A stretch of DNA of 64,000 nt, taken from Leptospiraceae bacterium. GTDB lineage: Bacteria > Spirochaetota > Leptospiria > Leptospirales > Leptospiraceae. Made by a program: the position numbers and the translations under genes. Position 1 is the first letter of the stretch. Every line of letters begins with the position of its first letter. This document shows positions 1 through 64,000 of the stretch, piece after piece. The stretch covers positions 220,001 to 284,000 of the forward strand of contig JABTUZ010000002.1 of NCBI GenBank assembly GCA_015075105.1, given 5' to 3'. Below the pieces are notes generated by a model that did no database searches, was not told where the DNA came from, and was given only the letters and a program-made list of their open reading frames with translations.

Positions 1-114
1 TTCTTCGAGAATGGAGTTCCCACCCCGGTAACCATGATTGCGGGGGGTTCTTACCTCTCCAAGAGAAAAACTACTCGCTATAATAGGCTAATAAGACACA
101 AGCCCGACGAATAG
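1..114 (+). CDS. 3' end of a DUF1564-like protein (partial at window edge)
   Basis: The first 38 codons of frame 1 are open and end at TAG (112-114). They encode a basic tail, ENGVPTPV followed by YLSKRKTTRYNRLIRHKP. This closely matches the C-terminus of the broken gene at 24587-25046 (FGVPPKV followed by YLSKRKTIRYNRLIRHKK), so the two are paralogues. The GVP motif and basic tail recall the Leptospira multicopy family DUF1564, whose function is unknown. Only the tail lies in the window, so integrity of the gene cannot be judged. Confidence 0.5.
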   Translation, partial: FFENGVPTPVTMIAGGSYLSKRKTTRYNRLIRHKPDE

Positions 115-150
115 AAAAAAATACCTGACCAAAACCACTCAAAACTGCCA

Positions 151-175
151 AATAAAAAACCAATATAAAATGGTT
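151..175 (-). terminator. weak intrinsic terminator after the PBP gene
   Basis: Read on the minus strand just beyond the PBP stop, AACCA and TGGTT form a 5-bp stem around an 8-base loop, followed by TTTTTATT. The stem is short and AT-rich, so this is only a possible terminator. Confidence 0.35.
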
Positions 176-189
176 AAAAGTGCTTGTAC

Positions 190-2418
190 CTAACCTTTTG
201 GTTTTTCTTCCGGCGATGTAATTATTTCATCTTTTTGAATACTTTCATTTTTTTCATCATTGGTTTTTTCAAAAGTTTCTTCACGGTTTGGAATTGAATC
301 GGATTCATTTGAAAAAAAATCTTTATCTTTCATACCGGGAAACGTACTTTGTGCAAAATTTGCCCACACAGATCCGGCATTACTTGCTCCACTGCCATCA
401 AATGGAAATCCAGCATCATGCCCAATCCAAACTACAGTAACATTTTTCGGAACAAGCCCTACAAACCAAATATCATGAACTCCCTTTGCTCCTGAATATT
501 TTTTTTTGACAATTTCGTCAGTTTGAACTGTTCCAGATTTTCCGGCTGCGGGAAATGCTAAAAAATCTCCTGATTTATTTCGTCTCTTTCCTATCCATTC
601 AGCAGTTCCTTCTTCTTCAAATACAGATTCCATTAAATGTAAAATAGATTCACATGTAGCTTTTGAAAAAATTTGTTCAGGTTGAATGAAAGAAGTATCT
701 TCCCATAGAACTTCTCCTGATTTACTTTCAATTTTTAGAATTAATTTTGGTGAAATAGAAACACCGCCATTAGAAATTGAAGAGTACAGGATTGCAAGTT
801 CCAAAGGTGTTAGCTCTGCTGAGCCAAGTGCAATTGTTAAATTACTTGGGAATCTTCTCGTGTAGCTAAAAAAATCCAGTCCCAAAGCTCTGCCCATATA
901 AGACTTAAATTTTTCGATCCCAATTTCATTTAAAACTTTTACTGCAGTTGTGTTTACGGATTGTGCGATAACTTGTTTTAGAGGGATGCTCCCCTTATAT
1001 CCCTTATACCAATTCTTTGGAGAATACCCACCAATTGAAATAGGTTCATCAATCAGAGTAGAATTTTCGTTTATGATTTGTTCTTCTATTGCAGCCGCAT
1101 ATAAAAAACCTTTTAGGGCGGATCCCGGCTGGCGTTTCATGGAAGTGATTCTATTGATCTGGCCACCTGAATCATTTATAGTATATCCTCCAACAGCTGC
1201 TTTAATAAAACCAGTGTTTGAATCCAAGGAAATCAAAGCTCCATTCAATCCAGATTCGGTATGTTTTAAATTTTTATCTGAAGAAGTTTTTTTTAATTTT
1301 GTTCTAATTTTTTCAACTCCTCTTCTTAAAGCAGAAATCGCATTTGCCTGCACTTTAGAATCTATAGACGTAAAAACTTGCATTCCACCTTCATTGATTA
1401 TTTCTTCAGGGAAATTTTTTCTTAAATACTCAATTGCGTATTCATTCACATCGGGTGCAGAATTAAATCGAAAATATCTACTCGCACCATAAAGCCCGAT
1501 AGTCCCGGAAGAACTTTCTTTTTCTGAAGATTCTACATTGTATAATTTTTTGAAGTCTCCTATAATTTTTTTCTTTTCACTATTTTTTAAATGGGAGTCT
1601 CGAATCAAAGTCTCAATAACGATATCTTGTTTTTTTAGAGATATTTGAATATTATTTAGTGGGCTGTATCTTGCAGGAGAAGGAAATATTCCAACAATCA
1701 TAGATGCTTCAGCGGCAGTGAGTGACCAAGGAGGTTTTCTAAAATAAAACCAGCTTGCTTCTTCAGCTCCGATTCTTCCTTCACCCATATAAATTTTATT
1801 CAAGTAAAGACAAAGAATTTCATTTTTGTTGTAAATTTCTTCAATTACAAAGGCAGTGTAAGTTTCGTATATTTTTCTTAGAATTGCAGGAGTCGATCTG
1901 GAAGTAAAAAGATTTCTTCCAAGTTGTTGTGTGATAGTTCCCGCACCTTCTTTAATATCCAAAGAAAGTATATTTCTTAGCGCAGCGCGAAACATTCCCC
2001 TGAAAGAAACTCCCTTATGATTAAAAAATTCTCTATCTTCAGATGACACTGTAGCCTTATTGAGCCAATTCATCTTTGAACAATTTTTTGAAGATATTCT
2101 GGAAATTCTTTCTGGAATATATTCACCGAGAAGTACTTTGTTTATTCCGTAAATTTTAATTGTAGGTTTTGCTTGAAAACTACCTGTCCCTTCCATCCAT
2201 AACTTATAGTTTTTTAAAGAAGATACTATGGAAGTCTTATCTAACCTAAATTGAATATAGACTCCACCAAATAAGATGGCACTTGCTATTACTGAGAATA
2301 AAACAGAATACGATAAAATTTTTTTCCAATGGAGTTCTAAAAAAATCTTTATACTGTCCAAAGCAGAACCCATCTTTTGCAAGATGGGTTTTAGATTTTT
2401 TATGAGACGTTCGAGCAT
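190..2418 (-). CDS. class A penicillin-binding protein (transglycosylase/transpeptidase), divergent
   Basis: Bifunctional peptidoglycan synthase, 742 residues, anchored by a membrane helix at about 36-55 with the catalytic domains in the periplasm. The GT51 domain shows SSEDREFFNHKG (catalytic Glu127) and EGAGTITQQLGRN (157-169). The transpeptidase domain has S433-A-L-K436, S487-V-N489 and K627-S-G629, so all three active-site motifs are present but in less usual forms (SVN, KSG). The tail is acidic and rich in Glu, Asp and Asn. It starts 6 bp after the stop of the propeller gene on the same strand and is probably cotranscribed with it. A second, different class A PBP lies at 40345. Confidence 0.9.
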   Translation of the reverse strand: MLERLIKNLKPILQKMGSALDSIKIFLELHWKKILSYSVLFSVIASAILFGGVYIQFRLDKTSIVSSLKNYKLWMEGTGSFQAKPTIKIYGINKVLLGEYIPERISRISSKNCSKMNWLNKATVSSEDREFFNHKGVSFRGMFRAALRNILSLDIKEGAGTITQQLGRNLFTSRSTPAILRKIYETYTAFVIEEIYNKNEILCLYLNKIYMGEGRIGAEEASWFYFRKPPWSLTAAEASMIVGIFPSPARYSPLNNIQISLKKQDIVIETLIRDSHLKNSEKKKIIGDFKKLYNVESSEKESSSGTIGLYGASRYFRFNSAPDVNEYAIEYLRKNFPEEIINEGGMQVFTSIDSKVQANAISALRRGVEKIRTKLKKTSSDKNLKHTESGLNGALISLDSNTGFIKAAVGGYTINDSGGQINRITSMKRQPGSALKGFLYAAAIEEQIINENSTLIDEPISIGGYSPKNWYKGYKGSIPLKQVIAQSVNTTAVKVLNEIGIEKFKSYMGRALGLDFFSYTRRFPSNLTIALGSAELTPLELAILYSSISNGGVSISPKLILKIESKSGEVLWEDTSFIQPEQIFSKATCESILHLMESVFEEEGTAEWIGKRRNKSGDFLAFPAAGKSGTVQTDEIVKKKYSGAKGVHDIWFVGLVPKNVTVVWIGHDAGFPFDGSGASNAGSVWANFAQSTFPGMKDKDFFSNESDSIPNREETFEKTNDEKNESIQKDEIITSPEEKPKG

Positions 2419-2424
2419 TATTTT

Positions 2425-3633
2425 TTATTCGTGAAAACTAACACCGTCCAAACCAATAGCCCATATATTTTTTTCGGTTGGATGAATGGACACTTGATTA
2501 ATTCTATTTCCGGCAAGACCATTTTCTTTTTTGTAAGTTACCCAAGAAATTCCGTTGTCTAATGAAATATTCAATCCGTTATCAGTGCCTATGATGATTT
2601 TTCCGGATTGACCAATCAGAATAGAATTCACATTTGTTTTTCCTCCAATTCCTGACCAAGTATCTAAATTGGTAATATTTGATTTGCTCAAACCATTTTC
2701 TGAACCAATATAAATATCACCGTTAGGCGATATTGCAATACTGTAAATTTGCTCTCCCATATTCGGAGCGTTCTCGCCGAGTCTTTTCCATAATTTTTTT
2801 GTACCCCCAAAAAGTCCTTTTGACTCTGAAAATACATACAATCCCTTATTCGTTCCAATAAATACTTTACCGTCTTGGGAAGTTGCAGTCGAAAAGACTC
2901 TTTCTTTAAACTCTCCTTCCATAATTGCCCATGTCAAGCCCTGATCTTTGGAAATTGCAATACCTCCTCTTGTAGCAGCATAAATTACGTTAGGCGATAT
3001 TGCTATATCATATATTTCGTTTGAGGGAAGTCCCTGGGAGGTAGTAAACTGTGTCCATGAGTTTCCATTATTTGAAGTTTTCCATACCCCACCTTTAGTA
3101 TCCCCACTGCCGGCAATCCAGATTGCTTTCTCATCAGAAGTAATTTTATTAATAGTTGCAAGATTAATTCCAAGCACTTGCGGCACAATCTTTCTCCATG
3201 ATTTTCCTTTATCATTGCTTAAAAAGAGCACACCACTTTCTGTTCCTAAAAAGATATTCCCATTTGGGGCAATATTAATTCCGGTAAATTTATTGCCTTG
3301 CCCTGGGTTTTGATTTTTCCAGCGAAGACCACTTTCCAAATTCACATCAAAAGTAATATAAGCTCCAAAAACCCATCCGGTTTTATTTTTTGGAAGATTG
3401 ATTTTATACCAATAGTCCGTGAATTCTTCTATAGTAGATTCATTGATTGATCTTTCGACTGCATTTAGTATATCACCTCGTTTTACTTGGGTTACCTCTG
3501 TTCCACCCTGGGATGCGATATTTCGTACGATTAAAGACCTTGCAGTAACCTTAATTTTCCCGGGTTGAAAAGAAGATTCAGCGAATACAGAAAAAACAGA
3601 AAGTGCTGCAACAAAGAAGATAATTTTTTTCAC
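2425..3633 (-). CDS. secreted SH3b-domain and Asp-box beta-propeller protein
   Basis: 402 residues with a signal peptide (1-19, cut near FAES). Residues about 28-115 look like a bacterial SH3 domain (SLIVRN, then VKRGDIL, then GWVFGAYI). The rest is a propeller of about seven repeats with Asp-box motifs such as NDKGKSW, NNGNSW, KDQGLTW and LDNGISW. Such propellers bind ligands or proteins; no catalytic residues are evident. The start is GTG, chosen because AAGGA lies 8 bases upstream. Directly upstream of the class A PBP, it may be a periplasmic wall-binding partner, which is inference. Confidence 0.8.
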   Translation of the reverse strand: MKKIIFFVAALSVFSVFAESSFQPGKIKVTARSLIVRNIASQGGTEVTQVKRGDILNAVERSINESTIEEFTDYWYKINLPKNKTGWVFGAYITFDVNLESGLRWKNQNPGQGNKFTGINIAPNGNIFLGTESGVLFLSNDKGKSWRKIVPQVLGINLATINKITSDEKAIWIAGSGDTKGGVWKTSNNGNSWTQFTTSQGLPSNEIYDIAISPNVIYAATRGGIAISKDQGLTWAIMEGEFKERVFSTATSQDGKVFIGTNKGLYVFSESKGLFGGTKKLWKRLGENAPNMGEQIYSIAISPNGDIYIGSENGLSKSNITNLDTWSGIGGKTNVNSILIGQSGKIIIGTDNGLNISLDNGISWVTYKKENGLAGNRINQVSIHPTEKNIWAIGLDGVSFHE

Positions 3634-3769
3634 AATAATTGTCCTTGAAAGAAAATTTTAAGTTAATAGGAAAATATTTTTTGTTATGAATATAGTCCAG
3701 TAAATTTTTTTATGATTTTAAAATGTTTTGAATGCAATAAAAATTTTTTAGATCCCTGAATTCAACTTA

Positions 3770-4651
3770 TTAAACAAATTTCGGGTTCGTTATTTGAAAC
3801 TCTTTAATTTTACGATAGAGAGTTCTTTCTGAAATCCCAAGAATAGCGGCGGCTTTATTTCTGTTCCAGTTTACGAACTCTAAATTTTTTATAAGAATTT
3901 CTTTTTCGTAATCAACTAAAGGAATACCGGCAACAATATTCAAATTTCTAGTAATTCTGTTTGGTGAAAAAATTTCAGAAGGAATTTCTTTTTCATCCAA
4001 AGAATTTTTCTTTGAAAAAATAATTACTCTTTCTATAAAGTTTTCTAATTCTCTGATATTTCCAGACCAGTGATAATTATACAAAAAAGATTCAAAACCT
4101 TTATCGACCGATTGGATATTCTTATTGTGCTTGGAAGAAAAATTTACGATGAAATAATTTACCAACTCGGCAATTTCCTCTCTTCTATTTCGTAGAGGAG
4201 AAATAAGAATTTTAATTTTGTTGATTCGAAAATATAAATCTTCCCTGAAAATTTTTTCTGAAACAAGTTTACTTAAAGATGAGCTTGAAAAAAAAACAAA
4301 CCGAATATGTTTGTAATTATTTTCACAATTGTTTATCCATTGAAGTAGTAAACCTTGCGATTCGAGATTCAATATTTCTAATCTGTCGATCCAAAGATAC
4401 ACCAACTCATTTTGTGGAAATTTGGAGAGGATTTCTTCTAAGACAAAGTTGGAGAGAATTGAGCTGTCTATTTTTAAATGATACTTGCTTTCCTCTATGT
4501 TGGCAAAAATATACTCTGCGTAAGTATCTTTTCCGGTACCTGATTCTCCCTCGATCAAAACAGACAATTTATTTTGAGCAATTTGATCTAACAGATCTTT
4601 GGTTTTTTGAGTTTCTTTGGATTTACCGAATACGATTTGTTTTTCTGTCAT
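3770..4651 (-). CDS. AAA+/Fis-type regulator resembling sigma-54 activators but lacking the GAFTGA loop
   Basis: 293 residues without a receiver domain. Walker A GESGTGK is at 35-41. FREDLYFRIN (135-144) and WSGNIREL (195-202) are hallmarks of the sigma-54 activator AAA+ domain, and residues 255-284 form a Fis-type HTH (NKAAAILGISERTLYRKI). About 40 residues between Walker A and FREDLY are missing compared with the family, including GAFTGA, and Walker B reads LVYLWIDRL rather than hhhhDE. It may have become a DNA-binding regulator that does not remodel sigma-54 holoenzyme. It lies between a vWA-like gene and the propeller gene. Confidence 0.8.
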   Translation of the reverse strand: MTEKQIVFGKSKETQKTKDLLDQIAQNKLSVLIEGESGTGKDTYAEYIFANIEESKYHLKIDSSILSNFVLEEILSKFPQNELVYLWIDRLEILNLESQGLLLQWINNCENNYKHIRFVFFSSSSLSKLVSEKIFREDLYFRINKIKILISPLRNRREEIAELVNYFIVNFSSKHNKNIQSVDKGFESFLYNYHWSGNIRELENFIERVIIFSKKNSLDEKEIPSEIFSPNRITRNLNIVAGIPLVDYEKEILIKNLEFVNWNRNKAAAILGISERTLYRKIKEFQITNPKFV

Positions 4652-4692
4652 AGGCTCGAACTCTTAAAAAGAAAATAATCTATGCAGATTGG

Positions 4693-6210
4693 CTATTTAA
4701 TTTCATAAACTCTTCCTTTGATAAAACATTTAAGAAAATTTTCTTGGCTTTGTTTTATATAGTTACCGATTTCTCTCGGAGAAAAAGTAAGCATAGAAGG
4801 AGTGAGCCTTGGATTGAGGGTGGTATGATTCGGGATATTGGAAAACCCGAATGAATTGTTGCTATCTCTTACAAAAGTAGTCTTGACAGTTATCTCTTTT
4901 TCTAGATAGGATTCATCTATTTTGGGAATTTTTAACCATATAGATAAGTCGTTAGATTTTATTAATACTTTTTTATAGTCAGGAAGAGTATTGGATTTTT
5001 TATTTTGTAAAATACTATTTACGATTGACTTTATATTGTTATGAACCTTCCCTTTTTCTAAAACTTTCTTTTGATATACAGACTCATAAATTTCTACCAT
5101 ATTTCCAAAATATGGATAAGCAACTTTAGAATAGACTTGCGAAGACGGGATCAAAACTTTATTTAAAGAATCGAAATCTCTTTCAGTTTTTTCAAACCCG
5201 TCTGTTAAAAAAACCTTTCCGTCATTTATAAAAATTGTTTTCAATCCATCAGAGCTGCCTAACTTTTGGTAGTGAGTAATATACTGTAAGCCATTTTTGT
5301 TTTTCCTTCCTGCTTTCTTGTAAATTTCCATTATCGTACTGTCAAAATACGAGCCTGTAATTATGTACACCTCATAGTCCAAACGAGTTAGAGAAGACAC
5401 AACCTCTGAAAAATCAAATGGATCGCTTTTGGGTTTTGAGCCTGTAGCAATAATAAACTTTTTATTTTTCGTTTTTGATTCTTGGAGATTTCTAAAAGAG
5501 TAAAAAATAGAATCTCTTACATCTTCTAAAAATATTTTTTCTTTGTGAAAATTTGCTAAATTGTTTAGGACTTCTGAATTTCCAATCGAAGGAGAAATAA
5601 ATTTTGGTTTTTTTCTAGAAGGAAATATTAAACCGATAGATACATTAGATATGTCTTTAATTTCTCGAATCAAACTTTCTAAGTTTTGCCTTTCTTCCAT
5701 AAATCCGGGAGACGGGTCTATAAGAAAAAATATTTCTTCTTTTTCAAGTCCATGTATTGGTTCAGATTTCTTTTTCTCTGGTAAAAAATTTAAAGTCTTT
5801 CGGATATGTTTTTCAAACGAGTTAAAAAAATCAGCTCGAATTACAGTATCGTTTTGGCTGACAAACCTACCCCTGCAATTGTAAACCCTTGAAGAAATCG
5901 AAGTCGAGTCCGTGATTTCTACTTCGCTTAAAAAAAGATAATCCGCTTCTAACTCTGTGCATTTATTAGAAAGGAATTGTTTAGAAAAAGTTTTTGGAAG
6001 TAGATTTGAGTAATTTTTTATTTTAGAAACATCTATCAAAAAATTTTCTTCTGCATAGAAACCGGACAATTCAGCAAGAGAGATTTCGCTAATGTTGTGA
6101 ATTCTATTGTTTTCGGAAAAATCTTTTCTTAAAATTACCGGTAGAAATGCAATTTCTGAAGCAAAGATTTCGATAATAAAGAAAAAAAACAAAACTACAG
6201 CTATTTTCAT
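4693..6210 (-). CDS. secreted protein of unknown function, possible degenerate vWA-like domain
   Basis: 505 residues beginning with a strong signal peptide (MKIAVVLFFFFIIEIFAS). The middle (about 155-300) alternates hydrophobic strands and helices: EEIFFLIDPSPGFMEER, VSIGLIFPSR, KFIIATGSKP and YEVYIITGSYF. This resembles a von Willebrand factor A fold in which the MIDAS DxSxS has become DPSPG. The C-terminal 200 residues are unrecognised. The AAA+ regulator follows 41 bp downstream. The fold suggestion is inference; export is well supported. Confidence 0.6.
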   Translation of the reverse strand: MKIAVVLFFFFIIEIFASEIAFLPVILRKDFSENNRIHNISEISLAELSGFYAEENFLIDVSKIKNYSNLLPKTFSKQFLSNKCTELEADYLFLSEVEITDSTSISSRVYNCRGRFVSQNDTVIRADFFNSFEKHIRKTLNFLPEKKKSEPIHGLEKEEIFFLIDPSPGFMEERQNLESLIREIKDISNVSIGLIFPSRKKPKFISPSIGNSEVLNNLANFHKEKIFLEDVRDSIFYSFRNLQESKTKNKKFIIATGSKPKSDPFDFSEVVSSLTRLDYEVYIITGSYFDSTIMEIYKKAGRKNKNGLQYITHYQKLGSSDGLKTIFINDGKVFLTDGFEKTERDFDSLNKVLIPSSQVYSKVAYPYFGNMVEIYESVYQKKVLEKGKVHNNIKSIVNSILQNKKSNTLPDYKKVLIKSNDLSIWLKIPKIDESYLEKEITVKTTFVRDSNNSFGFSNIPNHTTLNPRLTPSMLTFSPREIGNYIKQSQENFLKCFIKGRVYEIK

Positions 6211-6284
6211 AAGAAATATTTTTTATGAATTTTGCTTAGTTTGTAGTTTTGTTTTAATAATATCAATTTTTTATAAATTTTTTG

Positions 6285-6623
6285 TTACATAACGCCTTGT
6301 ACAATTTTTGGATGTGGCTTTAATGAACAGTTTATTCCACCGACATCAATCGTCAAAAAATTTATCAGCAAAACATCTTCTGCACATTTGTGCACATCGG
6401 ATCTCTTGTAATATAAATCATCTTGAACATTCGCAAGACGGTTGGCTAACAAAGCAGTCACAGAAGGATTGCCACCTGCGGTAGCTCCAAGAATTGCTCT
6501 TTCTAAGATCAATAATTTCGCTTCCTTCCCACTCATTGTATCGGGTGTAACATCAGCTTTATCTAACATCATGCAGTTTCCTAAAGCAAACACAAAAGTT
6601 AGAATGAAAAAATTTTTAATCAT
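6285..6623 (-). CDS. small TIGR04452-like lipoprotein
   Basis: 112 residues from the ATG at 6623. That start is chosen over an upstream in-frame ATG (6668) because GGAGA sits 6 bases before it and it yields a compact lipoprotein signal ending FALGNC (Cys17). The mature part has KEAKLLILERAILGA, LANRLANVQDDLYYKRSDVHKCAEDV and a late Cys. I recall this pattern from the Leptospira TIGR04452 lipoprotein family, whose function is unknown. It faces lipL21 divergently across 384 bp. Confidence 0.65.
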   Translation of the reverse strand: MIKNFFILTFVFALGNCMMLDKADVTPDTMSGKEAKLLILERAILGATAGGNPSVTALLANRLANVQDDLYYKRSDVHKCAEDVLLINFLTIDVGGINCSLKPHPKIVQGVM

Positions 6624-6648
6624 ATTATTCTCCAAGAGAAATCTACTA

Positions 6649-6707
6649 ACATAGAGACAACCATGCACTACCAGTCAATTAAATTTTTATAATGCTACAT
6701 AGAGACA
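6649..6707. promoter_or_regulatory. 11-bp direct repeats flanking a possible -35 box upstream of the TIGR04452-like gene
   Basis: ACATAGAGACA occurs twice, at 6649-6659 and 6697-6707. Between the copies, on the minus strand, lies TTGACT (6673-6678), a good -35 for the gene starting at 6623. The proximal copy overlaps the likely -10. The arrangement looks like a pair of regulator sites, but no -10 of good quality is visible. Confidence 0.35.
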
Positions 6708-7007
6708 TTAGAGCATAATTGTTTTAATTTTTGCAAAAATAGAAAATTCAACCGATTGCTTAGTTTCTTGGAATACTGTCACATTTATAATGTATCAATT
6801 AAAGTCTTAACCGCTATGAATACTAAATTTTCTTATATTTTTGCGTATTAATTATAAAATAATCCTTTTGGATCTGCTATTTATTAAAAAATGACACAAA
6901 AAAGACATATTTTGGAAAAAAATTTTTTCCTTTCTAAAATATTGCTTTCAAAAAAAAATCAATCGTGCAATTATGGTACTTAACTCTAAATTAGTAAGGA
7001 GAAATTA
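6708..7007. other. AT-rich intergenic region upstream of lipL21
   Basis: This is the rest of the divergent gap before lipL21. It is very AT-rich with many A and T tracts and has no open frame or RNA gene that I can support. The lipL21 Shine-Dalgarno (AAGGAG, about 6996-7001) is clear. A promoter is expected here, but I could not choose a convincing -35/-10 pair. Confidence 0.5.
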
Positions 7008-7568
7008 ATGAAAAAGAGTCTTTTGATTTTAATGGTCGGTATTATCGGCTACATCGGATGTGGCAGCACAGACACTGGTCAAAGAGATGCTACTACTACA
7101 GGCGATGGTGGTTGGATTTTTGAAGGTTGGGGAGGCCCACCTGAAGTAAGAGCCGACAAAAAAACACCAAAGGACACAGCTCCAAAAGATTGGTACTACA
7201 TGAAATATCCGGCTAGGGCATCTGCAAAAGCGGTTGCTAAGAAAAGCCAGGCTATGATGCAGTCAACCTGTCGTGAAGCTGCAAGACTACAAGGTGCAAA
7301 CGATGTAGTTAAGAAGATGATCGGAGAGTCAATCGAAGGTGCATCTGGAGTATCTGATGGAGAATCTACAGGTTCTGTAATCGTGTCTCAAAGCGCTGGT
7401 GTTGTAAAAGGCGTTGGAGCTTATGATTGTAAAGCAACCGGTCCAGGTTCTGATCCAAAAGATGTTTCTAAAGACAACTGGGAAGAATGCCAGTGTGTTA
7501 TCTATGCTAAATTTGAAGGCGGAAAAGATGCTCTAGTTGCAAAAGCTAAAGCTATCGAAAACAAGTAA
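7008..7568 (+). CDS. lipL21: outer-membrane lipoprotein LipL21
   Basis: 186 residues, the length expected for LipL21. The lipoprotein signal ends GYIGC (Cys18). The mature sequence contains FEGWGGPPEVR, KTPKDTAPKDWYYMKY, AKKSQAMMQSTCREAARLQG, VIVSQSAGVVKGVGAYDCKA and WEECQCVIYAKF. From memory these match LipL21, an abundant surface lipoprotein first described in pathogenic Leptospira. Start supported by AAGGAG 6 bases upstream. The gene is monocistronic, followed by a strong terminator. Its molecular role is not established. Confidence 0.85.
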   Translation: MKKSLLILMVGIIGYIGCGSTDTGQRDATTTGDGGWIFEGWGGPPEVRADKKTPKDTAPKDWYYMKYPARASAKAVAKKSQAMMQSTCREAARLQGANDVVKKMIGESIEGASGVSDGESTGSVIVSQSAGVVKGVGAYDCKATGPGSDPKDVSKDNWEECQCVIYAKFEGGKDALVAKAKAIENK

Positions 7569-7585
7569 TTCCCTTCGTTTTATGC

Positions 7586-7625
7586 AAAACAACCCAAAAG
7601 TAATTCCTTTGGGTTGTTTTTTTTT
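7586..7625 (+). terminator. strong intrinsic terminator after lipL21
   Basis: A perfect 13-bp stem pairs 7586-7598 (AAAACAACCCAAA) with 7608-7620 around a 9-base loop. An uninterrupted T run follows. Confidence 0.9.
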
Positions 7626-7742
7626 ACTTATCATTTAAAATTTTACATAAAATAGAAGCAAAAACTATTTTACCAATACAAGCCAGCTATTGCTATTTCT
7701 TCTGTGAAGCTGTATTTTTTTGAATATTTTTGTATATTTTGC

Positions 7743-7770
7743 TTGTATATTTTTTATTTGATTTTATAAT
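7743..7770 (+). promoter_or_regulatory. sigma-70-type promoter of the 510-residue lipoprotein gene
   Basis: TTGTAT (7743-7748), a 16-bp spacer and a perfect TATAAT (7765-7770), placed 57 bp before the start codon. The -35 matches four of six consensus bases. Confidence 0.6.
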
Positions 7771-7792
7771 GTTATCCAATATACAGAATTTA

Positions 7793-7808
7793 TTTACTAA
7801 TTAGTAAA
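7793..7808. promoter_or_regulatory. 16-bp perfect palindrome in the 5' leader
   Basis: TTTACTAATTAGTAAA is its own reverse complement. It lies between the predicted transcription start and the Shine-Dalgarno (AAAGGAG) of the gene at 7827. It could be an operator for a dimeric repressor; the lipL21 leader carries a related half (AAATTAGTAAGG). Confidence 0.4.
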
Positions 7809-7826
7809 ATTAAAGGAGATTTTGAT

Positions 7827-9359
7827 ATGAAAAAAATGAAACTTGCTCAAAAATTTGCAAGTATCGGCACAATTCTTTCTATTGTACTGGTATCTGTAAT
7901 TTTAACTCTTTCTTGCAAGAAAGATAAAGACGATAAAACAGGACTATTCGTATTGGCGGCTTTATTGGCGAGTGGGCAAAGAGACATGTACGGTGGTTTT
8001 GCAGATATTCCTGCAAGTATTTATAAATCTTCTGCAAGTTCAGCAAGCTCATCTATCCGACAAACCTTAGCGACCAGCGATTATAAATTCAAATCAGGGA
8101 CAAGCTCTGTCGCAGGAGTTTTTGATCTTGTAAAAGTAACCGCAAAAAATACCAGAGATATTGCGAAATCCATTGGTGATCTTGTAAAAGCGCTAGAAGA
8201 TTTGAATGTCACTGTAAGCTCAACGGCACTCACAGGAACAAGCACTTGGGGTGAAAAGCCTGCTAAATACAGCTACAAATCAAGTACAAAACTTTCAGGC
8301 GGAAAGCTATTAGAAATTTGGTGGAACAACGCAGGTGGTGCTTACGCAAATAACAAAGCAATTGAAATGAATTACACAGGTAGCGTTGCAAGTGGAAGTA
8401 TAAATGGGTATCTCTGGGTAAGATTTTTATCATCTGCTACAGCTACTACTCTCTCAAAAGCGTACATCAATTTTGAATATAAAGCCAGCACAAACACAAG
8501 AACTATGGTTGTGATTATGCAAGATATAGGACCGAACTACCAAGACAAAGCTCACTTTTTTGTTCAGGAAGTAAGCGGTACTACAAAGATGGATGGTGGT
8601 TATACTGCCTACGGCTTCAACCCAAACGCAACAGGTGTTACTGCAGCTGACAGAACATACGTATTTAATGCGATTGGAAATTCTGGGAAGGCTGTAATCA
8701 ATGCTGCATTTCCGTTGTCTTCCGATAATACTTCTACGGTATTTTCCAATACTTCTCTTGGAAATATTGGACAAGTTTGGACTTCATTTATATTGGCAAA
8801 TTCATCAACTGTATCCACGGTAAATAGTTTAGCCGGTTATGGAATAACTTCTTGTGGTGCGTCATATATTGCTCAAACCCCGAACAATGGAAATCCAACT
8901 TCACTTTTATCTACATTTTCTGTAGCCAATTTGAAAAATTGTTTAGATTCACTACTTGCGGTTGCGCCAACAAATTCAGGAGCACAAGGAGTGTATTTTC
9001 TTACTAATATCAAAAATCCGGCTTACTTTACCTATACCGGATCAAATGCTAGTTTGTACGGAGTAGAAAGCCTTGCTGCAAATGATGCACTCTATACTGA
9101 TTTTAAAGCTCTACAGGATAACTTGGCAACTGCACCAAGGACGACTGCAAACACAACATATCCAGCTTCTATGGATGCTGCAAGTATTGCCTCGATTAAT
9201 TTATTTACGGGGGTAGGAATTCCTACAGGGTCATCCGCAACCGCTTTGACTTCATTAAATGCTCAGTGGGGAAATGGAACTCCTTTTAACGGTACTTCCA
9301 GTTCATCTGCTGGTACAAATTCTGTAAATGGAAGCTCCGATAATACAGCTCCATTCTAA
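7827..9359 (+). CDS. large Ser/Thr/Ala-rich lipoprotein of unknown function
   Basis: 510 residues. The signal peptide ends VILTLSC (Cys30), followed by a charged KKDKDDK stretch and a hydrophobic FVLAALLASG, a layout common in Leptospira lipoproteins. The mature part is rich in Ser, Thr, Ala, Gly and Asn, with many short beta-prone segments and few charges, as in surface-exposed beta proteins. No domain was recognised. The start is backed by AAAGGAG. It stands alone between its own promoter and terminator. Confidence 0.75.
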   Translation: MKKMKLAQKFASIGTILSIVLVSVILTLSCKKDKDDKTGLFVLAALLASGQRDMYGGFADIPASIYKSSASSASSSIRQTLATSDYKFKSGTSSVAGVFDLVKVTAKNTRDIAKSIGDLVKALEDLNVTVSSTALTGTSTWGEKPAKYSYKSSTKLSGGKLLEIWWNNAGGAYANNKAIEMNYTGSVASGSINGYLWVRFLSSATATTLSKAYINFEYKASTNTRTMVVIMQDIGPNYQDKAHFFVQEVSGTTKMDGGYTAYGFNPNATGVTAADRTYVFNAIGNSGKAVINAAFPLSSDNTSTVFSNTSLGNIGQVWTSFILANSSTVSTVNSLAGYGITSCGASYIAQTPNNGNPTSLLSTFSVANLKNCLDSLLAVAPTNSGAQGVYFLTNIKNPAYFTYTGSNASLYGVESLAANDALYTDFKALQDNLATAPRTTANTTYPASMDAASIASINLFTGVGIPTGSSATALTSLNAQWGNGTPFNGTSSSSAGTNSVNGSSDNTAPF

Positions 9360-9369
9360 GTAGTTTATG

Positions 9370-9408
9370 AAAAGCGTGACCTGGAAATGATTTCAGACAC
9401 GCTTTTTT
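9370..9408 (+). terminator. intrinsic terminator between convergent genes
   Basis: AAAAGCGTG (9370-9378) pairs with CACGCTTTT (9398-9406), with a further partial pairing inside the loop and a T run. It ends the lipoprotein transcript; on the other strand the T run is shorter. Confidence 0.8.
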
Positions 9409-9417
9409 ATTTGTAAT

Positions 9418-10359
9418 TTAATTCCGAAAATGAAAATGTTGAACAGATTCTAAGAAATTTTTTATCTTTGAACTATTCTTCTGAAAAAATTTTTTAGCCG
9501 CTTCCATTCCAAGATCAACCGATAGGTTTAATTTTTTCGTATCAGTTACAAGTAACCCTGTAGGGAGTTTTTCATCAGGTGCAATCACTTTAATCGTTAC
9601 GTCTTTGGGTGGATTATTTAAAATCTCCATTGCACGGTTGTAACGAACATGATGATAATTTTGCATAGCCCAGATTGCTTGTTTGTTTCCGGGGAAGGAT
9701 AGATTACTCAACCATTTACTGTACTTTTTCGCCTTGTGATAAATTGGATTGTTCAAAACAACTGTAATATCTTTATACCCTGCGTCTAATACTGGCTCTA
9801 TAGGGATCGGATCAAGCAAAGCTCCATCGGAATATACCTTGTCGCCTAACGTATGCTTTCCCTTTGTAGCGATAGGGACTGCGGTTGCTGCTTTTAGAAC
9901 AGATAAAATATTTTTTGATGTGATTCTGATATATTCAGGAAGCATTGTTTTCATATTGGATACTACGATATAGAATGGAACTGCTTTTTTTTGGTCAAGA
10001 TTCTCTAAAGGCAGTGGGTATTTTTCTCCAAATAAAAAATCGACCAAATATTCTTGGTTGAGAAAAGTTTTTCCCTTTAAGGGATTTAAAAAATTGATGA
10101 GTTTTTTTCCTGATAGTTCGTGTCTCCAAACATTTAAATTATTAAAAATTTTAGAAGTGTCTTTGACACCGTGTGTGACATAATAAGCGGCAGAGCAAGA
10201 ACCGGAAGAAACTCCAACCACTATATCAAAATGGTGAGAAGGATGGATATTAGACATAATCGCAAGTGCCCCACCCGCAAAAGTGCCCTTCATTCCACCT
10301 CCTTCAACTATAAGAGCTTTCTTTTTGTTTTTCATAAAACCGGATGCTTTTTCAATCAT
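9418..10359 (-). CDS. patatin-like phospholipase
   Basis: 313 residues with the patatin signature in order: oxyanion loop EGGGMKGTFAGG (19-30), nucleophile elbow G49-V-S51-S-G53, and the catalytic Asp in DGA (178-180). Patatins are Ser-Asp dyad lipid acyl hydrolases. There is no signal peptide, so it is probably cytoplasmic or membrane-associated. A second in-frame ATG (MKNKKK) eight codons in could be the true start. It lies 41 bp downstream of uvrB on the same strand. Confidence 0.85.
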   Translation of the reverse strand: MIEKASGFMKNKKKALIVEGGGMKGTFAGGALAIMSNIHPSHHFDIVVGVSSGSCSAAYYVTHGVKDTSKIFNNLNVWRHELSGKKLINFLNPLKGKTFLNQEYLVDFLFGEKYPLPLENLDQKKAVPFYIVVSNMKTMLPEYIRITSKNILSVLKAATAVPIATKGKHTLGDKVYSDGALLDPIPIEPVLDAGYKDITVVLNNPIYHKAKKYSKWLSNLSFPGNKQAIWAMQNYHHVRYNRAMEILNNPPKDVTIKVIAPDEKLPTGLLVTDTKKLNLSVDLGMEAAKKFFQKNSSKIKNFLESVQHFHFRN

Positions 10360-10399
10360 ACTAAGTAGGATGGATATTTTTTAGAAATGTTGCAAAAAT

Positions 10400-12373
10400 T
10401 TATTTGATTTTCATCATTTTATCCCGTAAAATTGCCGCTTTTTCAAAGTTTAGCTCTTCGGCGGCTTTTAGCATTTCTTCTTTTAGTTTTACTTTGAGGA
10501 CAGCAGGAGTTTTAAATTTCTGGAGGTTGAATTCCTTTTCGATTTCATTTAAAAGGATTTCTTCTTCTTGAAGAATTTTTTCCTCTCTATGAAGTATATC
10601 GGCTATTTCTTTCTTTATAGATTTAGGAGAGATTCCAAATTTCTTGTTGTGCTCTTCTTGGATTTTTCGTCTTCGGAGAGTTTCTTCTTGTGCCAATTTC
10701 ATCGAATCGGTAACTTTATCTGCATACAAAATTGCAAGCCCATTTACGTTACGTGCAGCCCTCCCGATTGTTTGAATCAAAGATTTGTAATTTCTTAGAA
10801 AACCTTCTTTGTCAGCATCCAAAATAGCAACTAAGGAAACTTCAGGAATATCTAATCCCTCTCTTAATAAATTAATTCCTACAATACAGTCATAAATCCC
10901 TTTTCTTAGGTCTCGAATGATTTCCACTCTTTCGATTGTCTCAATTTCAGAATGCAAGTAGGCAACCTTAACTCCCATTTCTTTGAAATAATCTGTCAAG
11001 TCTTCAGACATTTTTTTTGTGAGAGTTGTAACTAAAACTCTTTCGTCCTTGTCTTTTCTTTTATTAATCTCCATTAATAGATCTTCAATTTGATTTTTTA
11101 CGGGACGCACTTCAATCAAAGGATCGAGTAAACCTGTCGGTCGAATAATTTGCTCTACTACTGCTTCACTTTTTTTTAATTCGTACTCGGCGGGTGTTGC
11201 AGACACATACAAAGTAAATGGAGTAAGCGCCTCAAACTCCCGGAAATTGAGGGGGCGATTGTCTAAAGCACTCGGAAGGCGAAAACCAAATTCTACTAAG
11301 GTTTCTTTTCTGGATCGATCTCCTGCATACATTCCTCCAATTTGAGGTACTGTTACATGAGATTCATCAATGATTAAAAGAAAATCTTTTGGAAAATAGT
11401 CGATTAAGCACGCTGGTCTTTCTCCCGCCTTCCTACCTGTTAAATGTCTGGAGTAGTTTTCAATTCCATTGCAATAGCCCATTTCCTGAAGCATTTCCAT
11501 ATCGTAATTTGTACGAGACTCGATTCTTTCGGCTTCTAAAGGTTTATTCTTTTCTTTATAATATACAAGCCTTTCTTCCAGTTCTTGTTTGATATTTTTT
11601 ATGGCTTCTTCTACCATCGGACTGGAAGTAATAAAGTGCTTCGCAGGGTACACTGCAATTCGATCTAATTTTGAAATTAATTTCCCGCTAACCGGATGAA
11701 ATCTGGAGAGTGATTCTATTTCGTCTCCGAAAAATTCAATACGAATTCCTTCATCGTGGTAGGCAGGCATTATCTCAATAGTATCTCCCCTTACTCGAAA
11801 ATTTCCTCTCGAAAAATCGGTATCGTTTCTATTGTATTGAATATGAAGTAATTTTTTTATAACAGAATTTCTATCAATAGATTCATTTTTATTCAAGATC
11901 AGATGTGCGTTCATGTATTCTTCAGGTGAGCCTAAACCATAAATACAAGACACACTGCTGACTATCACTACATCTTTTCTTTCCAACAATGAAGAAGTCG
12001 CTCTAAGTCGTAACTTATCAATTTCTTCATTCATAGACATATCTTTTTCTATATAGGTATCGGAAGAAGGAACGTAAGCCTCGGGCTGGTAGTAATCATA
12101 ATAGGACACAAAATATTCAACTGCATTAGTAGGAAAAAAGTCTTTGAATTCACGAAATAGTTGGGCTGCCAAAGTTTTATTGTGAGACAATACTAAGGTA
12201 GGTTTATTTATCTTAGAAATAATTTCTGCCATAGTAAATGTTTTTCCTGAGCCGGTAACTCCAACAAGAGTAATAGAGTGTTTGTTTTTTTCAAAGGCAT
12301 TTGCGATTTCTTCAATTGCCTTGACTTGATCTCCTGCTGGTTTATAGGGAGACTCTATTTGAAAAGCGCTCAT
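10400..12373 (-). CDS. uvrB: excinuclease ABC subunit B (UvrB)
   Basis: 657 residues, full length. The helicase-like damage verification subunit of nucleotide excision repair shows Walker A GVTGSGKT (about 38-45), the [10 protein letters not shown] beta-hairpin, [23 protein letters not shown] and QTIGRAARN. The C-terminal UVR motif ([22 protein letters not shown]) binds UvrC. The start lies 1 bp after the stop of the RsbW-like gene on the same strand, so the two are translationally close and probably in one operon with trmL. Confidence 0.97.
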
Positions 12374-12374
12374 C

Positions 12375-13043
12375 TCAGTTGACTTTTTTTTCCGCCGTGA
12401 ATAGAGCTTGTTTGTTGTTTTCTAAAATATCAAGATCCATTTTATCAAATAATTTTTGCATCACCATCATTCCCCGCATAAGGGTTGCAGTTGAAGAAAA
12501 TTTTCCTCTATCAATATCATTTTGAAGATTAAACTCTTTGATGTTGTTTAATATACTTATTTTAAATAATTTTGACTTGTCTAATGAATATTTAATTTCT
12601 ATAATTTCTCCGTCGCCATACTTCACTGCGTTTTCCATCGCTTCAATCACAGCTATCGAAACATCCAAAGTCATTTCTTCGGAAACTTGATTTCTTCTTA
12701 AAAAGTATTCTAAACGGCTTCTAACATATTGCAATGGAGAAAATACATGGGCACCCAATAAAGTGTAACTTTCTGAATTAATGACTTTTAAAGTGGAGGA
12801 TAATTGTTCAGAAATTGTATATTCTCTTGAATCAAATTTGCTGGAAACTACATCCCCTGAAATTTTTAGCTTTTCCAGTAACTCTGTTACAGCTTCTACA
12901 GATATAGAAGGAAGTTCTCGAAATTTTCTTTTTGTTTCCATTTGCACCCAAGCAGCGAAATCTTTTGAATTACCAAGAAGACCATTCATTAATAGAGTCT
13001 TGATTTCTTTTTCAATTTCTACAGGAGATAACTCGAAAGCCAT
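12375..13043 (-). CDS. RsbW-like GHKL ATPase (anti-sigma factor/serine kinase type)
   Basis: 222 residues. The N-terminal 75 are helical and unrecognised. Residues about 120-220 form a histidine-kinase-like ATPase of the RsbW/SpoIIAB class, with N-box [16 protein letters not shown] and a degenerate G-box near [15 protein letters not shown]. Such proteins bind or phosphorylate anti-sigma antagonists in partner-switching circuits. It lies inside a repair/tRNA-modification operon (trmL upstream, uvrB 1 bp downstream), which is unusual. Its partner is not in the neighbourhood. Confidence 0.75.
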
Positions 13044-13083
13044 ATTTTTCTATTTCTCTCTTGGCTTATTCAATGTAAACCAA

Positions 13084-13545
13084 TTATTCTTTCCAATTTC
13101 TTGTTTGCCTGAGTGCTTCATACAATACGATTGCTACCGCATTGCTTAAATTTATACTTCTCGAATTTTCCCCCATTGGAATTTTGACAATTTTATCAAT
13201 TTCAGCTTTAGAAAGAATTTCAGGCGGCAGCCCTTTAGTTTCGTTACCAAAAACTAAATAGGGGTTGTTTGGATATTTTATATTTGAATATATCTTTGAA
13301 CCAAATTTTGAAACATAGTAAATTGCCGAACCGGAATCAATAAATTTCAAAAACTCTTCCCAATTTGTATGAAAATGGATTTTTAGATATTCCCAATAGT
13401 CTAAACCCGCCCTTCTTACAGATTTTTCTGAAAAATCAAAACTTGCTCCGCCCACAATATGTAAAATAGAGTCAGTGTTTACGCAAAGCCTTCCTATGTT
13501 TCCTGTATTTGGAGGGATTTCTGGTTTATAAAGTACTACATTCAA
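13084..13545 (-). CDS. trmL: tRNA (cytidine(34)-2'-O)-methyltransferase TrmL
   Basis: 153 residues, typical for the minimal SPOUT enzyme TrmL (YibK). N-terminal VLYKPEIPPNTGNIGRLC and the C-terminal trefoil-knot motifs (VFGNETKGLP, then IPMGENSRSINLSNAVAIVLYEALRQ) bind S-adenosylmethionine. It 2'-O-methylates the wobble base of certain leucine tRNAs. Its ATG lies 1 bp after the S1-protein stop. Confidence 0.93.
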   Translation of the reverse strand: MNVVLYKPEIPPNTGNIGRLCVNTDSILHIVGGASFDFSEKSVRRAGLDYWEYLKIHFHTNWEEFLKFIDSGSAIYYVSKFGSKIYSNIKYPNNPYLVFGNETKGLPPEILSKAEIDKIVKIPMGENSRSINLSNAVAIVLYEALRQTRNWKE

Positions 13546-13546
13546 C

Positions 13547-14233
13547 TTATTTCTTGGAATTCAGTGAATTTTTTAGTAAGATTCCAAAACTGGAAACAGA
13601 CGAGTCCGTATCTTGTTTCATATATCCTTCGTATTCCAATTTTTCACGAAACTCTTTTGCCTTAGAAATTGAAAGTGCGATTTGTTTTTTTTCAGGATTT
13701 ACTTCTAAAATATAGACCTCTATTTTATCTCCACTTTTATAATGAGTTGAAACAGGAGTTCTGATTGGAAGACCTGTTTCTTTATTAGGGACAAGCCCGG
13801 AAAAGTTTTCATTTAACTTTACAAACATTCCAAAAGGTTTTATTGTCTCGACTACTCCTTCCAAAAGATCTCCTTCCTTAAAAGGAAAAGACTTCGCCCA
13901 AGGGTCGTCTATAAAGTCTTTTACGGACAAAGAGAATTTTTTTTCTTTCCAATCTATGTTTAAAATTTTAGCGCGTAGAGTCTGGCCAACAGAGAATTCT
14001 TTTTCTAAATCTGGATTCTTTTTATAGGAGGATTCACTAATTGGAATTAACGCATCAACTCCTCCAATGTCAACGATTAGCCCAAACTTATGAATGGATT
14101 TGATTCTACCCGTGACAAAACTTCCAACCTTCAATTCATTTTTGAGGCTTTCGATTTTTAAGTTTTTTTCTTTGTCTGTAATTTTTTTTTGGGATAATAC
14201 AATTTTGCTGTTTTTCCCATCTTGGATTTCCAT
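13547..14233 (-). CDS. S1 RNA-binding domain protein, C-terminal part of a split gene
   Basis: 228 residues from the first available ATG, with two clear S1 domains: KVGSFVTGRIKSIHKFGLIV and EGDLLEGVVETIKPFGMFV. The same frame stays open upstream to 14401 and encodes more S1-like sequence (LGQVSSEITGGYEVKLGE, GFCPFSQID) that has no start codon. The 93-residue frame at 14416-14697 supplies the missing N-terminus. The natural product is therefore probably a three-domain S1-like protein of about 385 residues, as I recall from Leptospira, broken here by frame changes. This fragment alone may not be the real protein. Confidence 0.7.
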   Translation of the reverse strand: MEIQDGKNSKIVLSQKKITDKEKNLKIESLKNELKVGSFVTGRIKSIHKFGLIVDIGGVDALIPISESSYKKNPDLEKEFSVGQTLRAKILNIDWKEKKFSLSVKDFIDDPWAKSFPFKEGDLLEGVVETIKPFGMFVKLNENFSGLVPNKETGLPIRTPVSTHYKSGDKIEVYILEVNPEKKQIALSISKAKEFREKLEYEGYMKQDTDSSVSSFGILLKNSLNSKK

Positions 14234-14401
14234 TACTGCAAATTTTAACTTTTTACCGCTTGGGCTTTTTCCTTTAACTTCAATGTCGATTTGAGAAAAA
14301 GGACAAAATCCGACTAACTCTCCAAGTTTTACTTCATAACCTCCGGTTATTTCTGAAGAGACTTGCCCTAAAACAGGAATTTCATTTTTATAGGCGAGTT
14401 T

Positions 14402-14427
14402 TTAAATTAGAAAATTCAGATTTTCCT
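14402..14427 (-). other. frame disruption inside the S1-protein gene
   Basis: Read on the minus strand, the N-terminal frame ends at TGA (14418-14416). The downstream frame is blocked by TAA at 14404-14402. A third frame bridges the two with GKSEFSNLK. Two single-base insertions, one near the AAGGAAAA run (about 14427) and one in the A run at about 14400, would therefore restore one continuous protein. Confidence 0.6.
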
Positions 14428-14697
14428 TGTAAGCATAGTCGTAAAATAATGGTCTCCATGATTTTCAGAAAGGTAGTGCACGGATAGAAGCTCACCATTT
14501 TTAGGAATTGTATTTGACTCTGTAAATTCTTCTATAGGAATAATTCCTTTGATTTTTTCTGTAAGTGTTTCAATAAAAACATAATCCGTTCGTATTGAAG
14601 TAATTTTTGCTTGAAATAAAAGACCTTCTTCAATAGATTTTCTTTTTTGAAAACTTTCCTCTAACAAGCTTGCAAAATCATTTTTTTTTCTTTCCAT
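14416..14697 (-). CDS. N-terminal part of the split S1-domain gene
   Basis: 93 residues: MERKKNDFASLLEESF, then an OB/S1-like segment (GLLFQAKITSIRTDYVFIE, KIKGIIPIEEF), ending HYFTTMLTRKI. Its coding continuation is found in the other frames immediately downstream, up to the 228-residue part at 13547. Its start overlaps the 3' end of the amidohydrolase-like gene by 20 bp, so translation is probably coupled. As a separate 93-residue protein it would hold only one S1 domain. Confidence 0.6.
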   Translation of the reverse strand: MERKKNDFASLLEESFQKRKSIEEGLLFQAKITSIRTDYVFIETLTEKIKGIIPIEEFTESNTIPKNGELLSVHYLSENHGDHYFTTMLTRKI

Positions 14698-16048
14698 CTT
14701 TTTTCCTTTTCTTAATATTTTTTATTTCTGTTGTAGTTTCTTTTTGATTTTCCGGTAAAAATTTTTTACCGTTTTTGTATATTTCTTGAATACTGAATAA
14801 ATTATCGAATCCGGAAAATGGGCTTTTTTTTAGAACCAGCAAATTGGCTTTATTTCCTTCTTGAATCGTGCCTTCTTTTTCAGAAGATAAAAATGAACAA
14901 GAATTTTCTGTTGCAATTTTTAAAATAGATTTCATATCCAAAGTGACATCAAAAATCACTTTCAATTCCATAAGTCCACTAATACCCGGAAAAGAAAAAA
15001 AATTTCCGCTTCCGCTTCCTAAAATCATTTTATTAGAAAGAGCTTGATTTTTTTCAAAAAATGAAATATACGATGTATATTCCTTGTTTGCTAAAATCTG
15101 ATCTTCTGGGGTGAGGTTTGTTTGTTTTAGAGACTTTTCCATCAACTCGGAATAATTTGCTTTAAAAAAAGGGCTTTTTTCTTTCATGTACTGAAAATCT
15201 TGCAGCAATTCTTTTTTTCCTTGATTCTTTTGAAATTTATATACATTAAACAAAGGAATCCATTTTAATTCATTGGAATACAATGGAGTAAAATCTTCTT
15301 GAACATCCGTCCCAATCGGGTGTGCAATTGCCCGAACCCCTGAGGATAAAGATTCGATTATAGATTGTCTGTCTGCAAAAGCGCTCACTAAAATTTCTTT
15401 ATTTTCTGTATTTGCGAGTTTTACAATTTGGTTTAGAATTTTTGCATCGTAATTGTATGTTGTATTTTTATCAAATCTGTGAAAAATATTAATTAATCGA
15501 CTTTTTTTTTTGATTTGATTTTTGACTTCTTCTTCTAAGGATTCCTTATCCTTTGCTACATAATAAAGTTGATTTGGTAAATTTTCGGTTTCCGGTGATT
15601 TTATGATTATAGGTCTTTCAGATATTATGATTTCAGGACCTAAAATTTTACCTTTGTCGATTTCATCTTTTATTGCCTTCACCCAATAACCATCTCCGAT
15701 TGATTGAATTTTGGTAAATCCGTGAAGTAAAAACGATTGGAGAGCTTTTTTAATTCCTGAATAGTTATTTTGAAACCCTAAAGAATCTGCACCCAAAGTT
15801 ACATAAGAGTCGCAAAACGATGGAATCAAATATTTTTCTTTTAAATCATTATGTCTCTTTTTTTGAATAGGCAAGATAGATTTGATTTTTCCGCTTCCAA
15901 TAGCAATATCTACTACTTCGCTCCATTCATACATGCCCGGTTTTAAATATTTTACGTTTTTTATAATAATTTCTTCAGATTTTAAAGAGCCTATTTGCAG
16001 AAATGAACTCAAGAAAGCCGAAAATATGAATAGAGTGAAAAATTTCAA
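14678..16048 (-). CDS. exported amidohydrolase-like protein lacking the metal-binding HxH
   Basis: 456 residues with a signal peptide (1-24). The overall pattern is that of amidohydrolases related to imidazolonepropionase: an N-terminal beta-sandwich strand (VDIAIGSGKIKSI), the strand-1 motif position IPSFCDSYVTLG (75-86), AIAHPIGTD, and a C-terminal EGTIQEGNKANLLVL. At strand 1 the family has PGxxDxHxH; here both His are replaced (S81 and V83), so a binuclear metal site is unlikely. The tail is Lys-rich. It heads the operon running through S1, trmL, RsbW-like and uvrB. Function unknown. Confidence 0.7.
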   Translation of the reverse strand: MKFFTLFIFSAFLSSFLQIGSLKSEEIIIKNVKYLKPGMYEWSEVVDIAIGSGKIKSILPIQKKRHNDLKEKYLIPSFCDSYVTLGADSLGFQNNYSGIKKALQSFLLHGFTKIQSIGDGYWVKAIKDEIDKGKILGPEIIISERPIIIKSPETENLPNQLYYVAKDKESLEEEVKNQIKKKSRLINIFHRFDKNTTYNYDAKILNQIVKLANTENKEILVSAFADRQSIIESLSSGVRAIAHPIGTDVQEDFTPLYSNELKWIPLFNVYKFQKNQGKKELLQDFQYMKEKSPFFKANYSELMEKSLKQTNLTPEDQILANKEYTSYISFFEKNQALSNKMILGSGSGNFFSFPGISGLMELKVIFDVTLDMKSILKIATENSCSFLSSEKEGTIQEGNKANLLVLKKSPFSGFDNLFSIQEIYKNGKKFLPENQKETTTEIKNIKKRKKDGKKKK

Positions 16049-16112
16049 ATGCAGAATATATCCTGATTTTTTAATTTAGGTCTTTTTTTCTATATTTTAA
16101 AACGTGAGTATC

Positions 16113-16142
16113 TTGACAAACAATTAGGGATTTCAATAAATA
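16113..16142 (+). promoter_or_regulatory. possible promoter giving a leaderless mRNA
   Basis: A perfect TTGACA (16113-16118) is followed after 18 bp by TAAATA (16137-16142). The ATG of the GHKL gene is 7 bp beyond the -10, where transcription would start, and it has no Shine-Dalgarno. Confidence 0.35.
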
Positions 16143-16149
16143 ATAATCT

Positions 16150-16830
16150 ATGGCTCAACAAACAATGGAAATATCCGACAATATTCGAGTTTCGATAGAA
16201 AATGGAAAAATATTGTCACTAAAAACTCATCGGATCACTAAATCAGTGGAAGAGTACATTCAAAAAGCCATTGACTTGATTCTTGACAAATGCGACCACC
16301 CTACCTTGGTTCCGACTCTCTACACGATTATTAAAGAGCTTGCCATTAATGCCTGCAAAGCAAATCAAAAGAGAGTATTTTTTGAAGAAAGGAATTTGGA
16401 TATAAAAAATCCTGAAGATTATGCGAAAGGTATTGTTGAATACAAATCTATATTTAGCGAAGAAATGTCCAATGAGTTTGGATTAAAAGCAAAAAAGAAG
16501 GGCTTTTATTGTCTTGTGACTTTTGCCTATAGCCAAGACGGAATGACTGTGGAAGTTGTAAACAATACTCCAATTGCAAAAGAAGAAGAAAAGTCTCTTC
16601 GAGAAAAATTAGAAAAAGGTATGGGGTATGAAGACATTGCCCAATTTTATATGGACAACGCCGACAATACGGAAGGCGCAGGTCTTGGGTTGGCTCTGAT
16701 TTTGATTATGTTGAAAGGGGAAGGAATCGATCCGAATTATTTTAGAATTTTTATCGCAGATGATTCTACAACTGCCAGATTAGAAATTCCGTTTACAGAA
16801 AATTTTAAAAGCAAGAGAAAACATCATTAG
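16150..16830 (+). CDS. GHKL-fold ATPase-like protein of unknown partner
   Basis: 226 residues. N-box IIKELAINACKANQKR (Glu63, Asn67, Lys70) and a G-box-like NTEGAGLGLALILIM near 173-187 identify a histidine-kinase-type ATP-binding fold. There is no dimerisation/phosphoacceptor domain, so it is not a classical kinase. Between the boxes lies an insert (EERNLDIKNPEDYAKGIVEY). It could be a serine kinase/anti-sigma type regulator. There is no Shine-Dalgarno before the ATG. Confidence 0.65.
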   Translation: MAQQTMEISDNIRVSIENGKILSLKTHRITKSVEEYIQKAIDLILDKCDHPTLVPTLYTIIKELAINACKANQKRVFFEERNLDIKNPEDYAKGIVEYKSIFSEEMSNEFGLKAKKKGFYCLVTFAYSQDGMTVEVVNNTPIAKEEEKSLREKLEKGMGYEDIAQFYMDNADNTEGAGLGLALILIMLKGEGIDPNYFRIFIADDSTTARLEIPFTENFKSKRKHH

Positions 16831-16912
16831 TTTGTGCGTAAGTCTCTTTTGGAATTTTTCATTATTATTTTAGATCAAAATTTATATAGGTTGAATCGCT
16901 AATTATTCTTTT

Positions 16913-17677
16913 ATGCCTATTTCTGCTTGCATAATTACACTTAACGAAGAAGATATTCTTGAATCGTGTTTGAAGTCTTTAGATTTTGTAGATGAGATTA
17001 TAATTGTAGATTCTCATTCAACAGACAGAACTCTTGAGATTGCTAAAAAATATAAGGCAAAAACTTTTTTACGAAAGTTTGATAACTACGTAAATCAAAA
17101 AAACTACTGTTTAAAAAAAGCATCCCATGATTGGGTGCTGGCATTGGATGCCGATGAAGTTGTCTCACAAAAACTCAAACAAGAAATTTTGTTATTAAAA
17201 GAAAATATTTTTTCAAAATACGATGCTTTTTATTTACCCAGACTTTCTTTTTATTTAGGGCAATGGATATATCATGGCGGGTGGTATCCCAATTACCAGA
17301 TAAGGCTTTTTAAAAAATCTATCTCCAAATTTGAAGGACAACTCGTACACGAAAAAGTTATAACCACGGGTAAACTTTCTTATCTGAAAAATTCTTTACT
17401 CCATTATTCTTACAAAAATATTTCAGACCATTTAAAATTTATAGATAAGTATTCTGATCTTACTGCAAAGGAAAGATTCCGTGAAGGTAAATCTTGTAGC
17501 GTAGTCCTTGCGGTTGGTAAAGCATTTTGGAAGTTTGTTTGGATGTACTTTTTTCGGTTGGGATTTTTAGACGGAAAAGCGGGTCTGATTATTTCTATAC
17601 TTGGCTCATACTATAATTTTTTGAAATACATAAAGGTTTATGAATTAAAAATCAATTCGTCCAGAACCAATCATTGA
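16913..17677 (+). CDS. family 2 glycosyltransferase (WaaE/LPS core type)
   Basis: 254 residues: [21 protein letters not shown] at the N-terminus, [17 protein letters not shown], and the metal/nucleotide-sugar motif ALDADEV. The C-terminal half ([13 protein letters not shown], then HEKVITTGK) matches the WaaE-like branch that adds sugars to LPS core or O-unit precursors. One or two hydrophobic helices near the C-terminus suggest membrane association. Its end overlaps ruvC (convergent) by 33 bp. The actual acceptor is unknown. Confidence 0.85.
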
Positions 17678-18142
17678 AAATCCTACAAATGCTGCAGCAA
17701 TAGCATCCCATGAATCATCGTGTCCTGTTAAATTTTTAATTCCAAAGAGTAGTTGTATCGCTTTTTTGACCTGCTTTTTGTCTGCGTTTCCATTGCCTGT
17801 GATTCCTTTTTTAATTTGTGAAACTGTAGGCTGAATGATTTTTATCTTGGCTTCAATCAAGGTTAATAGGATGACCCCGCGTGATTCAAAAACATTTTTT
17901 GCTGTTTTTTGATTTTTTGAAAAAAATAATTCTTCTACACTTGCAAATTCAGGAATATGCTCTTCGAGGATCATTTTCAATTCATTGCGAATGATTAATA
18001 AATTTTCCGGTGAAATTGTATTTGGTGGAACTTCGATTGTTCCATAGGAAACAATGGACAATTTGTTTTTCTTTATTTCGTCTCTTTCTACAACACTGTA
18101 ACCAATTCTATGAGAGCCGGGATCAATGCCGATGATTTTCAC
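17645..18142 (-). CDS. ruvC: Holliday junction resolvase RuvC
   Basis: 165 residues. Resolves four-way DNA junctions after branch migration by RuvAB. The RNase H-like fold shows [13 protein letters not shown] (Asp7), SVEELFF, and the C-terminal acidic pair in [13 protein letters not shown]. No ruvA or ruvB is in the window. Start ATG shares a base with the stop of the gene upstream, indicating tight coupling with the SpsF-like fusion. Confidence 0.95.
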
Positions 18143-19722
18143 TAATTTAAAATATCCTGAATTTTTTTGATTAGATTTTTGTACCCCGAATTTTGAATGA
18201 TCAGATTTGATTTGTGAATTTGATCCACAGAAATTTTTCTAAGTTTGTTCAGTGGCCCAAGAAAGATTGAATTAGAATTTAAAGAAAAAAATTCTCCAAG
18301 CTCCGTATGATAATCTGAGATAGAATAGATGAGTGTTTTTTTTTCGAGATAGACCGACTCCATAAGGCTTTGACCAAAATACGTGCAAAAACATGAGCAT
18401 GCACTTAAAAGATTTACGTATTCATTTCGAGACAATCTGAATATTACTTCTACAGGGAAGGGGGAGTTTAACTCTCCTCCCACTCGAATATATCGAAACT
18501 CAGAACCAAAAGTCTCAAACAAAAATTTATCGAGACGTATCGATTCATCTCTGTTTCTACCGCCCGCATAAGTTAAGATAGTTTTTGTCTCGGTGTTTTG
18601 AACTTTGTAATAATCTATTATGGAAGGATAAAGAATATTTTGTAAAGAGTTCTGAAAATTGATTTTTGGATGAGGCAATACGTCAAAGTGATAAAATTGA
18701 TCTCTATCTGGTCCAAAGTTATCTATTAAAAGTATTTTTTTTGAGTAAAAATTTTCAGGAAGAATCACGTCTCTATAATCAATTATAGCTAAATCAAAAT
18801 TTTCATTTATCTGAAATTTTGAACTTAAAGATACGTTATACCCAAGGGCAGATAATTTTACGTGGAGGATTTTACTTCTTTCAAAATGCCCTGTACCGTG
18901 TGTATTTAGGGGAGCGTATATAATTTGAATTTTTTGTTTTGAGTTTTTTGAGGATATATTCACAGAAAAAGATATTTGTTCTACAGAATCATTGATCGTA
19001 AAAATTTCAGGCTTTTCTTTATACAAACTAATTACTTCTTTAACTCCAAAAAAGAAATTATCTTTACACAATTCTAAATATACTTTTTCTGCTAATTCAA
19101 AATCTTTATCCTCATCTATCGTAAGTCGTATCTTTTTTGAAATCAGAATTTCTTCTGCTGACAAGTATGATTGTAATTTTATAAATTGAAATTTTTGTGA
19201 GTCTTCCTTAATGTGAAGGCTGACATGCTCTCTATGTCTATCTTGCAGATTGACAGAAGGTGATTCGCATAACGCATGATTTGTAAAAATTTCTCCACCC
19301 ATTCCAATTGGAATATTTGAAAATGAGGCAATATCTGCTAATGAATCGTTTAATGCTTCACACAATAATTCTAAATACGAAACATCAAGAAAAGGATTAT
19401 CCCCTGTTAAACGAATAATTTCTTTTGCTCCGAATTTTTCAGATGCTAAAATATATCTTTCTCTTACATCGTTTTCACTACCTTCAAAAAACAAAAATTG
19501 TCTTTGAGTAAGAAATTTTTTTAATTCTGTATCATTGTCAGGAATAAGGAAAACAATTCTATCCTCAGGCAGTACTTGTTTTAATCTAAGATAAATGTGA
19601 TCTAATATAGTTAGATTTGATTTTTCAGGAAGTGTTTTTAACACTTTCCTTGGTAGTCTCGTCGAGCCGCTACGAGCCTGAACAAAAGCAAAAACACTAT
19701 GCGTTGAATGTGTACCACTCAT
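18142..19722 (-). CDS. SpsF-like cytidylyltransferase fused to a PseG-like glycosyltransferase domain
   Basis: 526 residues in two halves. Residues about 9-240 are an SpsF/NeuA-type nucleotidyltransferase: [47 protein letters not shown] and [17 protein letters not shown]. Residues about 262-526 resemble the GT-B half-fold of Pse[32 protein letters not shown], and [29 protein letters not shown]. The enzyme probably activates a sialic-acid-like or related sugar and acts on the nucleotide sugar. Its start overlaps the spiro-SPASM gene by 26 bp. The exact substrate is unknown. Confidence 0.8.
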
Positions 19723-21220
19723 CGCATTGCAAACAAGGTGCTTTTGTTAAGGAATGATTTCCGTGAAGAGAATTAGAAAAAGAATCAAGTCCTCTATTCC
19801 AAATCTCGATTATTGAATTCGTATTCAGATTGCCTATAGAATTCTGAAAATCTTGTCTGCAAATTGCCACACTGCCGTCGTGGCAAATATACATATCTCT
19901 CGTGAGATGCCAACAAAATTCTCTTTTGATTGGAGTTAGGTCGCTTACTCTTTTTTCAGGCATTAGTTCTGCATAACGATTGTATTTTTGTAAAATCACA
20001 TTGATTTGTTTTTCTTCAAAGAAGTTGAAATAATTTTCTATTTGATTTTCGACTTCTTTCATTTTGATAATCTGAACATGGAGGTTGCCTTTTTGAAGAA
20101 ATTTTTCCAATTGATTTATTTTCTTTAATAGATCGGGTAAAATATTTTTTCCATAAATAGAATGATATTGCTTTTCGTCTAACGTACTCAAATTTACAAT
20201 GAAGGTAAGTTTCTTCTTTTCTCCAAGTGAAAGACCCTCGATAAACTGAATCAGGTTATCAATGTCGGTGGACAAAGATGTTTCTACAATAAGCTCCTTT
20301 AAGGAGTCAGTGAAAAGAGCAGCTTTGACTATATCGTTAAATTCTGGATGGAGCAAAGGCTCTCCCATTCCACCAAAACAAACTGAAAAAGGAGAATGAA
20401 AATATTCATTCATATCCTTGAAAAGACTTTGCAGAAATTCTGTATTCAAATATTGACCATCTGAATCATTAGAAATATATTGTCTCGGACAGAAAGTGCA
20501 TTTTAAGTCACAACCTCTAAACAATTCAATCTCAATGTAAGACGGTGATGAGCGAAATATTTTAGGGAATTTCATGAGTAAAGGGAGTATTTCTTTGTAA
20601 GTGGTCTTAGAATTTTCCTTTAATAAGGAATCTACTAAAACTGATGAGCGTGAATCCTTTAAAGAAAAATTCAAACGGTATTGTCGAAGGTCAGGCGGAG
20701 AATAAAAAATCTCTACGTCGTAATTGTTTATATTTTTCAATAAATATTCATGAGTAGCCGTTTCTAATTTTTTAGGGAGAGATAACACAAATTCTCTCGA
20801 TATAAAAAAGGGAACTATTCCAGCTGGAAGATTTTCAGAGTAAGAATATTGAGAAAGATATTTTTTATGACGAGAAAGTAATTCTTGGGTTAGGTTTGTA
20901 TCAAGTAAAGGAAAGATTCCAGGTATATAAACAAAAAAAACCTCATCTATATCACTATCCCCTGAAATAGAAGGTGGTAATTTCTCAGTTACTTTTTGTA
21001 AAAAATCCAACTCATCAGTTGAGTGAATCGCTTGAATATCAAGAAAATACTTTTTTAAAATTTCAATATCTTGATTAACAAAAATTTTTAAATTAGGGAA
21101 AACTTCTTTTAATTTTTCTGAAAATTTAAAAACTAAATTTGAGTAATTCTCTATCTGCTCTACATTTTCCTGAGTTAAGAAAATTGAAACAAGAGAAGGA
21201 TGAAATTCGAGTAGATTCAT
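19697..21220 (-). CDS. spiro-SPASM protein (radical SAM with SPASM domain)
   Basis: 507 residues. The radical SAM cluster motif is C237-xxx-C241-xx-C244 (GCDLKCTFCPRQY), followed by FGGMGEPLLHPEF. The C-terminal SPASM domain, carrying auxiliary iron-sulphur Cys, reads FCWHLTRDMYICHDGSVAICRQDF and CLQCDEWY. Residues 1-225 precede the radical SAM barrel and look like a worn nucleotidyltransferase (IPGIFPLLDTNL, ENLPAGIVPF). The family TIGR04321 is confined to spirochaetes and its reaction is unknown. It overlaps the SpsF-like gene and follows the surA-like gene by 10 bp. Confidence 0.88.
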   Translation of the reverse strand: MNLLEFHPSLVSIFLTQENVEQIENYSNLVFKFSEKLKEVFPNLKIFVNQDIEILKKYFLDIQAIHSTDELDFLQKVTEKLPPSISGDSDIDEVFFVYIPGIFPLLDTNLTQELLSRHKKYLSQYSYSENLPAGIVPFFISREFVLSLPKKLETATHEYLLKNINNYDVEIFYSPPDLRQYRLNFSLKDSRSSVLVDSLLKENSKTTYKEILPLLMKFPKIFRSSPSYIEIELFRGCDLKCTFCPRQYISNDSDGQYLNTEFLQSLFKDMNEYFHSPFSVCFGGMGEPLLHPEFNDIVKAALFTDSLKELIVETSLSTDIDNLIQFIEGLSLGEKKKLTFIVNLSTLDEKQYHSIYGKNILPDLLKKINQLEKFLQKGNLHVQIIKMKEVENQIENYFNFFEEKQINVILQKYNRYAELMPEKRVSDLTPIKREFCWHLTRDMYICHDGSVAICRQDFQNSIGNLNTNSIIEIWNRGLDSFSNSLHGNHSLTKAPCLQCDEWYTFNA

Positions 21221-21230
21221 AAAAATTTCA

Positions 21231-22286
21231 TCATTGCCTTTTTTCGTTATTTTTATCTGTCGGCAAGTCTTCTGGTCTTTGAAAACTTTCTTCAGGAGTG
21301 TCTAATTTATTTTCTTTAATATATTCTTTATCATAAATCGTAATTGAAATCTCTCTTCTTCTTGAAAGAACCCAGTTATCGAAGGAATCTTCTTCTTTGT
21401 CTCTGTAAAGCATATTTTGAATTCCTTTTTTAACAAGCTCAAGAGGAGTAGGTCGCTTTCCTTCCATTTTAATAATACAATATCGTTTACGCTCGTCCCT
21501 GAATACATCCGAAATTTTTCCTTCGGGTAATCCCATTGCCACTGTTGCTGCAATTTTATTTTGCTTATATAATTCAAAAGCAGGAATCCAATCTATGAGT
21601 CCCCCATTTTTATAATTAGATTGATTTCTAGGGCCGCTTGCAATTAATTTAAATGATTCGGGATCCTTTAGGGCTTCATTTCTAATTGCAGTGATTTCTT
21701 TTGATATTCGAGTCTCTTCTTCTAAGGAGTGCTTTGAAGGAATCAGAGCAATTTCTCTTAGCCGAATTTCGAAACCTACTTTGTTTTTATTTGCGTTGTA
21801 CCAACTTAGAATTTCTTTATCACTTGGAAGTTTTGTATTTACCCGTACTTGCAGAAGTTGTCCTTTTTTAATTTGATAAGGAAGCTCACTAACCCACATA
21901 TCAAAACTCATTCCTGTTTGAGCTTGAATGTTTTTTTCGAAAACGGCACGATCCTTTATTCCCATGACTTCCATTCTTTTTTCAATTTCAGTATCTATGC
22001 GTTTTTCTGTAACTTGAATGGATTCTTCTTCGGCAGTAATATCTACAATGGCTCTCGCAATTAAAAAATCCAAGACTTGAGTCTTCATCGAAGCTTTATG
22101 ATTAATCTTTGGTAGAAATTTTGATAATTTTTTGTATTTATCTTCTCCATACTCATAGTCAATTTGAGTAATCGAAGTGTTTTTGATCGTTGCAAGAATC
22201 TTGTTTAATGATTCTGCACTAAAAATTACAGAAAAAGGAAAGAGAAAAACAAGCAATAAGGTGAAATTTTTTAAGAAAGAAAACAT
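21231..22286 (-). CDS. surA: SurA-like periplasmic chaperone / parvulin-type peptidyl-prolyl isomerase
   Basis: 351 residues with a signal peptide (1-24). The SurA N-terminal region (LATIKNTSITQIDYEYGEDKY, QVLDFLIARAIVDITAEEESI, QAQTGMSFDMWVSEL) is followed by one parvulin-like domain (VGFEIRLREIALI, NGGLIDWIPAFEL, GKISDVFRDERKRYCIIKMEG). It would fold outer-membrane proteins in the periplasm. Escherichia coli SurA has two parvulin domains; only one is seen here. It heads the gene cluster running to ruvC. Confidence 0.8.
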   Translation of the reverse strand: MFSFLKNFTLLLVFLFPFSVIFSAESLNKILATIKNTSITQIDYEYGEDKYKKLSKFLPKINHKASMKTQVLDFLIARAIVDITAEEESIQVTEKRIDTEIEKRMEVMGIKDRAVFEKNIQAQTGMSFDMWVSELPYQIKKGQLLQVRVNTKLPSDKEILSWYNANKNKVGFEIRLREIALIPSKHSLEEETRISKEITAIRNEALKDPESFKLIASGPRNQSNYKNGGLIDWIPAFELYKQNKIAATVAMGLPEGKISDVFRDERKRYCIIKMEGKRPTPLELVKKGIQNMLYRDKEEDSFDNWVLSRRREISITIYDKEYIKENKLDTPEESFQRPEDLPTDKNNEKRQ

Positions 22287-22303
22287 AGAATAGATTTTAG
22301 TTT

Positions 22304-22420
22304 TTATTCTCCACTATGCCTATATTGGTAGTTTGATGCAAGTAGAAATGGGAAAATCAATCCAAATATTATTAATGGTACACCGGCTAAAAGTCCTTCT
22401 TGGAAATATATATCGCTCAA
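22304..22420 (-). CDS. possible 38-residue single-helix membrane peptide
   Basis: In the 291-bp gap upstream of surA, the minus strand has a frame starting TTG (22420-22418), preceded by an in-frame TGA. It encodes LSDIYFQEGLL, then a hydrophobic helix (GVPLIIFGLIFPFLLAS), then a polar NYQYRHSGE tail, and stops at 22304, 17 bp before surA. Its composition is very protein-like, but it has a TTG start and no clear Shine-Dalgarno. Confidence 0.35.
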   Translation of the reverse strand: MSDIYFQEGLLAGVPLIIFGLIFPFLLASNYQYRHSGE

Positions 22421-22577
22421 TATTCAGGTAAAATCACTATTTACTTGCGATACAAAACCCATTTTAGAGCTTTTGCAATAGCATCATAAATCCATATATT
22501 GAAATGATTTACTTAAAATCAAGAAATAAAAAAAGTGTAACCATACTCTTTAATACATTCTGACTCCAAAAAAAACT

Positions 22578-24176
22578 ATGACCAGAAAAACTTTTTTAAC
22601 CTTTCTTGCTTCTTGTGCGGCTTCTATAGGAGGAGCTCTTATTTTTAGAAAATTTTTTCAACATAGAATTTCTGGAAAAATAGTTGGTCCAGATAAAATG
22701 TCAGGCCATTCCTTTAGAGATAAAATTTTCCAAACTTCTCCTTCTAATGCTATTCAATCTAATGTATTAATTTTAGGTGGGGGAATTTCTGGATTGAGCG
22801 CAGGCTACTATTTATCTAAAGCTGGCTTTTCTGATTACACGATATTAGAAATGGAAGATACGATAGGAGGGAACTCAAAATTTGGTGAAAATTCAATCAG
22901 TAAATACCCTTGGGGATCGCATTACCTCCCTCAACCTACATCATCAATGCCTTTTCTTACAGGATTTTTAAAAGATGCAGGAATTGTAATTGGCTCAAAG
23001 CCTAATGGAGAGCCTATATTCGATGAAAAATATCTTTGCTTTGATCCGGACGAAAGAATTTTTATTCACGGGAAATGGCAAGAAGGACTTTTTCCAAAAC
23101 TTGCCTCTTCAAGCGAAGTATTTCGAGAAAAAGAAAAATTTGAAAAGCTTATGAACAATTGGAGAAAAAAAATTGGTAGAGACGGAAAAAAAGCATTTAC
23201 GATTCCTGTTGATTTTTCTTCAAAAGATCCTGAATTTTTAAAATTGGATCAGATTACTTTTTTCGAATATCTAAAAATTGAAGGGTTTCAAACAAAAGAA
23301 TTATTGTGGTATGCAGAATACGCAACTCGTGATGACTATGGATCCTCACTTACAAATACATCGGCTTGGGCAGGAATCCATTATTATGCCTCAAGGGCAG
23401 TTGATCCAAAAGGAGAAGAACTTCCTCCTCTAACTTGGCCTGAAGGAAATGGATTTCTTGTATCTAAACTACAGTCTATGACGACAGGAAAAATAGAAAC
23501 AGGAGAAGTAGTCTATAAAGTTTCTTCTGAAAACTCAAAATGGAAAGTTTTAACTTTTAATAAAAAATCAAATCAAACTAAATTATACATTTGCAATTCG
23601 TTGATATATTCACTTCCACAATTTACAAGAAAATATATTCTTGGAAATAATCCTTACCATAATGACTTTGTTTATTCTCCATGGATGGTTGCAAATCTTA
23701 CAGTCAGTCAAGTCCCTGAAGGAAGAGGAGCTCCCACCTCTTGGGATAATGTAATTTATAACAGCTCTTCTTTAGGTTATATTGTTTCGACTCATCAGAG
23801 TTTCAGATTTCAAGAGAAGAAATCAGTTCTTACTTATTATTTTCCTTTTATTGATGATGATACTTTGGCAACGAAGCACAAACTGGAAAAGAAAAACTGG
23901 ACTGATTGGAAAAATTTCATATTAAAAGATTTAAAAAAATGTCACAGAGACATTGAATCTTATGTGGAAAATATAGACGTTATGCTCCATGCACATGCAA
24001 TGATTCGCCCTACTGTAAATTTTATCTGGGGAAAGTCGAGAGAAAAGTCTATGAAATCAATTGGATCTATTCATTTTGCACACAGCGATCTAAGCGGGAT
24101 TTCAATTTTTGAAGAAGCTCATTTTAGAGGTTTTGCCGCAGCCCGAAAAGCTCTTCACTCAATCAATAAATCTTGA
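22578..24176 (+). CDS. FAD-dependent amine-oxidase-like oxidoreductase, membrane-anchored or exported
   Basis: 532 residues. An N-terminal hydrophobic segment after MTRKTF (about 7-24) serves as anchor or signal. The Rossmann FAD motif VLILGGGISGLSAGYYLS (63-80) continues into ILEMEDTIGGNSK, as in amine oxidase/phytoene desaturase-type flavoproteins, and the C-terminus has the HFAHSDLSGISIFEEAHFRGFAAAR cofactor motif in modified form. Substrate unknown. No Shine-Dalgarno is visible, and it stands alone between gaps of 291 and 410 bp. Confidence 0.75.
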   Translation: MTRKTFLTFLASCAASIGGALIFRKFFQHRISGKIVGPDKMSGHSFRDKIFQTSPSNAIQSNVLILGGGISGLSAGYYLSKAGFSDYTILEMEDTIGGNSKFGENSISKYPWGSHYLPQPTSSMPFLTGFLKDAGIVIGSKPNGEPIFDEKYLCFDPDERIFIHGKWQEGLFPKLASSSEVFREKEKFEKLMNNWRKKIGRDGKKAFTIPVDFSSKDPEFLKLDQITFFEYLKIEGFQTKELLWYAEYATRDDYGSSLTNTSAWAGIHYYASRAVDPKGEELPPLTWPEGNGFLVSKLQSMTTGKIETGEVVYKVSSENSKWKVLTFNKKSNQTKLYICNSLIYSLPQFTRKYILGNNPYHNDFVYSPWMVANLTVSQVPEGRGAPTSWDNVIYNSSSLGYIVSTHQSFRFQEKKSVLTYYFPFIDDDTLATKHKLEKKNWTDWKNFILKDLKKCHRDIESYVENIDVMLHAHAMIRPTVNFIWGKSREKSMKSIGSIHFAHSDLSGISIFEEAHFRGFAAARKALHSINKS

Positions 24177-24586
24177 TCTTGCTATGCTTTCAATGTAGGA
24201 ATTATTCTGAAGACAGATGACTGAAATAGTGGAGTTGGAATTTTTTTTATTAATTTTATCTTTTAGGATGAGGTTTTAAACTTTTGCTTTTAGTACAGAT
24301 TTTGCACTTTTCGTGCTAAAATGTGGGATCTCCACTCTTTTCTGTAAAGTGCATGTTTTATACCAATTGCTCACCTTTCACGCAAAAATGTGGGAACTCC
24401 ATCTTTTTGAGGAATTTCACATTTAATGCGGGTTCAGAACTTTTTCTGTAAAAACTAAAAAAATTTTTCTAAATTTAAATAAATTTTATTTCTATCACGA
24501 TATTATTTTACCTTATATCAAGGGGTAGGGATAGTAGAGTGGGGATCAGGGATAGAGGAATGAAGATTTTATATTAGGAGAATACT
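24177..24586. other. 410-bp gap with short interspersed repeats
   Basis: I see no gene before the DUF1564 remnant. The gap holds two imperfect direct repeats (24318-24340 and 24384-24408), outer arms TGCACTTT and AAAGTGCA around the first copy, and an AT-rich stretch leading to the TAGGAG Shine-Dalgarno of the pseudogene at 24575-24580. Confidence 0.5.
24318..24408. repeat. pair of short dispersed repeats (ATGTGGGAACTCC type)
   Basis: AAAATGTGGGATCTCCACTC (24318-24337) recurs as AAAATGTGGGAACTCCATC at 24385-24403. The second, reverse-complemented, shares ATGGAGTTCCCAC with the coding sequence at the left edge of the window. Similar GTGGGAACTCC elements are, as I recall, scattered through Leptospira genomes. 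Confidence 0.5.
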
Positions 24587-25046
24587 ATGAACCCAAAAAA
24601 TTTGAGCAGAACAATCAGTCTGCTTATTCAGAAAAATTTATGGATGAGTTTAATTCGAGGACTGAAACTATTTCGAGAGAAGATTACTTTCAATCAATTG
24701 CTGGAGATATAGGAATGTTACTACTTTGGCAGACTTTGAAAAGTTGGATTGTGTGAAGACGGTGTATCAGGAAGAAGGCAAAATTGCATAAAAGAAGAAC
24801 TTTCGTCCGGAGATTGCAGATTGGATTGAGCTTGGCGAATTTGCTCAATGGCTTGGTATTTCCCGAACGGCTCTTTTTACTCTTCTTTTGTTGCTTGACA
24901 TTGCCGGATGGGACATAATCATCCCTGCCAAGTTCTATGACTTTGGAGTTCCACCCAAGGTCAGTTCTATTGCGGTAGGAGTTTACCTCTCCAAGAGAAA
25001 AACTATACGATACAATAGGCTGATACGACATAAGAAAAGAGAATAG
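24587..25046 (+). pseudogene. DUF1564-like gene, frameshifted
   Basis: A good Shine-Dalgarno (TAGGAG) and ATG start a frame that stops after about 41 codons. The adjacent frame carries plausible N-terminal sequence (EPKKFEQNNQSAYSEKF, RTETISREDYFQSIAGD) until TGA near 24758. A third frame from about 24789 to TAG (25044-25046) encodes the family-like C-terminus: FRPEIADWIELGEFAQWLG, ISRTALFTLLLLL, FGVPPKV and YLSKRKTIRYNRLIRHKK. At least two frame changes are needed, so it is a pseudogene. It is paralogous to the fragment at 1-114. The DUF1564 assignment is from memory of Leptospira family members. Confidence 0.6.
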
Positions 25047-25148
25047 CGAAAACAACCATATAAAGAAGCTTAAAAAAACAATAAAGATAAAAAATACACG
25101 AGCCAATCTATGTCCTTTTTGTTTACGGAAAAACATATATTGAAAACT

Positions 25149-26483
25149 ATGCAAATACCACATATAAAAACGATGAATCCTTCAAAAGAAAAGATCTCTT
25201 TTAGCGTCTATGCTAAAACTCCTAAAATCATCAACGAAATCCAGAAAGGAGCACAAAACGCTGAGGAGGAAGATAAATTTTATCAACCTCATATAACATC
25301 TGAGCTATACAAAGCTGTTGATTATTTAAATTATGGACAATCTAAATCAAGACTGTTTATTGTAGAATTTGACGCAAACGATGAAGAATTGATCAACACT
25401 CTTGCCAAAATTCATGACGACCCTTGGCTACATGGAACAGTGATTGTTGTTATTTCTTCAAAATTATCTAAATTAGAAATGGATCAATTGCTCAAGTTTG
25501 GAGTGATTGATTTCATCAGTATCAATGAAATAAAATATAAATTTCCAACTGTAATAAAAATCATCACAAGCAATACAGAAATATTTGAATCTCAACAATT
25601 TATTGCAGAGCATTCTACACAAAAGAAAGGAACGATTACGATTAAAAATAGCTTATTGCTTGTTCCCAAAGCGACAAATATTTTATTAAATTTTTGTTAT
25701 GCGGTTGGATTTCGAAATTTAGACACCTACTCAAAAATTTCAATTTGTCTGCACGAGATGATTACAAACGCTATTGAGCACGGAAATTGTGAAATTGGTT
25801 ATAGCATGAAGACCAATATCATAAACCAGAATTTGAATATAGTGGACATTGTCAAAGAAAGAGCATCGCTCCCTGAAAATCTAAATAAAAGAGTTAGAGT
25901 TCGCTACAATATCAATAGCAAAAGGGCAGTAATTGTAGTAATAGACGAGGGAAAAGGGTTCAACTCTACCGATATACCCAATCCGTTAAATGAAGACAAT
26001 GTGTTCATGGTTCATGGAAGAGGAATCATGATGACCAGAACTTTTGTGGATGAAATGTCTTATAATACTAAGGGAAACAAGGTTCGCTTAGTATTTTATA
26101 ATGAGTTGGAAGTGTTAAGGCGAGAAGGAGATTTACATCAACTTACCTCAGAGCCTGTCCTACATTTAAAGGCTGGTGAAGTTTTATTTGAAGATGATTC
26201 AGAGAGTGATTACTTTTATTATATATTGAGTGGTAAATTAGGAGTCTATGTAAATAATAAGCAGGTTGCGATTTCTACACCGGAAGATATGTTTGTAGGG
26301 GAAATGGCTTTTTTACACCACAATAGAAGAACAGGAACAGTAAAAGCTTTATCGAGTGCAAAATTACTCCCCATTTCCAGAAATGGTTTCATTAATATGA
26401 TAAAAAAATATCCTTACGCCGGTGTATTTTTAGCAAGGCTTTTGACTAAGAGGCTTGCAGAGAAAAATCGAGAAACTACATAA
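25149..26483 (+). CDS. RsbW-like GHKL ATPase fused to a cyclic-nucleotide-binding domain
   Basis: The longest frame begins at 25110, but an ATG at 25149 (MQIPHIK) or 25173 (MNPSKEK) gives a more natural start. Three parts, numbered from 25110: 28-160, a receiver-like alpha/beta region (KSRLFIVEFD, GTVIVVISSKLSK) without the phosphoacceptor set; 180-345, a GHKL ATPase (ISICLHEMITNAIEHGN, VVIDEGKGFNSTDIPNP, VHGRGIMMTRTFVDEM); 350-457, a cNMP-binding/Crp-like beta-roll (GEVLFEDDSESDYFYYILSGK, FVGEMAFLHHNRRTGTV). The protein probably gates an RsbW-type activity by cyclic nucleotide or a similar ligand, which is inference. It follows the DUF1564 pseudogene. Confidence 0.8.
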   Translation: MQIPHIKTMNPSKEKISFSVYAKTPKIINEIQKGAQNAEEEDKFYQPHITSELYKAVDYLNYGQSKSRLFIVEFDANDEELINTLAKIHDDPWLHGTVIVVISSKLSKLEMDQLLKFGVIDFISINEIKYKFPTVIKIITSNTEIFESQQFIAEHSTQKKGTITIKNSLLLVPKATNILLNFCYAVGFRNLDTYSKISICLHEMITNAIEHGNCEIGYSMKTNIINQNLNIVDIVKERASLPENLNKRVRVRYNINSKRAVIVVIDEGKGFNSTDIPNPLNEDNVFMVHGRGIMMTRTFVDEMSYNTKGNKVRLVFYNELEVLRREGDLHQLTSEPVLHLKAGEVLFEDDSESDYFYYILSGKLGVYVNNKQVAISTPEDMFVGEMAFLHHNRRTGTVKALSSAKLLPISRNGFINMIKKYPYAGVFLARLLTKRLAEKNRETT

Positions 26484-26520
26484 AAACTAAAAGAAATAAA
26501 AAAACTCATAGAAATTTTCG

Positions 26521-26548
26521 TGGACAATCTGACTTTTTATGATATTAT
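26521..26548 (+). promoter_or_regulatory. sigma-70-type promoter of the VOC gene
   Basis: TGGACA (26521-26526), 16-bp spacer, TATTAT (26543-26548); each hexamer matches five of six consensus bases. AAAGGTG and the ATG at 26573 follow. Confidence 0.6.
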
Positions 26549-26572
26549 GACATTAAAGGTGTAAAAATCAAG

Positions 26573-26941
26573 ATGATTATAGTAGAAAACATAGATCATA
26601 TCAATATTGCAGTCACAGACTTGGAGTCTTCGGCAAAGTTTTATTCTGAATTATTTGATTTTGAAGTATTAAACAACCGTGACAATGAATCTATACTTAT
26701 GACTCTTGATCCGATCAAGATTAAATTAATCAAAATCGACAAAGTAAAAAACCAGCTAACTGAGCTTGGACTTCCTACTTTAAGTTTCACAATGGATGTT
26801 GACGATTTCACGGAGGCAATCAACGAGATTGAGGCTAAAAAAATAAAGATAGAGAAAGGCCCTGAAGAAATCGATGGTGGTGAGTCTTTACTTTTTTCAG
26901 ATCCGAGTGGAAACCTAATCGAAATCTACTATCAAGAATAA
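26573..26941 (+). CDS. VOC (glyoxalase/bleomycin-resistance) family protein
   Basis: 122 residues, a single vicinal-oxygen-chelate unit pair: VENIDHINIAVTDLESSAKFYSELFDFEV at the start and GGESLLFSDPSGNLIEIYYQE at the end. The first His (HINI) and the final Glu (IEIYYQE) are the usual metal ligands of the family. The reaction cannot be predicted from sequence. It has its own promoter and converges on the 72-residue gene, leaving 4 bp between the two. Confidence 0.85.
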   Translation: MIIVENIDHINIAVTDLESSAKFYSELFDFEVLNNRDNESILMTLDPIKIKLIKIDKVKNQLTELGLPTLSFTMDVDDFTEAINEIEAKKIKIEKGPEEIDGGESLLFSDPSGNLIEIYYQE

Positions 26942-26945
26942 ACTC

Positions 26946-27164
26946 CTACGCTAATTTATCTACGATTGCCCCACGTACTTTATAAAAATCTGTAGCTTGA
27001 GTAGGGCTAATCGCTTTAGAGTTTCTTTCACTTTTGTTTTGTTGAGAATTTATATTCAAATCCCCTCCAACAACCCCGATTTCTCGAGGCACTTTTTTTG
27101 ATTCCATCAGATTTAACGGATCTTGTGTTTTTCCTCCTAAACTTGGAGCGGAAATTATTTTCAT
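26946..27164 (-). CDS. small protein of unknown function (72 residues)
   Basis: MKIISAPSLGGKTQDPLNL begins a polar, low-complexity protein ending SPTQATDFYKVRGAIVDKLA. Start supported by AGGAG 8 bases upstream and by a near-consensus promoter. The short disordered look, the DLNINSQQ segment and the KVRGAI segment faintly recall the anti-sigma-28 factor FlgM, but the likeness is too weak to name it. It is divergent from the 491-residue gene, with which it shares an operator-like palindrome. Confidence 0.6.
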   Translation of the reverse strand: MKIISAPSLGGKTQDPLNLMESKKVPREIGVVGGDLNINSQQNKSERNSKAISPTQATDFYKVRGAIVDKLA

Positions 27165-27189
27165 AAGCTCTCCTGTGCAACAATATTAA

Positions 27190-27218
27190 ATTTTATCGCA
27201 CGATTTACAGATTGTCAA
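27190..27218 (-). promoter_or_regulatory. near-consensus sigma-70 promoter of the 72-residue gene
   Basis: On the minus strand, a perfect TTGACA (27218-27213), exactly 17 bp of spacer, and TAAAAT (27195-27190). It lies 26 bp upstream of the ATG. The -35 box is inside the left arm of the inverted repeat 27214-27244. Confidence 0.75.
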
Positions 27219-27244
27219 GTAAATTCTATTTAATTTTACTTGAC
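27214..27244. promoter_or_regulatory. 10-bp inverted repeat, likely operator between divergent genes
   Basis: GTCAAGTAAA (27214-27223) and TTTACTTGAC (27235-27244) are perfect reverse complements separated by 11 bp. The left arm covers the minus-strand -35; the right arm gives TTGACT for the plus strand. A dimeric regulator bound here could control both divergent genes. Confidence 0.5.
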
Positions 27245-27277
27245 TAAAAAAAATTTAAGTGCACTCAATATAGCAAT

Positions 27278-28753
27278 ATGAACATAATATCTAAAAATGA
27301 AGAGCTGGAACTCCAAAAGATTGATATTTTTAGAAAAGGGTATCCTGCATTTTTAGAGAATATGAATATGCTTGCAAATGGGATATCCACTTTTCTTATG
27401 TCCGGTCAAATTTCAGAGCAAAGCAAAAAAGAACTTATCCCTATAAGAAAATCTATTGATACTGAACTTCAAAATATTCAGCAATTTACACGAAAAATTA
27501 CTTTTGAAATTGATAATAAAAATCTTGAACCAGTCGCAAGAAAAGACTTTTATTCATTTTTTCCAAATGGAAAGCAAGACTCCCAGATGTTGGAATTTCT
27601 AATATTCTTTAAAACTTTTGAACACCTTAGAGATTATTTTTTAATCGTTGGAAAAAGCTGGAATATAATCAGAAATGCAATATTTGAAACAAATTTCAGC
27701 GATAAAAATTTTAAATCAGAGCAATTAATTTCTTATAGAATTCTTCCAGCAATGGATCGTATGGAAGCTCTGAAAACTGCGTTGGTTAGAATGGCAAGAC
27801 TTCTTTCGATTAGTGATGCAGACAGAATTTTTGAACAAAAAGCAATTTTCAAACCTAACTATAACAAAGAAACGACATACAAACTTTCAAGTTTATTTCT
27901 AACAAACTTTGAAACTCAAGGTAGTTATAACGTTATGGATGATTTAGATTTAAGTGAGGTAAAAACTCCCTCACCAAAAATTCCAACACCTACCGAGAAA
28001 TCTTTCATTGAAAAACAAGAGAAGTCAAAATCCAGTCCAAGTTTTCTTAACGCTGGCGGAAAAATGACGTGGAACAACAACTCACACTATTTCATCCAAT
28101 ACGATGCACATAAAGCAGAAGAGGAAAGACAGCTTTTTGCAAACACGTTAAAAGCAGACACTCATATTGGAGCAGAAGAGGAAAGGCTAAAATCTGATTT
28201 GATTAGAAAAATCAGCTCTAAAGAATTTAAAACCAGATCCAAGGAATTGGTAGAGCAAGAGTATATGAATTTTTTAGAACAGTATTTTAATTTTTGTATT
28301 GATATCACTGCATTAAATATAGGAATTCAACCCCAACTAAAAAATATTTTTATATTCCATTTAGGTCCTTCTCATTTTTATATGCTTGTAAAAAAATTTT
28401 TAATCGAAGCCAATACAGGTTTTCTACATGTACGATCTTCCGACGGAAAAAAAGTAACTAAAATTATTCCAGGGGAACTAATAAAAAAAAGAGTACTTCA
28501 ATTTTGGGAGAGTGCAATACTTCCAAAGATAGGAGAAGAGAAAAACAATCTTACAGCCTTAAAAAAAATTATTGAAAAAGTAGAGATTAAATACAAGGAA
28601 ATTTCACTTCATACAATCGAGATGTATGATCAACTTCCTTTAGATGTTAAAGCATCTAAACCGAGAGCTGCAATTTTTAGAGAAAAAATGAGCGAATGGA
28701 TGGGAGCAACGAATATAATTGTGTTCAAAAGATTTTTAAAAGTAGAGCTTTAA
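27278..28753 (+). CDS. unknown cytoplasmic protein, 491 residues
   Basis: I do not recognise a domain. The N-terminal 210 residues are helical (EELELQKIDIFRKGYPAFL, RILPAMDRMEALKTALVRMARLL), then comes a Pro/Ser/Lys-rich linker (SEVKTPSPKIPTPTEKS, about 226-255), then a second helical region containing HKAEEERQLFANTL and EEYMNFLEQYFNFCID-like sequence. There is no signal peptide or membrane segment. No Shine-Dalgarno precedes the ATG. It is transcribed divergently from the 72-residue gene. Confidence 0.65.
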   Translation: MNIISKNEELELQKIDIFRKGYPAFLENMNMLANGISTFLMSGQISEQSKKELIPIRKSIDTELQNIQQFTRKITFEIDNKNLEPVARKDFYSFFPNGKQDSQMLEFLIFFKTFEHLRDYFLIVGKSWNIIRNAIFETNFSDKNFKSEQLISYRILPAMDRMEALKTALVRMARLLSISDADRIFEQKAIFKPNYNKETTYKLSSLFLTNFETQGSYNVMDDLDLSEVKTPSPKIPTPTEKSFIEKQEKSKSSPSFLNAGGKMTWNNNSHYFIQYDAHKAEEERQLFANTLKADTHIGAEEERLKSDLIRKISSKEFKTRSKELVEQEYMNFLEQYFNFCIDITALNIGIQPQLKNIFIFHLGPSHFYMLVKKFLIEANTGFLHVRSSDGKKVTKIIPGELIKKRVLQFWESAILPKIGEEKNNLTALKKIIEKVEIKYKEISLHTIEMYDQLPLDVKASKPRAAIFREKMSEWMGATNIIVFKRFLKVEL

Positions 28754-28756
28754 TAT

Positions 28757-29491
28757 TTAGTTGTGAGTAACAGTACAATTTCCGCTCAACGCAGTTACAA
28801 AATATTGTGCAGTGTAGGGTCCATTCAAAGTTATCGTAAAAGGATTTGTAGTATAGGTTTCTTGAGATGGAACGCAACTGGAAGAAAAATGTCTGACAAC
28901 AACCCCCGAAGCATAACTCTCACAAGAAATAGTAATCGTATTGGCTCCACTATTTAAGTATGATTTGAATGCTTTCGTTGAAGATTGTTTATAATTTACA
29001 GTAGTAGTTTTTCCTTGTTCAACAAGATTTTCGGCCCCGTGAGAGTTTGAATAAGGAGTATAGCAATCAATATAGAAGTCAGATGTAGCACATGAAATAC
29101 CGCTACGTCCATCATAACTGGAACAACTTCCTCCATTGTTCACAATTGAAAGAAGACCAGAAGTGGCTCCTGTAGGAACCGATGTACGAATTTCAGTAGT
29201 AGAAGCATAACTTACAGCAGCCGGCACTCCATTAAACATAACAGTGTTCCCTGTTAAAGAAGAAGTAAACCCGCGTCCGGTTATAATTACATCAGTAGCG
29301 ACATAAGTTTCCCCGGAGATTGATTGGAAAGGAGAGCCTTTTTGAGTAGAAAGAGAAGTGATCAATGGAGTAAAAGAAGAAGAAGCTAACAATGAAGAAA
29401 TACTGTCATTCTTAGAATCAGACTTGCTACAAGAAAAAAATAAAAATATTCCTGACAAAATAATCAATTTGCTATTTCTAAAAAGATTCAT
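28757..29491 (-). CDS. IPT/TIG-domain lipoprotein
   Basis: 244 residues with a lipoprotein signal ending LFFSC (Cys21). Residues about 44-120 form an IPT/TIG immunoglobulin-like domain: PLITSLSTQKGS, VIITGRGFTSSLTGNTVMFNGVPAAV, TEIRTSVPTGATSGLLSIVN. The C-terminal half has six Cys and beta-prone sequence, compatible with disulphides outside the cytoplasm. Probably surface or periplasmic. It lies 35 bp downstream of rnr and ends 3 bp from the convergent 491-residue gene. Confidence 0.8.
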   Translation of the reverse strand: MNLFRNSKLIILSGIFLFFSCSKSDSKNDSISSLLASSSFTPLITSLSTQKGSPFQSISGETYVATDVIITGRGFTSSLTGNTVMFNGVPAAVSYASTTEIRTSVPTGATSGLLSIVNNGGSCSSYDGRSGISCATSDFYIDCYTPYSNSHGAENLVEQGKTTTVNYKQSSTKAFKSYLNSGANTITISCESYASGVVVRHFSSSCVPSQETYTTNPFTITLNGPYTAQYFVTALSGNCTVTHN

Positions 29492-29526
29492 AATTTTTTT
29501 TATACTCTATACAAAAATAATTGCAA

Positions 29527-31671
29527 CTATTTAATTATCGGAGATAGATAAATTTTAATTTCTTCGATATCAATTTTTTCTAAATTTAATTCTAAAATCT
29601 GTCCTAAAAAAAATTGTTTTGCATATTTCTTAGACACAAACGAAAAATCATTTGGAATCACTAACTCACCTTCATTTGTAAAATGCTTAATATGTACTAC
29701 CCCTTCTACAGGTGGAGAGATTAATTCAACAAAAACACTTTGAGGACGAATTCCTGTTATAGCGCCTTTGAACTCTTTGATTCCTGTAGCTTCTAAATAA
29801 CGACAGGTTTTTAATTTTACAATATCTCTTTCTGCGTCTGCTGCAATTCTTTCTTTTTCAGAGCATTGATTACCCATAATCCCGATCTCTTCTTCTGAAT
29901 ACGGAGGCTCCTCTGATTTCAAAATAGAATGCAAAACTCGATGAACAACTAAATCAGGATATCGCCTGATAGGAGAAGTGAAGTGACAATAGTCTTTAAA
30001 CCCAAGCCCCCAATGTCCGACAGCATCTCCTCCATAGTACGCTTGCATAAAACTTCTTAGTAAAAAATAATTGAAAATTTTTTCACAAGCCTGCCCGGAG
30101 ACTACTTGCAAAGCATTTTCTATTTCTTTGTAACTTGAATTTTTTATTGTATGTTGAAATCCGTACAATTTTAAAAATAGATTAAGAGTTTCTAATTTTT
30201 CTTCATCCATTGACTCGTGAATTCTGTATAGAGCTGGCACTTTTTTCTTTCGTAAAAATTCTGCTACTTTGATATTTGCCGACAACATCAACTCTTCGAT
30301 CAATACATGACTTTTTAATCTGGATTTTTCTTGGATTGCAACGATGGAGTTGTTATCGCCCATCACTATAGAATTTTCTTTTAAATTGAGATCGACCCTA
30401 CCAGATTTTTTTCTGTCATTTCTCATTGCGTCTGTAAACTTTAAAAGTTTTACAAACCAATCAGACTCACTTCCATTTAAAATTCTTTCTTCTGCTTCTT
30501 CGTAAGTAAATCTCTTATCTACTTTTATAATACTTTTATAAAACTTGGCAGAAATAATTTTTCCTTCCCAGTTCCCTTCCATCTCAACAGTAAACGCAAG
30601 GCGATTTTTTTCTGCTACAAGACTGCATAGATTTTCAGATAACTCCGGTGGGAGCATTGGCACTACCCTATTCGCAAGATATACGGAAGTAGAACGATTG
30701 TAAGCTTCTTTATCTAAGTCAGAAAATATCTCTACATAATTTGAAACATCAGCAATATGAACGTAAAACTTTATTTTACCCTCTGTCTCTGTATAACTAA
30801 CAGCGTCGTCAAAATCTTTTGCGGTCTCTCCATCTATAGTCACTGCATACAGTTCTCGCAAATCAACTCTGTCACTCCAGTCGCTTACAGTTTTATCATT
30901 TACTTCATCGGGGAAATTTATGGATACAGTCTCAGGAAAAAACAAATTCAAATCATACTTCATCAAAATTCTAAAAAAATCTTTATCTTCTTTTGTGTCT
31001 GATTCAAACCTTACAAAAATTGCTTCGTGTTGATTTTCTTCATAATGAGAGACAGTTTTTAAAGTTACGATTAAAATGTCGTCGATAGAAATTCTTTTTA
31101 AATTTTCAGAGAGTATGGACTTGGATTGAATGATCCCGATACATTCTTCTCCCGGCATATCTAAAAATTTTCCTACGATATATTTTGGATCTAAAGATGT
31201 TATTTTTAATCTATAAAATGTTCGCCCACGTTTTAAAATTTTTAAAACAGAGCCTTCTAATTTTCCTTTTTTCCCAAAACCAAGAGGTGAAATTTTTACT
31301 ATATCTCCATGGATAGAATTTTCAGTAAATTGGGAAGGGATAAAAACTTCGGAACCGGATTGCATTTTCACAAATCCGTCTCCTTTTTTCGAGATAGATA
31401 TTTTCCCAGATAAATAAAATGGTGACGCTATTTTGTAAAATTTTTTATCTTTTGTGATTAAATTTTCTTCTTCAAGAAATGATAAGAATTCTTTTAGTAT
31501 GGACTCTTTCTCGTGACTTTTATCTTTATTGTGATTGTTAAATAATTTTTTTCCTTTCTTATCAACTTTTTGATTTGCAAAATTTTTCAGTAATTCGGTG
31601 TAGTTGACTTCTTTTCCTGATTTGCCTTGCAAGTATTCATAAATTTTTGTTATAATCCTATCTCTCTTCAC
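29527..31671 (-). CDS. rnr: ribonuclease R (RNB family exoribonuclease)
   Basis: 714 residues, full length. The order is an N-terminal helix-turn-helix-like region, cold-shock domains (LSGKISISKKGDGFVKM), the RNB catalytic domain with the Asp cluster VTIDGETAKDFDDAVSY, the FTSPIRRYPDLVVHR motif, and a C-terminal S1 domain (FKGAITGIRPQSVFVELI). Degrades structured RNA 3' to 5'. Its start overlaps tsaB by 4 bp, giving the operon tsaE-tsaB-rnr. Confidence 0.95.
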   Translation of the reverse strand: MKRDRIITKIYEYLQGKSGKEVNYTELLKNFANQKVDKKGKKLFNNHNKDKSHEKESILKEFLSFLEEENLITKDKKFYKIASPFYLSGKISISKKGDGFVKMQSGSEVFIPSQFTENSIHGDIVKISPLGFGKKGKLEGSVLKILKRGRTFYRLKITSLDPKYIVGKFLDMPGEECIGIIQSKSILSENLKRISIDDILIVTLKTVSHYEENQHEAIFVRFESDTKEDKDFFRILMKYDLNLFFPETVSINFPDEVNDKTVSDWSDRVDLRELYAVTIDGETAKDFDDAVSYTETEGKIKFYVHIADVSNYVEIFSDLDKEAYNRSTSVYLANRVVPMLPPELSENLCSLVAEKNRLAFTVEMEGNWEGKIISAKFYKSIIKVDKRFTYEEAEERILNGSESDWFVKLLKFTDAMRNDRKKSGRVDLNLKENSIVMGDNNSIVAIQEKSRLKSHVLIEELMLSANIKVAEFLRKKKVPALYRIHESMDEEKLETLNLFLKLYGFQHTIKNSSYKEIENALQVVSGQACEKIFNYFLLRSFMQAYYGGDAVGHWGLGFKDYCHFTSPIRRYPDLVVHRVLHSILKSEEPPYSEEEIGIMGNQCSEKERIAADAERDIVKLKTCRYLEATGIKEFKGAITGIRPQSVFVELISPPVEGVVHIKHFTNEGELVIPNDFSFVSKKYAKQFFLGQILELNLEKIDIEEIKIYLSPIIK

Positions 31672-32312
31672 TTTTTCTTTTCCTTGGCATAAGTACCTCT
31701 CATATAATTTGGTTTTAAACTATTGTAGTTATATTCATTTAAAGATATATTTCTTTTTAACAATTCTTTTAAGAAAAATTGAATTCCCGGAATATCCGAA
31801 TTTATATCTTTAGAGTTTTCAATTTTTCCTTGAGTTGAATAAATGTTGCAATTCGACTTTTCTACAGAAAATGTATTAAAGACCTCTTCTTTTGAAATAT
31901 CGTAACAACCGTCAAAACGATCTTCTTTCATCATTGCAGAGAAAAATTTATTTTGCCCGCCTTCAATTAAAACAATAGAAGATTTTTTTTCTTTTTCAAA
32001 ATAGTATCCGCAATAAAATTCAATGCTATTTATCCCAACAACAGGAATATTCCAAATCTGTGCTAGGTTTCTTGCAGTAGATACACAAATTCTAATCCCA
32101 GTAAAAGATCCTGGCCCGTTGCATGCGATGATAAGATCAGGTTTTTCTATTTCAGATTTTTCTAAAGCGATTGAAATTTCCTTCACTAAACGAAAAGATG
32201 ATTCTCTTGGAAAAAATCCTTTCAAACTATGTTTTAAATTGATAGTATCCGTAAAATTATATATCTCAACTACCAGCCAATCATTTGTCGCATCAAAAAA
32301 TAAAATATTCAT
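31668..32312 (-). CDS. tsaB: tRNA threonylcarbamoyladenosine biosynthesis protein TsaB
   Basis: 214 residues. ASKHA-fold protein with ILFFDATNDWLVVEI and the motif CNGPGSFTGIRICVSTARNLAQ characteristic of TsaB. It scaffolds TsaD and TsaE in the synthesis of t6A37 on ANN-decoding tRNAs. The start shares one base with the tsaE stop and the end overlaps rnr by 4 bp. TsaC and TsaD are not in the window. Confidence 0.93.
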   Translation of the reverse strand: MNILFFDATNDWLVVEIYNFTDTINLKHSLKGFFPRESSFRLVKEISIALEKSEIEKPDLIIACNGPGSFTGIRICVSTARNLAQIWNIPVVGINSIEFYCGYYFEKEKKSSIVLIEGGQNKFFSAMMKEDRFDGCYDISKEEVFNTFSVEKSNCNIYSTQGKIENSKDINSDIPGIQFFLKELLKRNISLNEYNYNSLKPNYMRGTYAKEKKK

Positions 32313-32731
32313 TATAAAATCTTTATATCAAAATTACGCATTGTTTCCGATTCAATTTTAATTTCAACCTCAACTGCATTTTTAGGAATAGAACCCTTTG
32401 CAATTTTCCACCATTCTATGATCGTGATATTTTGCAGAGCTAAAACTTCTTCAAATCCTATACCTTCTAACTCATCCTCTGATTGAATCCGAAACAAATC
32501 AAAATGAAAAATTGAATCTTCTCCCAGTTTGTACTCGTTTAAAAAACTATATGTCGGAGAATTTATGGTTGAGTTTGACCCTAAAATCTTACACAGGTGC
32601 CTAGTGAAAGTAGTTTTGCCTGCACCCATTTCCCCGGTTAATAAAACAACATAAATATTTTTCTCTATCAGAAGAGTCCTTAGATATTTTGCAGGTGCTT
32701 CTAATTCATTTTCTTTACAATGAAATTTCAT
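32312..32731 (-). CDS. tsaE: tRNA threonylcarbamoyladenosine biosynthesis ATPase TsaE
   Basis: P-loop protein: LTGEMGAGKTTFTRHLC (Walker A), SPTYSFLNEY, and IFHFDLFRIQSEDELEGIGFEE followed by ITIIEWW. The frame extends to 32833, but the ATG at 32731 (MKFHCKENELEAP) is preferred. It has AGAGGGG about 8 bases upstream and gives about 139 residues, normal for TsaE. The ATPase drives cycling of the TsaBDE complex. Confidence 0.92.
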   Translation of the reverse strand: MKFHCKENELEAPAKYLRTLLIEKNIYVVLLTGEMGAGKTTFTRHLCKILGSNSTINSPTYSFLNEYKLGEDSIFHFDLFRIQSEDELEGIGFEEVLALQNITIIEWWKIAKGSIPKNAVEVEIKIESETMRNFDIKIL

Positions 32732-32918
32732 ATACAACACCCCTCTGCTTTTCAAAAATAATATACAAACTTCCCTGAATAGTTTTTCTTGTACCGAATG
32801 ATTAAATTCCATATAGGTTTTTTTGTATCTCAAATAAAAACTCGAACTAAAGAATAAATTTCTATGGCTCTTAAAATTATTTTCTTGTTTTCAAAATTAA
32901 AAAAAATAATGTATATCT

Positions 32919-33275
32919 ATGAAGCAATTTTTTATCTCTATTACCCTTCAAATCCTTACCGTAATATTTCTTTTTCCATTAATTGACAGCCATTTTCAAG
33001 TTCGGGGCGGGATTCAGTCTGCTATAATTGTAGTTTTGATTTTTATTTCCTTGAATTTTGCCATAAGAAAACTCACACTAATATTCACACTTGGACTGAG
33101 TGCCCTTCTTTATTACCTAAGTCTCGGCATTGCCGGTCTTATTCTAAACGCCCTAATATTGATTTTAATAGCAAAATTATTTCCAAATTATTTAGAAGTT
33201 CCAAGTTTCTTTTCAGCCTTTGTAGGAGGAGCAGCTCTTACTTTTGCGAATTACCTCGGGAAAAGAAAGGACTAA
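32919..33275 (+). CDS. holin-family-4-like small membrane protein
   Basis: 118 residues with four predicted membrane helices (about 7-23, 31-50, 52-70, 74-90) and a final small hydrophobic stretch. The pattern GGIQSAIIVVLIFISLNF, LTLGLSALLYYLSLGIAG and FFSAFVGGAALTFANYLG matches the phage holin family 4/YvlD-type proteins widespread in bacteria. These are not usually lytic, and there is no phage context here. Function unknown. Confidence 0.7.
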   Translation: MKQFFISITLQILTVIFLFPLIDSHFQVRGGIQSAIIVVLIFISLNFAIRKLTLIFTLGLSALLYYLSLGIAGLILNALILILIAKLFPNYLEVPSFFSAFVGGAALTFANYLGKRKD

Positions 33276-33445
33276 GAATCTGGTTGACTTTTTCAGACAA
33301 AACTGCAAAATACTGCAAATCGGCGAAGATTTTCCGGCTGAAATCAGGTCAAAATTTGTTTTTTTGCCGACAATAAACAAGGAAAAAATAATATCATCTC
33401 TTTAGTAATAAAATACCAAAATTTTAATGTTATATAAAATATAAT

Positions 33446-34957
33446 ATGGCTGCCCCGCAAAATACACCTGTTAAAGAAGGATACAAACAATTTGATTTTA
33501 CCGAAGAGGTACTGCAAACTTTTCGGGAACAAAGCGTAATTCCTATTGATTTTTACAATAGAGATGGTCAGATCCTAATCCATAAAAAAGAAGGAGCTTC
33601 AACCGATGATATAAACCGTTTGTTAAGGTTTGAAGCACAAGGGATTTTTTTTAGAAATGAGGATTATGAAAAACTTTTCTCTAAACAAAGTTCCAGACCA
33701 ACCCATGTAAACGGTAGAGAAGTTTCTTTCACTAAACTTGTAAATGTGGATTTAACTAAAGACCTTGCAAAAGATACAAAAAATCTTTTGGGAGAATTGA
33801 AAACAAGTCCATTTCAAGGAAGACAGTTCGCCAATGTTTCTAAGTCTATTGATAATATCTTAACCGACTTTTCCAACTCAAATGATGTGGAAACAGGACT
33901 TGTGAATATTATTGAAGTAATGGGTGGAACCAACGCCGGAGTAGATTCGGAAATCATCACCAAAAGAACTGTAATCGGAATGGCACTCAAACTAAGAGGA
34001 ATGAAAGCAATATCACGGGCAGAAAAAGAAATTCAAAAAGCAGAGCAGATGACTATGATGATGTCCAGTTATTTGTGTGATATAGGTTACTCGCAGATGA
34101 AGATTCCTGAACACGGAAATATCTCGGTAGAAGAATACAATTATATAAAAAACCATCCTATGGTAAGTTATCTAATGCTTGCTCCTTTAGAAGAGATTGA
34201 TACAAAAATAAAGTCAAATGTTTTGAATCATCATCGCCCATACAAAGGAGAAAGCTTAAATAACAATTACCCTTCCGCAAAAGTTATAGTAGAAAAACTT
34301 TCTGTATTACAAAAAAAATACTCGGAAGATTCAGGCAAAGCGCACATAGCAAGAGATATCACCCAACAAATCAAACATATTTTAACTTACACTGGTTATG
34401 AAGAAGACACCGGGATTATTTCTATCGCAGGAGAATTTGCAGCCATGACAACCGCAAAACCTTGGCGAGATGCAATGGATTCTATGACTGCAATGAAAAT
34501 TATTCTGAATAATAGTTTCTTTACGTACAATGAAAAAATTGTAAAAGATTTCTTTGATTATGTTGGGCATAGTTTGTGCGACAATAGAAGTATCTTGAAC
34601 AGGGGGGATTACGTTATTACAGCCCATTCTGATTCTGGAAAAAAAGTACATTTTGAAATTTGCATAATTGTATCGATCAACCGCTCTCAAACCAGACCCA
34701 TGCTCGAAAGAATCGGTACAATCCAACCGATTTTTTCCAACGTAAAAAAATTAGAGATTAAAGACTTTAATTTAACGACTATGAAATTGGATCGCAGAAA
34801 AGCCCGATACAACTTAGAATCCGGAGACCCAAGAAGAATTGTGTTTATTGTAGATCCTGGACTCAATCCAATTCTATTTGATGAGATTGATCAACAATAC
34901 AGAAGAACGAATCCTAAGAATGCAGAAACAACATCGAAGGTAGAATCAAAGCAGTAA
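33446..34957 (+). CDS. degenerate HD-GYP domain protein
   Basis: 503 residues. An N-terminal region (about 1-160), [18 protein letters not shown], resembles the DUF3391-like head seen before HD-GYP domains. The middle matches HD-GYP in layout: [13 protein letters not shown] (209-221) where active enzymes have [15 protein letters not shown] (236-245) and [13 protein letters not shown] (258-270) in place of HHERxDGSGYP. The metal His of HD is Cys211, so c-di-GMP hydrolysis is doubtful; binding is possible. The C-terminal PilZ-like stretch is unassigned. It ends 1 bp before aroC. Confidence 0.7.
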
Positions 34958-34958
34958 A

Positions 34959-36080
34959 GTGTCTTCTACTTGGGGAAAAATATTTAAAATCACTACTTTT
35001 GGGGAATCTCATGGAGCCTCAGTAGGGGTAGTAATTGAAGGAGTTCCCGCAGGAATTCCTATTCACCTTGAAGAAATCCAAAAAGACCTGACTCGAAGAA
35101 GGCCTGGACAAAGCCTACTCACTACTCCAAGAAAAGAAGATGATGAAGTCAAAGTATTGTCCGGTGTGTTTGAAGGAAAGACTATCGGCTCTCCAATAGC
35201 CTTGGTGGTGGATAATAAAAATACAATTTCCAGAGATTACGAAAAATTCAGGCATATTTACAGACCTTCTCATGCAGATTATACTTATGATGCAAAGTAC
35301 GGTTACAGGTCTCACGTGGGAGGTGGTAGAGCTTCTGTAAGAGAAACCATTGGCAGGGTCGCAGCAGGTGCTATTGCGAGGGTGATCTTAAAAGAAGAGC
35401 TTGGAATAGAGACAGTAGCTTGGGTAGATTCTATCGGTGAAATTTTTGCAAATGTTTCTAATACCCCAAAATCTACTTATGAAGTAGATGCCAATGATGT
35501 GCGTTGTCCTGACTCGGAAAAAGCAAAGCTCATGGAAGAAAAAATTCGAGAAGTCAGAAAAATTGGGGACTCTGTGGGAGGAACAATTCGATCTATCAGC
35601 AGAAATGTGCCTCCTGGGCTTGGAGACCCTGTGTACGATAAATTAGAAGCTGATTTAGGAAAAGCCCTACTCTCTATCCCTGCATGCAAAGGTGTTGAAT
35701 TCGGCTCTGGGTTTGATGGGTCCAAGATGACAGGGAGTACCCACAACGACGAATTTTATGTAGAAAAAGAAACAGGAAGGATTCGCACAAAAACAAATCT
35801 ATCCGGTGGAATCCAAGGTGGGATCTCCAATGGAGAAGATATTCTTATTCGAGCTGCATTTAAGCCTACAGCTACAATTTCCATGTTGCAAAACACTGTA
35901 AATGATACCCCGGAAGACACAGAATTAAAAGCAGGTGGTAGGCACGACCCATGCGTACTTCCAAGAGCCGTTCCCATTGTAGAGGCTGCAATTAATTTAG
36001 TTCTCGTGGATGCGTACTTTTATCAAAGAGCTATCCAACCTAAATGGTTTTTGAAATGGTCAAAATTTAGCAATGAGTAA
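34959..36080 (+). CDS. aroC: chorismate synthase
   Basis: 373 residues, GTG start immediately after the upstream stop. Converts 5-enolpyruvylshikimate-3-phosphate to chorismate using reduced FMN. Signatures present: [63 protein letters not shown] and [16 protein letters not shown]. It overlaps rmlD by 8 bp. Confidence 0.96.
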
Positions 36081-36939
36081 CACTATAGGAATAGATTCAA
36101 AAAAAATACTGATCTCCGGCGGAAACGGAATGCTTGGGACAGACTTAACAAATTTATTAAAAAATCTTGAGGTAAAAATACATTCGTGCACAATTGATGA
36201 TCTAAATATATGCGATTTACAATCTATTGAAAGTGTAACTCAAGAGTTTCAACCCGATATTTTTATCAACTGTGCCGCATACACCGCAGTAGATAAAAGC
36301 GAAACCGATCCATTAGCGATGCAAATCAATGGAAACGCAATAAAAAATTTAGCAGAGGTTTGCTCTAAAAAAAAAATCAAACTTGTACACTTTTCTACTG
36401 ACTATATTTATTCCGGAAATTTTTCTTCTCCAATAAAAGAAACCGAAACCCCAAACCCATTAAATAAGTATGGCGAAACAAAACTAAAAGGTGATAATTT
36501 TATATTGAATCAAGATAATTTAGATTTTATCTTATTTAGAGTTCAGTGGCTCTACGGAAAACATGGAAAAAACTTTATCGACACAATTCTAAAGCTATCC
36601 AAAGAAAACCCTACAATAAAAGTAGTGAACGACCAAATCGGAAGACCCACTTCTGCACTTTTTTTGTCTAAATTAGTAGTTGAAGCCTTAGAGAATAACC
36701 TCACCGGTGTTTATAACGCAGGGCCCTCTGACTTTTGCTCATGGTTTCAATTGGCAAAATATATAGTAAAAGATAAAAATTGTGAAGTAGTGCCAATTCC
36801 TTCTTCCGAATTTCCTACCCCTGCTAAAAGACCTTTGTATTCAGTGCTATCAGTAGATAAAATTCAAAAAGCAATTCCGAAGTCTAAAGTCTTAAATTCT
36901 TCTTGGAAAGAATTAGTTGACGAATATTTAGAGACATAA
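36073..36939 (+). CDS. rmlD: dTDP-4-dehydrorhamnose reductase (RmlD)
   Basis: 288 residues. Short-chain dehydrogenase fold with [12 protein letters not shown], the [16 protein letters not shown] segment typical of RmlD, and the catalytic STDYIYSG and YGETKLKGD (Tyr-xxx-Lys). It makes dTDP-L-rhamnose for surface polysaccharide. The other rml genes are not adjacent; its coupling to aroC is unusual. A related sugar reductase role remains possible. Confidence 0.88.
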
Positions 36940-37054
36940 TCTTAAATAAAAAATATATAATGCAAAGAATAAAAAAAGTCTTTCAGTATATTTCGCTTTT
37001 TAAAATAGTATTTCAATAGTATATGTTTAATAGGTTTTTTGGAGGCATTTTAAG

Positions 37055-38491
37055 TTGGTAACGATCAAAATTGACGGAGTGGAGCACAAGGTAGATGAAA
37101 CTAAAAATCTCATCGATGCAGTAAAAGAAGTCGGAGTTGATATACCATATTTCTGTTATCATCCCGTATTGAGTATAGTAGGAATGTGCAGAATGTGCCT
37201 GATTGAAATTGAAGGAGTACCGAAACTCCAAGTTGCCTGCAACACTCCTATTAAAGAAGGACTATCCATAATTACCAAAAGCCCAAGAGTAAAAGAAGCC
37301 AGACAAGGAACTATGGAATTTTTACTCATCAACCACCCTCTTGATTGCCCTGTTTGCGATAAATCCGGCGAGTGTGACTTACAAGACAATTCTTTTGGTT
37401 CGGGAGAAGGTGCATCTAAATTTACATTTCCTAAAAGAGAAATCCCTCAAGAAGAAATCGGCGACAATTTAATTATCAATCACAACCGTTGCATCCTTTG
37501 TTATAGGTGTGTAAGATTAGAAAGAGAGCACGTAGGCGAAGCAAATCTCGGACTATTTGAGAGAGGCTACCATTCCATCATTGGTCTTGCAAGCAGTGAG
37601 ACCATTTCTCATAATTACCAAGGAGCACTTTCAGATATTTGCCCGACGGGTGCACTTTTGAACAAGAACATGCTATTCAAATCAAGAGTATGGTGGTATA
37701 AGACAGCTAAGTCTATTTGCCATGGTTGCAGTACAGGTTGCAACGTTGAGACTAACGTCCGTGATAATAAAATGTTCAGATATAAGACAAGAGAAAATCC
37801 TGAACTCGGAATGTATTTTCTATGCGATACAGGTAGATTTGATTTAGAATGGATAAACTCTAACAGGTTGCATTCTTATTTAGACAAAGGTATAGAAAAA
37901 ACAAGCTCAGAAGTGATTTCTAAGATTACAGAAAAAATAAAATCTTCCAAGAAAATTGGTGTAATCGGCGGAGCACGCGAGTCCAATGAAAACTTGTCTT
38001 CGATTCAATCTATTTTGAAAAAAACAGGCAAAGAATTTGTGTTTGAAGTAAGGGTAAATGAAGCCCAGTACAAGCCTACCGAACAAGTTGACTTTTTGCT
38101 TACTAAAGATCGCCACCCGAACACGAAAGGCGCAGTTGACTTAGGCTGCACTTCTAAAAGTGAAATAACAGGAATAGTAAAAGAATTTAACGATGGTGGT
38201 ATAGACTTACTTTTTATTATCAAAGAGGAGATTCCAAAAGGTCTAACAGGAAAAGGGACAATTGTTTTATTGCAGACAAATTTAACAGAAGATACTTCCA
38301 AAGCTGAATATTCTATTCCTATAAAAGTATTTGCAGAGCAAACTGGAACATTTACGAACAAAAATGGAGTTAAGCAGAATTTTGAACTATCATTGATTCC
38401 TGTACAGGGACTACCTTCATCTGGAGAATTTTTCTTTAGGCTGTCCAATGAACTATTAAACAAAAAGGAGCTTGCAGTTGGCAACCGTTAA
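37055..38491 (+). CDS. nuoG: NADH-quinone oxidoreductase subunit G-like iron-sulphur protein
   Basis: 478 residues with a TTG start supported by GGAGG 9 bases upstream. Iron-sulphur sites in NuoG order: the 2Fe-2S site [15 protein letters not shown] with VACNTP, the His/Cys site [17 protein letters not shown], the 4Fe-4S site CILCYRCVR and CPTGALL, and an additional [12 protein letters not shown]. The molybdopterin-oxidoreductase-like C-terminus is shortened. NuoG is part of the peripheral arm of complex I. It overlaps nuoI by 14 bp; nuoH is not between them. Confidence 0.88.
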
Positions 38492-39005
38492 TGTAGTGAA
38501 TGTGGCTGAACGCCATAAGTTTTCCTGGTACGAAAAATTTTATTTTTATTCTATATTTGTAGGGATGTGGATCACCTTAAAGCACTTTGTAAAAACTGCC
38601 TTCTTCGGTGGAGCTGTCACACTCGAATACCCTGAAAAAACCAGAAAGTATTCTTCAAGATTTCGCGGCAAGCACTCACTAAAAAGAGACGAAGAGGGAA
38701 GAGAAAGATGTACTTCCTGTTTTTGTTGTATGTGGATTTGCCCTGCCGACGCAATCAAAATCGAGGCCGGTGCAGTCACTCCTGAAATACAGCATCTTCA
38801 CCCTGAGGACAAGTACGCTAAAAAATTTGAAGTTGACCTACTTAGGTGTATTTTTTGCGGATTGTGTGAGGAAGCCTGCCCGAAAGGAGCTATCTATGTA
38901 GATGGTACAGGTGAAATGGCTGCTGATAACAGACAAGACTTGATTCTTACCAAAGAAATGATGACTGAAAAAATTGGTGGTCCAATTAAAGGTAGAAGAC
39001 TGTAA
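38478..39005 (+). CDS. nuoI: NADH-quinone oxidoreductase subunit I (two 4Fe-4S clusters)
   Basis: 175 residues from the TTG at 38478. That start is chosen over the TTG at 38472 because AAAAGGAG (38463-38470) is 7 bases from it but only 1 from the other. The two clusters are [18 protein letters not shown] and [18 protein letters not shown], with the N-terminal [13 protein letters not shown] typical of NuoI. It passes electrons in the hydrophilic arm of complex I. Overlaps nuoG, so it is translationally coupled. Confidence 0.92.
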
Positions 39006-39042
39006 TAGAATTCTATCTTGTATTCAAGATTTATTTAGAAAT

Positions 39043-40146
39043 TTAAAAGATGCCTCTAAGTGAGCTAGAGATTCTATTTACATTATCTTTAGTTAAATTC
39101 GGATAAATAGGAATACAATGACCTCTTTGAAATAGTCTTTCTGCATTTGGAAAATCGCTATTTGACAAATTCATTGTTCTGTGAATTGGCTCTTTAATTG
39201 TTCTGTCTGTCGCAATATGGATCGAGTCAAAATATCTTTGTACCTCATCGTAAGGTTTCCCTACCACAATAGGAAATCTATTGAATTGATCTTCTCCTAC
39301 TTTCTTAAAATACGTTTCGTGTGACGAGCCTAAAAGAGATTGAAGATAGGCTTGAGCAATTTTTCTTTTTCGATCTACAATAATACCGAGCTTGGACAAT
39401 TGCTCAATACCGATCGCTGCCTGATAGTCGATTAGGCTATAATCTAATTGCAGACTTATTTGTTTTCTGTCTTTGCACTTCTCAGGAATATATGATCGAA
39501 TGCTTGGTGCGTATTTGTCGTTTGAGGTTGTTAAAATTGCACCATTCCCTATCGTAATCACAGAATCCATGGAGAGCCCACAAATAGAAATTGTTCCTTG
39601 TTTACCTACTTTCACCTCGTCTGAGTCTGCACCAACTGCTTCAGAAAAGTCTTCGATTACAGGGACTTCTCCTGTTTCGTAATCAGAAATTTTCAGTAAT
39701 CCTCCAAAAGAATGACTGAATATAGCTGCTTTAATATTTTCTGAATGAATTTTTGACTTTACGGATTCTAGATCCGGATGAAAAGAATTCTTTCCTAAAT
39801 CCACAACAACAGGAATCGCCTTCATGAGTAAGATTGCATTTAAGGCAGAAGGATGAGAAAAAGAAGATAGAAGAATTTTGTCTCCCTCTTGAATTTCTAA
39901 ACTAAGTAGAGCCAAATGGTATGCAGAAAAAATTGAATTTACTGCAATTGGATTTTTCAGACCGAGTGTTGACTTAAAATCTTTTTCAAACCGTTCAACT
40001 ACACTGCCTGCCTCTAATTGATCTTCGATTAAACAATCCAGCACTCTTTCCAATTCTTCCTTAGACAGAGTGGGCTTTCTATATTCGATCCTTCTCGAAA
40101 TAGATTTTGTTTTTTCAATGAGTTCTAAACCAATTGGAATTGCCAT
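39043..40146 (-). CDS. DegT/DnrJ/EryC1-like protein lacking the PLP lysine
   Basis: 367 residues of the sugar aminotransferase fold: RKPTLSKEELERVLDCL, LEAGSVVERFEKDF, LKNPIAVNSIFSAYHLAL, FSHPSALNAI, VPVIEDFSEAVGA (with the PLP-ring Asp). Where family members read SxxxxKxxTTGEGG, this protein has ICGLSMDSVITIGNGA (188-203), so the Schiff-base lysine is absent (Met193-Asp194-Ser195). It is unlikely to be a normal aminotransferase. An 11-bp inverted repeat covers its start codon. It is convergent to nuoI. Confidence 0.75.
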   Translation of the reverse strand: MAIPIGLELIEKTKSISRRIEYRKPTLSKEELERVLDCLIEDQLEAGSVVERFEKDFKSTLGLKNPIAVNSIFSAYHLALLSLEIQEGDKILLSSFSHPSALNAILLMKAIPVVVDLGKNSFHPDLESVKSKIHSENIKAAIFSHSFGGLLKISDYETGEVPVIEDFSEAVGADSDEVKVGKQGTISICGLSMDSVITIGNGAILTTSNDKYAPSIRSYIPEKCKDRKQISLQLDYSLIDYQAAIGIEQLSKLGIIVDRKRKIAQAYLQSLLGSSHETYFKKVGEDQFNRFPIVVGKPYDEVQRYFDSIHIATDRTIKEPIHRTMNLSNSDFPNAERLFQRGHCIPIYPNLTKDNVNRISSSLRGIF

Positions 40147-40180
40147 ATTATGTCACATATACTTAATGAGACATAATATG
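40144..40180. promoter_or_regulatory. 11-bp inverted repeat covering the start codon of the DegT-like gene
   Basis: CATATTATGTC (40144-40154) and GACATAATATG (40170-40180) are perfect reverse complements around a 15-base centre. On the minus strand the ATG start is the last three bases of the repeat and no Shine-Dalgarno is seen. It is either an operator or an mRNA hairpin masking the start. Confidence 0.5.
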
Positions 40181-40344
40181 TAAAGAAATAATTATAAATA
40201 TTTTTTGGAATTTTTGTATAAATAACAGAAAGCACAACTCGAAAAAAAACCCTTCTAAAGTTTTTGCAGTAGATTTGTGGTTTTTAAAATTTTCATAAGC
40301 TTGTAAGTTTTCAATTTCTCCGATACTTTCTATAGAGGAGATTT

Positions 40345-42924
40345 ATGAATTCTGTTATTTCTAAAGAAACCGAAACAATATTCCTTTGCAAAGCCTGTGA
40401 AACGAGATCAAGAATTAGTTTAGCTTTTCCTGAAGACGGGATTTATAGAATTACATGCTACAACTGCAATACTCCTTCTAAAGCAAAAATACAAAACGGA
40501 AAATTTATTTTTCTAGAAGAAGTTACAGAAGAAAAAAATAATTTTTCTCTCGATACACTTTTTCAGGACAAAGAAAAATTACAGAAAGAAGAACTATCTG
40601 AATTTATTTCTAATTCAAAAGAAAGGGAGCAACAAAATAGTAAAAAGCCAGATCCGTCTCCGGTATCAAAGTTTTTAAGAAAAGCAATTAGTGATATTAA
40701 AGAAAAAAAATGGATTCCGTTATTTAAAAAAGAGACTTCTAATTTTACTCAACCGTTTATACGCTCTATAAAATTTCAGAAAAAAATTAATGTAAATAAT
40801 TTCAGCAGTAATAAAAAAATCCTTTTTCTCACAGTTCCAGTTATATTTTTTTTGATTCTTACGGGGTGGAATATTTTTGAGATTTCTAATTATAAATCAG
40901 AGATAAATACTCTTTTAGCAGAGTTGAATAAAAACAAACCATCAAAGATACTCGACTCAAATGGAAAAATAGTTTCAGAGATTTTTCAAAAAAGAACAAG
41001 CTCTATGAAAATAGGTGATTATCCAAATGATTTAAAAAAAATAATCCTGAGAATAGAAGACAATAATTTTTACTCTCACTTTGGCATAAATGTGTTTTCA
41101 ATATTTCGAGCAATGGCGGTTAACGTACTTTCATTTGAGTACAAGCAAGGAGCTTCTACAATTACGCAACAACTCGCAAGAATACTAATCAACAATAGAA
41201 AAAAAAGTATATTTAGAAAGATCAAAGAAGCACAAATCGCTTTTGCTCTGGAATTATCTTTAACAAAGGATCAAATTTTAGAAGCGTATCTAAACCAAGT
41301 GTATCTCGGGCATGGTGCTTTTGGGTTCGGGGATGCTGCAAGATTTTACTTTGATAAGCAAATTACCGATTTATCTCAAAACGAAATTATCTTACTCGCT
41401 TCTTTAGCTTCTGCCCCAGGAAAATATTCTCCTATAAAAAATCCGGAAACTTCAAAGATTAGACTAAAATCTCTTTACACTTTGCTAACAGATAAAGGAT
41501 TTATCAAAGAATACCAAGAATCTGAAATAAACCTATTATACAATTCTTTAAAAAGAAAGCCATCGGATACTGTTTTTAATACAAGACTCGATAAAGCACC
41601 TTATGTAACAGAGCATATCAGAGAATTACTAAAGTCCATCGACCCAACAATTAGTATTTATGAGCAGGGAGGATATACAGTTGAAACTACTCTGAATGTA
41701 GAAATTCAAGATACGTTAGACGATATAGTAAAAACTCATTTGAATAATCTTCTTTTGAGTAAGCAAGTAGTGAAAACAAAAATTATCGGTGGACAAAAAG
41801 TTAAAGACGATAGAAAAATCGACAACAACGATCTCCAAGCAGCAGTGATTGGCGTAAATCCAACTTCCGGGGAAATTTTATTTTTTCATGGAGGTAGAGA
41901 ATTTTCCTCACTAAATCAATTCAATCGCGCTATTCAAATGAGAAGACAAACAGGCTCTACTATCAAACCCATTCTTTATGCGGCAGCCATTGACTCAGGC
42001 GCAGTTCATTCTGGAACAAGAGTGCTAGATGCACCGATTTTATTTAGAGGGATGAAAGGCCAAAAAAACTGGGCACCAGACAATATAGGAATGACTTACG
42101 ACGGAGAAATCAGTGTTAGAGAAGCCTTGATCCGATCCAAAAATACTGCCGCAGTTCAAGTAGCAGAAAAATTAGGCTCTGAAGGAATAGATAAATACTA
42201 TTCTTTGTTCTTTTTTCCTGATACAAAAGAAAAACAAAAACGATTCAGAAATGATTTGTCGGTTTCTTTGGGTACTTTAGAGATTTCTCCTTTAGAAATG
42301 GCGATTGCTTTTGGAGCGTTCTCAAATGACGGGAAAATTGTAAGACCAACTCTAATTAAAAAAATAACCGATAACACAGGTAAGATAATATATACAAAAG
42401 AAAATAAAGACGAGTTCAATTTAAAAATCCCTAAAGAGAGAAATGTGATTTCGCCTGACGCATCTGAAGTCATTGTGAGTATAATAAAATCGAGCGCCAA
42501 TGCAAGTGGTTTTCGTTCAACAGGCATTAAATCAGAGATTGCCGGAAAAACTGGAACTACAAATGATTACAAAGACGCTTGGTTTATCGGTACAAGAAAA
42601 AATTTTGCGATGGCTGTCTGGGTTGGTTACGATGACCAGTCTTACGGGATGGGAAACAGAGGTATGGGTGCAGTGTTTGCTGCACCTCTTTGGGGGAAGA
42701 TTGGGAAAAAAATTGAAGACTTAAATCTTATGCCAAAAGAAAATTTTACTTTTTCAAAAAGAGCGACCTTCCATAAGATTTGTAAAGATTCTGGAGACTT
42801 AGCATCGGATACTTGTGTAAACACTTTATCGGAGATTTTTTCTTCCAATGGAATTCCAAGTAAAATTTGTAACTTAAAGCATACTAAGTCAACAAAAAGA
42901 GAGATATTAAAAAAAATCTTCTGA
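40345..42924 (+). CDS. class A penicillin-binding protein with N-terminal cytoplasmic zinc ribbon (PBP1A-like)
   Basis: 859 residues. The N-terminus has a zinc-ribbon pattern C15-xx-C18 and C38-xx-C41, then a charged linker, then a membrane helix at 158-178. Outside are GT51 (IEDNNFYSHFG with Glu237; QGASTITQQLAR, 267-278) and transpeptidase motifs S537-T-I-K540, S597-K-N599 and K734-T-G736. This is the more canonical of the two class A PBPs in the window. A 157-residue cytoplasmic head with a zinc ribbon is unusual for the family. Good Shine-Dalgarno GAGGAG. It starts a run of three genes. Confidence 0.92.
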   Translation: MNSVISKETETIFLCKACETRSRISLAFPEDGIYRITCYNCNTPSKAKIQNGKFIFLEEVTEEKNNFSLDTLFQDKEKLQKEELSEFISNSKEREQQNSKKPDPSPVSKFLRKAISDIKEKKWIPLFKKETSNFTQPFIRSIKFQKKINVNNFSSNKKILFLTVPVIFFLILTGWNIFEISNYKSEINTLLAELNKNKPSKILDSNGKIVSEIFQKRTSSMKIGDYPNDLKKIILRIEDNNFYSHFGINVFSIFRAMAVNVLSFEYKQGASTITQQLARILINNRKKSIFRKIKEAQIAFALELSLTKDQILEAYLNQVYLGHGAFGFGDAARFYFDKQITDLSQNEIILLASLASAPGKYSPIKNPETSKIRLKSLYTLLTDKGFIKEYQESEINLLYNSLKRKPSDTVFNTRLDKAPYVTEHIRELLKSIDPTISIYEQGGYTVETTLNVEIQDTLDDIVKTHLNNLLLSKQVVKTKIIGGQKVKDDRKIDNNDLQAAVIGVNPTSGEILFFHGGREFSSLNQFNRAIQMRRQTGSTIKPILYAAAIDSGAVHSGTRVLDAPILFRGMKGQKNWAPDNIGMTYDGEISVREALIRSKNTAAVQVAEKLGSEGIDKYYSLFFFPDTKEKQKRFRNDLSVSLGTLEISPLEMAIAFGAFSNDGKIVRPTLIKKITDNTGKIIYTKENKDEFNLKIPKERNVISPDASEVIVSIIKSSANASGFRSTGIKSEIAGKTGTTNDYKDAWFIGTRKNFAMAVWVGYDDQSYGMGNRGMGAVFAAPLWGKIGKKIEDLNLMPKENFTFSKRATFHKICKDSGDLASDTCVNTLSEIFSSNGIPSKICNLKHTKSTKREILKKIF

Positions 42925-42925
42925 C

Positions 42926-43879
42926 ATGTCGTATTTAAAATGGATTAGTATAGCATTCTTTCTTTTTGGACCTACTTGGTCTATCTCATCGAGAGATGCC
43001 ATGTCCTTTTACGAAGAGGCTTACAAAATTGAAAAAATTTCTCCACTACTTTCTATCCCTCTCTACGAGAAAGCAATATCAGTAAATACGAATAAGCAAG
43101 TTTTAAAAACGTGCGTTAGTCGTCTTAGGTATTTCTATCTAAAATTTGGTAAAAATGAAGAAGCTATTCTTTTAAGACAAAAGTTCGGGTCAGAGTTTGT
43201 TGGAAATAAAAACATAGAATCACTTATAGAATCTATTAGCAATGAAATTGGAGTTAGCCCCTCCTATTTATCGAGTATTGCATACTTATCTTCTAAAAGT
43301 GATGAAAAACCTGTTCACCGATTAACAGAAATTCTAAACTCAAATCCAAATAACAAACTATTTCGATTTATTTTTTCTTTAAAAATGACTCTAAGAGATT
43401 ATTCATCTCTAAAAAAATTATTTGAATTAAATCCAAGCTCTGAGCCATTTTTAAAATTAGCCTTTCTTGTTAAATCAGAAGCCGAGGAAGCCGATAGTTT
43501 GCTTGATGAATTGGGAGCCGATGAGCCTCTATCTCTAAAAAGAAAATCTGATTTATTGTATTTAAAAGGAATGAGACTTCGCAGTAAAAAACAAATGAAA
43601 CTAAGCGCAAGATTTTTTTTAATGAGCTCTTCTTACTCAAGAAAAGATAGAGGAATTCTTGAAGCCGCAAGAACATTGATCGCAGCAGGTAAAAAAAGTG
43701 AAGGGTGTGGCTTAATAAAACCTTCGCTTAAAATAGAAAATGAATCTGATGAAATCCTTTTATATTATTGCTCAGAAAAATCCCGTAATAAATTAAAGCA
43801 AGTTCGTTCCAGTATCCAAGTTTTATCTGAAAAAGAAAATAATCTCTTTTTTAAACGTGTCTTAAATGAAATACGCTAA
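42926..43879 (+). CDS. exported helical-repeat (TPR-like) protein
   Basis: 317 residues with a signal peptide (1-20). The rest is alpha-helical with repeat-like units (AMSFYEEAYKIEKISPLLSIP, LYEKAISVNTNKQVLKTC, LARFFLMSSSYSRKDRGILEAARTLIAAG-like), consistent with a TPR/Sel1-type scaffold, though no repeat matches the TPR consensus strictly. It begins 1 bp after the PBP stop and overlaps the next gene by 14 bp, so it is probably a periplasmic partner of that PBP, which is inference. Confidence 0.65.
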   Translation: MSYLKWISIAFFLFGPTWSISSRDAMSFYEEAYKIEKISPLLSIPLYEKAISVNTNKQVLKTCVSRLRYFYLKFGKNEEAILLRQKFGSEFVGNKNIESLIESISNEIGVSPSYLSSIAYLSSKSDEKPVHRLTEILNSNPNNKLFRFIFSLKMTLRDYSSLKKLFELNPSSEPFLKLAFLVKSEAEEADSLLDELGADEPLSLKRKSDLLYLKGMRLRSKKQMKLSARFFLMSSSYSRKDRGILEAARTLIAAGKKSEGCGLIKPSLKIENESDEILLYYCSEKSRNKLKQVRSSIQVLSEKENNLFFKRVLNEIR

Positions 43880-44360
43880 TTCTAAAACCAAAAAGATTTT
43901 ATGGAATAAGCATTGTGTTTATACGATTTTTATTTTGTTTTGCATACACCCAAACTTATACTCTCAATCCAAAAGTCCATTTTGGGATAAACAGAGCACA
44001 GACATTGCCCTGATTTTACCAAATACTCAAATCGAGATTTGTTTAGCTAAGTCAAACTTCAATTATACCAATCACCCAAACACGGTAGATTGTAAAATTT
44101 TTGATAAAGAAAATTTTTTGTCAACGGTTGGTGAGCTTATGCCGCTTGGTAATGAATTCAAAGAAATAAAATTTGTATTAAAAAAAACCAATTCTCAAAA
44201 TATTTATATCAAGGTCAAACTTGAAGAAGTATCTTATGAATTTCTTTCTATAATTTATAATAAAAATCTAAATAGTTATTTTTTAGAACTTAAAAATCAC
44301 GAAAATAAATATTATCTCTATTCTTTAAATCCGAATAAAATTTTTTTCCCGTCGGAATAA
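43866..44360 (+). CDS. exported protein of unknown function
   Basis: 164 residues. A positively charged start (MKYANSKTKKILWNKH) precedes a hydrophobic core (VYTIFILFCI) and a likely cleavage after NLYS. The mature part is beta-prone with two Cys (EICLAKSNF, DCKIF) that could form a disulphide. Translation is probably coupled to the TPR-like gene (14-bp overlap). The last 71 bp overlap nudL on the other strand. Confidence 0.6.
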   Translation: MKYANSKTKKILWNKHCVYTIFILFCIHPNLYSQSKSPFWDKQSTDIALILPNTQIEICLAKSNFNYTNHPNTVDCKIFDKENFLSTVGELMPLGNEFKEIKFVLKKTNSQNIYIKVKLEEVSYEFLSIIYNKNLNSYFLELKNHENKYYLYSLNPNKIFFPSE

Positions 44361-44967
44361 AAAAAGGTGGAGTAGATATATTTGGTTTTACTTGTTGTGG
44401 TGTTCTCTGAAATCCAAGAAAGTCTTTCAAAAACTGCAATATGATTTCACAGGTAGCTCCCCATATTAGCCCGACATCGTGCTGAAAATAATAAATAAAA
44501 CCGGGAGGATGTGGTTTGTATTCTATTGTATAAAAAGGTAGATTAAAAAATTCAGAAAACTTCACTGTAAATAAATACTCGACCTCTTCGCTTAAATCAA
44601 ATTGAAAGTTACCAGAATAAACTCCAACATAAGATACGATTTGATACCCTGTTCGAGTTTTGATTTCAGAATACTTCCCAAGGATTTTTATAAACTCTTT
44701 TGGCTCGCCTGTTTCTTCTTCCCATTCTCTAAGCCCAGTTTCTTCCAAACTTCGGTCTGACTCGGAATACATTCCTCCTGGAAAAGAAATTTGTCCGGCG
44801 TGATTTTTTAAGGTCTCACTTCTCTTTGTCAAGATCAAAGATAAATCACCATTTGTATCTTTAAAGATAGGAATTACAACAGAAGACAATTTATAATCTT
44901 CATCTATTAAATCAGAACTCATTACGTCTCTTAGTCCTTTTTGAATATTTAAAAAATCCGAATCCAA
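44290..44967 (-). CDS. Nudix hydrolase, CoA pyrophosphatase type (NudL)
   Basis: 225 residues. Nudix box GGMYSESDRSLEETGLREWEEETGE fits GX5EX7REUXEEXGU. The preceding SLILTKRSETLKNHAGQISFPGG matches the UPF0035 motif of the CoA/acyl-CoA pyrophosphatase subgroup. It would cleave CoA to phosphopantetheine and 3',5'-ADP. It starts 5 bp after the rnd stop, so they form an operon. Confidence 0.88.
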   Translation of the reverse strand: MDSDFLNIQKGLRDVMSSDLIDEDYKLSSVVIPIFKDTNGDLSLILTKRSETLKNHAGQISFPGGMYSESDRSLEETGLREWEEETGEPKEFIKILGKYSEIKTRTGYQIVSYVGVYSGNFQFDLSEEVEYLFTVKFSEFFNLPFYTIEYKPHPPGFIYYFQHDVGLIWGATCEIILQFLKDFLGFQRTPQQVKPNISTPPFFIPTGKKFYSDLKNRDNIYFRDF

Positions 44968-44972
44968 TAGTA

Positions 44973-46139
44973 TTACTTTTCTCTTGCAGGAAGAATTGGT
45001 AAATCTTTTATGAAATTGTCGTAGTTTTCATTATTGAGTGCAGCAAGAATAGATGGCGCATAACGTATTTTTTTCCATTCAGAAAATAGTCCTGTTGACT
45101 CGATTTCTTGGATTGTTTTTGGACTTGTTTTGGCTAAGAGTACTAAATTTTTATTGGACGGGGCAATAGAATGATCCATATTTCGAATATTCATTAGCTT
45201 CATTCTCCACATTTTCAACAATTGAAAATTTTTTTCTTCCTCCTCTGATAATTCAGGAATATCTTTGGAGGCATGTATTTTTTCTAAAGGCTCTCCTTTA
45301 GGTTCATGCAAAATTTTTAGTATTTCTGTTCCATACTTATTACCTGCAATTCCAATTACAAAATTCTTATCATTTTTATTCTTTACAATTTTTGCAATAG
45401 ACTCATTATTCAATATCCTAAATGGCGCTCTATTCAATCTCTTGGCTTTCTCTTCTCTAAATTCTAAAATATCTAAAATATTTCTTCTTTCTATTGGTAG
45501 ATAGTGAACAATTTCTGGAAATTTTTGCCATTGAATCGGGTTAGGTTCTTTTAGTTTTGGTTCTTCTTTTGCAATCTTTTCAAATTCAGAATTTGCTTCT
45601 TCTATTAAATTATTTCTTGTCAATGTAGAACATATTTGATTCCAAATAGATTCTAAATACGCTGTATCTAAAACTGCATAAGTCAATTGATTTTCTTGCA
45701 AGGGCCTTTTTTCCCAGTTAGACTTTTGCTCGGTTTTAGAAAGTTTAACGTGGTGGTATTTCTCTACTAAATAATTTAATGAATTGTGTTCCATGTTCAG
45801 TAGCTTCGAGCTATACAAGGTATCTGCGATATTTTGAAACGAAAAACCAAAATCTTTTTTCAATGCCTTAATATCATCTGAGGCAGAATGAAATATTTTT
45901 AAAAAAGACTTGCTTTCAAAAACTTCACCGAGACCGCTCAAATCAAACCCTTGAAGCGGGTCTAAAATATAGTTCTTTCCGTTTGAAGTTATTTGAATCA
46001 GGCAAACCTTTGAGAAGTATGCATAGTACCCTGAAGATTCTGTGTCAATCGAAAGAGTCCCCGAGCTACCAAGACCGGCAAGAAAGATTTCTAGGTTCTT
46101 TTTAGTGTTTATGAAATTGTAGTTAGAATTGATTTGCAT
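44973..46139 (-). CDS. rnd: ribonuclease D
   Basis: 388 residues. DEDD exonuclease domain: LSIDTESSGYYAYFSKVCLIQI (Asp-x-Glu), FHSASDDIKALKKDFG, NLVEKYHHVKLSKTEQKSNWEKRPL-type segment and YAVLDTAYL. An HRDC domain follows (RRNILDILEFREEKAKRLNRAPF). Trims tRNA 3' ends. It is divergent from purF with only about 12 bp (or 42 bp) between the starts. A second, shorter RNase D-like protein lies at 61246. Confidence 0.93.
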   Translation of the reverse strand: MQINSNYNFINTKKNLEIFLAGLGSSGTLSIDTESSGYYAYFSKVCLIQITSNGKNYILDPLQGFDLSGLGEVFESKSFLKIFHSASDDIKALKKDFGFSFQNIADTLYSSKLLNMEHNSLNYLVEKYHHVKLSKTEQKSNWEKRPLQENQLTYAVLDTAYLESIWNQICSTLTRNNLIEEANSEFEKIAKEEPKLKEPNPIQWQKFPEIVHYLPIERRNILDILEFREEKAKRLNRAPFRILNNESIAKIVKNKNDKNFVIGIAGNKYGTEILKILHEPKGEPLEKIHASKDIPELSEEEEKNFQLLKMWRMKLMNIRNMDHSIAPSNKNLVLLAKTSPKTIQEIESTGLFSEWKKIRYAPSILAALNNENYDNFIKDLPILPAREK

Positions 46140-46151
46140 GAAAAGTAGCAG

Positions 46152-47657
46152 TTGAAAGAATATCCATTATCGGTCGATTACATGAGAAATCAAGACATTT
46201 CGTATTTTCCTGTCAATAGTATAAAATCCCTAAAAGAAGACAAACCAAAAGAAGAGTGTGCAGTTTTTGGAATCTTCAACAGTCCAGAAGCTGCAAATTT
46301 TACCTACCTTGGACTATACTCCTTGCAACATAGAGGGCAAGAGTCCTCAGGAATTGTAACATCAGACGGCTCCCATCTCTACAGATACGCCGGGATGGGG
46401 CTTGTAGCTTCAGTTTTTACAGAGTCAAAAATAAAAGAATTGGAAGGCTATGCTGCAATAGGGCACAATAGATATTCCACTACAGGTGCGAGTTTTTTGC
46501 GAAACGCCCAACCTTTAAGAGTAGAATCACATTTAGGAGGGGTTGCATTAGCCCACAACGGAAATCTCATAAATTCATGGGACATTCGTAAAAATTTAGA
46601 AAAAGAAGGAAGTATATTTCAGACTACTATTGATTCTGAGGTGATTGTTCACCTGATGGCAAAATCAGGATCGAAAGATCCGTTAGTTGCACTATCCGAT
46701 GCCCTAAATATTGTGCAAGGAGCTTACTCCCTTCTTGTGCTTACAAATAAATACCTGATTGCTGTGCGAGATCCAAATGGTTTTCGTCCTCTTGTTATGG
46801 GAAAAAGAAGTGATGGAGCTATAGTTTTTGCTTCTGAAACTTGTGCTTTTGATATTACGGATACAGAATATATTCGAGACGTTGAACCAGGAGAAATGAT
46901 TGTAGTTGATCATCTGGGTATAAAATCCTATTTTCCATTTTCAGAAAAAAGTCATAGTTTGTGTATTTTTGAATACATATATTTCGCGAGACCCGATTCT
47001 TATATATTCGGAGAATCAGTTTATAAAATCCGTAAATCCCTCGGTGTATTATTGGCAAAAGAAAGCCCGGTCGATGCAGATGTAGTTATCCCTGTTCCAG
47101 ATAGTGCAGTTGTAGCTGCCCAGGGGTATTCAGAAGAATCAGGAATACCCTATAGATCAGGATTAATTCGCTCTCATTATGTAGGCAGAACCTTTATCGA
47201 GCCTGATCAAAAAATTCGAGACTTTGGAGCCAAGGTCAAATACAATGTTGTAAAAGAAGTTGTGAATGGAAAGCGAGTCATTGTAGTAGATGACTCAATC
47301 ATGCGAGGAACAACCAGCCGAAAAATTATTAAAATGATTCGTCAAGCAGGCGCTAAAGAAATCCACTTCAGAGTTTCTGCTCCACCTACGATTTCACCTT
47401 GCTACTATGGAATTGATATACCTACCCATAGCGAGTTAATAGCCGCTACTCACACAATCGAAGAAATTCAAAAATACCTGCGGGTTGACAGTATAGCCTA
47501 TTTGTCCAATGAAATGTTGGATAAATCGGTTGCAACTCACCCAAGCAAAGGATTCTGTAAGGCTTGCTTTACCGGAAAATATCCTATCGAGTTTCAAGCA
47601 ATCGAAGAAGGCAACCAAAAAAGCCTTTTTCAGGAATATGCTGTAGAGGAAAATTGA
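46152..47657 (+). CDS. purF: amidophosphoribosyltransferase (PurF)
   Basis: 501 residues from a TTG; an ATG at 46182 (MRNQDISYF) is an equally good start, and neither has a clear Shine-Dalgarno. First committed step of purine synthesis. The class II glutaminase domain has the nucleophile Cys after a propeptide (KEECAVFGIFNSPEAANFTY; QHRGQESSGIV). The phosphoribosyltransferase domain has VIVVDDSIMRGTTSRKI for PRPP binding. Four Cys, including GFCKACFTG, may bind an iron-sulphur cluster as in Bacillus-type enzymes. Confidence 0.95.
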   Translation: MKEYPLSVDYMRNQDISYFPVNSIKSLKEDKPKEECAVFGIFNSPEAANFTYLGLYSLQHRGQESSGIVTSDGSHLYRYAGMGLVASVFTESKIKELEGYAAIGHNRYSTTGASFLRNAQPLRVESHLGGVALAHNGNLINSWDIRKNLEKEGSIFQTTIDSEVIVHLMAKSGSKDPLVALSDALNIVQGAYSLLVLTNKYLIAVRDPNGFRPLVMGKRSDGAIVFASETCAFDITDTEYIRDVEPGEMIVVDHLGIKSYFPFSEKSHSLCIFEYIYFARPDSYIFGESVYKIRKSLGVLLAKESPVDADVVIPVPDSAVVAAQGYSEESGIPYRSGLIRSHYVGRTFIEPDQKIRDFGAKVKYNVVKEVVNGKRVIVVDDSIMRGTTSRKIIKMIRQAGAKEIHFRVSAPPTISPCYYGIDIPTHSELIAATHTIEEIQKYLRVDSIAYLSNEMLDKSVATHPSKGFCKACFTGKYPIEFQAIEEGNQKSLFQEYAVEEN

Positions 47658-47710
47658 TTTTTCGTTTGAAAAATTTTTTCTAAATAGAAAAATAGAAAAA
47701 AGACTATCCT

Positions 47711-48733
47711 ATGACAAAAAAATCAAAAACTAATTTTATCAAAATCTTTCTTATTTTAGTTGTGATTCTCCTGTTATCGGGAGGAGTTGGTATTTTTGTT
47801 TTTGACGAAATCAAAGGTGGTGCACCGGGACACGGTGAGAATAAACTGGATCTATTTATTGGTCAGGGAGATTCTTCTACAAAAATTATAAAAGAGCTAA
47901 GCACCCACGGACTGATTAAATCAACAGTGTATTTCCAACTGCTTTTAAAATTCACAGGAAATACAAATAAAATCAAGCAAGGGCTGTACGAAATCAATGA
48001 CGGAATGAGTTCTAGAAAAATTTTAGAAGTAATTGTAAAAGGGAAGGTTAAGCTGATTCATTTCACTATCCCTGAAGGATACAATAATAGACAAATTGGT
48101 GACCTCTTAACCGAAAAAAAAATTGTTCCTTCGCGTAACGCATTTTTGATCGCCGCTGCAAAAAGAGAAATTTTAGAAAAGTATAAGATTCCTGCTAGTA
48201 CGACAGAAGGTTACTTATTTCCTGAAACCTACTCTGTGCCTTATAATTTTCCTCCAGAAAAAATTGTAGAAATGCTTTTAAAAAGATTTTTCTTGAATCT
48301 TGAGAAAATTGAAAAAGCAAAAAATTTATCTCCTGAAGACCTACACCAAAAAGTCATACTCGCCTCAATTGTAGAAAGAGAGGCAAGACGAAAAGAAGAA
48401 AGACCTATGATGGCAGGTGTATTCTTAAAAAGAATTCGAGAAGATATAAATTTAGAAAGCTGTGCTACTGTTCAATATCTTTTTGATAAACCCAAGAAAC
48501 GCCTATTTGAAAAAGATTTAGAAAGAGAGTCCCCTTACAATACTTATAGAAATAAAGGATACCCTCCCGGCCCGATTTCCAATCCGGGAGTCCCTGCACT
48601 TGAGGCAGCGTTCAACCCTAAGGATGAGGGCTATTTATTTTTTCTTCTAAAACCGGACGGCTCGCATTATTTTTCTAAAACTCTGAAAGAGCATCTCGAA
48701 GCAAAGAAAAAATATATAGATATTTTATACTAA
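47711..48733 (+). CDS. mltG: endolytic murein transglycosylase MltG
   Basis: 340 residues with one N-terminal membrane helix (about 11-30). LysM-like segment ITKEL-type then GLYEINDGMS, followed by the YceG catalytic region: LASIVEREARRKEERPMMAGVF (catalytic Glu in VERE), LESCATVQYLF, and SPYNTYRNKGYPPGPISNPG. It cleaves nascent glycan strands and is thought to set their length, which complements the two class A PBPs here. Confidence 0.93.
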   Translation: MTKKSKTNFIKIFLILVVILLLSGGVGIFVFDEIKGGAPGHGENKLDLFIGQGDSSTKIIKELSTHGLIKSTVYFQLLLKFTGNTNKIKQGLYEINDGMSSRKILEVIVKGKVKLIHFTIPEGYNNRQIGDLLTEKKIVPSRNAFLIAAAKREILEKYKIPASTTEGYLFPETYSVPYNFPPEKIVEMLLKRFFLNLEKIEKAKNLSPEDLHQKVILASIVEREARRKEERPMMAGVFLKRIREDINLESCATVQYLFDKPKKRLFEKDLERESPYNTYRNKGYPPGPISNPGVPALEAAFNPKDEGYLFFLLKPDGSHYFSKTLKEHLEAKKKYIDILY

Positions 48734-48789
48734 ATAGTAAATTCAATAGCTAATACAATTTTTATATAGCCAATAAAAGGAGAGAAGGA

Positions 48790-49017
48790 ATGGAGAAAGA
48801 AATTAATTCAAAACCTCAAATTGAAGGAAACAAAGAAAATAAAAAATCTTCTCGATGGAAAAAAATTGTAGCGATTGTAATTCTCGTAATTGCTATCCTG
48901 TATGACGTTTCCCCGATTGACTTTATACCAGATATTGTTCCCGGATTCGGCTGGGCTGATGATATAATCGTAACAATTTTAGCATTTACAAATTTGTTTC
49001 GTCAGATGAGAAAATAA
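48790..49017 (+). CDS. DUF1232 (YkvA-like) small membrane protein
   Basis: 75 residues. A charged N-terminal third, one membrane helix (VAIVILVIAILYDVSP), then the DUF1232 signature SPIDFIPDIVPGFGWADDIIV. Function of the family is unknown. Shine-Dalgarno AAAGGAGAGAAGGA is strong. It is 56 bp downstream of mltG. Confidence 0.85.
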   Translation: MEKEINSKPQIEGNKENKKSSRWKKIVAIVILVIAILYDVSPIDFIPDIVPGFGWADDIIVTILAFTNLFRQMRK

Positions 49018-49275
49018 GATTCGATACATTAATCCTGTAACAAAACTTCGTGGAATTTAAGATTCTTTGTTAAAGCAAGTTCAAAAGATTTCATCAAAAC
49101 AGATTTTTGCAAAATTTCCCTCTCCAAAATACTGCGAATAAAGAAGAAAAAACGCTAAATTTGACGAATTTTTTCAAAAAACTCAGTCAATTATAACTTA
49201 ATCATATATTGACCTCACAGCTAAATCTGAAAAATTGGTCATTTTAGACATTAGATTTACTTTTAGAGGCTATAA

Positions 49276-51384
49276 ATGAGCACAAAAACTATCAGCGAAA
49301 AAATGGCAAAAACTCGTAATATCGGGATTTCTGCACATATTGATTCAGGAAAAACCACTTTAACGGAAAGAATTTTATTTTATACTCAGAGAATTCACGC
49401 AATTCACGACGTTCGAGGTAAGGATGGAGTGGGAGCAAAAATGGACAACATGGAATTAGAAAGAGAGCGTGGAATCACAATTCAATCTGCCGCTACCTAT
49501 TGCCAATGGAAAGATTTTACAATCAACATTATTGATACTCCGGGTCACGTTGACTTTACTATCGAGGTAGAAAGATCTCTACGGGTATTAGATGGCGCAA
49601 TTTTAGTATTGTGTGGTGTTGCAGGAGTTCAGTCTCAATCCATTACTGTAGATCGTCAAATGAGACGATACAGCGTTCCAAGAGTTGCCTTTATAAACAA
49701 ATTAGATAGAACTGGTGCAAATCCTTATAGAGTAATTGAACAGCTAAGAGAAAAATTGAAACACAATGCAGTCGCAGTACAAATTCCTATCGGTCTGGAA
49801 TCTGCCTTTGAGGGAATAGTTGACCTTGTAACAATGAAGGCTTATTATTTTGAAGGACCTACCGGAAAAGAAATTGTTGAGAAAGAAATTCCAGAAAATC
49901 TAAAAGCAGAAGCACAGAAGAAAAGAGAAGAATTGCTCGATGCAGTTTCTCTTTTCTCGGATGAATTGACAGAGGCACTTTTAGAAGGAGAGCCTACAGA
50001 AGATCAAATCAAAGCTGCAATCAGAGAAGGAGTTATTTCACTAAAACTCACTCCAGTGTTTATGGGATCAGCCTATAAAAATAAAGGAATTCAAAAACTA
50101 TTAGATGGGGTTACTGATTATTTAGCTAATCCTACAGAGGTGACCAATAAAGCACTTGATTTAAATGATAACGAAAAAGAAATTATTTTAGAGTCAAATC
50201 CTGATCTACCTCTTGTATGTCTTGGATTTAAATTAGAAGACGGAAGATACGGCCAATTGACTTACGTTCGTGTCTATCAGGGAAAATTAGCCAAGGGTAT
50301 GACAATCTACAACTCATCCAACAATAAAAAACACAGTGTTGGAAGACTTGTTCGTATGCACTCAGACGAGATGGAAGAGATTACATCTGCCGAAGCCGGA
50401 GATATTGTTGCACTATTTGGTATCGACTGTGCATCAGGAGACACTTTTACAGATGGAAAGCTTAAATATTCCATGACCTCTATGTTTGTGCCTGCTCCTG
50501 TAATTTCCCTTACAATAGAATGTAAAGATTCTAAGCAACTTCCAAACCTTGCAAAGGCATTGAATAGGTTTACAAAAGAAGACCCTACGTTCCATACTGA
50601 AATAGACAAAGAATCCGGACAGACTATCATTAAAGGAATGGGGGAACTACACCTTGAAGTGTATGTCGAAAGGATGAAAAGAGAGTACAATGTAGATCTC
50701 GTTACAGGTGCTCCACAAGTTGCTTACAGAGAAACAATTACTCAAAAAGCAACATTCGACTATACTCATAAAAAGCAAACCGGTGGACAAGGACAATTCT
50801 CTCGTGTTGCCGGATATTTAGAACCAATCGCTCTTGAAGAAGGAAAGAACTACGAGTTCGTCGATAAAATCGTTGGCGGAACAATTCCAAAAGAATATAT
50901 CGGCTCTTGCGATAAAGGTTTCAAAAGTTGTCTTGATCGAGGATCACTAATTGGGTTTCCAATTATCGGAGTGCGTGCAGTTATCAATGATGGCTCTTAT
51001 CACGATGTGGACTCTTCGGACATGGCGTTCCAAATCGGTGCAAGGTATGGATTTCGACAAGGATTCTCAAAGGCTGCTCCTATCATTTTAGAGCCTATCA
51101 TGAAAGTAGAAGTGGATGGTCCGACTGAATTTCAAGGTGCAATTCTTGGTAGCTTAAATCAAAGAAGAGGAATGATTCTCTCTACAAGTGAAATGGATAA
51201 TTACTGTAAAATTGAAGCTGAAGTTCCTCTTGGAGATATGTTCGGCTATTCAACCGTTCTTAGATCCTCTACACAAGGAAAGGCAGAGTTCTCAATGGAG
51301 TTTGCAAAATACGCGCCTGTTCCGCGTAACGTTGCAGAAGAGTTGATGAAAAAATATAAAGTAGGAAATTTATCGGAAGAGTAA
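49276..51384 (+). CDS. fusA: elongation factor G, spirochaete/mitochondrial (spdEFG1) type
   Basis: 702 residues with the five EF-G domains. G1 reads [12 protein letters not shown] rather than the usual [41 protein letters not shown] and the later [20 protein letters not shown] are close to mitochondrial EFG1. This marks the spd subgroup shared by spirochaetes, planctomycetes and mitochondria. It catalyses ribosomal translocation. It stands alone, away from rpsL/rpsG/tuf, with AGAGG before the ATG and a strong bidirectional terminator after it. Confidence 0.93.
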
Positions 51385-51404
51385 TTTTCTATTTCCGCCT
51401 GTTC

Positions 51405-51435
51405 AAAAAAAGCCTGATTGTATCGGGCTTTTTTT
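51405..51435. terminator. bidirectional intrinsic terminator between fusA and gmhB
   Basis: A 14-bp stem with one G-U pair joins AAAAAAAGCCTGAT (51405-51418) and ATCGGGCTTTTTTT (51422-51435) over a 3-base loop. A T run flanks it on both strands, so it serves both convergent genes. Confidence 0.9.
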
Positions 51436-51443
51436 ATTTCTTT

Positions 51444-51986
51444 TTAGATTACCTTTTCCGATAGAATAAATTCTACAGCTTCGTATAAATTTTTAAAGAT
51501 TTGATCAGCATTAGATTGACTCGATTTTTGCAAGTTATATTTATCTTCAAGATAGATTGTTTTTGTACCGGCTGATTTTCCTGCTTGAATATCAGAAATA
51601 GAGTCACCTATGAAGTAGGTTTTATTAAGGTCTATGTCATATTTTTTTGAAGCCTCAAAGAGCATCCCCGGTTTAGGTTTTCTGCAAGAGCAATTATCAG
51701 AACTCAAATGAGGACAATAAAATATATCTAAGACTTCTCCACCAAAATTTTTTATCTCTTCTACCATTTTTTTGTGAATTTTCAATAGATCATCTTTACC
51801 AATAATTTTTTTTCCGATACACTGTTGATTTGTAATTACAATAACTTGAATCTGGTTTTGATGCAAAATCTGCAATGCTTCCCTTACTTTATGCAAAAAA
51901 ATAAATTCTTCGTATTGGGTAACGTAACCGTCTTGTATTTTCTTATTAATTACTCCATCTCTATCTAAAAATATAAATTTATTCAC
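51444..51986 (-). CDS. gmhB: HAD phosphatase, D-glycero-D-manno-heptose 1,7-bisphosphatase type (GmhB)
   Basis: 180 residues, HAD-IIIA: FLDRDGVIN (Asp8, Asp10), VIVITNQ, and CRKPKPGM with YFIGDSISDIQAGKSAG. The Cys/His loop CPHLSSDNCSC binds the structural zinc typical of GmhB. It would dephosphorylate heptose bisphosphate for LPS core. A histidinol-phosphatase-type relative cannot be fully excluded. Confidence 0.85.
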   Translation of the reverse strand: MNKFIFLDRDGVINKKIQDGYVTQYEEFIFLHKVREALQILHQNQIQVIVITNQQCIGKKIIGKDDLLKIHKKMVEEIKNFGGEVLDIFYCPHLSSDNCSCRKPKPGMLFEASKKYDIDLNKTYFIGDSISDIQAGKSAGTKTIYLEDKYNLQKSSQSNADQIFKNLYEAVEFILSEKVI

Positions 51987-52035
51987 GATGATTTGAATGA
52001 TTTTAGTAAAATTCTATTGGTCAACAAAACACTTT

Positions 52036-52665
52036 TTATTTTTTCTCAATTTTCAATGCCTGACTAAATACAGAAATCCCTTCTTCGATTGGGTTTTCAC
52101 TATTGTCTTTGCTATTTAAAAGCCCTGTCAATTCCAATATAATAAGTCCATATATCCAACTCCACATAGTGCGAACGATTCCATGAAATTCTTTTCGAGG
52201 GAGTGGAATGGATCCATTTTTAAATCCCGATCTCAACGTATCTAAAAATATTCTATAGCTCTTTGGAACTGTAGTGATAATTTTTTTTGAAGTGTTTCCT
52301 TTTCTTTTATTTAAAGTAGTAAACATTAACTTGTGTAATTCAATGTTTGCGGTAGCAAAATTTCTATATGTATGTGCAATCTCCCTTAATTGAGTATATA
52401 CTGTTTGATTATTTAGTTTTGCTAACATTAAATCCTGTGCAAGTTTTTCTTCACCTTCTTGAATGAGTGCCTGAATAATTTCTTCTTGGCTCCGAAAATG
52501 ATTGTAAGGGCTTGCTACACTGCATTTCAAATTTTTAGCAATACTTCTCATGTTTAATGATTGAATCCCTTCCTTTTGAATTATATCTAAAGAAACATCC
52601 AGGATTTCTTTTCGGCTTAAACTATTTCTTGTTCTACGTTTAGCTTTCAGCAATCTGTTTTTCAT
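52036..52665 (-). CDS. TetR-family transcriptional regulator
   Basis: 209 residues. N-terminal HTH: SRKEILDVSLDIIQKEGIQSLNMRSIAKNLKCSVASPYNHF-type pattern with YNHF where most members have YYHF. The C-terminal ligand-binding half is helical and unassigned. It is divergent from the 271-residue gene across 118 bp that hold a repeated 11-mer around its own promoter, so autoregulation is likely. Ligand unknown. Confidence 0.88.
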   Translation of the reverse strand: MKNRLLKAKRRTRNSLSRKEILDVSLDIIQKEGIQSLNMRSIAKNLKCSVASPYNHFRSQEEIIQALIQEGEEKLAQDLMLAKLNNQTVYTQLREIAHTYRNFATANIELHKLMFTTLNKRKGNTSKKIITTVPKSYRIFLDTLRSGFKNGSIPLPRKEFHGIVRTMWSWIYGLIILELTGLLNSKDNSENPIEEGISVFSQALKIEKK

Positions 52666-52675
52666 GGTATAGTAC

Positions 52676-52705
52676 CTAATACAAAAATGATTTGCACTAT
52701 TTCAA
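52676..52705 (-). promoter_or_regulatory. possible promoter of the TetR gene
   Basis: On the minus strand, TTGAAA (52705-52700), 18-bp spacer, TATTAG (52681-52676), 11 bp before the ATG. Each box matches four or five of six bases. One copy of the direct repeat lies in the spacer. Confidence 0.4.
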
Positions 52706-52724
52706 GTATTTTTACAAAAATGAT
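52681..52724. promoter_or_regulatory. direct repeats ACAAAAATGAT, possible TetR operator
   Basis: Identical 11-mers at 52681-52691 and 52714-52724 are 33 bp apart start to start, about three helical turns. They bracket the -35 of the TetR promoter and lie upstream of the divergent 271-residue gene. Confidence 0.35.
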
Positions 52725-52783
52725 GATTTTATTTATTTCCCAAAATATTGAATCTGTGATAATTGTAGAAATAGAAAAATACA

Positions 52784-53599
52784 ATGGGACTATTTGATAC
52801 AAGCGACAAATACAAAACCTCAGATAGCGGGTTTGATTTAAGTAATCTCGAATTAATTGATATTTCAAAAGATCTAAATACTTCTTTGGGTCTTGAAAAA
52901 GAAATTTTTGGAAAGTTTACAATAGATGAAGTTCGAGATATGCTTGTATATTCCAATATGTTTACAGTGCTCAAAGAAAGAGGGTATCCGGATCCGATAT
53001 TAGAAATTGAAGTCTTCTCTGAATTAGATAATCGTATTTTTCTAAAAACAAAATCAAACGAAATTTTAGTTCACATTCGATTGAAAGTATCTGATTTTTC
53101 TTTAAAAAAGAAAAATGAAAGTTTTCGCATGGTTTACATCGACTGGTTGCTAACTCAAAATATCAGATTTAAAAATATCAGAGATGCAAAAAAACTATTT
53201 CGTGGGCAAAAATATCCAGGATTAAATGTTATGACTGAATTAACGGCATTTTTGTTATTGCTCACTAGGAAGTTAGGCGCTAAAGGTGTTTTTAATATCC
53301 CGGAGTATTTTCATGATGCAGTGCTATTTCACAAAAATTTCAAATTTCTCGATCCTATTAAAGAAGGCAAATTCAGATCGCTATTATCTATATTTAAAAA
53401 AAACAATTTGCGATTTTTAAGTAACTCAATCCACAACAAAAAAATTTTCAATGTTACAGAAAATCAAGTCTATGAATGGCAATTTGGGGAAATGTTGTAC
53501 ACAGACGACGATTATCTCAATAATATCGTATTCGATGAAAATTACTATGACTTGGTAGAAAAAACTAAAAAGAGTATTCAATTTAAGAGACTATTGTAG
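52784..53599 (+). CDS. unknown protein preceding a response regulator/PP2C gene
   Basis: 271 residues, no recognised domain, no signal peptide. It starts with a polar segment (MGLFDTSDKYKTSDSGFDL). A central region (ILEIEVFSELDNRIFLKTKSNEILVHIRLKV split by short turns) looks like a beta-sheet, and the rest is helical (VMTELTAFLLLLTRKLG). Its stop is 1 bp before the TTG frame of the response regulator. I infer it acts in the same signalling pathway. Confidence 0.65.
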   Translation: MGLFDTSDKYKTSDSGFDLSNLELIDISKDLNTSLGLEKEIFGKFTIDEVRDMLVYSNMFTVLKERGYPDPILEIEVFSELDNRIFLKTKSNEILVHIRLKVSDFSLKKKNESFRMVYIDWLLTQNIRFKNIRDAKKLFRGQKYPGLNVMTELTAFLLLLTRKLGAKGVFNIPEYFHDAVLFHKNFKFLDPIKEGKFRSLLSIFKKNNLRFLSNSIHNKKIFNVTENQVYEWQFGEMLYTDDDYLNNIVFDENYYDLVEKTKKSIQFKRLL

Positions 53600-53609
53600 T
53601 TTGAGAAAT

Positions 53610-54734
53610 ATGGAAAGTAATTTAGAAATACTAATTATTGATGACGATGAATTTGTGGCTGAATCAGTAAGCGCCATACTGAACGAGTTGGGCTATTATA
53701 GTATTTGCTTTAATTCGGCAGAGCGTGGGTTAGCTTATTTTCATGTTGAGAAAAACCCAATTATAATTCTAGATATAAACCTTCCCAAGATGAGTGGATT
53801 GGATATTCTCCAAGAAATCAAAAAAATTAATCCTTCCACACAAGTTATAATGATGACCGGCGAAAGAGATATTCAAAATGTAATCACATCTCTTAAGCTC
53901 AAGGCTACAGATTTTCTTTTTAAACCTTTTTCTGTTCAGACTGTAAATCTTTCTATTCAAAGAGCATTAGAATACTACAATCTAATCAAAGAAAAAGAAT
54001 CGTATCAACAATCAATTGAAACCGATCTACAACTTGCTGCCAAAGTTCAAAAAAAAATTCTACAACCCTCTTTATCAGATAAAAAAATCTATACTGATCT
54101 TCAAGCTGCAAACTTTGTATCAGGAGACTTTTATCAAATTCTCAAACTAGATAATTCAAAATATTTTCTATTTTTAGGTGATTTAGAGGGACATGGGATT
54201 GCCTCCGGACTGGTTTCATTTTTTATTATCAGCATCATAAAAGAAATAATTCGCATCCACTCCAATCCATCCTTTATTCTCTCTAGAGTAAATGACGAAC
54301 TTTTCAAAGAAGTTATCACTCATTCAATGACTGCAATTTCTTTGTTAATCGAAGAAGATAAAAAGAAAATCAAATACGCAAAAGGTGGGCATCCTTCACC
54401 TATATTATTTAGTGGAAAAGACTATAGTCCAAGATTCTTCTACGAGCAACCGGGAGATAGCTTAGGAATCTTGTCGGATGTAAGTTTTAATACTTATGAA
54501 GAGCATTACGAATCTGGAGATGTTTTAATGTTGTATAGCGATGGACTCTTTAGCTGCAAAAATTCCGACTTAAAATCTAAGCAAAAAGAACTATTAAAAA
54601 TAGTATCCGAAACAGAAAAAAATACAGAAACTCTATTTTCTACTTTAAAGAATTGTATTCAAAAATATCAACAATCTTGCCTTGATGAAAATTGTTGTCA
54701 GGATGACATTTCACTTATTCTTTATCAACTCTAA
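53610..54734 (+). CDS. response regulator with RsbU/SpoIIE-type PP2C phosphatase output
   Basis: The frame opens at a TTG (53601), but the ATG at 53610 (MESNLEIL) is the likelier start, giving 374 residues. Receiver: LIIDDDEFVAESVS, ILDINLPKMSGLDIL (phosphoacceptor Asp), MMTGERDI, FLFKPFS. Then a short helical linker, then a PP2C-like domain: AAKVQKKILQPSL, FVSGDFYQI, FLGDLEGHGIASGLV, SDGLFSC and CQDDISLILYQL. It would dephosphorylate an anti-sigma antagonist, making it a natural partner of the RsbW-like proteins at 12375 and 25149. Confidence 0.9.
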   Translation: MESNLEILIIDDDEFVAESVSAILNELGYYSICFNSAERGLAYFHVEKNPIIILDINLPKMSGLDILQEIKKINPSTQVIMMTGERDIQNVITSLKLKATDFLFKPFSVQTVNLSIQRALEYYNLIKEKESYQQSIETDLQLAAKVQKKILQPSLSDKKIYTDLQAANFVSGDFYQILKLDNSKYFLFLGDLEGHGIASGLVSFFIISIIKEIIRIHSNPSFILSRVNDELFKEVITHSMTAISLLIEEDKKKIKYAKGGHPSPILFSGKDYSPRFFYEQPGDSLGILSDVSFNTYEEHYESGDVLMLYSDGLFSCKNSDLKSKQKELLKIVSETEKNTETLFSTLKNCIQKYQQSCLDENCCQDDISLILYQL

Positions 54735-56285
54735 ATACTCAGAGTGAAAAATTGTTAAACGATTGATATAATCTTTTTGCCACAAAGGACTCATCGTTTT
54801 AATATTTGCCTCTAACTCATCCTGAAAACCTTTCAGATCAGAGAACAATTTTTTGTTATTATTTTTTTCTAAATTCTCCTCTATCTTATAAAGAAAATAA
54901 AGAGTCTTAAAATAAAATTTTTTGTATTCAGGGTTCATGCTCTTTATTTTTGCCTGATTCTTTAGTAGAAATCGATTGATAGTACTTAAAGAACGATACA
55001 GCTCTATTTCTTTTTCTAAAATTGGCTTATTCAGTTCGATTGCATTTATAAAAAGAATAGCAAAACTTAATCCAACCAATGTTACTAAAAAAAACAATTT
55101 CTTATAATCAGCGAGTTGAAGAATATACACAGCCCCAAAACTAAATGGTAACCAATAAAAACTCATAATATCCCAATCTGAAGGATAGCCGAGCAATGGA
55201 TGAAAAATAAAAGCATGAATAAAAAAACCAATTAACGTAACAATTAAAAAAGTAAATTCTTGATAAGCTTTGAAAAACTTCAGATCAGATCGTCTTAAAA
55301 AAATAAGTTCCAAAAATATAAAAAATGGAACCAAGGAAGTAAACATTATATTGGATAAAATTTCAGATATATGTTTTGTAGAAAACATTTTTTTTACCGG
55401 GTAAAATGGGGGGTGAGCAATATGAGTTTGTGACATATCCACCCTCGTATCAGAAAAAAATATAAAATAAATAAACAACGGCAAAATGATTACAATACCA
55501 ATTATAGCTGAAATGACCGCATTTTTTATGAAGGTACTTTTTTTAGAGGCTATATACCAAAGATAGATTAGAGGAAAAATGAGATACCCTGCAACTAAAT
55601 GAAACAATATAGCGATGGAAGCGATAATAGTAGGAAGTATGAGTAACTTAAGACCCTTTTTCTCTTCAGAAATTTTCTGAAGAGAAGTGTTTATGAAAAA
55701 TAAAATTACTAATGTTGTGAGTGTATAATTTTCAGGATACCCAAAAAATAAAAGCATTCCTCCCGAAGAAAAAATTATTAGACTAAACATAGAATTGAAT
55801 TTTTTCTTTTTGAAAAATCTCATAACTAGAAAAATAAAAATAATTCCTGCTACAGTGCTTGTGACCCTATACACAATTCTTGGATCAGAGGCTATGTGCG
55901 AAAACTGCAAATACAAATAAGAATGAAGCAAAGCCTCAAAAAGTTCATCCAAGGTAAGCTGATAGCCAAAAAGATTACTCTCTAAAATTATATTTTCAAC
56001 AATAAGTATCCCATCACCCAGATTTAGATTCCTAACAGGATAGGCGATCATCATCAAAATTAATGCTACAACAAATACTAAGATAAGATTTCTATTTTCA
56101 AAACTCTCAACATGAAAAATATTTTTACTTTGGGTAAAATAAATATACAAGAAAATTAAATAGAAGCAAATAGATACAATCCAGATAACAATTGAATTAG
56201 AAAAAACAAACCACGCAGAAAAATAAGAAGCAACCGGAAATATAAAATATGCAATAGATAAAAATATAAACCTTGGTAAATTCAT
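54711..56285 (-). CDS. polytopic membrane protein, possibly a GT-C-fold glycosyltransferase
   Basis: 524 residues with about 11-12 membrane helices and a charged cytoplasmic C-terminal tail of about 100 residues. An acidic NLGDGILIVE lies in the first large extracytoplasmic loop, the place where GT-C enzymes (dolichyl-phosphate-mannose type) keep their catalytic acid. That reading is tentative. It follows the DUF4105-like gene directly (ATG after its stop), indicating one operon. Its 3' end overlaps the convergent PP2C gene by 24 bp. Confidence 0.65.
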   Translation of the reverse strand: MNLPRFIFLSIAYFIFPVASYFSAWFVFSNSIVIWIVSICFYLIFLYIYFTQSKNIFHVESFENRNLILVFVVALILMMIAYPVRNLNLGDGILIVENIILESNLFGYQLTLDELFEALLHSYLYLQFSHIASDPRIVYRVTSTVAGIIFIFLVMRFFKKKKFNSMFSLIIFSSGGMLLFFGYPENYTLTTLVILFFINTSLQKISEEKKGLKLLILPTIIASIAILFHLVAGYLIFPLIYLWYIASKKSTFIKNAVISAIIGIVIILPLFIYFIFFSDTRVDMSQTHIAHPPFYPVKKMFSTKHISEILSNIMFTSLVPFFIFLELIFLRRSDLKFFKAYQEFTFLIVTLIGFFIHAFIFHPLLGYPSDWDIMSFYWLPFSFGAVYILQLADYKKLFFLVTLVGLSFAILFINAIELNKPILEKEIELYRSLSTINRFLLKNQAKIKSMNPEYKKFYFKTLYFLYKIEENLEKNNNKKLFSDLKGFQDELEANIKTMSPLWQKDYINRLTIFHSEYLELIKNK

Positions 56286-58127
56286 TCAATCATTTTCCTT
56301 CAAAAAATCTTCCGGTAGGTCTGACTTATCTATATACGTGAATGTACCTTTCCGTATATTAATAAAAAAAATCTCCGGAACGCTAAAAAACATTCCTTTG
56401 ATTCCTTTTACGAAAGTCTCTCCTCTATCAAAGGGAAGCAACACAACTCCGTATAATGTTTCGGCGATACCCGCAAAAAAATTCACTACACCAAAAATAG
56501 GTCTTGGCAAAATTTCTTCATCAGTGAAAAATATAAAAAAAGAATCTTCGGGATTTCTTTTATAAAATGATGATGTAAAAATATTAGACTCCCTAAAAAA
56601 AACTTTGATAGAGTTCTCTGTTTCTTTCATTTGCTTTACCTTCAATCTTCTATAAGAAAATAGATCTTCCAACTTATGAATTTTATATGTTTTACTTACT
56701 TTAAATGAGGAAATAAACGGAACAAACACTAAAGTATCTTTTCCTTGAATGTAGCCGCCTAACCTAAATTTAGATTCTTTTTCTCCATGAATAAAATAAG
56801 AATTCAAAGTATCAAAAATTTCTGTTACACAATTTCTTAAAAATAAATCGTAGTTATAAATTTGTTGAATTTTTTTTAAATATTCTTCTTCTTTAAATTT
56901 TGCAATTTTATGAAATTCGCTTACCTCTTCATCAGAATAAATAGTAGGAGAAAATATTTGTATTTCTTTTTCTTTATAGGGCAAGAGCTTTTCATAAGTT
57001 GTTCGAATTGGCTCAAAACCCACTACACCTTTTATCATTTCATTGTGTCGATTTGCAGAATCCTCCAGCATACTGTAATCAAATTCGTCAAATTCTTCTT
57101 TTACAAATATTTTTTCTTTTAAAACTTTATAATAGGAAAAAGTCTCTTTTTGCAACGGATGAATTTCTAACGATGCACGAATTGCCTTTCTTGAAATAAG
57201 AGAATGACGGCTGTCAAAGCAATCTAAAAAATACAACCGATTCTCTTGAATAGATTTTTTTATCACTAAATATCTTGCTAACGCAACAAGAAGAGAATAG
57301 CCGGAGCCTTTTCTGTCAAAATTTACCAATTCTACTATTTGATTTTCTAAATTCTTAGAATACAAATTCATCTTTTCTATATCTTTATCAGTCAGTTTAA
57401 GATCATCCGCATAAAAAAAACTTTGCGGTTTCAATTCTCTTCTTTCATCAATTGCAAGAAATGCCTCCAATAAATGTGAGTTATTAATAAATACCTCAGA
57501 AAAAGTTTCTTCAGAAAATGGATACTCATTTTTTTTCGGAGATGCAATTTCATTTTTCAAAGGATGAATAAAGATTTTAATATTTCTGATATTATTTTTT
57601 ACAAATTTAATTTTTTTTGTAATAAATTGACTACCGTATTTTTTCTCTATTAAGTTAGAAATAAAATTGAGGTCTGAACTTTGTTTTTTAAATTCTGAAA
57701 AATATCCTGCACCTCTTAGACGGATCCTGTGGTCTTTTTCTTGAAATGCTTCTATAAGAATTCTATCATTAAAAAAATTTGAATAATTTGTAAGATGTTT
57801 ATTTTGAATAAGATAGGTTTTATTCAAATTGTCTCGAATTAAGTTATACGTTTCTTGGCTAACTTCAATTTGGTTGGATCGAATTGTTCTGTTATCAATA
57901 ACATTATAAATAAATCGAAATTCACTCCACTTCTCGCGAACAATTCTGAAAATTTTATCGGGGTAGTGTTGGAAATGATAAACTAAATTTCCAACCTTAA
58001 TCGCCGTATGCCCACCACTGGACTGACCAGTATTGGAATCAATGTAGAGATATTCAATTTTAAAAGGTTCTTTTGCAGAAATACTAACCTGCAAAATAAA
58101 AAAGGCTATTAAAAAATAGCCTTTCAT
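56286..58127 (-). CDS. exported DUF4105/Lnb-domain-like protein
   Basis: 613 residues from the ATG at 58127, which gives a neat signal peptide (MKGYFLIAFFILQVSISA). A TTG at 58166, overlapping the lipoprotein gene, is the alternative. The N-terminal region has SSGGHTAIKVGNLVYHFQ (His40), and DLFLRNCVTEIFDTL (Cys433) lies much later, matching the permuted papain-like layout of DUF4105 (PF13387). That family includes Lnb, a lipoprotein N-acyltransferase described in Bacteroidetes. A two-helix hydrophobic segment lies near the end (VVNFFAGIAETLYGVVLL). Proximity to two lipoprotein genes is suggestive. Confidence 0.65.
   Translation of the reverse strand: MKGYFLIAFFILQVSISAKEPFKIEYLYIDSNTGQSSGGHTAIKVGNLVYHFQHYPDKIFRIVREKWSEFRFIYNVIDNRTIRSNQIEVSQETYNLIRDNLNKTYLIQNKHLTNYSNFFNDRILIEAFQEKDHRIRLRGAGYFSEFKKQSSDLNFISNLIEKKYGSQFITKKIKFVKNNIRNIKIFIHPLKNEIASPKKNEYPFSEETFSEVFINNSHLLEAFLAIDERRELKPQSFFYADDLKLTDKDIEKMNLYSKNLENQIVELVNFDRKGSGYSLLVALARYLVIKKSIQENRLYFLDCFDSRHSLISRKAIRASLEIHPLQKETFSYYKVLKEKIFVKEEFDEFDYSMLEDSANRHNEMIKGVVGFEPIRTTYEKLLPYKEKEIQIFSPTIYSDEEVSEFHKIAKFKEEEYLKKIQQIYNYDLFLRNCVTEIFDTLNSYFIHGEKESKFRLGGYIQGKDTLVFVPFISSFKVSKTYKIHKLEDLFSYRRLKVKQMKETENSIKVFFRESNIFTSSFYKRNPEDSFFIFFTDEEILPRPIFGVVNFFAGIAETLYGVVLLPFDRGETFVKGIKGMFFSVPEIFFINIRKGTFTYIDKSDLPEDFLKEND
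58101..58127 (-). promoter_or_regulatory. terminator-like hairpin inside the start region of the DUF4105 gene
   Basis: On the minus strand, immediately after the ATG, AAAGGCTATT and AATAGCCTTT form a perfect 10-bp stem with a TTTT loop, followed by TTTATTTT. It lies 26 bp after the lipoprotein stop. It would act as that gene's terminator while encoding the signal peptide of the next. Confidence 0.55.
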
Positions 58128-58152
58128 TTTTAAAATTGTTTTAATAATATAA

Positions 58153-58641
58153 TCAGATAGAATCAAATCCTTCCTGAATCAATTTAGAGGCTTGTGGAAT
58201 TTTTGAAGAAATATCCTTTTTAATAGATTCTAAATTTGCGGTAGATAGATTGGCTTTCTTTAAACCTTTTCCGATTCCGATAAAAGTAGCTGTAGAATTT
58301 TCCCAATTTGTAATGTTGTGTTTCAAAGCAACCTCAGATATGTCTTCAATGAATGATCTCTGGTTTACTTTTGCTAGAAAATGTATTTGAGTGAGATCGC
58401 TAATGTCTTTTATGTAGAGTTCACTTTTTTTCTCATCACCGCCAGAAGAAGAGCCAGAGCTGGAGCCAAAACTAGATTTGATGGATCCGGAAACACTTAC
58501 TACAGAATCCGAAGATTTACTTGCAGAATCAGATGAACGACTCACTGAATTCGAAGCAGAGTTTACAGAATCTGAAAGCGATGTGCAATTAGAAACGAGC
58601 GATACTGTAAAACAAAGTGCTATTAGAAATAAATTTTTCAT
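58153..58641 (-). CDS. Ser-rich lipoprotein A (paralogue of 58682-59248)
   Basis: 162 residues; signal ending LVSNC (Cys19), Shine-Dalgarno AAAGGA 6 bases upstream. Next comes a low-complexity stretch of Ser/Asp/Asn heptads (SASNSVSRSSDSASKSSDSV) and a Gly/Ser linker (about 58-69). The C-terminal 85-residue domain (KDISDLTQIHFLAKV, FIEDISEVALKHNITNW, ATFIGIGKGLKKANL) matches the neighbouring lipoprotein along its whole length. Function unknown. The Ser-rich tether suggests a domain held away from the membrane. Confidence 0.8.
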   Translation of the reverse strand: MKNLFLIALCFTVSLVSNCTSLSDSVNSASNSVSRSSDSASKSSDSVVSVSGSIKSSFGSSSGSSSGGDEKKSELYIKDISDLTQIHFLAKVNQRSFIEDISEVALKHNITNWENSTATFIGIGKGLKKANLSTANLESIKKDISSKIPQASKLIQEGFDSI

Positions 58642-58681
58642 AAATTATCCTTTTGAAAGTAATATAGTTGATTTAACCAGT

Positions 58682-59248
58682 TCAAGAATCTAAGTCAACA
58701 TTTTTTGTATTTTGAGAATGAATTCCATAACCCTTTTCTAAAAGAAAGTTTATTTCCTTATTTTCATTAGAAATAGTATTTTTAATAGATTGAAACTCAC
58801 TGTGCAAAATATTTGCTTTCCTTAACCCTTCTCCTATAGCTGTATATGTTGATTTCTCTGTTCTCCAATTTGTAATTCCATTTTTTTCTGCGATATAGGA
58901 AATATCTCGAATAAAACCATCATCCAGTGTGATTCTGTTAGAATAGATTTGAGTGATTTCACTTACATCCATTTTATAAGTCGATTTTTTATTGCTGCCA
59001 TCATCTTTTGAAGACATCAATGAATAGACAATAGACATCGAAAATCCTCTGGATGAATTAGACAACACATCTGAAGACTTTCCCATCTGCTCGGAAGAGG
59101 ACCTGGAAGAATTGCTTGTAGAGTCAGAAGATCGTCCCATGGAGTCAGAAGATCTCCCCATGGAATCTGAAGAGCGACCAAATGCTCTTGAAATAGAACA
59201 ATTATCTAAAAAAAATAAAATAAAACTTATAAAAATAATATATTTCAT
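58682..59248 (-). CDS. Ser-rich lipoprotein B with GRSSDSM repeats (paralogue of 58153-58641)
   Basis: 188 residues from the ATG at 59248; that start is chosen over 59293 because it gives a proper lipoprotein signal ending LFFLDNC (Cys17). Three tandem heptads GRSSDSM/GRSSDSM/GRSSDST follow, then more degenerate Ser-rich units. The C-terminal domain (MDVSEITQIYSNRI, FIRDISYIAEKNGITNW, TYTAIGEGLRKANI) aligns with lipoprotein A. The two genes are a tandem duplication. The heptads are encoded by 21-bp DNA repeats. Confidence 0.8.
   Translation of the reverse strand: MKYIIFISFILFFLDNCSISRAFGRSSDSMGRSSDSMGRSSDSTSNSSRSSSEQMGKSSDVLSNSSRGFSMSIVYSLMSSKDDGSNKKSTYKMDVSEITQIYSNRITLDDGFIRDISYIAEKNGITNWRTEKSTYTAIGEGLRKANILHSEFQSIKNTISNENKEINFLLEKGYGIHSQNTKNVDLDS
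59117..59179 (-). repeat. three tandem 21-bp coding repeats
   Basis: Units 59117-59137, 59138-59158 and 59159-59179 each encode the heptad GRSSDS(M/T). They differ at a few third positions, so they are not brand-new duplications. Confidence 0.8.
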
Positions 59249-59289
59249 TTCAAACCCCCATTTTAAAATAAAATTTCTAATAAAAAAAG

Positions 59290-61191
59290 TCAAGTTTTTT
59301 CTATTACTACCGACCCGTAAGGATACAACTTTACTTTGATAGTTTTTTTAACGCTATCATAAGAAAAATCTTCTATAGGTTTATTTGACCAATAGTTTTT
59401 TATTTTTCCTTTTTTTAAAGAAAATGGTAATTTAACTTCAACCCATTCTGCCTCGTCTGTTGGATTCCATACTCCAAAAAAACCGGCTGGATTGTACAGA
59501 CCTCGTGGAAAAGAATGCTCAAACAAACCTAGTGGGACTGGAACTTTAGATTGGCACTTCTTGTTCAAACTCAATGCTTTTCTTAAAATATCCAAACGGT
59601 CTTCAGAAATCGTCATCAAATTATCGCTTATGAGTAGCATTCCACCGGAAAGGGACATTACAGTTGCCATGAGTATCGTCTGGTCTATAGTCATTTTATT
59701 TTTATCAGATCGAACTAATAGACAGTCCGGGTCATTTAACCAAAAATTTCTGTGCATGGAAGACCTTGTAATTACATTGACTAACGCTTTTTCTGTAGAA
59801 AGTGCATCTCTGTCTCTCAATAGTCTTCGAGTTAATTCTGGCTTCCAAAATGGAGCAACATCACACCCGATCCTCATTCCATCAAAAATTCCAATTGAAG
59901 GAACAATCGGTGCACCACATCCAAGCAGGAACACATCTTTCCCTACAATTTTTCTGATGAGCTTGATTGCTTTTCTATATCTCTCCAAAGGAGTTAAATT
60001 TTTGGTATAGCATACTCCTGGAAGAGAGCCTGAATATAGAAAATCTAATTTTAGATAAGGAAAACCGTATTCTTTTACAAAAGTTTTAAATACAGTTTCT
60101 AAAAAATTTTCTGATGCTGGGTGAGTCGTATCTATGCAATATGTGTAATCAAAACCCCAAGCAGGCTGCCAAAGAGCCGGAACCGGTTTACCGTTTTTGT
60201 CTTTTAGAATTGCCTCCGGGTATTTTTGAAAAAACTCACTTTTTTTTCTGACCAAAAATGGTGCAAGCCAAATCCCCGGAATTAAATTCTCTCTCCGAAT
60301 TTTCTGCGAAAGGTACGTTAGGCCATTTGGAAACTTTTCGTTTTGCACAAGCCAGTCTCCTATTTCCCTCTGATACCCGTCATCAATCTGAAAAAATTCT
60401 ATGTCTAAATTCTTTCTTCTGATTTGTTTTAAATTTTCTAAAATAATTTCTTCTGTGATTGCAGTATAATAATAATACCACGAACACCAACCTGTAGGCA
60501 CTTCTTTAGGAAATTTTCGAGCTACCTCCAATTTACCGATTTTTTCAAAATACTTTTGAATTGAATTTTCAGGAAATCCACCTGAAATATTTTCATATTC
60601 TATGGGTGTGAGACTAATTTTTATATTCCTTGCAAGCTCAGGAAAAAAGTAAAAATCCCAGATAGCGGAAAGATGGATCGCTTTCCCATCTTGATCTAAT
60701 TTAACCTGAAATTTTACGTTTTGTGTCCCAATTTCACCAACCCCTACAAAAAATCCCTTCCCTTCTTTTTCTGAATGAGCAACTAAAAAACCTTCACTTT
60801 GAAAATCACCTGTTTTATTTGAATGATGGGTGTAAACATTCTCTTGAGGATATTTTAAGAAACTCACCAATGGAGGAGAATCTTTTTCAATAGAAGCGTG
60901 CGAAGAGGAAAAACTCCAAGATTGATAACCGTGTTGGAAAATTTTAAGAGAAGAAAATTTCTCAAAATCTAAGTCCATTCTAAAATCTATAAATTTTAAA
61001 CCAACCGGGGGACGTTTAGAATCAATCCAACTTAATTTTCCAAAAACTTTATAGCTTTCGGACTTTCCGGAATAAGAAAGAATAAATTCAAATAATTTGC
61101 AGTCACTAATGTAAATATTTTTTGATTTTAGATTAAAATTAGAATGAATTATTTTCCCGTAAACTTCATAAGAAAGAATCGCTTTTTTCAT
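59290..61191 (-). CDS. GH36 alpha-galactosidase-like glycosidase
   Basis: 633 residues, no signal peptide, so cytoplasmic. The N-terminal beta-supersandwich (about 1-230) is followed by a TIM barrel: GWCSWYYYYTAITEE, FFQIDDGYQREIGDW, GIWLAPFLV, nucleophile YLKLDFLYSG (Asp383) and acid/base RIGCDVAPFW (Asp444). The family hydrolyses alpha-galactosides; specificity within GH36 cannot be read. Leptospires use fatty acids rather than sugars as carbon source, so a role in recycling glycans is possible, which is inference. Confidence 0.87.
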   Translation of the reverse strand: MKKAILSYEVYGKIIHSNFNLKSKNIYISDCKLFEFILSYSGKSESYKVFGKLSWIDSKRPPVGLKFIDFRMDLDFEKFSSLKIFQHGYQSWSFSSSHASIEKDSPPLVSFLKYPQENVYTHHSNKTGDFQSEGFLVAHSEKEGKGFFVGVGEIGTQNVKFQVKLDQDGKAIHLSAIWDFYFFPELARNIKISLTPIEYENISGGFPENSIQKYFEKIGKLEVARKFPKEVPTGWCSWYYYYTAITEEIILENLKQIRRKNLDIEFFQIDDGYQREIGDWLVQNEKFPNGLTYLSQKIRRENLIPGIWLAPFLVRKKSEFFQKYPEAILKDKNGKPVPALWQPAWGFDYTYCIDTTHPASENFLETVFKTFVKEYGFPYLKLDFLYSGSLPGVCYTKNLTPLERYRKAIKLIRKIVGKDVFLLGCGAPIVPSIGIFDGMRIGCDVAPFWKPELTRRLLRDRDALSTEKALVNVITRSSMHRNFWLNDPDCLLVRSDKNKMTIDQTILMATVMSLSGGMLLISDNLMTISEDRLDILRKALSLNKKCQSKVPVPLGLFEHSFPRGLYNPAGFFGVWNPTDEAEWVEVKLPFSLKKGKIKNYWSNKPIEDFSYDSVKKTIKVKLYPYGSVVIEKT

Positions 61192-61245
61192 AATAATACA
61201 ATATTTAGTTTCCCGTTTTTTTCGTCAGGAAATAAATGGAAACTT

Positions 61246-61884
61246 ATGGGTCAAAAATATTCAACCATAAAACCAAAAGTGTTTCAGGGAGATCTGGACA
61301 ACGATAGCTTCGAATTTTACTCGAAGGAAGAAAAGTTAGCTATTGATTGCGAAATGATGGGATTAAATCCAAATAGAGACAGGCTGTGCCTTGTTCAGAT
61401 TACTGACTCTAAAAATAGATCGAGTCTAATTCAAATTTTTCCCGATCAAAAAGAGGCGCCTCATTTAAAAAATTTATTTGAAAACTCCGAGATTATAAAA
61501 ATTTTTCATTACGCCAGAATGGATACACTATTTCTGAAAGCTCGACTTGGAATATTTGTGAAGGGGATATTCTGCACAAAAATTGCGAGTAAAATGGCGA
61601 GAACTTATACCGATAAACACGGGCTTAGAGAGCTTATCCGTGAATTTTTTGATGTGAATATTGACAAAAAAAATCAATCCAGCGATTGGGGGAAAAAAGT
61701 ACTTTCTCAAGATCAGTTGAATTATGCCACAGAAGATGTAAAATATCTAATTTCATTAGAAGCGAAGCTAACAGAAATTTTAATTCGAGAGAATAGGTAT
61801 GAGCTTGCACAAGAATGCTTTTCTTTTTTACCTGCCTTGACTGAATTGGATCGATTGGAAATGAAGGATGTTTTTGAGCATTGA
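61246..61884 (+). CDS. RNase D-like 3'-5' exonuclease (no HRDC domain)
   Basis: 212 residues from the ATG at 61246 (MGQKYSTIKP). The longer frame from 61144 would overlap the divergent GH36 gene and adds an unlikely N-terminus. DEDD motifs: LAIDCEMMGLNPNRDRLCLVQI, IFHYARMDTLFLKARLG, and NYATEDVKYLISLEAKL with the Tyr/Asp pair. It lacks the HRDC part of the larger RNase D at 44973. Its TGA overlaps the TTG of radA. Confidence 0.87.
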   Translation: MGQKYSTIKPKVFQGDLDNDSFEFYSKEEKLAIDCEMMGLNPNRDRLCLVQITDSKNRSSLIQIFPDQKEAPHLKNLFENSEIIKIFHYARMDTLFLKARLGIFVKGIFCTKIASKMARTYTDKHGLRELIREFFDVNIDKKNQSSDWGKKVLSQDQLNYATEDVKYLISLEAKLTEILIRENRYELAQECFSFLPALTELDRLEMKDVFEH

Positions 61885-63239
61885 AAAAACCTTCCAAGGT
61901 GTTTATTTGTCAATCTTGTGGAGAAGTTTTTCCAAGATGGGCAGGAAAATGTGAATCCTGCGGAAAATGGAACACAATAGAAGAAGAAGTCCCTTATTCA
62001 AAATTTGACAAATCAAAATCTTCTGCTCAAGATGGACGTTATGCGAAACCTATTTCTTTATCTGAAGTAAGTGAGTCGAAAACTCATAGAACCCCTACTG
62101 GAATGAATGAATTGGATATAGTTCTTGGGGGTGGAATCGTTTCCGGCAGTTTAGTTTTGATCGGAGGAGAACCCGGAGTTGGCAAGTCCACACTTATCTT
62201 AGAAATTTGTAGAAAACTATCGCAATATAAAACAGTGATCTATGTTTCGGGAGAAGAATCGTCCTCTCAAATCTTCATTCGTGCAAAAAGAATGAAAATT
62301 GAGTCTAAGTCGATTCTATTATCATCGGAATGTATTGCAGAAAGAATTGTAGCCATGATAGAAAAAGAACTTCCTGATGCAGTTTTCATCGACTCGATCC
62401 AGACTGTTTCTAAAGAATCAATCCCCGGTCAACCCGGAACAATCTCTCAATTAAGAGAATGTACTCAGCTAATGTTAGAGACTGCAAAAAGAACAGGTGT
62501 TCCGATTTTTCTTATTGGTCACATCACAAAAGACGGCAATATTGCCGGACCGAAAATTTTAGAGCATCTCGTAGATACAGTTTTGTATTTTGAAGCAGAC
62601 AAACTAAATTACTACAGAATGCTTCGAGGTATAAAAAATAGATTTGGTGCGGTAGGCGACATTGCTGTTTTTGAAATGGTAACAGATGGACTTATAGAAG
62701 TAAAAGAAAAAAGAGATTTGTTTTTATCTGCTGACGAAGAGCGTATCGGCTCTGTAGTCTCCGCCGTCATGGAAGGAAGTCGTGCTTTATCGGTTGAAGT
62801 TCAAGCACTTGTGTCAAGATCCACTTTTTCTCAAGCAAGAAGAATGGCAGAAGGTTTAGACAACAGAAGACTCGTACTCATAGCTGCAGTTCTTGAAAAG
62901 TTTATGGGTGTAAAAACAAACGAATGCGATATATTTGCAAACCTTGCGGGGGGACTAACTATTGATGAGCCTGCACTCGATCTTGCTCTTTCTATTGCCA
63001 TCGTATCGAGTTACTTAGAAAAACCTCTTCCAAGAAAAACTGGGGTTATCGGGGAAGTAGGTCTATCCGGTGAAGTTAGAAGTGTTGGACAGTTGAATCT
63101 TCGATTGAAAGAACTGGCAGGAATAGGAATGGAAAGAGTTATCCTGCCCGAAAGAAATCTAAAAGAAATTTCTGAAAAAGAATTCTCTATGAATATTCAA
63201 GGAATTTCTCGAATTCAAGAAATAGAAAAATTTTTTTAA
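61881..63239 (+). CDS. radA: DNA repair protein RadA (Sms)
   Basis: 452 residues, TTG start overlapping the previous stop (TTGA). Zinc finger C10-xx-C13 with C24-xx-C27, Walker A GGEPGVGKST, the RadA signature KNRFGAVGD, and a C-terminal Lon-like domain (GGLTIDEPALDLALSIAIVSSYL, GEVGLSGEVRSV). A RecA-like branch-migration helicase for recombination intermediates. Confidence 0.96.
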   Translation: MKKPSKVFICQSCGEVFPRWAGKCESCGKWNTIEEEVPYSKFDKSKSSAQDGRYAKPISLSEVSESKTHRTPTGMNELDIVLGGGIVSGSLVLIGGEPGVGKSTLILEICRKLSQYKTVIYVSGEESSSQIFIRAKRMKIESKSILLSSECIAERIVAMIEKELPDAVFIDSIQTVSKESIPGQPGTISQLRECTQLMLETAKRTGVPIFLIGHITKDGNIAGPKILEHLVDTVLYFEADKLNYYRMLRGIKNRFGAVGDIAVFEMVTDGLIEVKEKRDLFLSADEERIGSVVSAVMEGSRALSVEVQALVSRSTFSQARRMAEGLDNRRLVLIAAVLEKFMGVKTNECDIFANLAGGLTIDEPALDLALSIAIVSSYLEKPLPRKTGVIGEVGLSGEVRSVGQLNLRLKELAGIGMERVILPERNLKEISEKEFSMNIQGISRIQEIEKFF

Positions 63240-63265
63240 AAGGATACCTTCAACAGTACCCTTTT
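63238..63265 (+). terminator. possible terminator after radA
   Basis: AAAAGGATAC (63238-63247) pairs with GTACCCTTTT (63256-63265), one mismatch, 8-base loop. The T run is the arm itself, so it is of moderate quality. It lies between convergent radA and pckA. Confidence 0.45.
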
Positions 63266-63284
63266 AATAGAGAGTTTTCTAAAT

Positions 63285-64000
63285 TCAAATCTTAGGTCCG
63301 TAAGCCGTAAAATCAAAATCTTTAGAACCAGAAACATATTTCTTGAAATTCTCAATAAACATTCCGGCGAGTTTCTTTGCAGTTTCATCGTAAGCATTTT
63401 TATCTGCCCACGCCTCTCTTGGATTTAAGAGTGCCGAATCAACACCTTCTATTGACTTTGGAAATTCTACCTGAAAAATCGGATGCTTCTCAAAATCACC
63501 GGTTAATTTTCCATTTAAAATTGCAGTGATGATTGCCCTCGTAGCAGGAAGATTCATTCTTTTTCCTACTCCATAGGATCCTCCAACCAAACCGGTATTT
63601 AATAAGTAGGCTTTAACGTTATGCTTTTTCATTTTCTCACCAAGCAATTTTGCATAGTGAGTAGGATGAAGAGTCATAAACGCCTGTCCAAAACAAGCAG
63701 AAAAAGTAGCCTGTGGCTCCTTCACTCCTCTTTCAGTTCCAGCAACTTTTGCTGTGTAACCGGATAGGAAGTGGTACATTGCCTGTTCGATGGATAGCTT
63801 GGAAACAGGAGGTAAGACTCCAAAAGCGTCATAAGTCAAGAATATTATATTAGACGGATGACCAGCCTTAGACGGGGTTTGAATATTATCAATGTGGAAT
63901 ATCGGATAAGACACTCTAGTATTTTCAGTTTTGGCAGCAGAAGAGTAATCTACCTTTTTCGTCTTTTCATCATACACGACATTTTCCAAAAGAGCGTCTC
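63285..64000 (-). CDS. pckA: ATP-dependent phosphoenolpyruvate carboxykinase, C-terminal part (runs off the window)
   Basis: 238 codons of the C-terminal domain; the frame continues past 64000 ([11 protein letters not shown] at the edge). Recognised from [73 protein letters not shown] and [15 protein letters not shown]. Catalyses oxaloacetate to phosphoenolpyruvate in gluconeogenesis, which suits fatty-acid-fed leptospires. The P-loop lies outside the window. Confidence 0.95.

Follow-up and report, generated by a model that had tools for sequence, protein, structure and literature searches.

The window, meaning the whole 64,000-nucleotide stretch analysed here (positions 220,001 to 284,000 of contig JABTUZ010000002.1 in the Leptospiraceae assembly GCA_015075105.1), carries on its reverse strand a spiro-SPASM gene, an overlapping downstream gene for a fused SpsF-type cytidylyltransferase, and an isomerase gene immediately upstream of the pair (Table 1). 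An earlier note, made by a model from the letters alone, had given the positions of both reading frames and their overlap as they are found here. The TIGR04321 score of the 507-residue protein lies above the family cut-off of 250 bits and places it in that family. Pfam Radical_SAM and SPASM (PF13186) match it from residue 231 onward only, while CTP_transf_3 (PF02348) covers residues 13–217 of the 526-residue product of the next gene.

Table 1. Features of the spiro-SPASM locus, in positions of the window.
Feature	Position	Strand	Evidence
Spiro-SPASM protein, 507 aa (TIGR04321)	19697..21220	-	ORF; 467.7 bits; full-length AlphaFold2 model, pLDDT 94.7
N-terminal domain, residues 1-225, a pseudo-cytidylyltransferase homologous to SpsF but lacking its catalytic motifs	20546..21220	-	hhalign; PDB profile search; Foldseek; residue map
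Radical SAM core, residues 226-425	19946..20545	-	PF04055, E 2e-9; BtrN, SuiB, anSME and MoaA matches
CxxxCxxC (C237, C241, C244), intact here, lost in 73/168 relatives	20489..20512	-	
Auxiliary-cluster Cys C436-x17-C454 and C496-x2-C499, Twitch type, one [4Fe-4S]	19724..19915	-	Constant spacing; BtrN alignment
SpsF-type cytidylyltransferase fused to PseG/SpsG-like domain, 526 aa	18142..19722	-	PF02348, E 3e-22; family alignments
SpsF cytidylyltransferase domain; QxRxxSxR, RxTGDN and RLTxDxxxD intact	18988..19722	-	Invariant columns; 6oew nearest among solved structures, E 4e-56
PseG/SpsG-like C-terminal domain, GxGTGHxxR motif	18145..18951	-	Alignment; weak TIGR03590 (PseG) matches in relatives
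Overlap of spiro-SPASM and SpsF genes, 26 bp	19697..19722	-	ORFs; overlap also in other Leptospiraceae
Peptidyl-prolyl isomerase (TIGR04142), a conserved gene upstream of spiro-SPASM	21231..22286	-	458 bits

The stretch of spiro-SPASM that Pfam leaves unmatched, residues 1–225, had been proposed to share a nucleotidyltransferase fold with the adjacent SpsF-like protein, on the grounds that two motifs line up in order and spacing, and the earlier note had named profile–profile search and structure prediction as ways of checking this. The motif pair alone is not beyond chance, because the single sequences have no BLASTP match (the two window proteins compared with each other give a best E-value of 0.72, outside the domain). 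Comparisons across the families are far more telling. With the SpsF domain as query, phmmer directly matches the spiro-SPASM proteins of three other genomes (E-values 3e-6, 4e-5 and 5e-4), and the TIGR04321 profile matches an SpsF protein (9e-5). Whole alignments of the two families meet in hhalign at an E-value of 4e-14 over 216 columns, and the isolated domains at 1e-15, where an unrelated control profile gives 0.47. Searched against the PDB, the N-domain profile picks out the cytidylyltransferase 6oew (1.6e-6), which is also the best match of the SpsF profile (4e-56). A model of residues 1–225 (pLDDT 93.3) retrieves at the top of the Foldseek results only structures of the nucleotidyltransferase fold, namely IspD, TarI and GDP-mannose pyrophosphorylase, followed by KdsB and NeuA. 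Both checks therefore confirm the proposed fold and the homology of residues 1–225 to the SpsF-type cytidylyltransferase of the adjacent gene, and the motif register had been read correctly, with P104/P110, P132/P138 and G134/G140 aligned in the residue map.

The remainder of the protein departs from its name. Four auxiliary cysteines, C-x17-C and C-x2-C, keep the same spacing in 166 of 168 family members, and the seven-cysteine SPASM pattern with two auxiliary clusters is absent although PF13186 matches. The closest solved radical SAM protein is BtrN, the 2-deoxy-scyllo-inosamine dehydrogenase (E-value 3e-17 with both segments aligned; Foldseek to 4m7t, TMt 0.67), with which spiro-SPASM shares the radical SAM core and the GNVxxC and CxxC of a single auxiliary cluster. 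Because of this four-cysteine x17/x2 spacing, and because the best solved relative is a one-cluster Twitch enzyme, the label SPASM is a loose one; the iron–sulfur part is a one-cluster Twitch domain as in BtrN. Unlike spiro-SPASM, BtrN has no N-terminal nucleotidyltransferase domain, and the radical cluster is missing from ∼44 per cent of spiro-SPASM proteins.

This loss has recurred. Among 168 distinct family members, all three cysteines of CxxxCxxC, the signature of the radical SAM superfamily, are found in 93 (the window protein included), at most one in 73, and two are unclear. Both trees on which the motif was traced, a FastTree tree and a 94-row mixture-model tree that leaves the motif columns out, give 13 changes of state, of which supported branches force 8 and 10, respectively. 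The ancestor must have had the motif because the fold is that of radical SAM proteins, and the changes are therefore probably mostly losses. The losers include Brachyspira-like genomes (f14), a treponeme with a genome of 1.14 Mb, other treponemes, and most order-mates of the window genome outside its own family. Replacement of the motif by nearby cysteines was ruled out, as the segment is free of cysteine in 49 of the 73 losers and contains two in just 2 of them; errors of sequencing or reading frame were also ruled out, since the same replacement is found across whole clades (QNL in the Brachyspira-like genomes, for example). At matched N-domain identity (30–40%), identity of the radical core falls from 36% to 25% in the losers, which nevertheless keep the auxiliary cysteines in 72–73 of 73, D177 in 73, R182 in 72 and E170 in 71.

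Because the radical SAM cluster has been lost repeatedly while everything else was kept, the essential job of the family is probably not radical chemistry, and a radical reaction is unlikely to be its conserved function. The earlier description of the protein as a radical SAM enzyme probably holds for the lineage of the window, where the motif is kept and, judged from sequence, radical chemistry is probably still alive, but it fails for the family as a whole. An ordinary sugar-tailoring enzyme, in which the N-domain only binds a CMP-sugar for BtrN-like oxidation or epimerisation and the cysteine-less members are decaying relics, would agree with the intact motif in the window protein and 92 others. 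It would also agree with the closeness of BtrN, a cyclitol dehydrogenase, and with further matches to BlsE, DesII and viperin, whose substrates are sugars or nucleotides. However, the cysteine-less members form whole clades and their auxiliary cysteines and N-domain residues are strongly constrained, and relics would not survive in a 1.1-Mb genome; such an enzyme is an unlikely description of the family.

The N-domain has itself lost one chemistry and is not decaying. Mapped on SpsF, that of the window lacks Q15, R17, S20, R22 and K26 of the nucleotide loop, the metal-site aspartate D108, and D203/D207, and its RLTxDxxxD is replaced. The loop motif QxRxxSxR and RxT(A/G)DN occur in none of the 168 spiro-SPASM proteins, whereas the neighbouring SpsF proteins have them in 107 and 111 of 114 (the misses arising in part from crude ORF starts). 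Just 112 of 168 retain the metal-site aspartate (column 102). IPxG and DxP positions are common to both domains. The suggestion that catalytic residues had gone from the first protein is thus borne out across the family, while the term 'worn' describes this nucleotidyltransferase incompletely, because the domain keeps near-invariant residues of its own (G134, E170, D177, R179 and R182, each in 162–167 of 168). Compared with CMP-nonulosonate or CMP-Kdo synthetases of PF02348 (6oew, KdsB, NeuA), it shares the fold and aligns over the whole domain but differs in lacking QxRxxSxR, RxTxDN and RLTxDxxxD, in its own invariant residues and in its fusion to a Twitch radical SAM protein.

The near-invariant charged residues do not align with the catalytic residues of SpsF, and it might be supposed that the N-domain, more than a partner of SpsF, has a catalysis of its own (glycosyl transfer, hydrolysis or isomerisation on a nucleotide sugar, for instance) through H118, E170, D177, R179 and R182. 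The nucleotide-binding loop is nonetheless gone in 168 of 168, the metal-site aspartate is patchy, and domain packing or binding would also explain invariant charges, so that such an activity seems decidedly improbable.

The downstream protein retains what the N-domain has lost, its SpsF domain carrying all the invariant family columns (Q15, R17, S20, R22, K26, D108, D203, D207) and hence the catalytic motifs. Its C-terminal half has a GxGTGHxxR motif and had been called PseG-like; that likeness receives slight support from TIGR03590 scores of 21–32 bits among relatives, which fall below the PseG cut-off of 153.55 bits, and a PDB sequence search with the domain gave no solid match. The PseG identity of this domain is accordingly weak.

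Conserved linkage of the two genes was the other expectation of the earlier note, which had proposed a neighbour survey of TIGR04321, and it is borne out. SpsF adjoins spiro-SPASM in all seven of the Leptospiraceae loci read, the window included, and is found in the same orientation no more than 1.8 kb downstream in 112 of the 138 loci of the phylum with enough flank, being directly adjacent in 59. The fusion to the PseG-like domain is complete in the window and five other Leptospiraceae loci, and the seventh contig ends inside the gene. Upstream, the TIGR04142 isomerase holds the −1 position in 85 of 119 loci. The two genes are not adjacent in the Brachyspira-like genomes and some others. Across Spirochaetales, spiro-SPASM is followed in turn by a weakly GT2-like gene, SpsF, a PseG-like/methyltransferase gene, an ATP-grasp ligase and an amidase, and in treponemes SpsF, a middle region and a methyltransferase form one protein of ∼860 residues (862 in the 1.14-Mb treponeme). 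The glycan of Treponema denticola is reportedly a pseudaminic-type acid that bears an N-linked methoxy-trihydroxyhexanoyl group, and a sugar of this composition would be consistent with the presence of methyltransferase and ATP-grasp genes beside SpsF.

There is reason to think that the pair serves flagellin glycosylation, and this comes from the distribution of the genes. TIGR04321 is present in 214 of 247 Spirochaetota genomes, and sampled genomes that have it also have flagellin (45/45), Maf (PF01973; 38/38), NeuB (38/38) and SpsF (29/29), the set of genes that a flagellin glycosylation pathway using nonulosonate (NulO) would bring together. Of the 33 genomes that lack it, 10 are incomplete MAGs, set aside because all 10 have Maf, and 23 are near-complete, comprising 16 Borreliaceae-like genomes with flagellin and 7 genomes without. 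Maf was found in none of these 23, NeuB in 2 (one of them strong, G226), and SpsF in none of the 6 near-complete genomes tested. With the incomplete genomes set aside, spiro-SPASM and Maf match exactly, a correspondence that amounts to few independent events, about three lineages being without the set (f38, f45 and f49). Two simpler correspondences were rejected: flagellin is too coarse, given the 16 Borreliaceae-like genomes that have it and lack both Maf and the gene, and NeuB alone fails in G226. The guess that the locus makes a nucleotide-activated sugar for a flagellar glycan is in this way supported, indirectly, by co-distribution with Maf, NeuB and SpsF.

Related pathways place these genes in context. 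In Campylobacter, Helicobacter and Aeromonas, flagellin glycosylation with pseudaminic or legionaminic acid joins a NeuB-type synthase, CMP activation and Maf, which co-occur as they do in spirochaetes; spirochaetes differ in having an SpsF-type cytidylyltransferase and spiro-SPASM. In Bacillus subtilis, CMP-legionaminic acid synthesis involves spsF and spsG (PMC7439481). The pathway there comprises SpsC, SpsD, SpsE, SpsF, SpsG and SpsM; the counterparts of SpsF and SpsG are one fused gene here, no spiro-SPASM counterpart has been described in B. subtilis, and its sugar is destined for the spore crust instead of flagellin. Among spirochaetes, T. denticola flagellins bear a 450.2-Da glycan that is essential for filament assembly (PMC9481697), and in Leptospira biflexa glycan densities are visible on FlaB1 where it meets the sheath (PMC13144727, in which Wyss 1998 is cited on T. 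pallidum). The name 'spiro-SPASM' was not found in the literature searched. TPASS_0285 is entered in a survey of T. pallidum simply as an iron–sulfur SPASM protein (PMC4403809), which would fit a cysteine-less spiro-SPASM if it is the same gene.

The pathway might instead serve a surface polysaccharide, as L. interrogans has NulO genes known for surface sugars (PMC3438082). That destination is very unlikely, given the exact co-distribution of spiro-SPASM with Maf, the absence of the gene from both flagellin-less families and its retention in the 1.14-Mb treponeme. In addition, Treponema pallidum is known to be without LPS.

We infer that spiro-SPASM belongs to the flagellin pathway, and the reading that best accommodates the observations, to which we give a probability of about 0.55, is that it is a component of CMP-NulO supply for flagellin O-glycosylation, with an essential, non-radical role as partner of SpsF and a lineage-specific radical tailoring function. 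The ancestral protein would have arisen when a duplicate of the SpsF CMP-sugar synthetase was joined to a BtrN-like Twitch radical SAM enzyme, after which the SpsF-like half would have lost catalysis and acquired invariant residues of its own, and SpsF, encoded by the next gene, would still produce the CMP-sugar. Most likely the pseudo-cytidylyltransferase domain, together with the auxiliary [4Fe-4S] cluster, would then hold the NulO or its nucleotide and act as partner of SpsF, en route to the Maf transferases. In lineages with CxxxCxxC, that of the window among them, the radical SAM core would probably also tailor the sugar, for example by a BtrN-like hydroxyl oxidation. Both the partnership with SpsF and the radical reaction are offered here as conjecture. 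That the iron–sulfur protein is an iron or redox sensor gating CMP-NulO production is highly improbable, since, although no residues are better conserved than the auxiliary cysteines, also in members that have lost radical chemistry, no sign of a redox response emerged in this analysis and the auxiliary clusters of Twitch proteins are usually buried and either structural or substrate-binding.

The supply role may be carried further, to a double pseudo-enzyme scaffold: a dead cytidylyltransferase and a radical SAM fold whose catalytic cluster was discarded many times independently, retained in almost every spirochaete with Maf as the iron–sulfur subunit of the CMP-nonulosonate synthetase behind flagellin glycosylation. 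This is a tentative proposal whose chances fall somewhat short of even, and, if it is true, the conserved function of a radical SAM family would lie outside radical chemistry.

Relative to what was first noted at this locus, the conserved function of the family now appears unlikely to be a radical one, and the guess of a glycan is backed, if indirectly, at the scale of the phylum. Radical SAM annotations of spiro-SPASM are misleading for treponemes and Brachyspira-like species, because the radical site has been lost many times while the family has remained strongly constrained. In T. denticola filament assembly reportedly depends on flagellin glycosylation, which in Leptospira is reported to mediate sheath binding, and the genes for the spirochaetal sugar are poorly known; spiro-SPASM, SpsF, the PseG-like protein, NeuB and Maf provide a phylum-wide candidate set for it.

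Flagellin, the flagellin-glycosylation protein Maf and spiro-SPASM are jointly absent from the sampled genomes, all near-complete, of two spirochaete families, f49 (G223, G225, G226, G234 and G239) and f45 (G149 and G237). Genome G000 carries a second NeuB on contig C1, different from the stand-alone synthase on C2 that is listed below with the other features.

Features at spiro-SPASM, SpsF and NeuB loci
Feature	Location	Strand	Remark
Family-2 glycosyltransferase gene	window 16913-17677	+	
ruvC	window 17645-18142	-	
SpsF cytidylyltransferase (start) and methyltransferase (end) in one 862-aa protein	L153:11328-13916		1.14-Mb treponeme genome
Stand-alone NeuB-family synthase	G000:C2:289241-289927 (L233:5022-6050)		~48 kb away from spiro-SPASM gene

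In the window, the 3' ends of the glycosyltransferase gene and ruvC overlap by 33 bp. In the treponeme the gene separating spiro-SPASM from the 862-aa protein (L153 10237-11343) matched no Pfam or NCBIfam model. One TAG splits the spiro-SPASM frame of a genome from the window's family (L033, G017:C51:39000-54000, at 6859-8358) into 378 and 87 aa, and may be either a real mutation or an assembly error. A spirochaete-type spiro-SPASM/SpsF locus (L119) lies on a contig labelled Caldithrix sp., apparently the same contig as one in G090, a relative in the window's class, and the label likely belongs to a misnamed MAG.

Among spiro-SPASM proteins without the radical-SAM CxxxCxxC motif, none of three tested exceeded the Pfam Radical_SAM model's own cut-off. 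Annotation pipelines nonetheless call such members spiro-SPASM because the NCBIfam model TIGR04321 scores them far over its cut-off (370-518 bits in these three).
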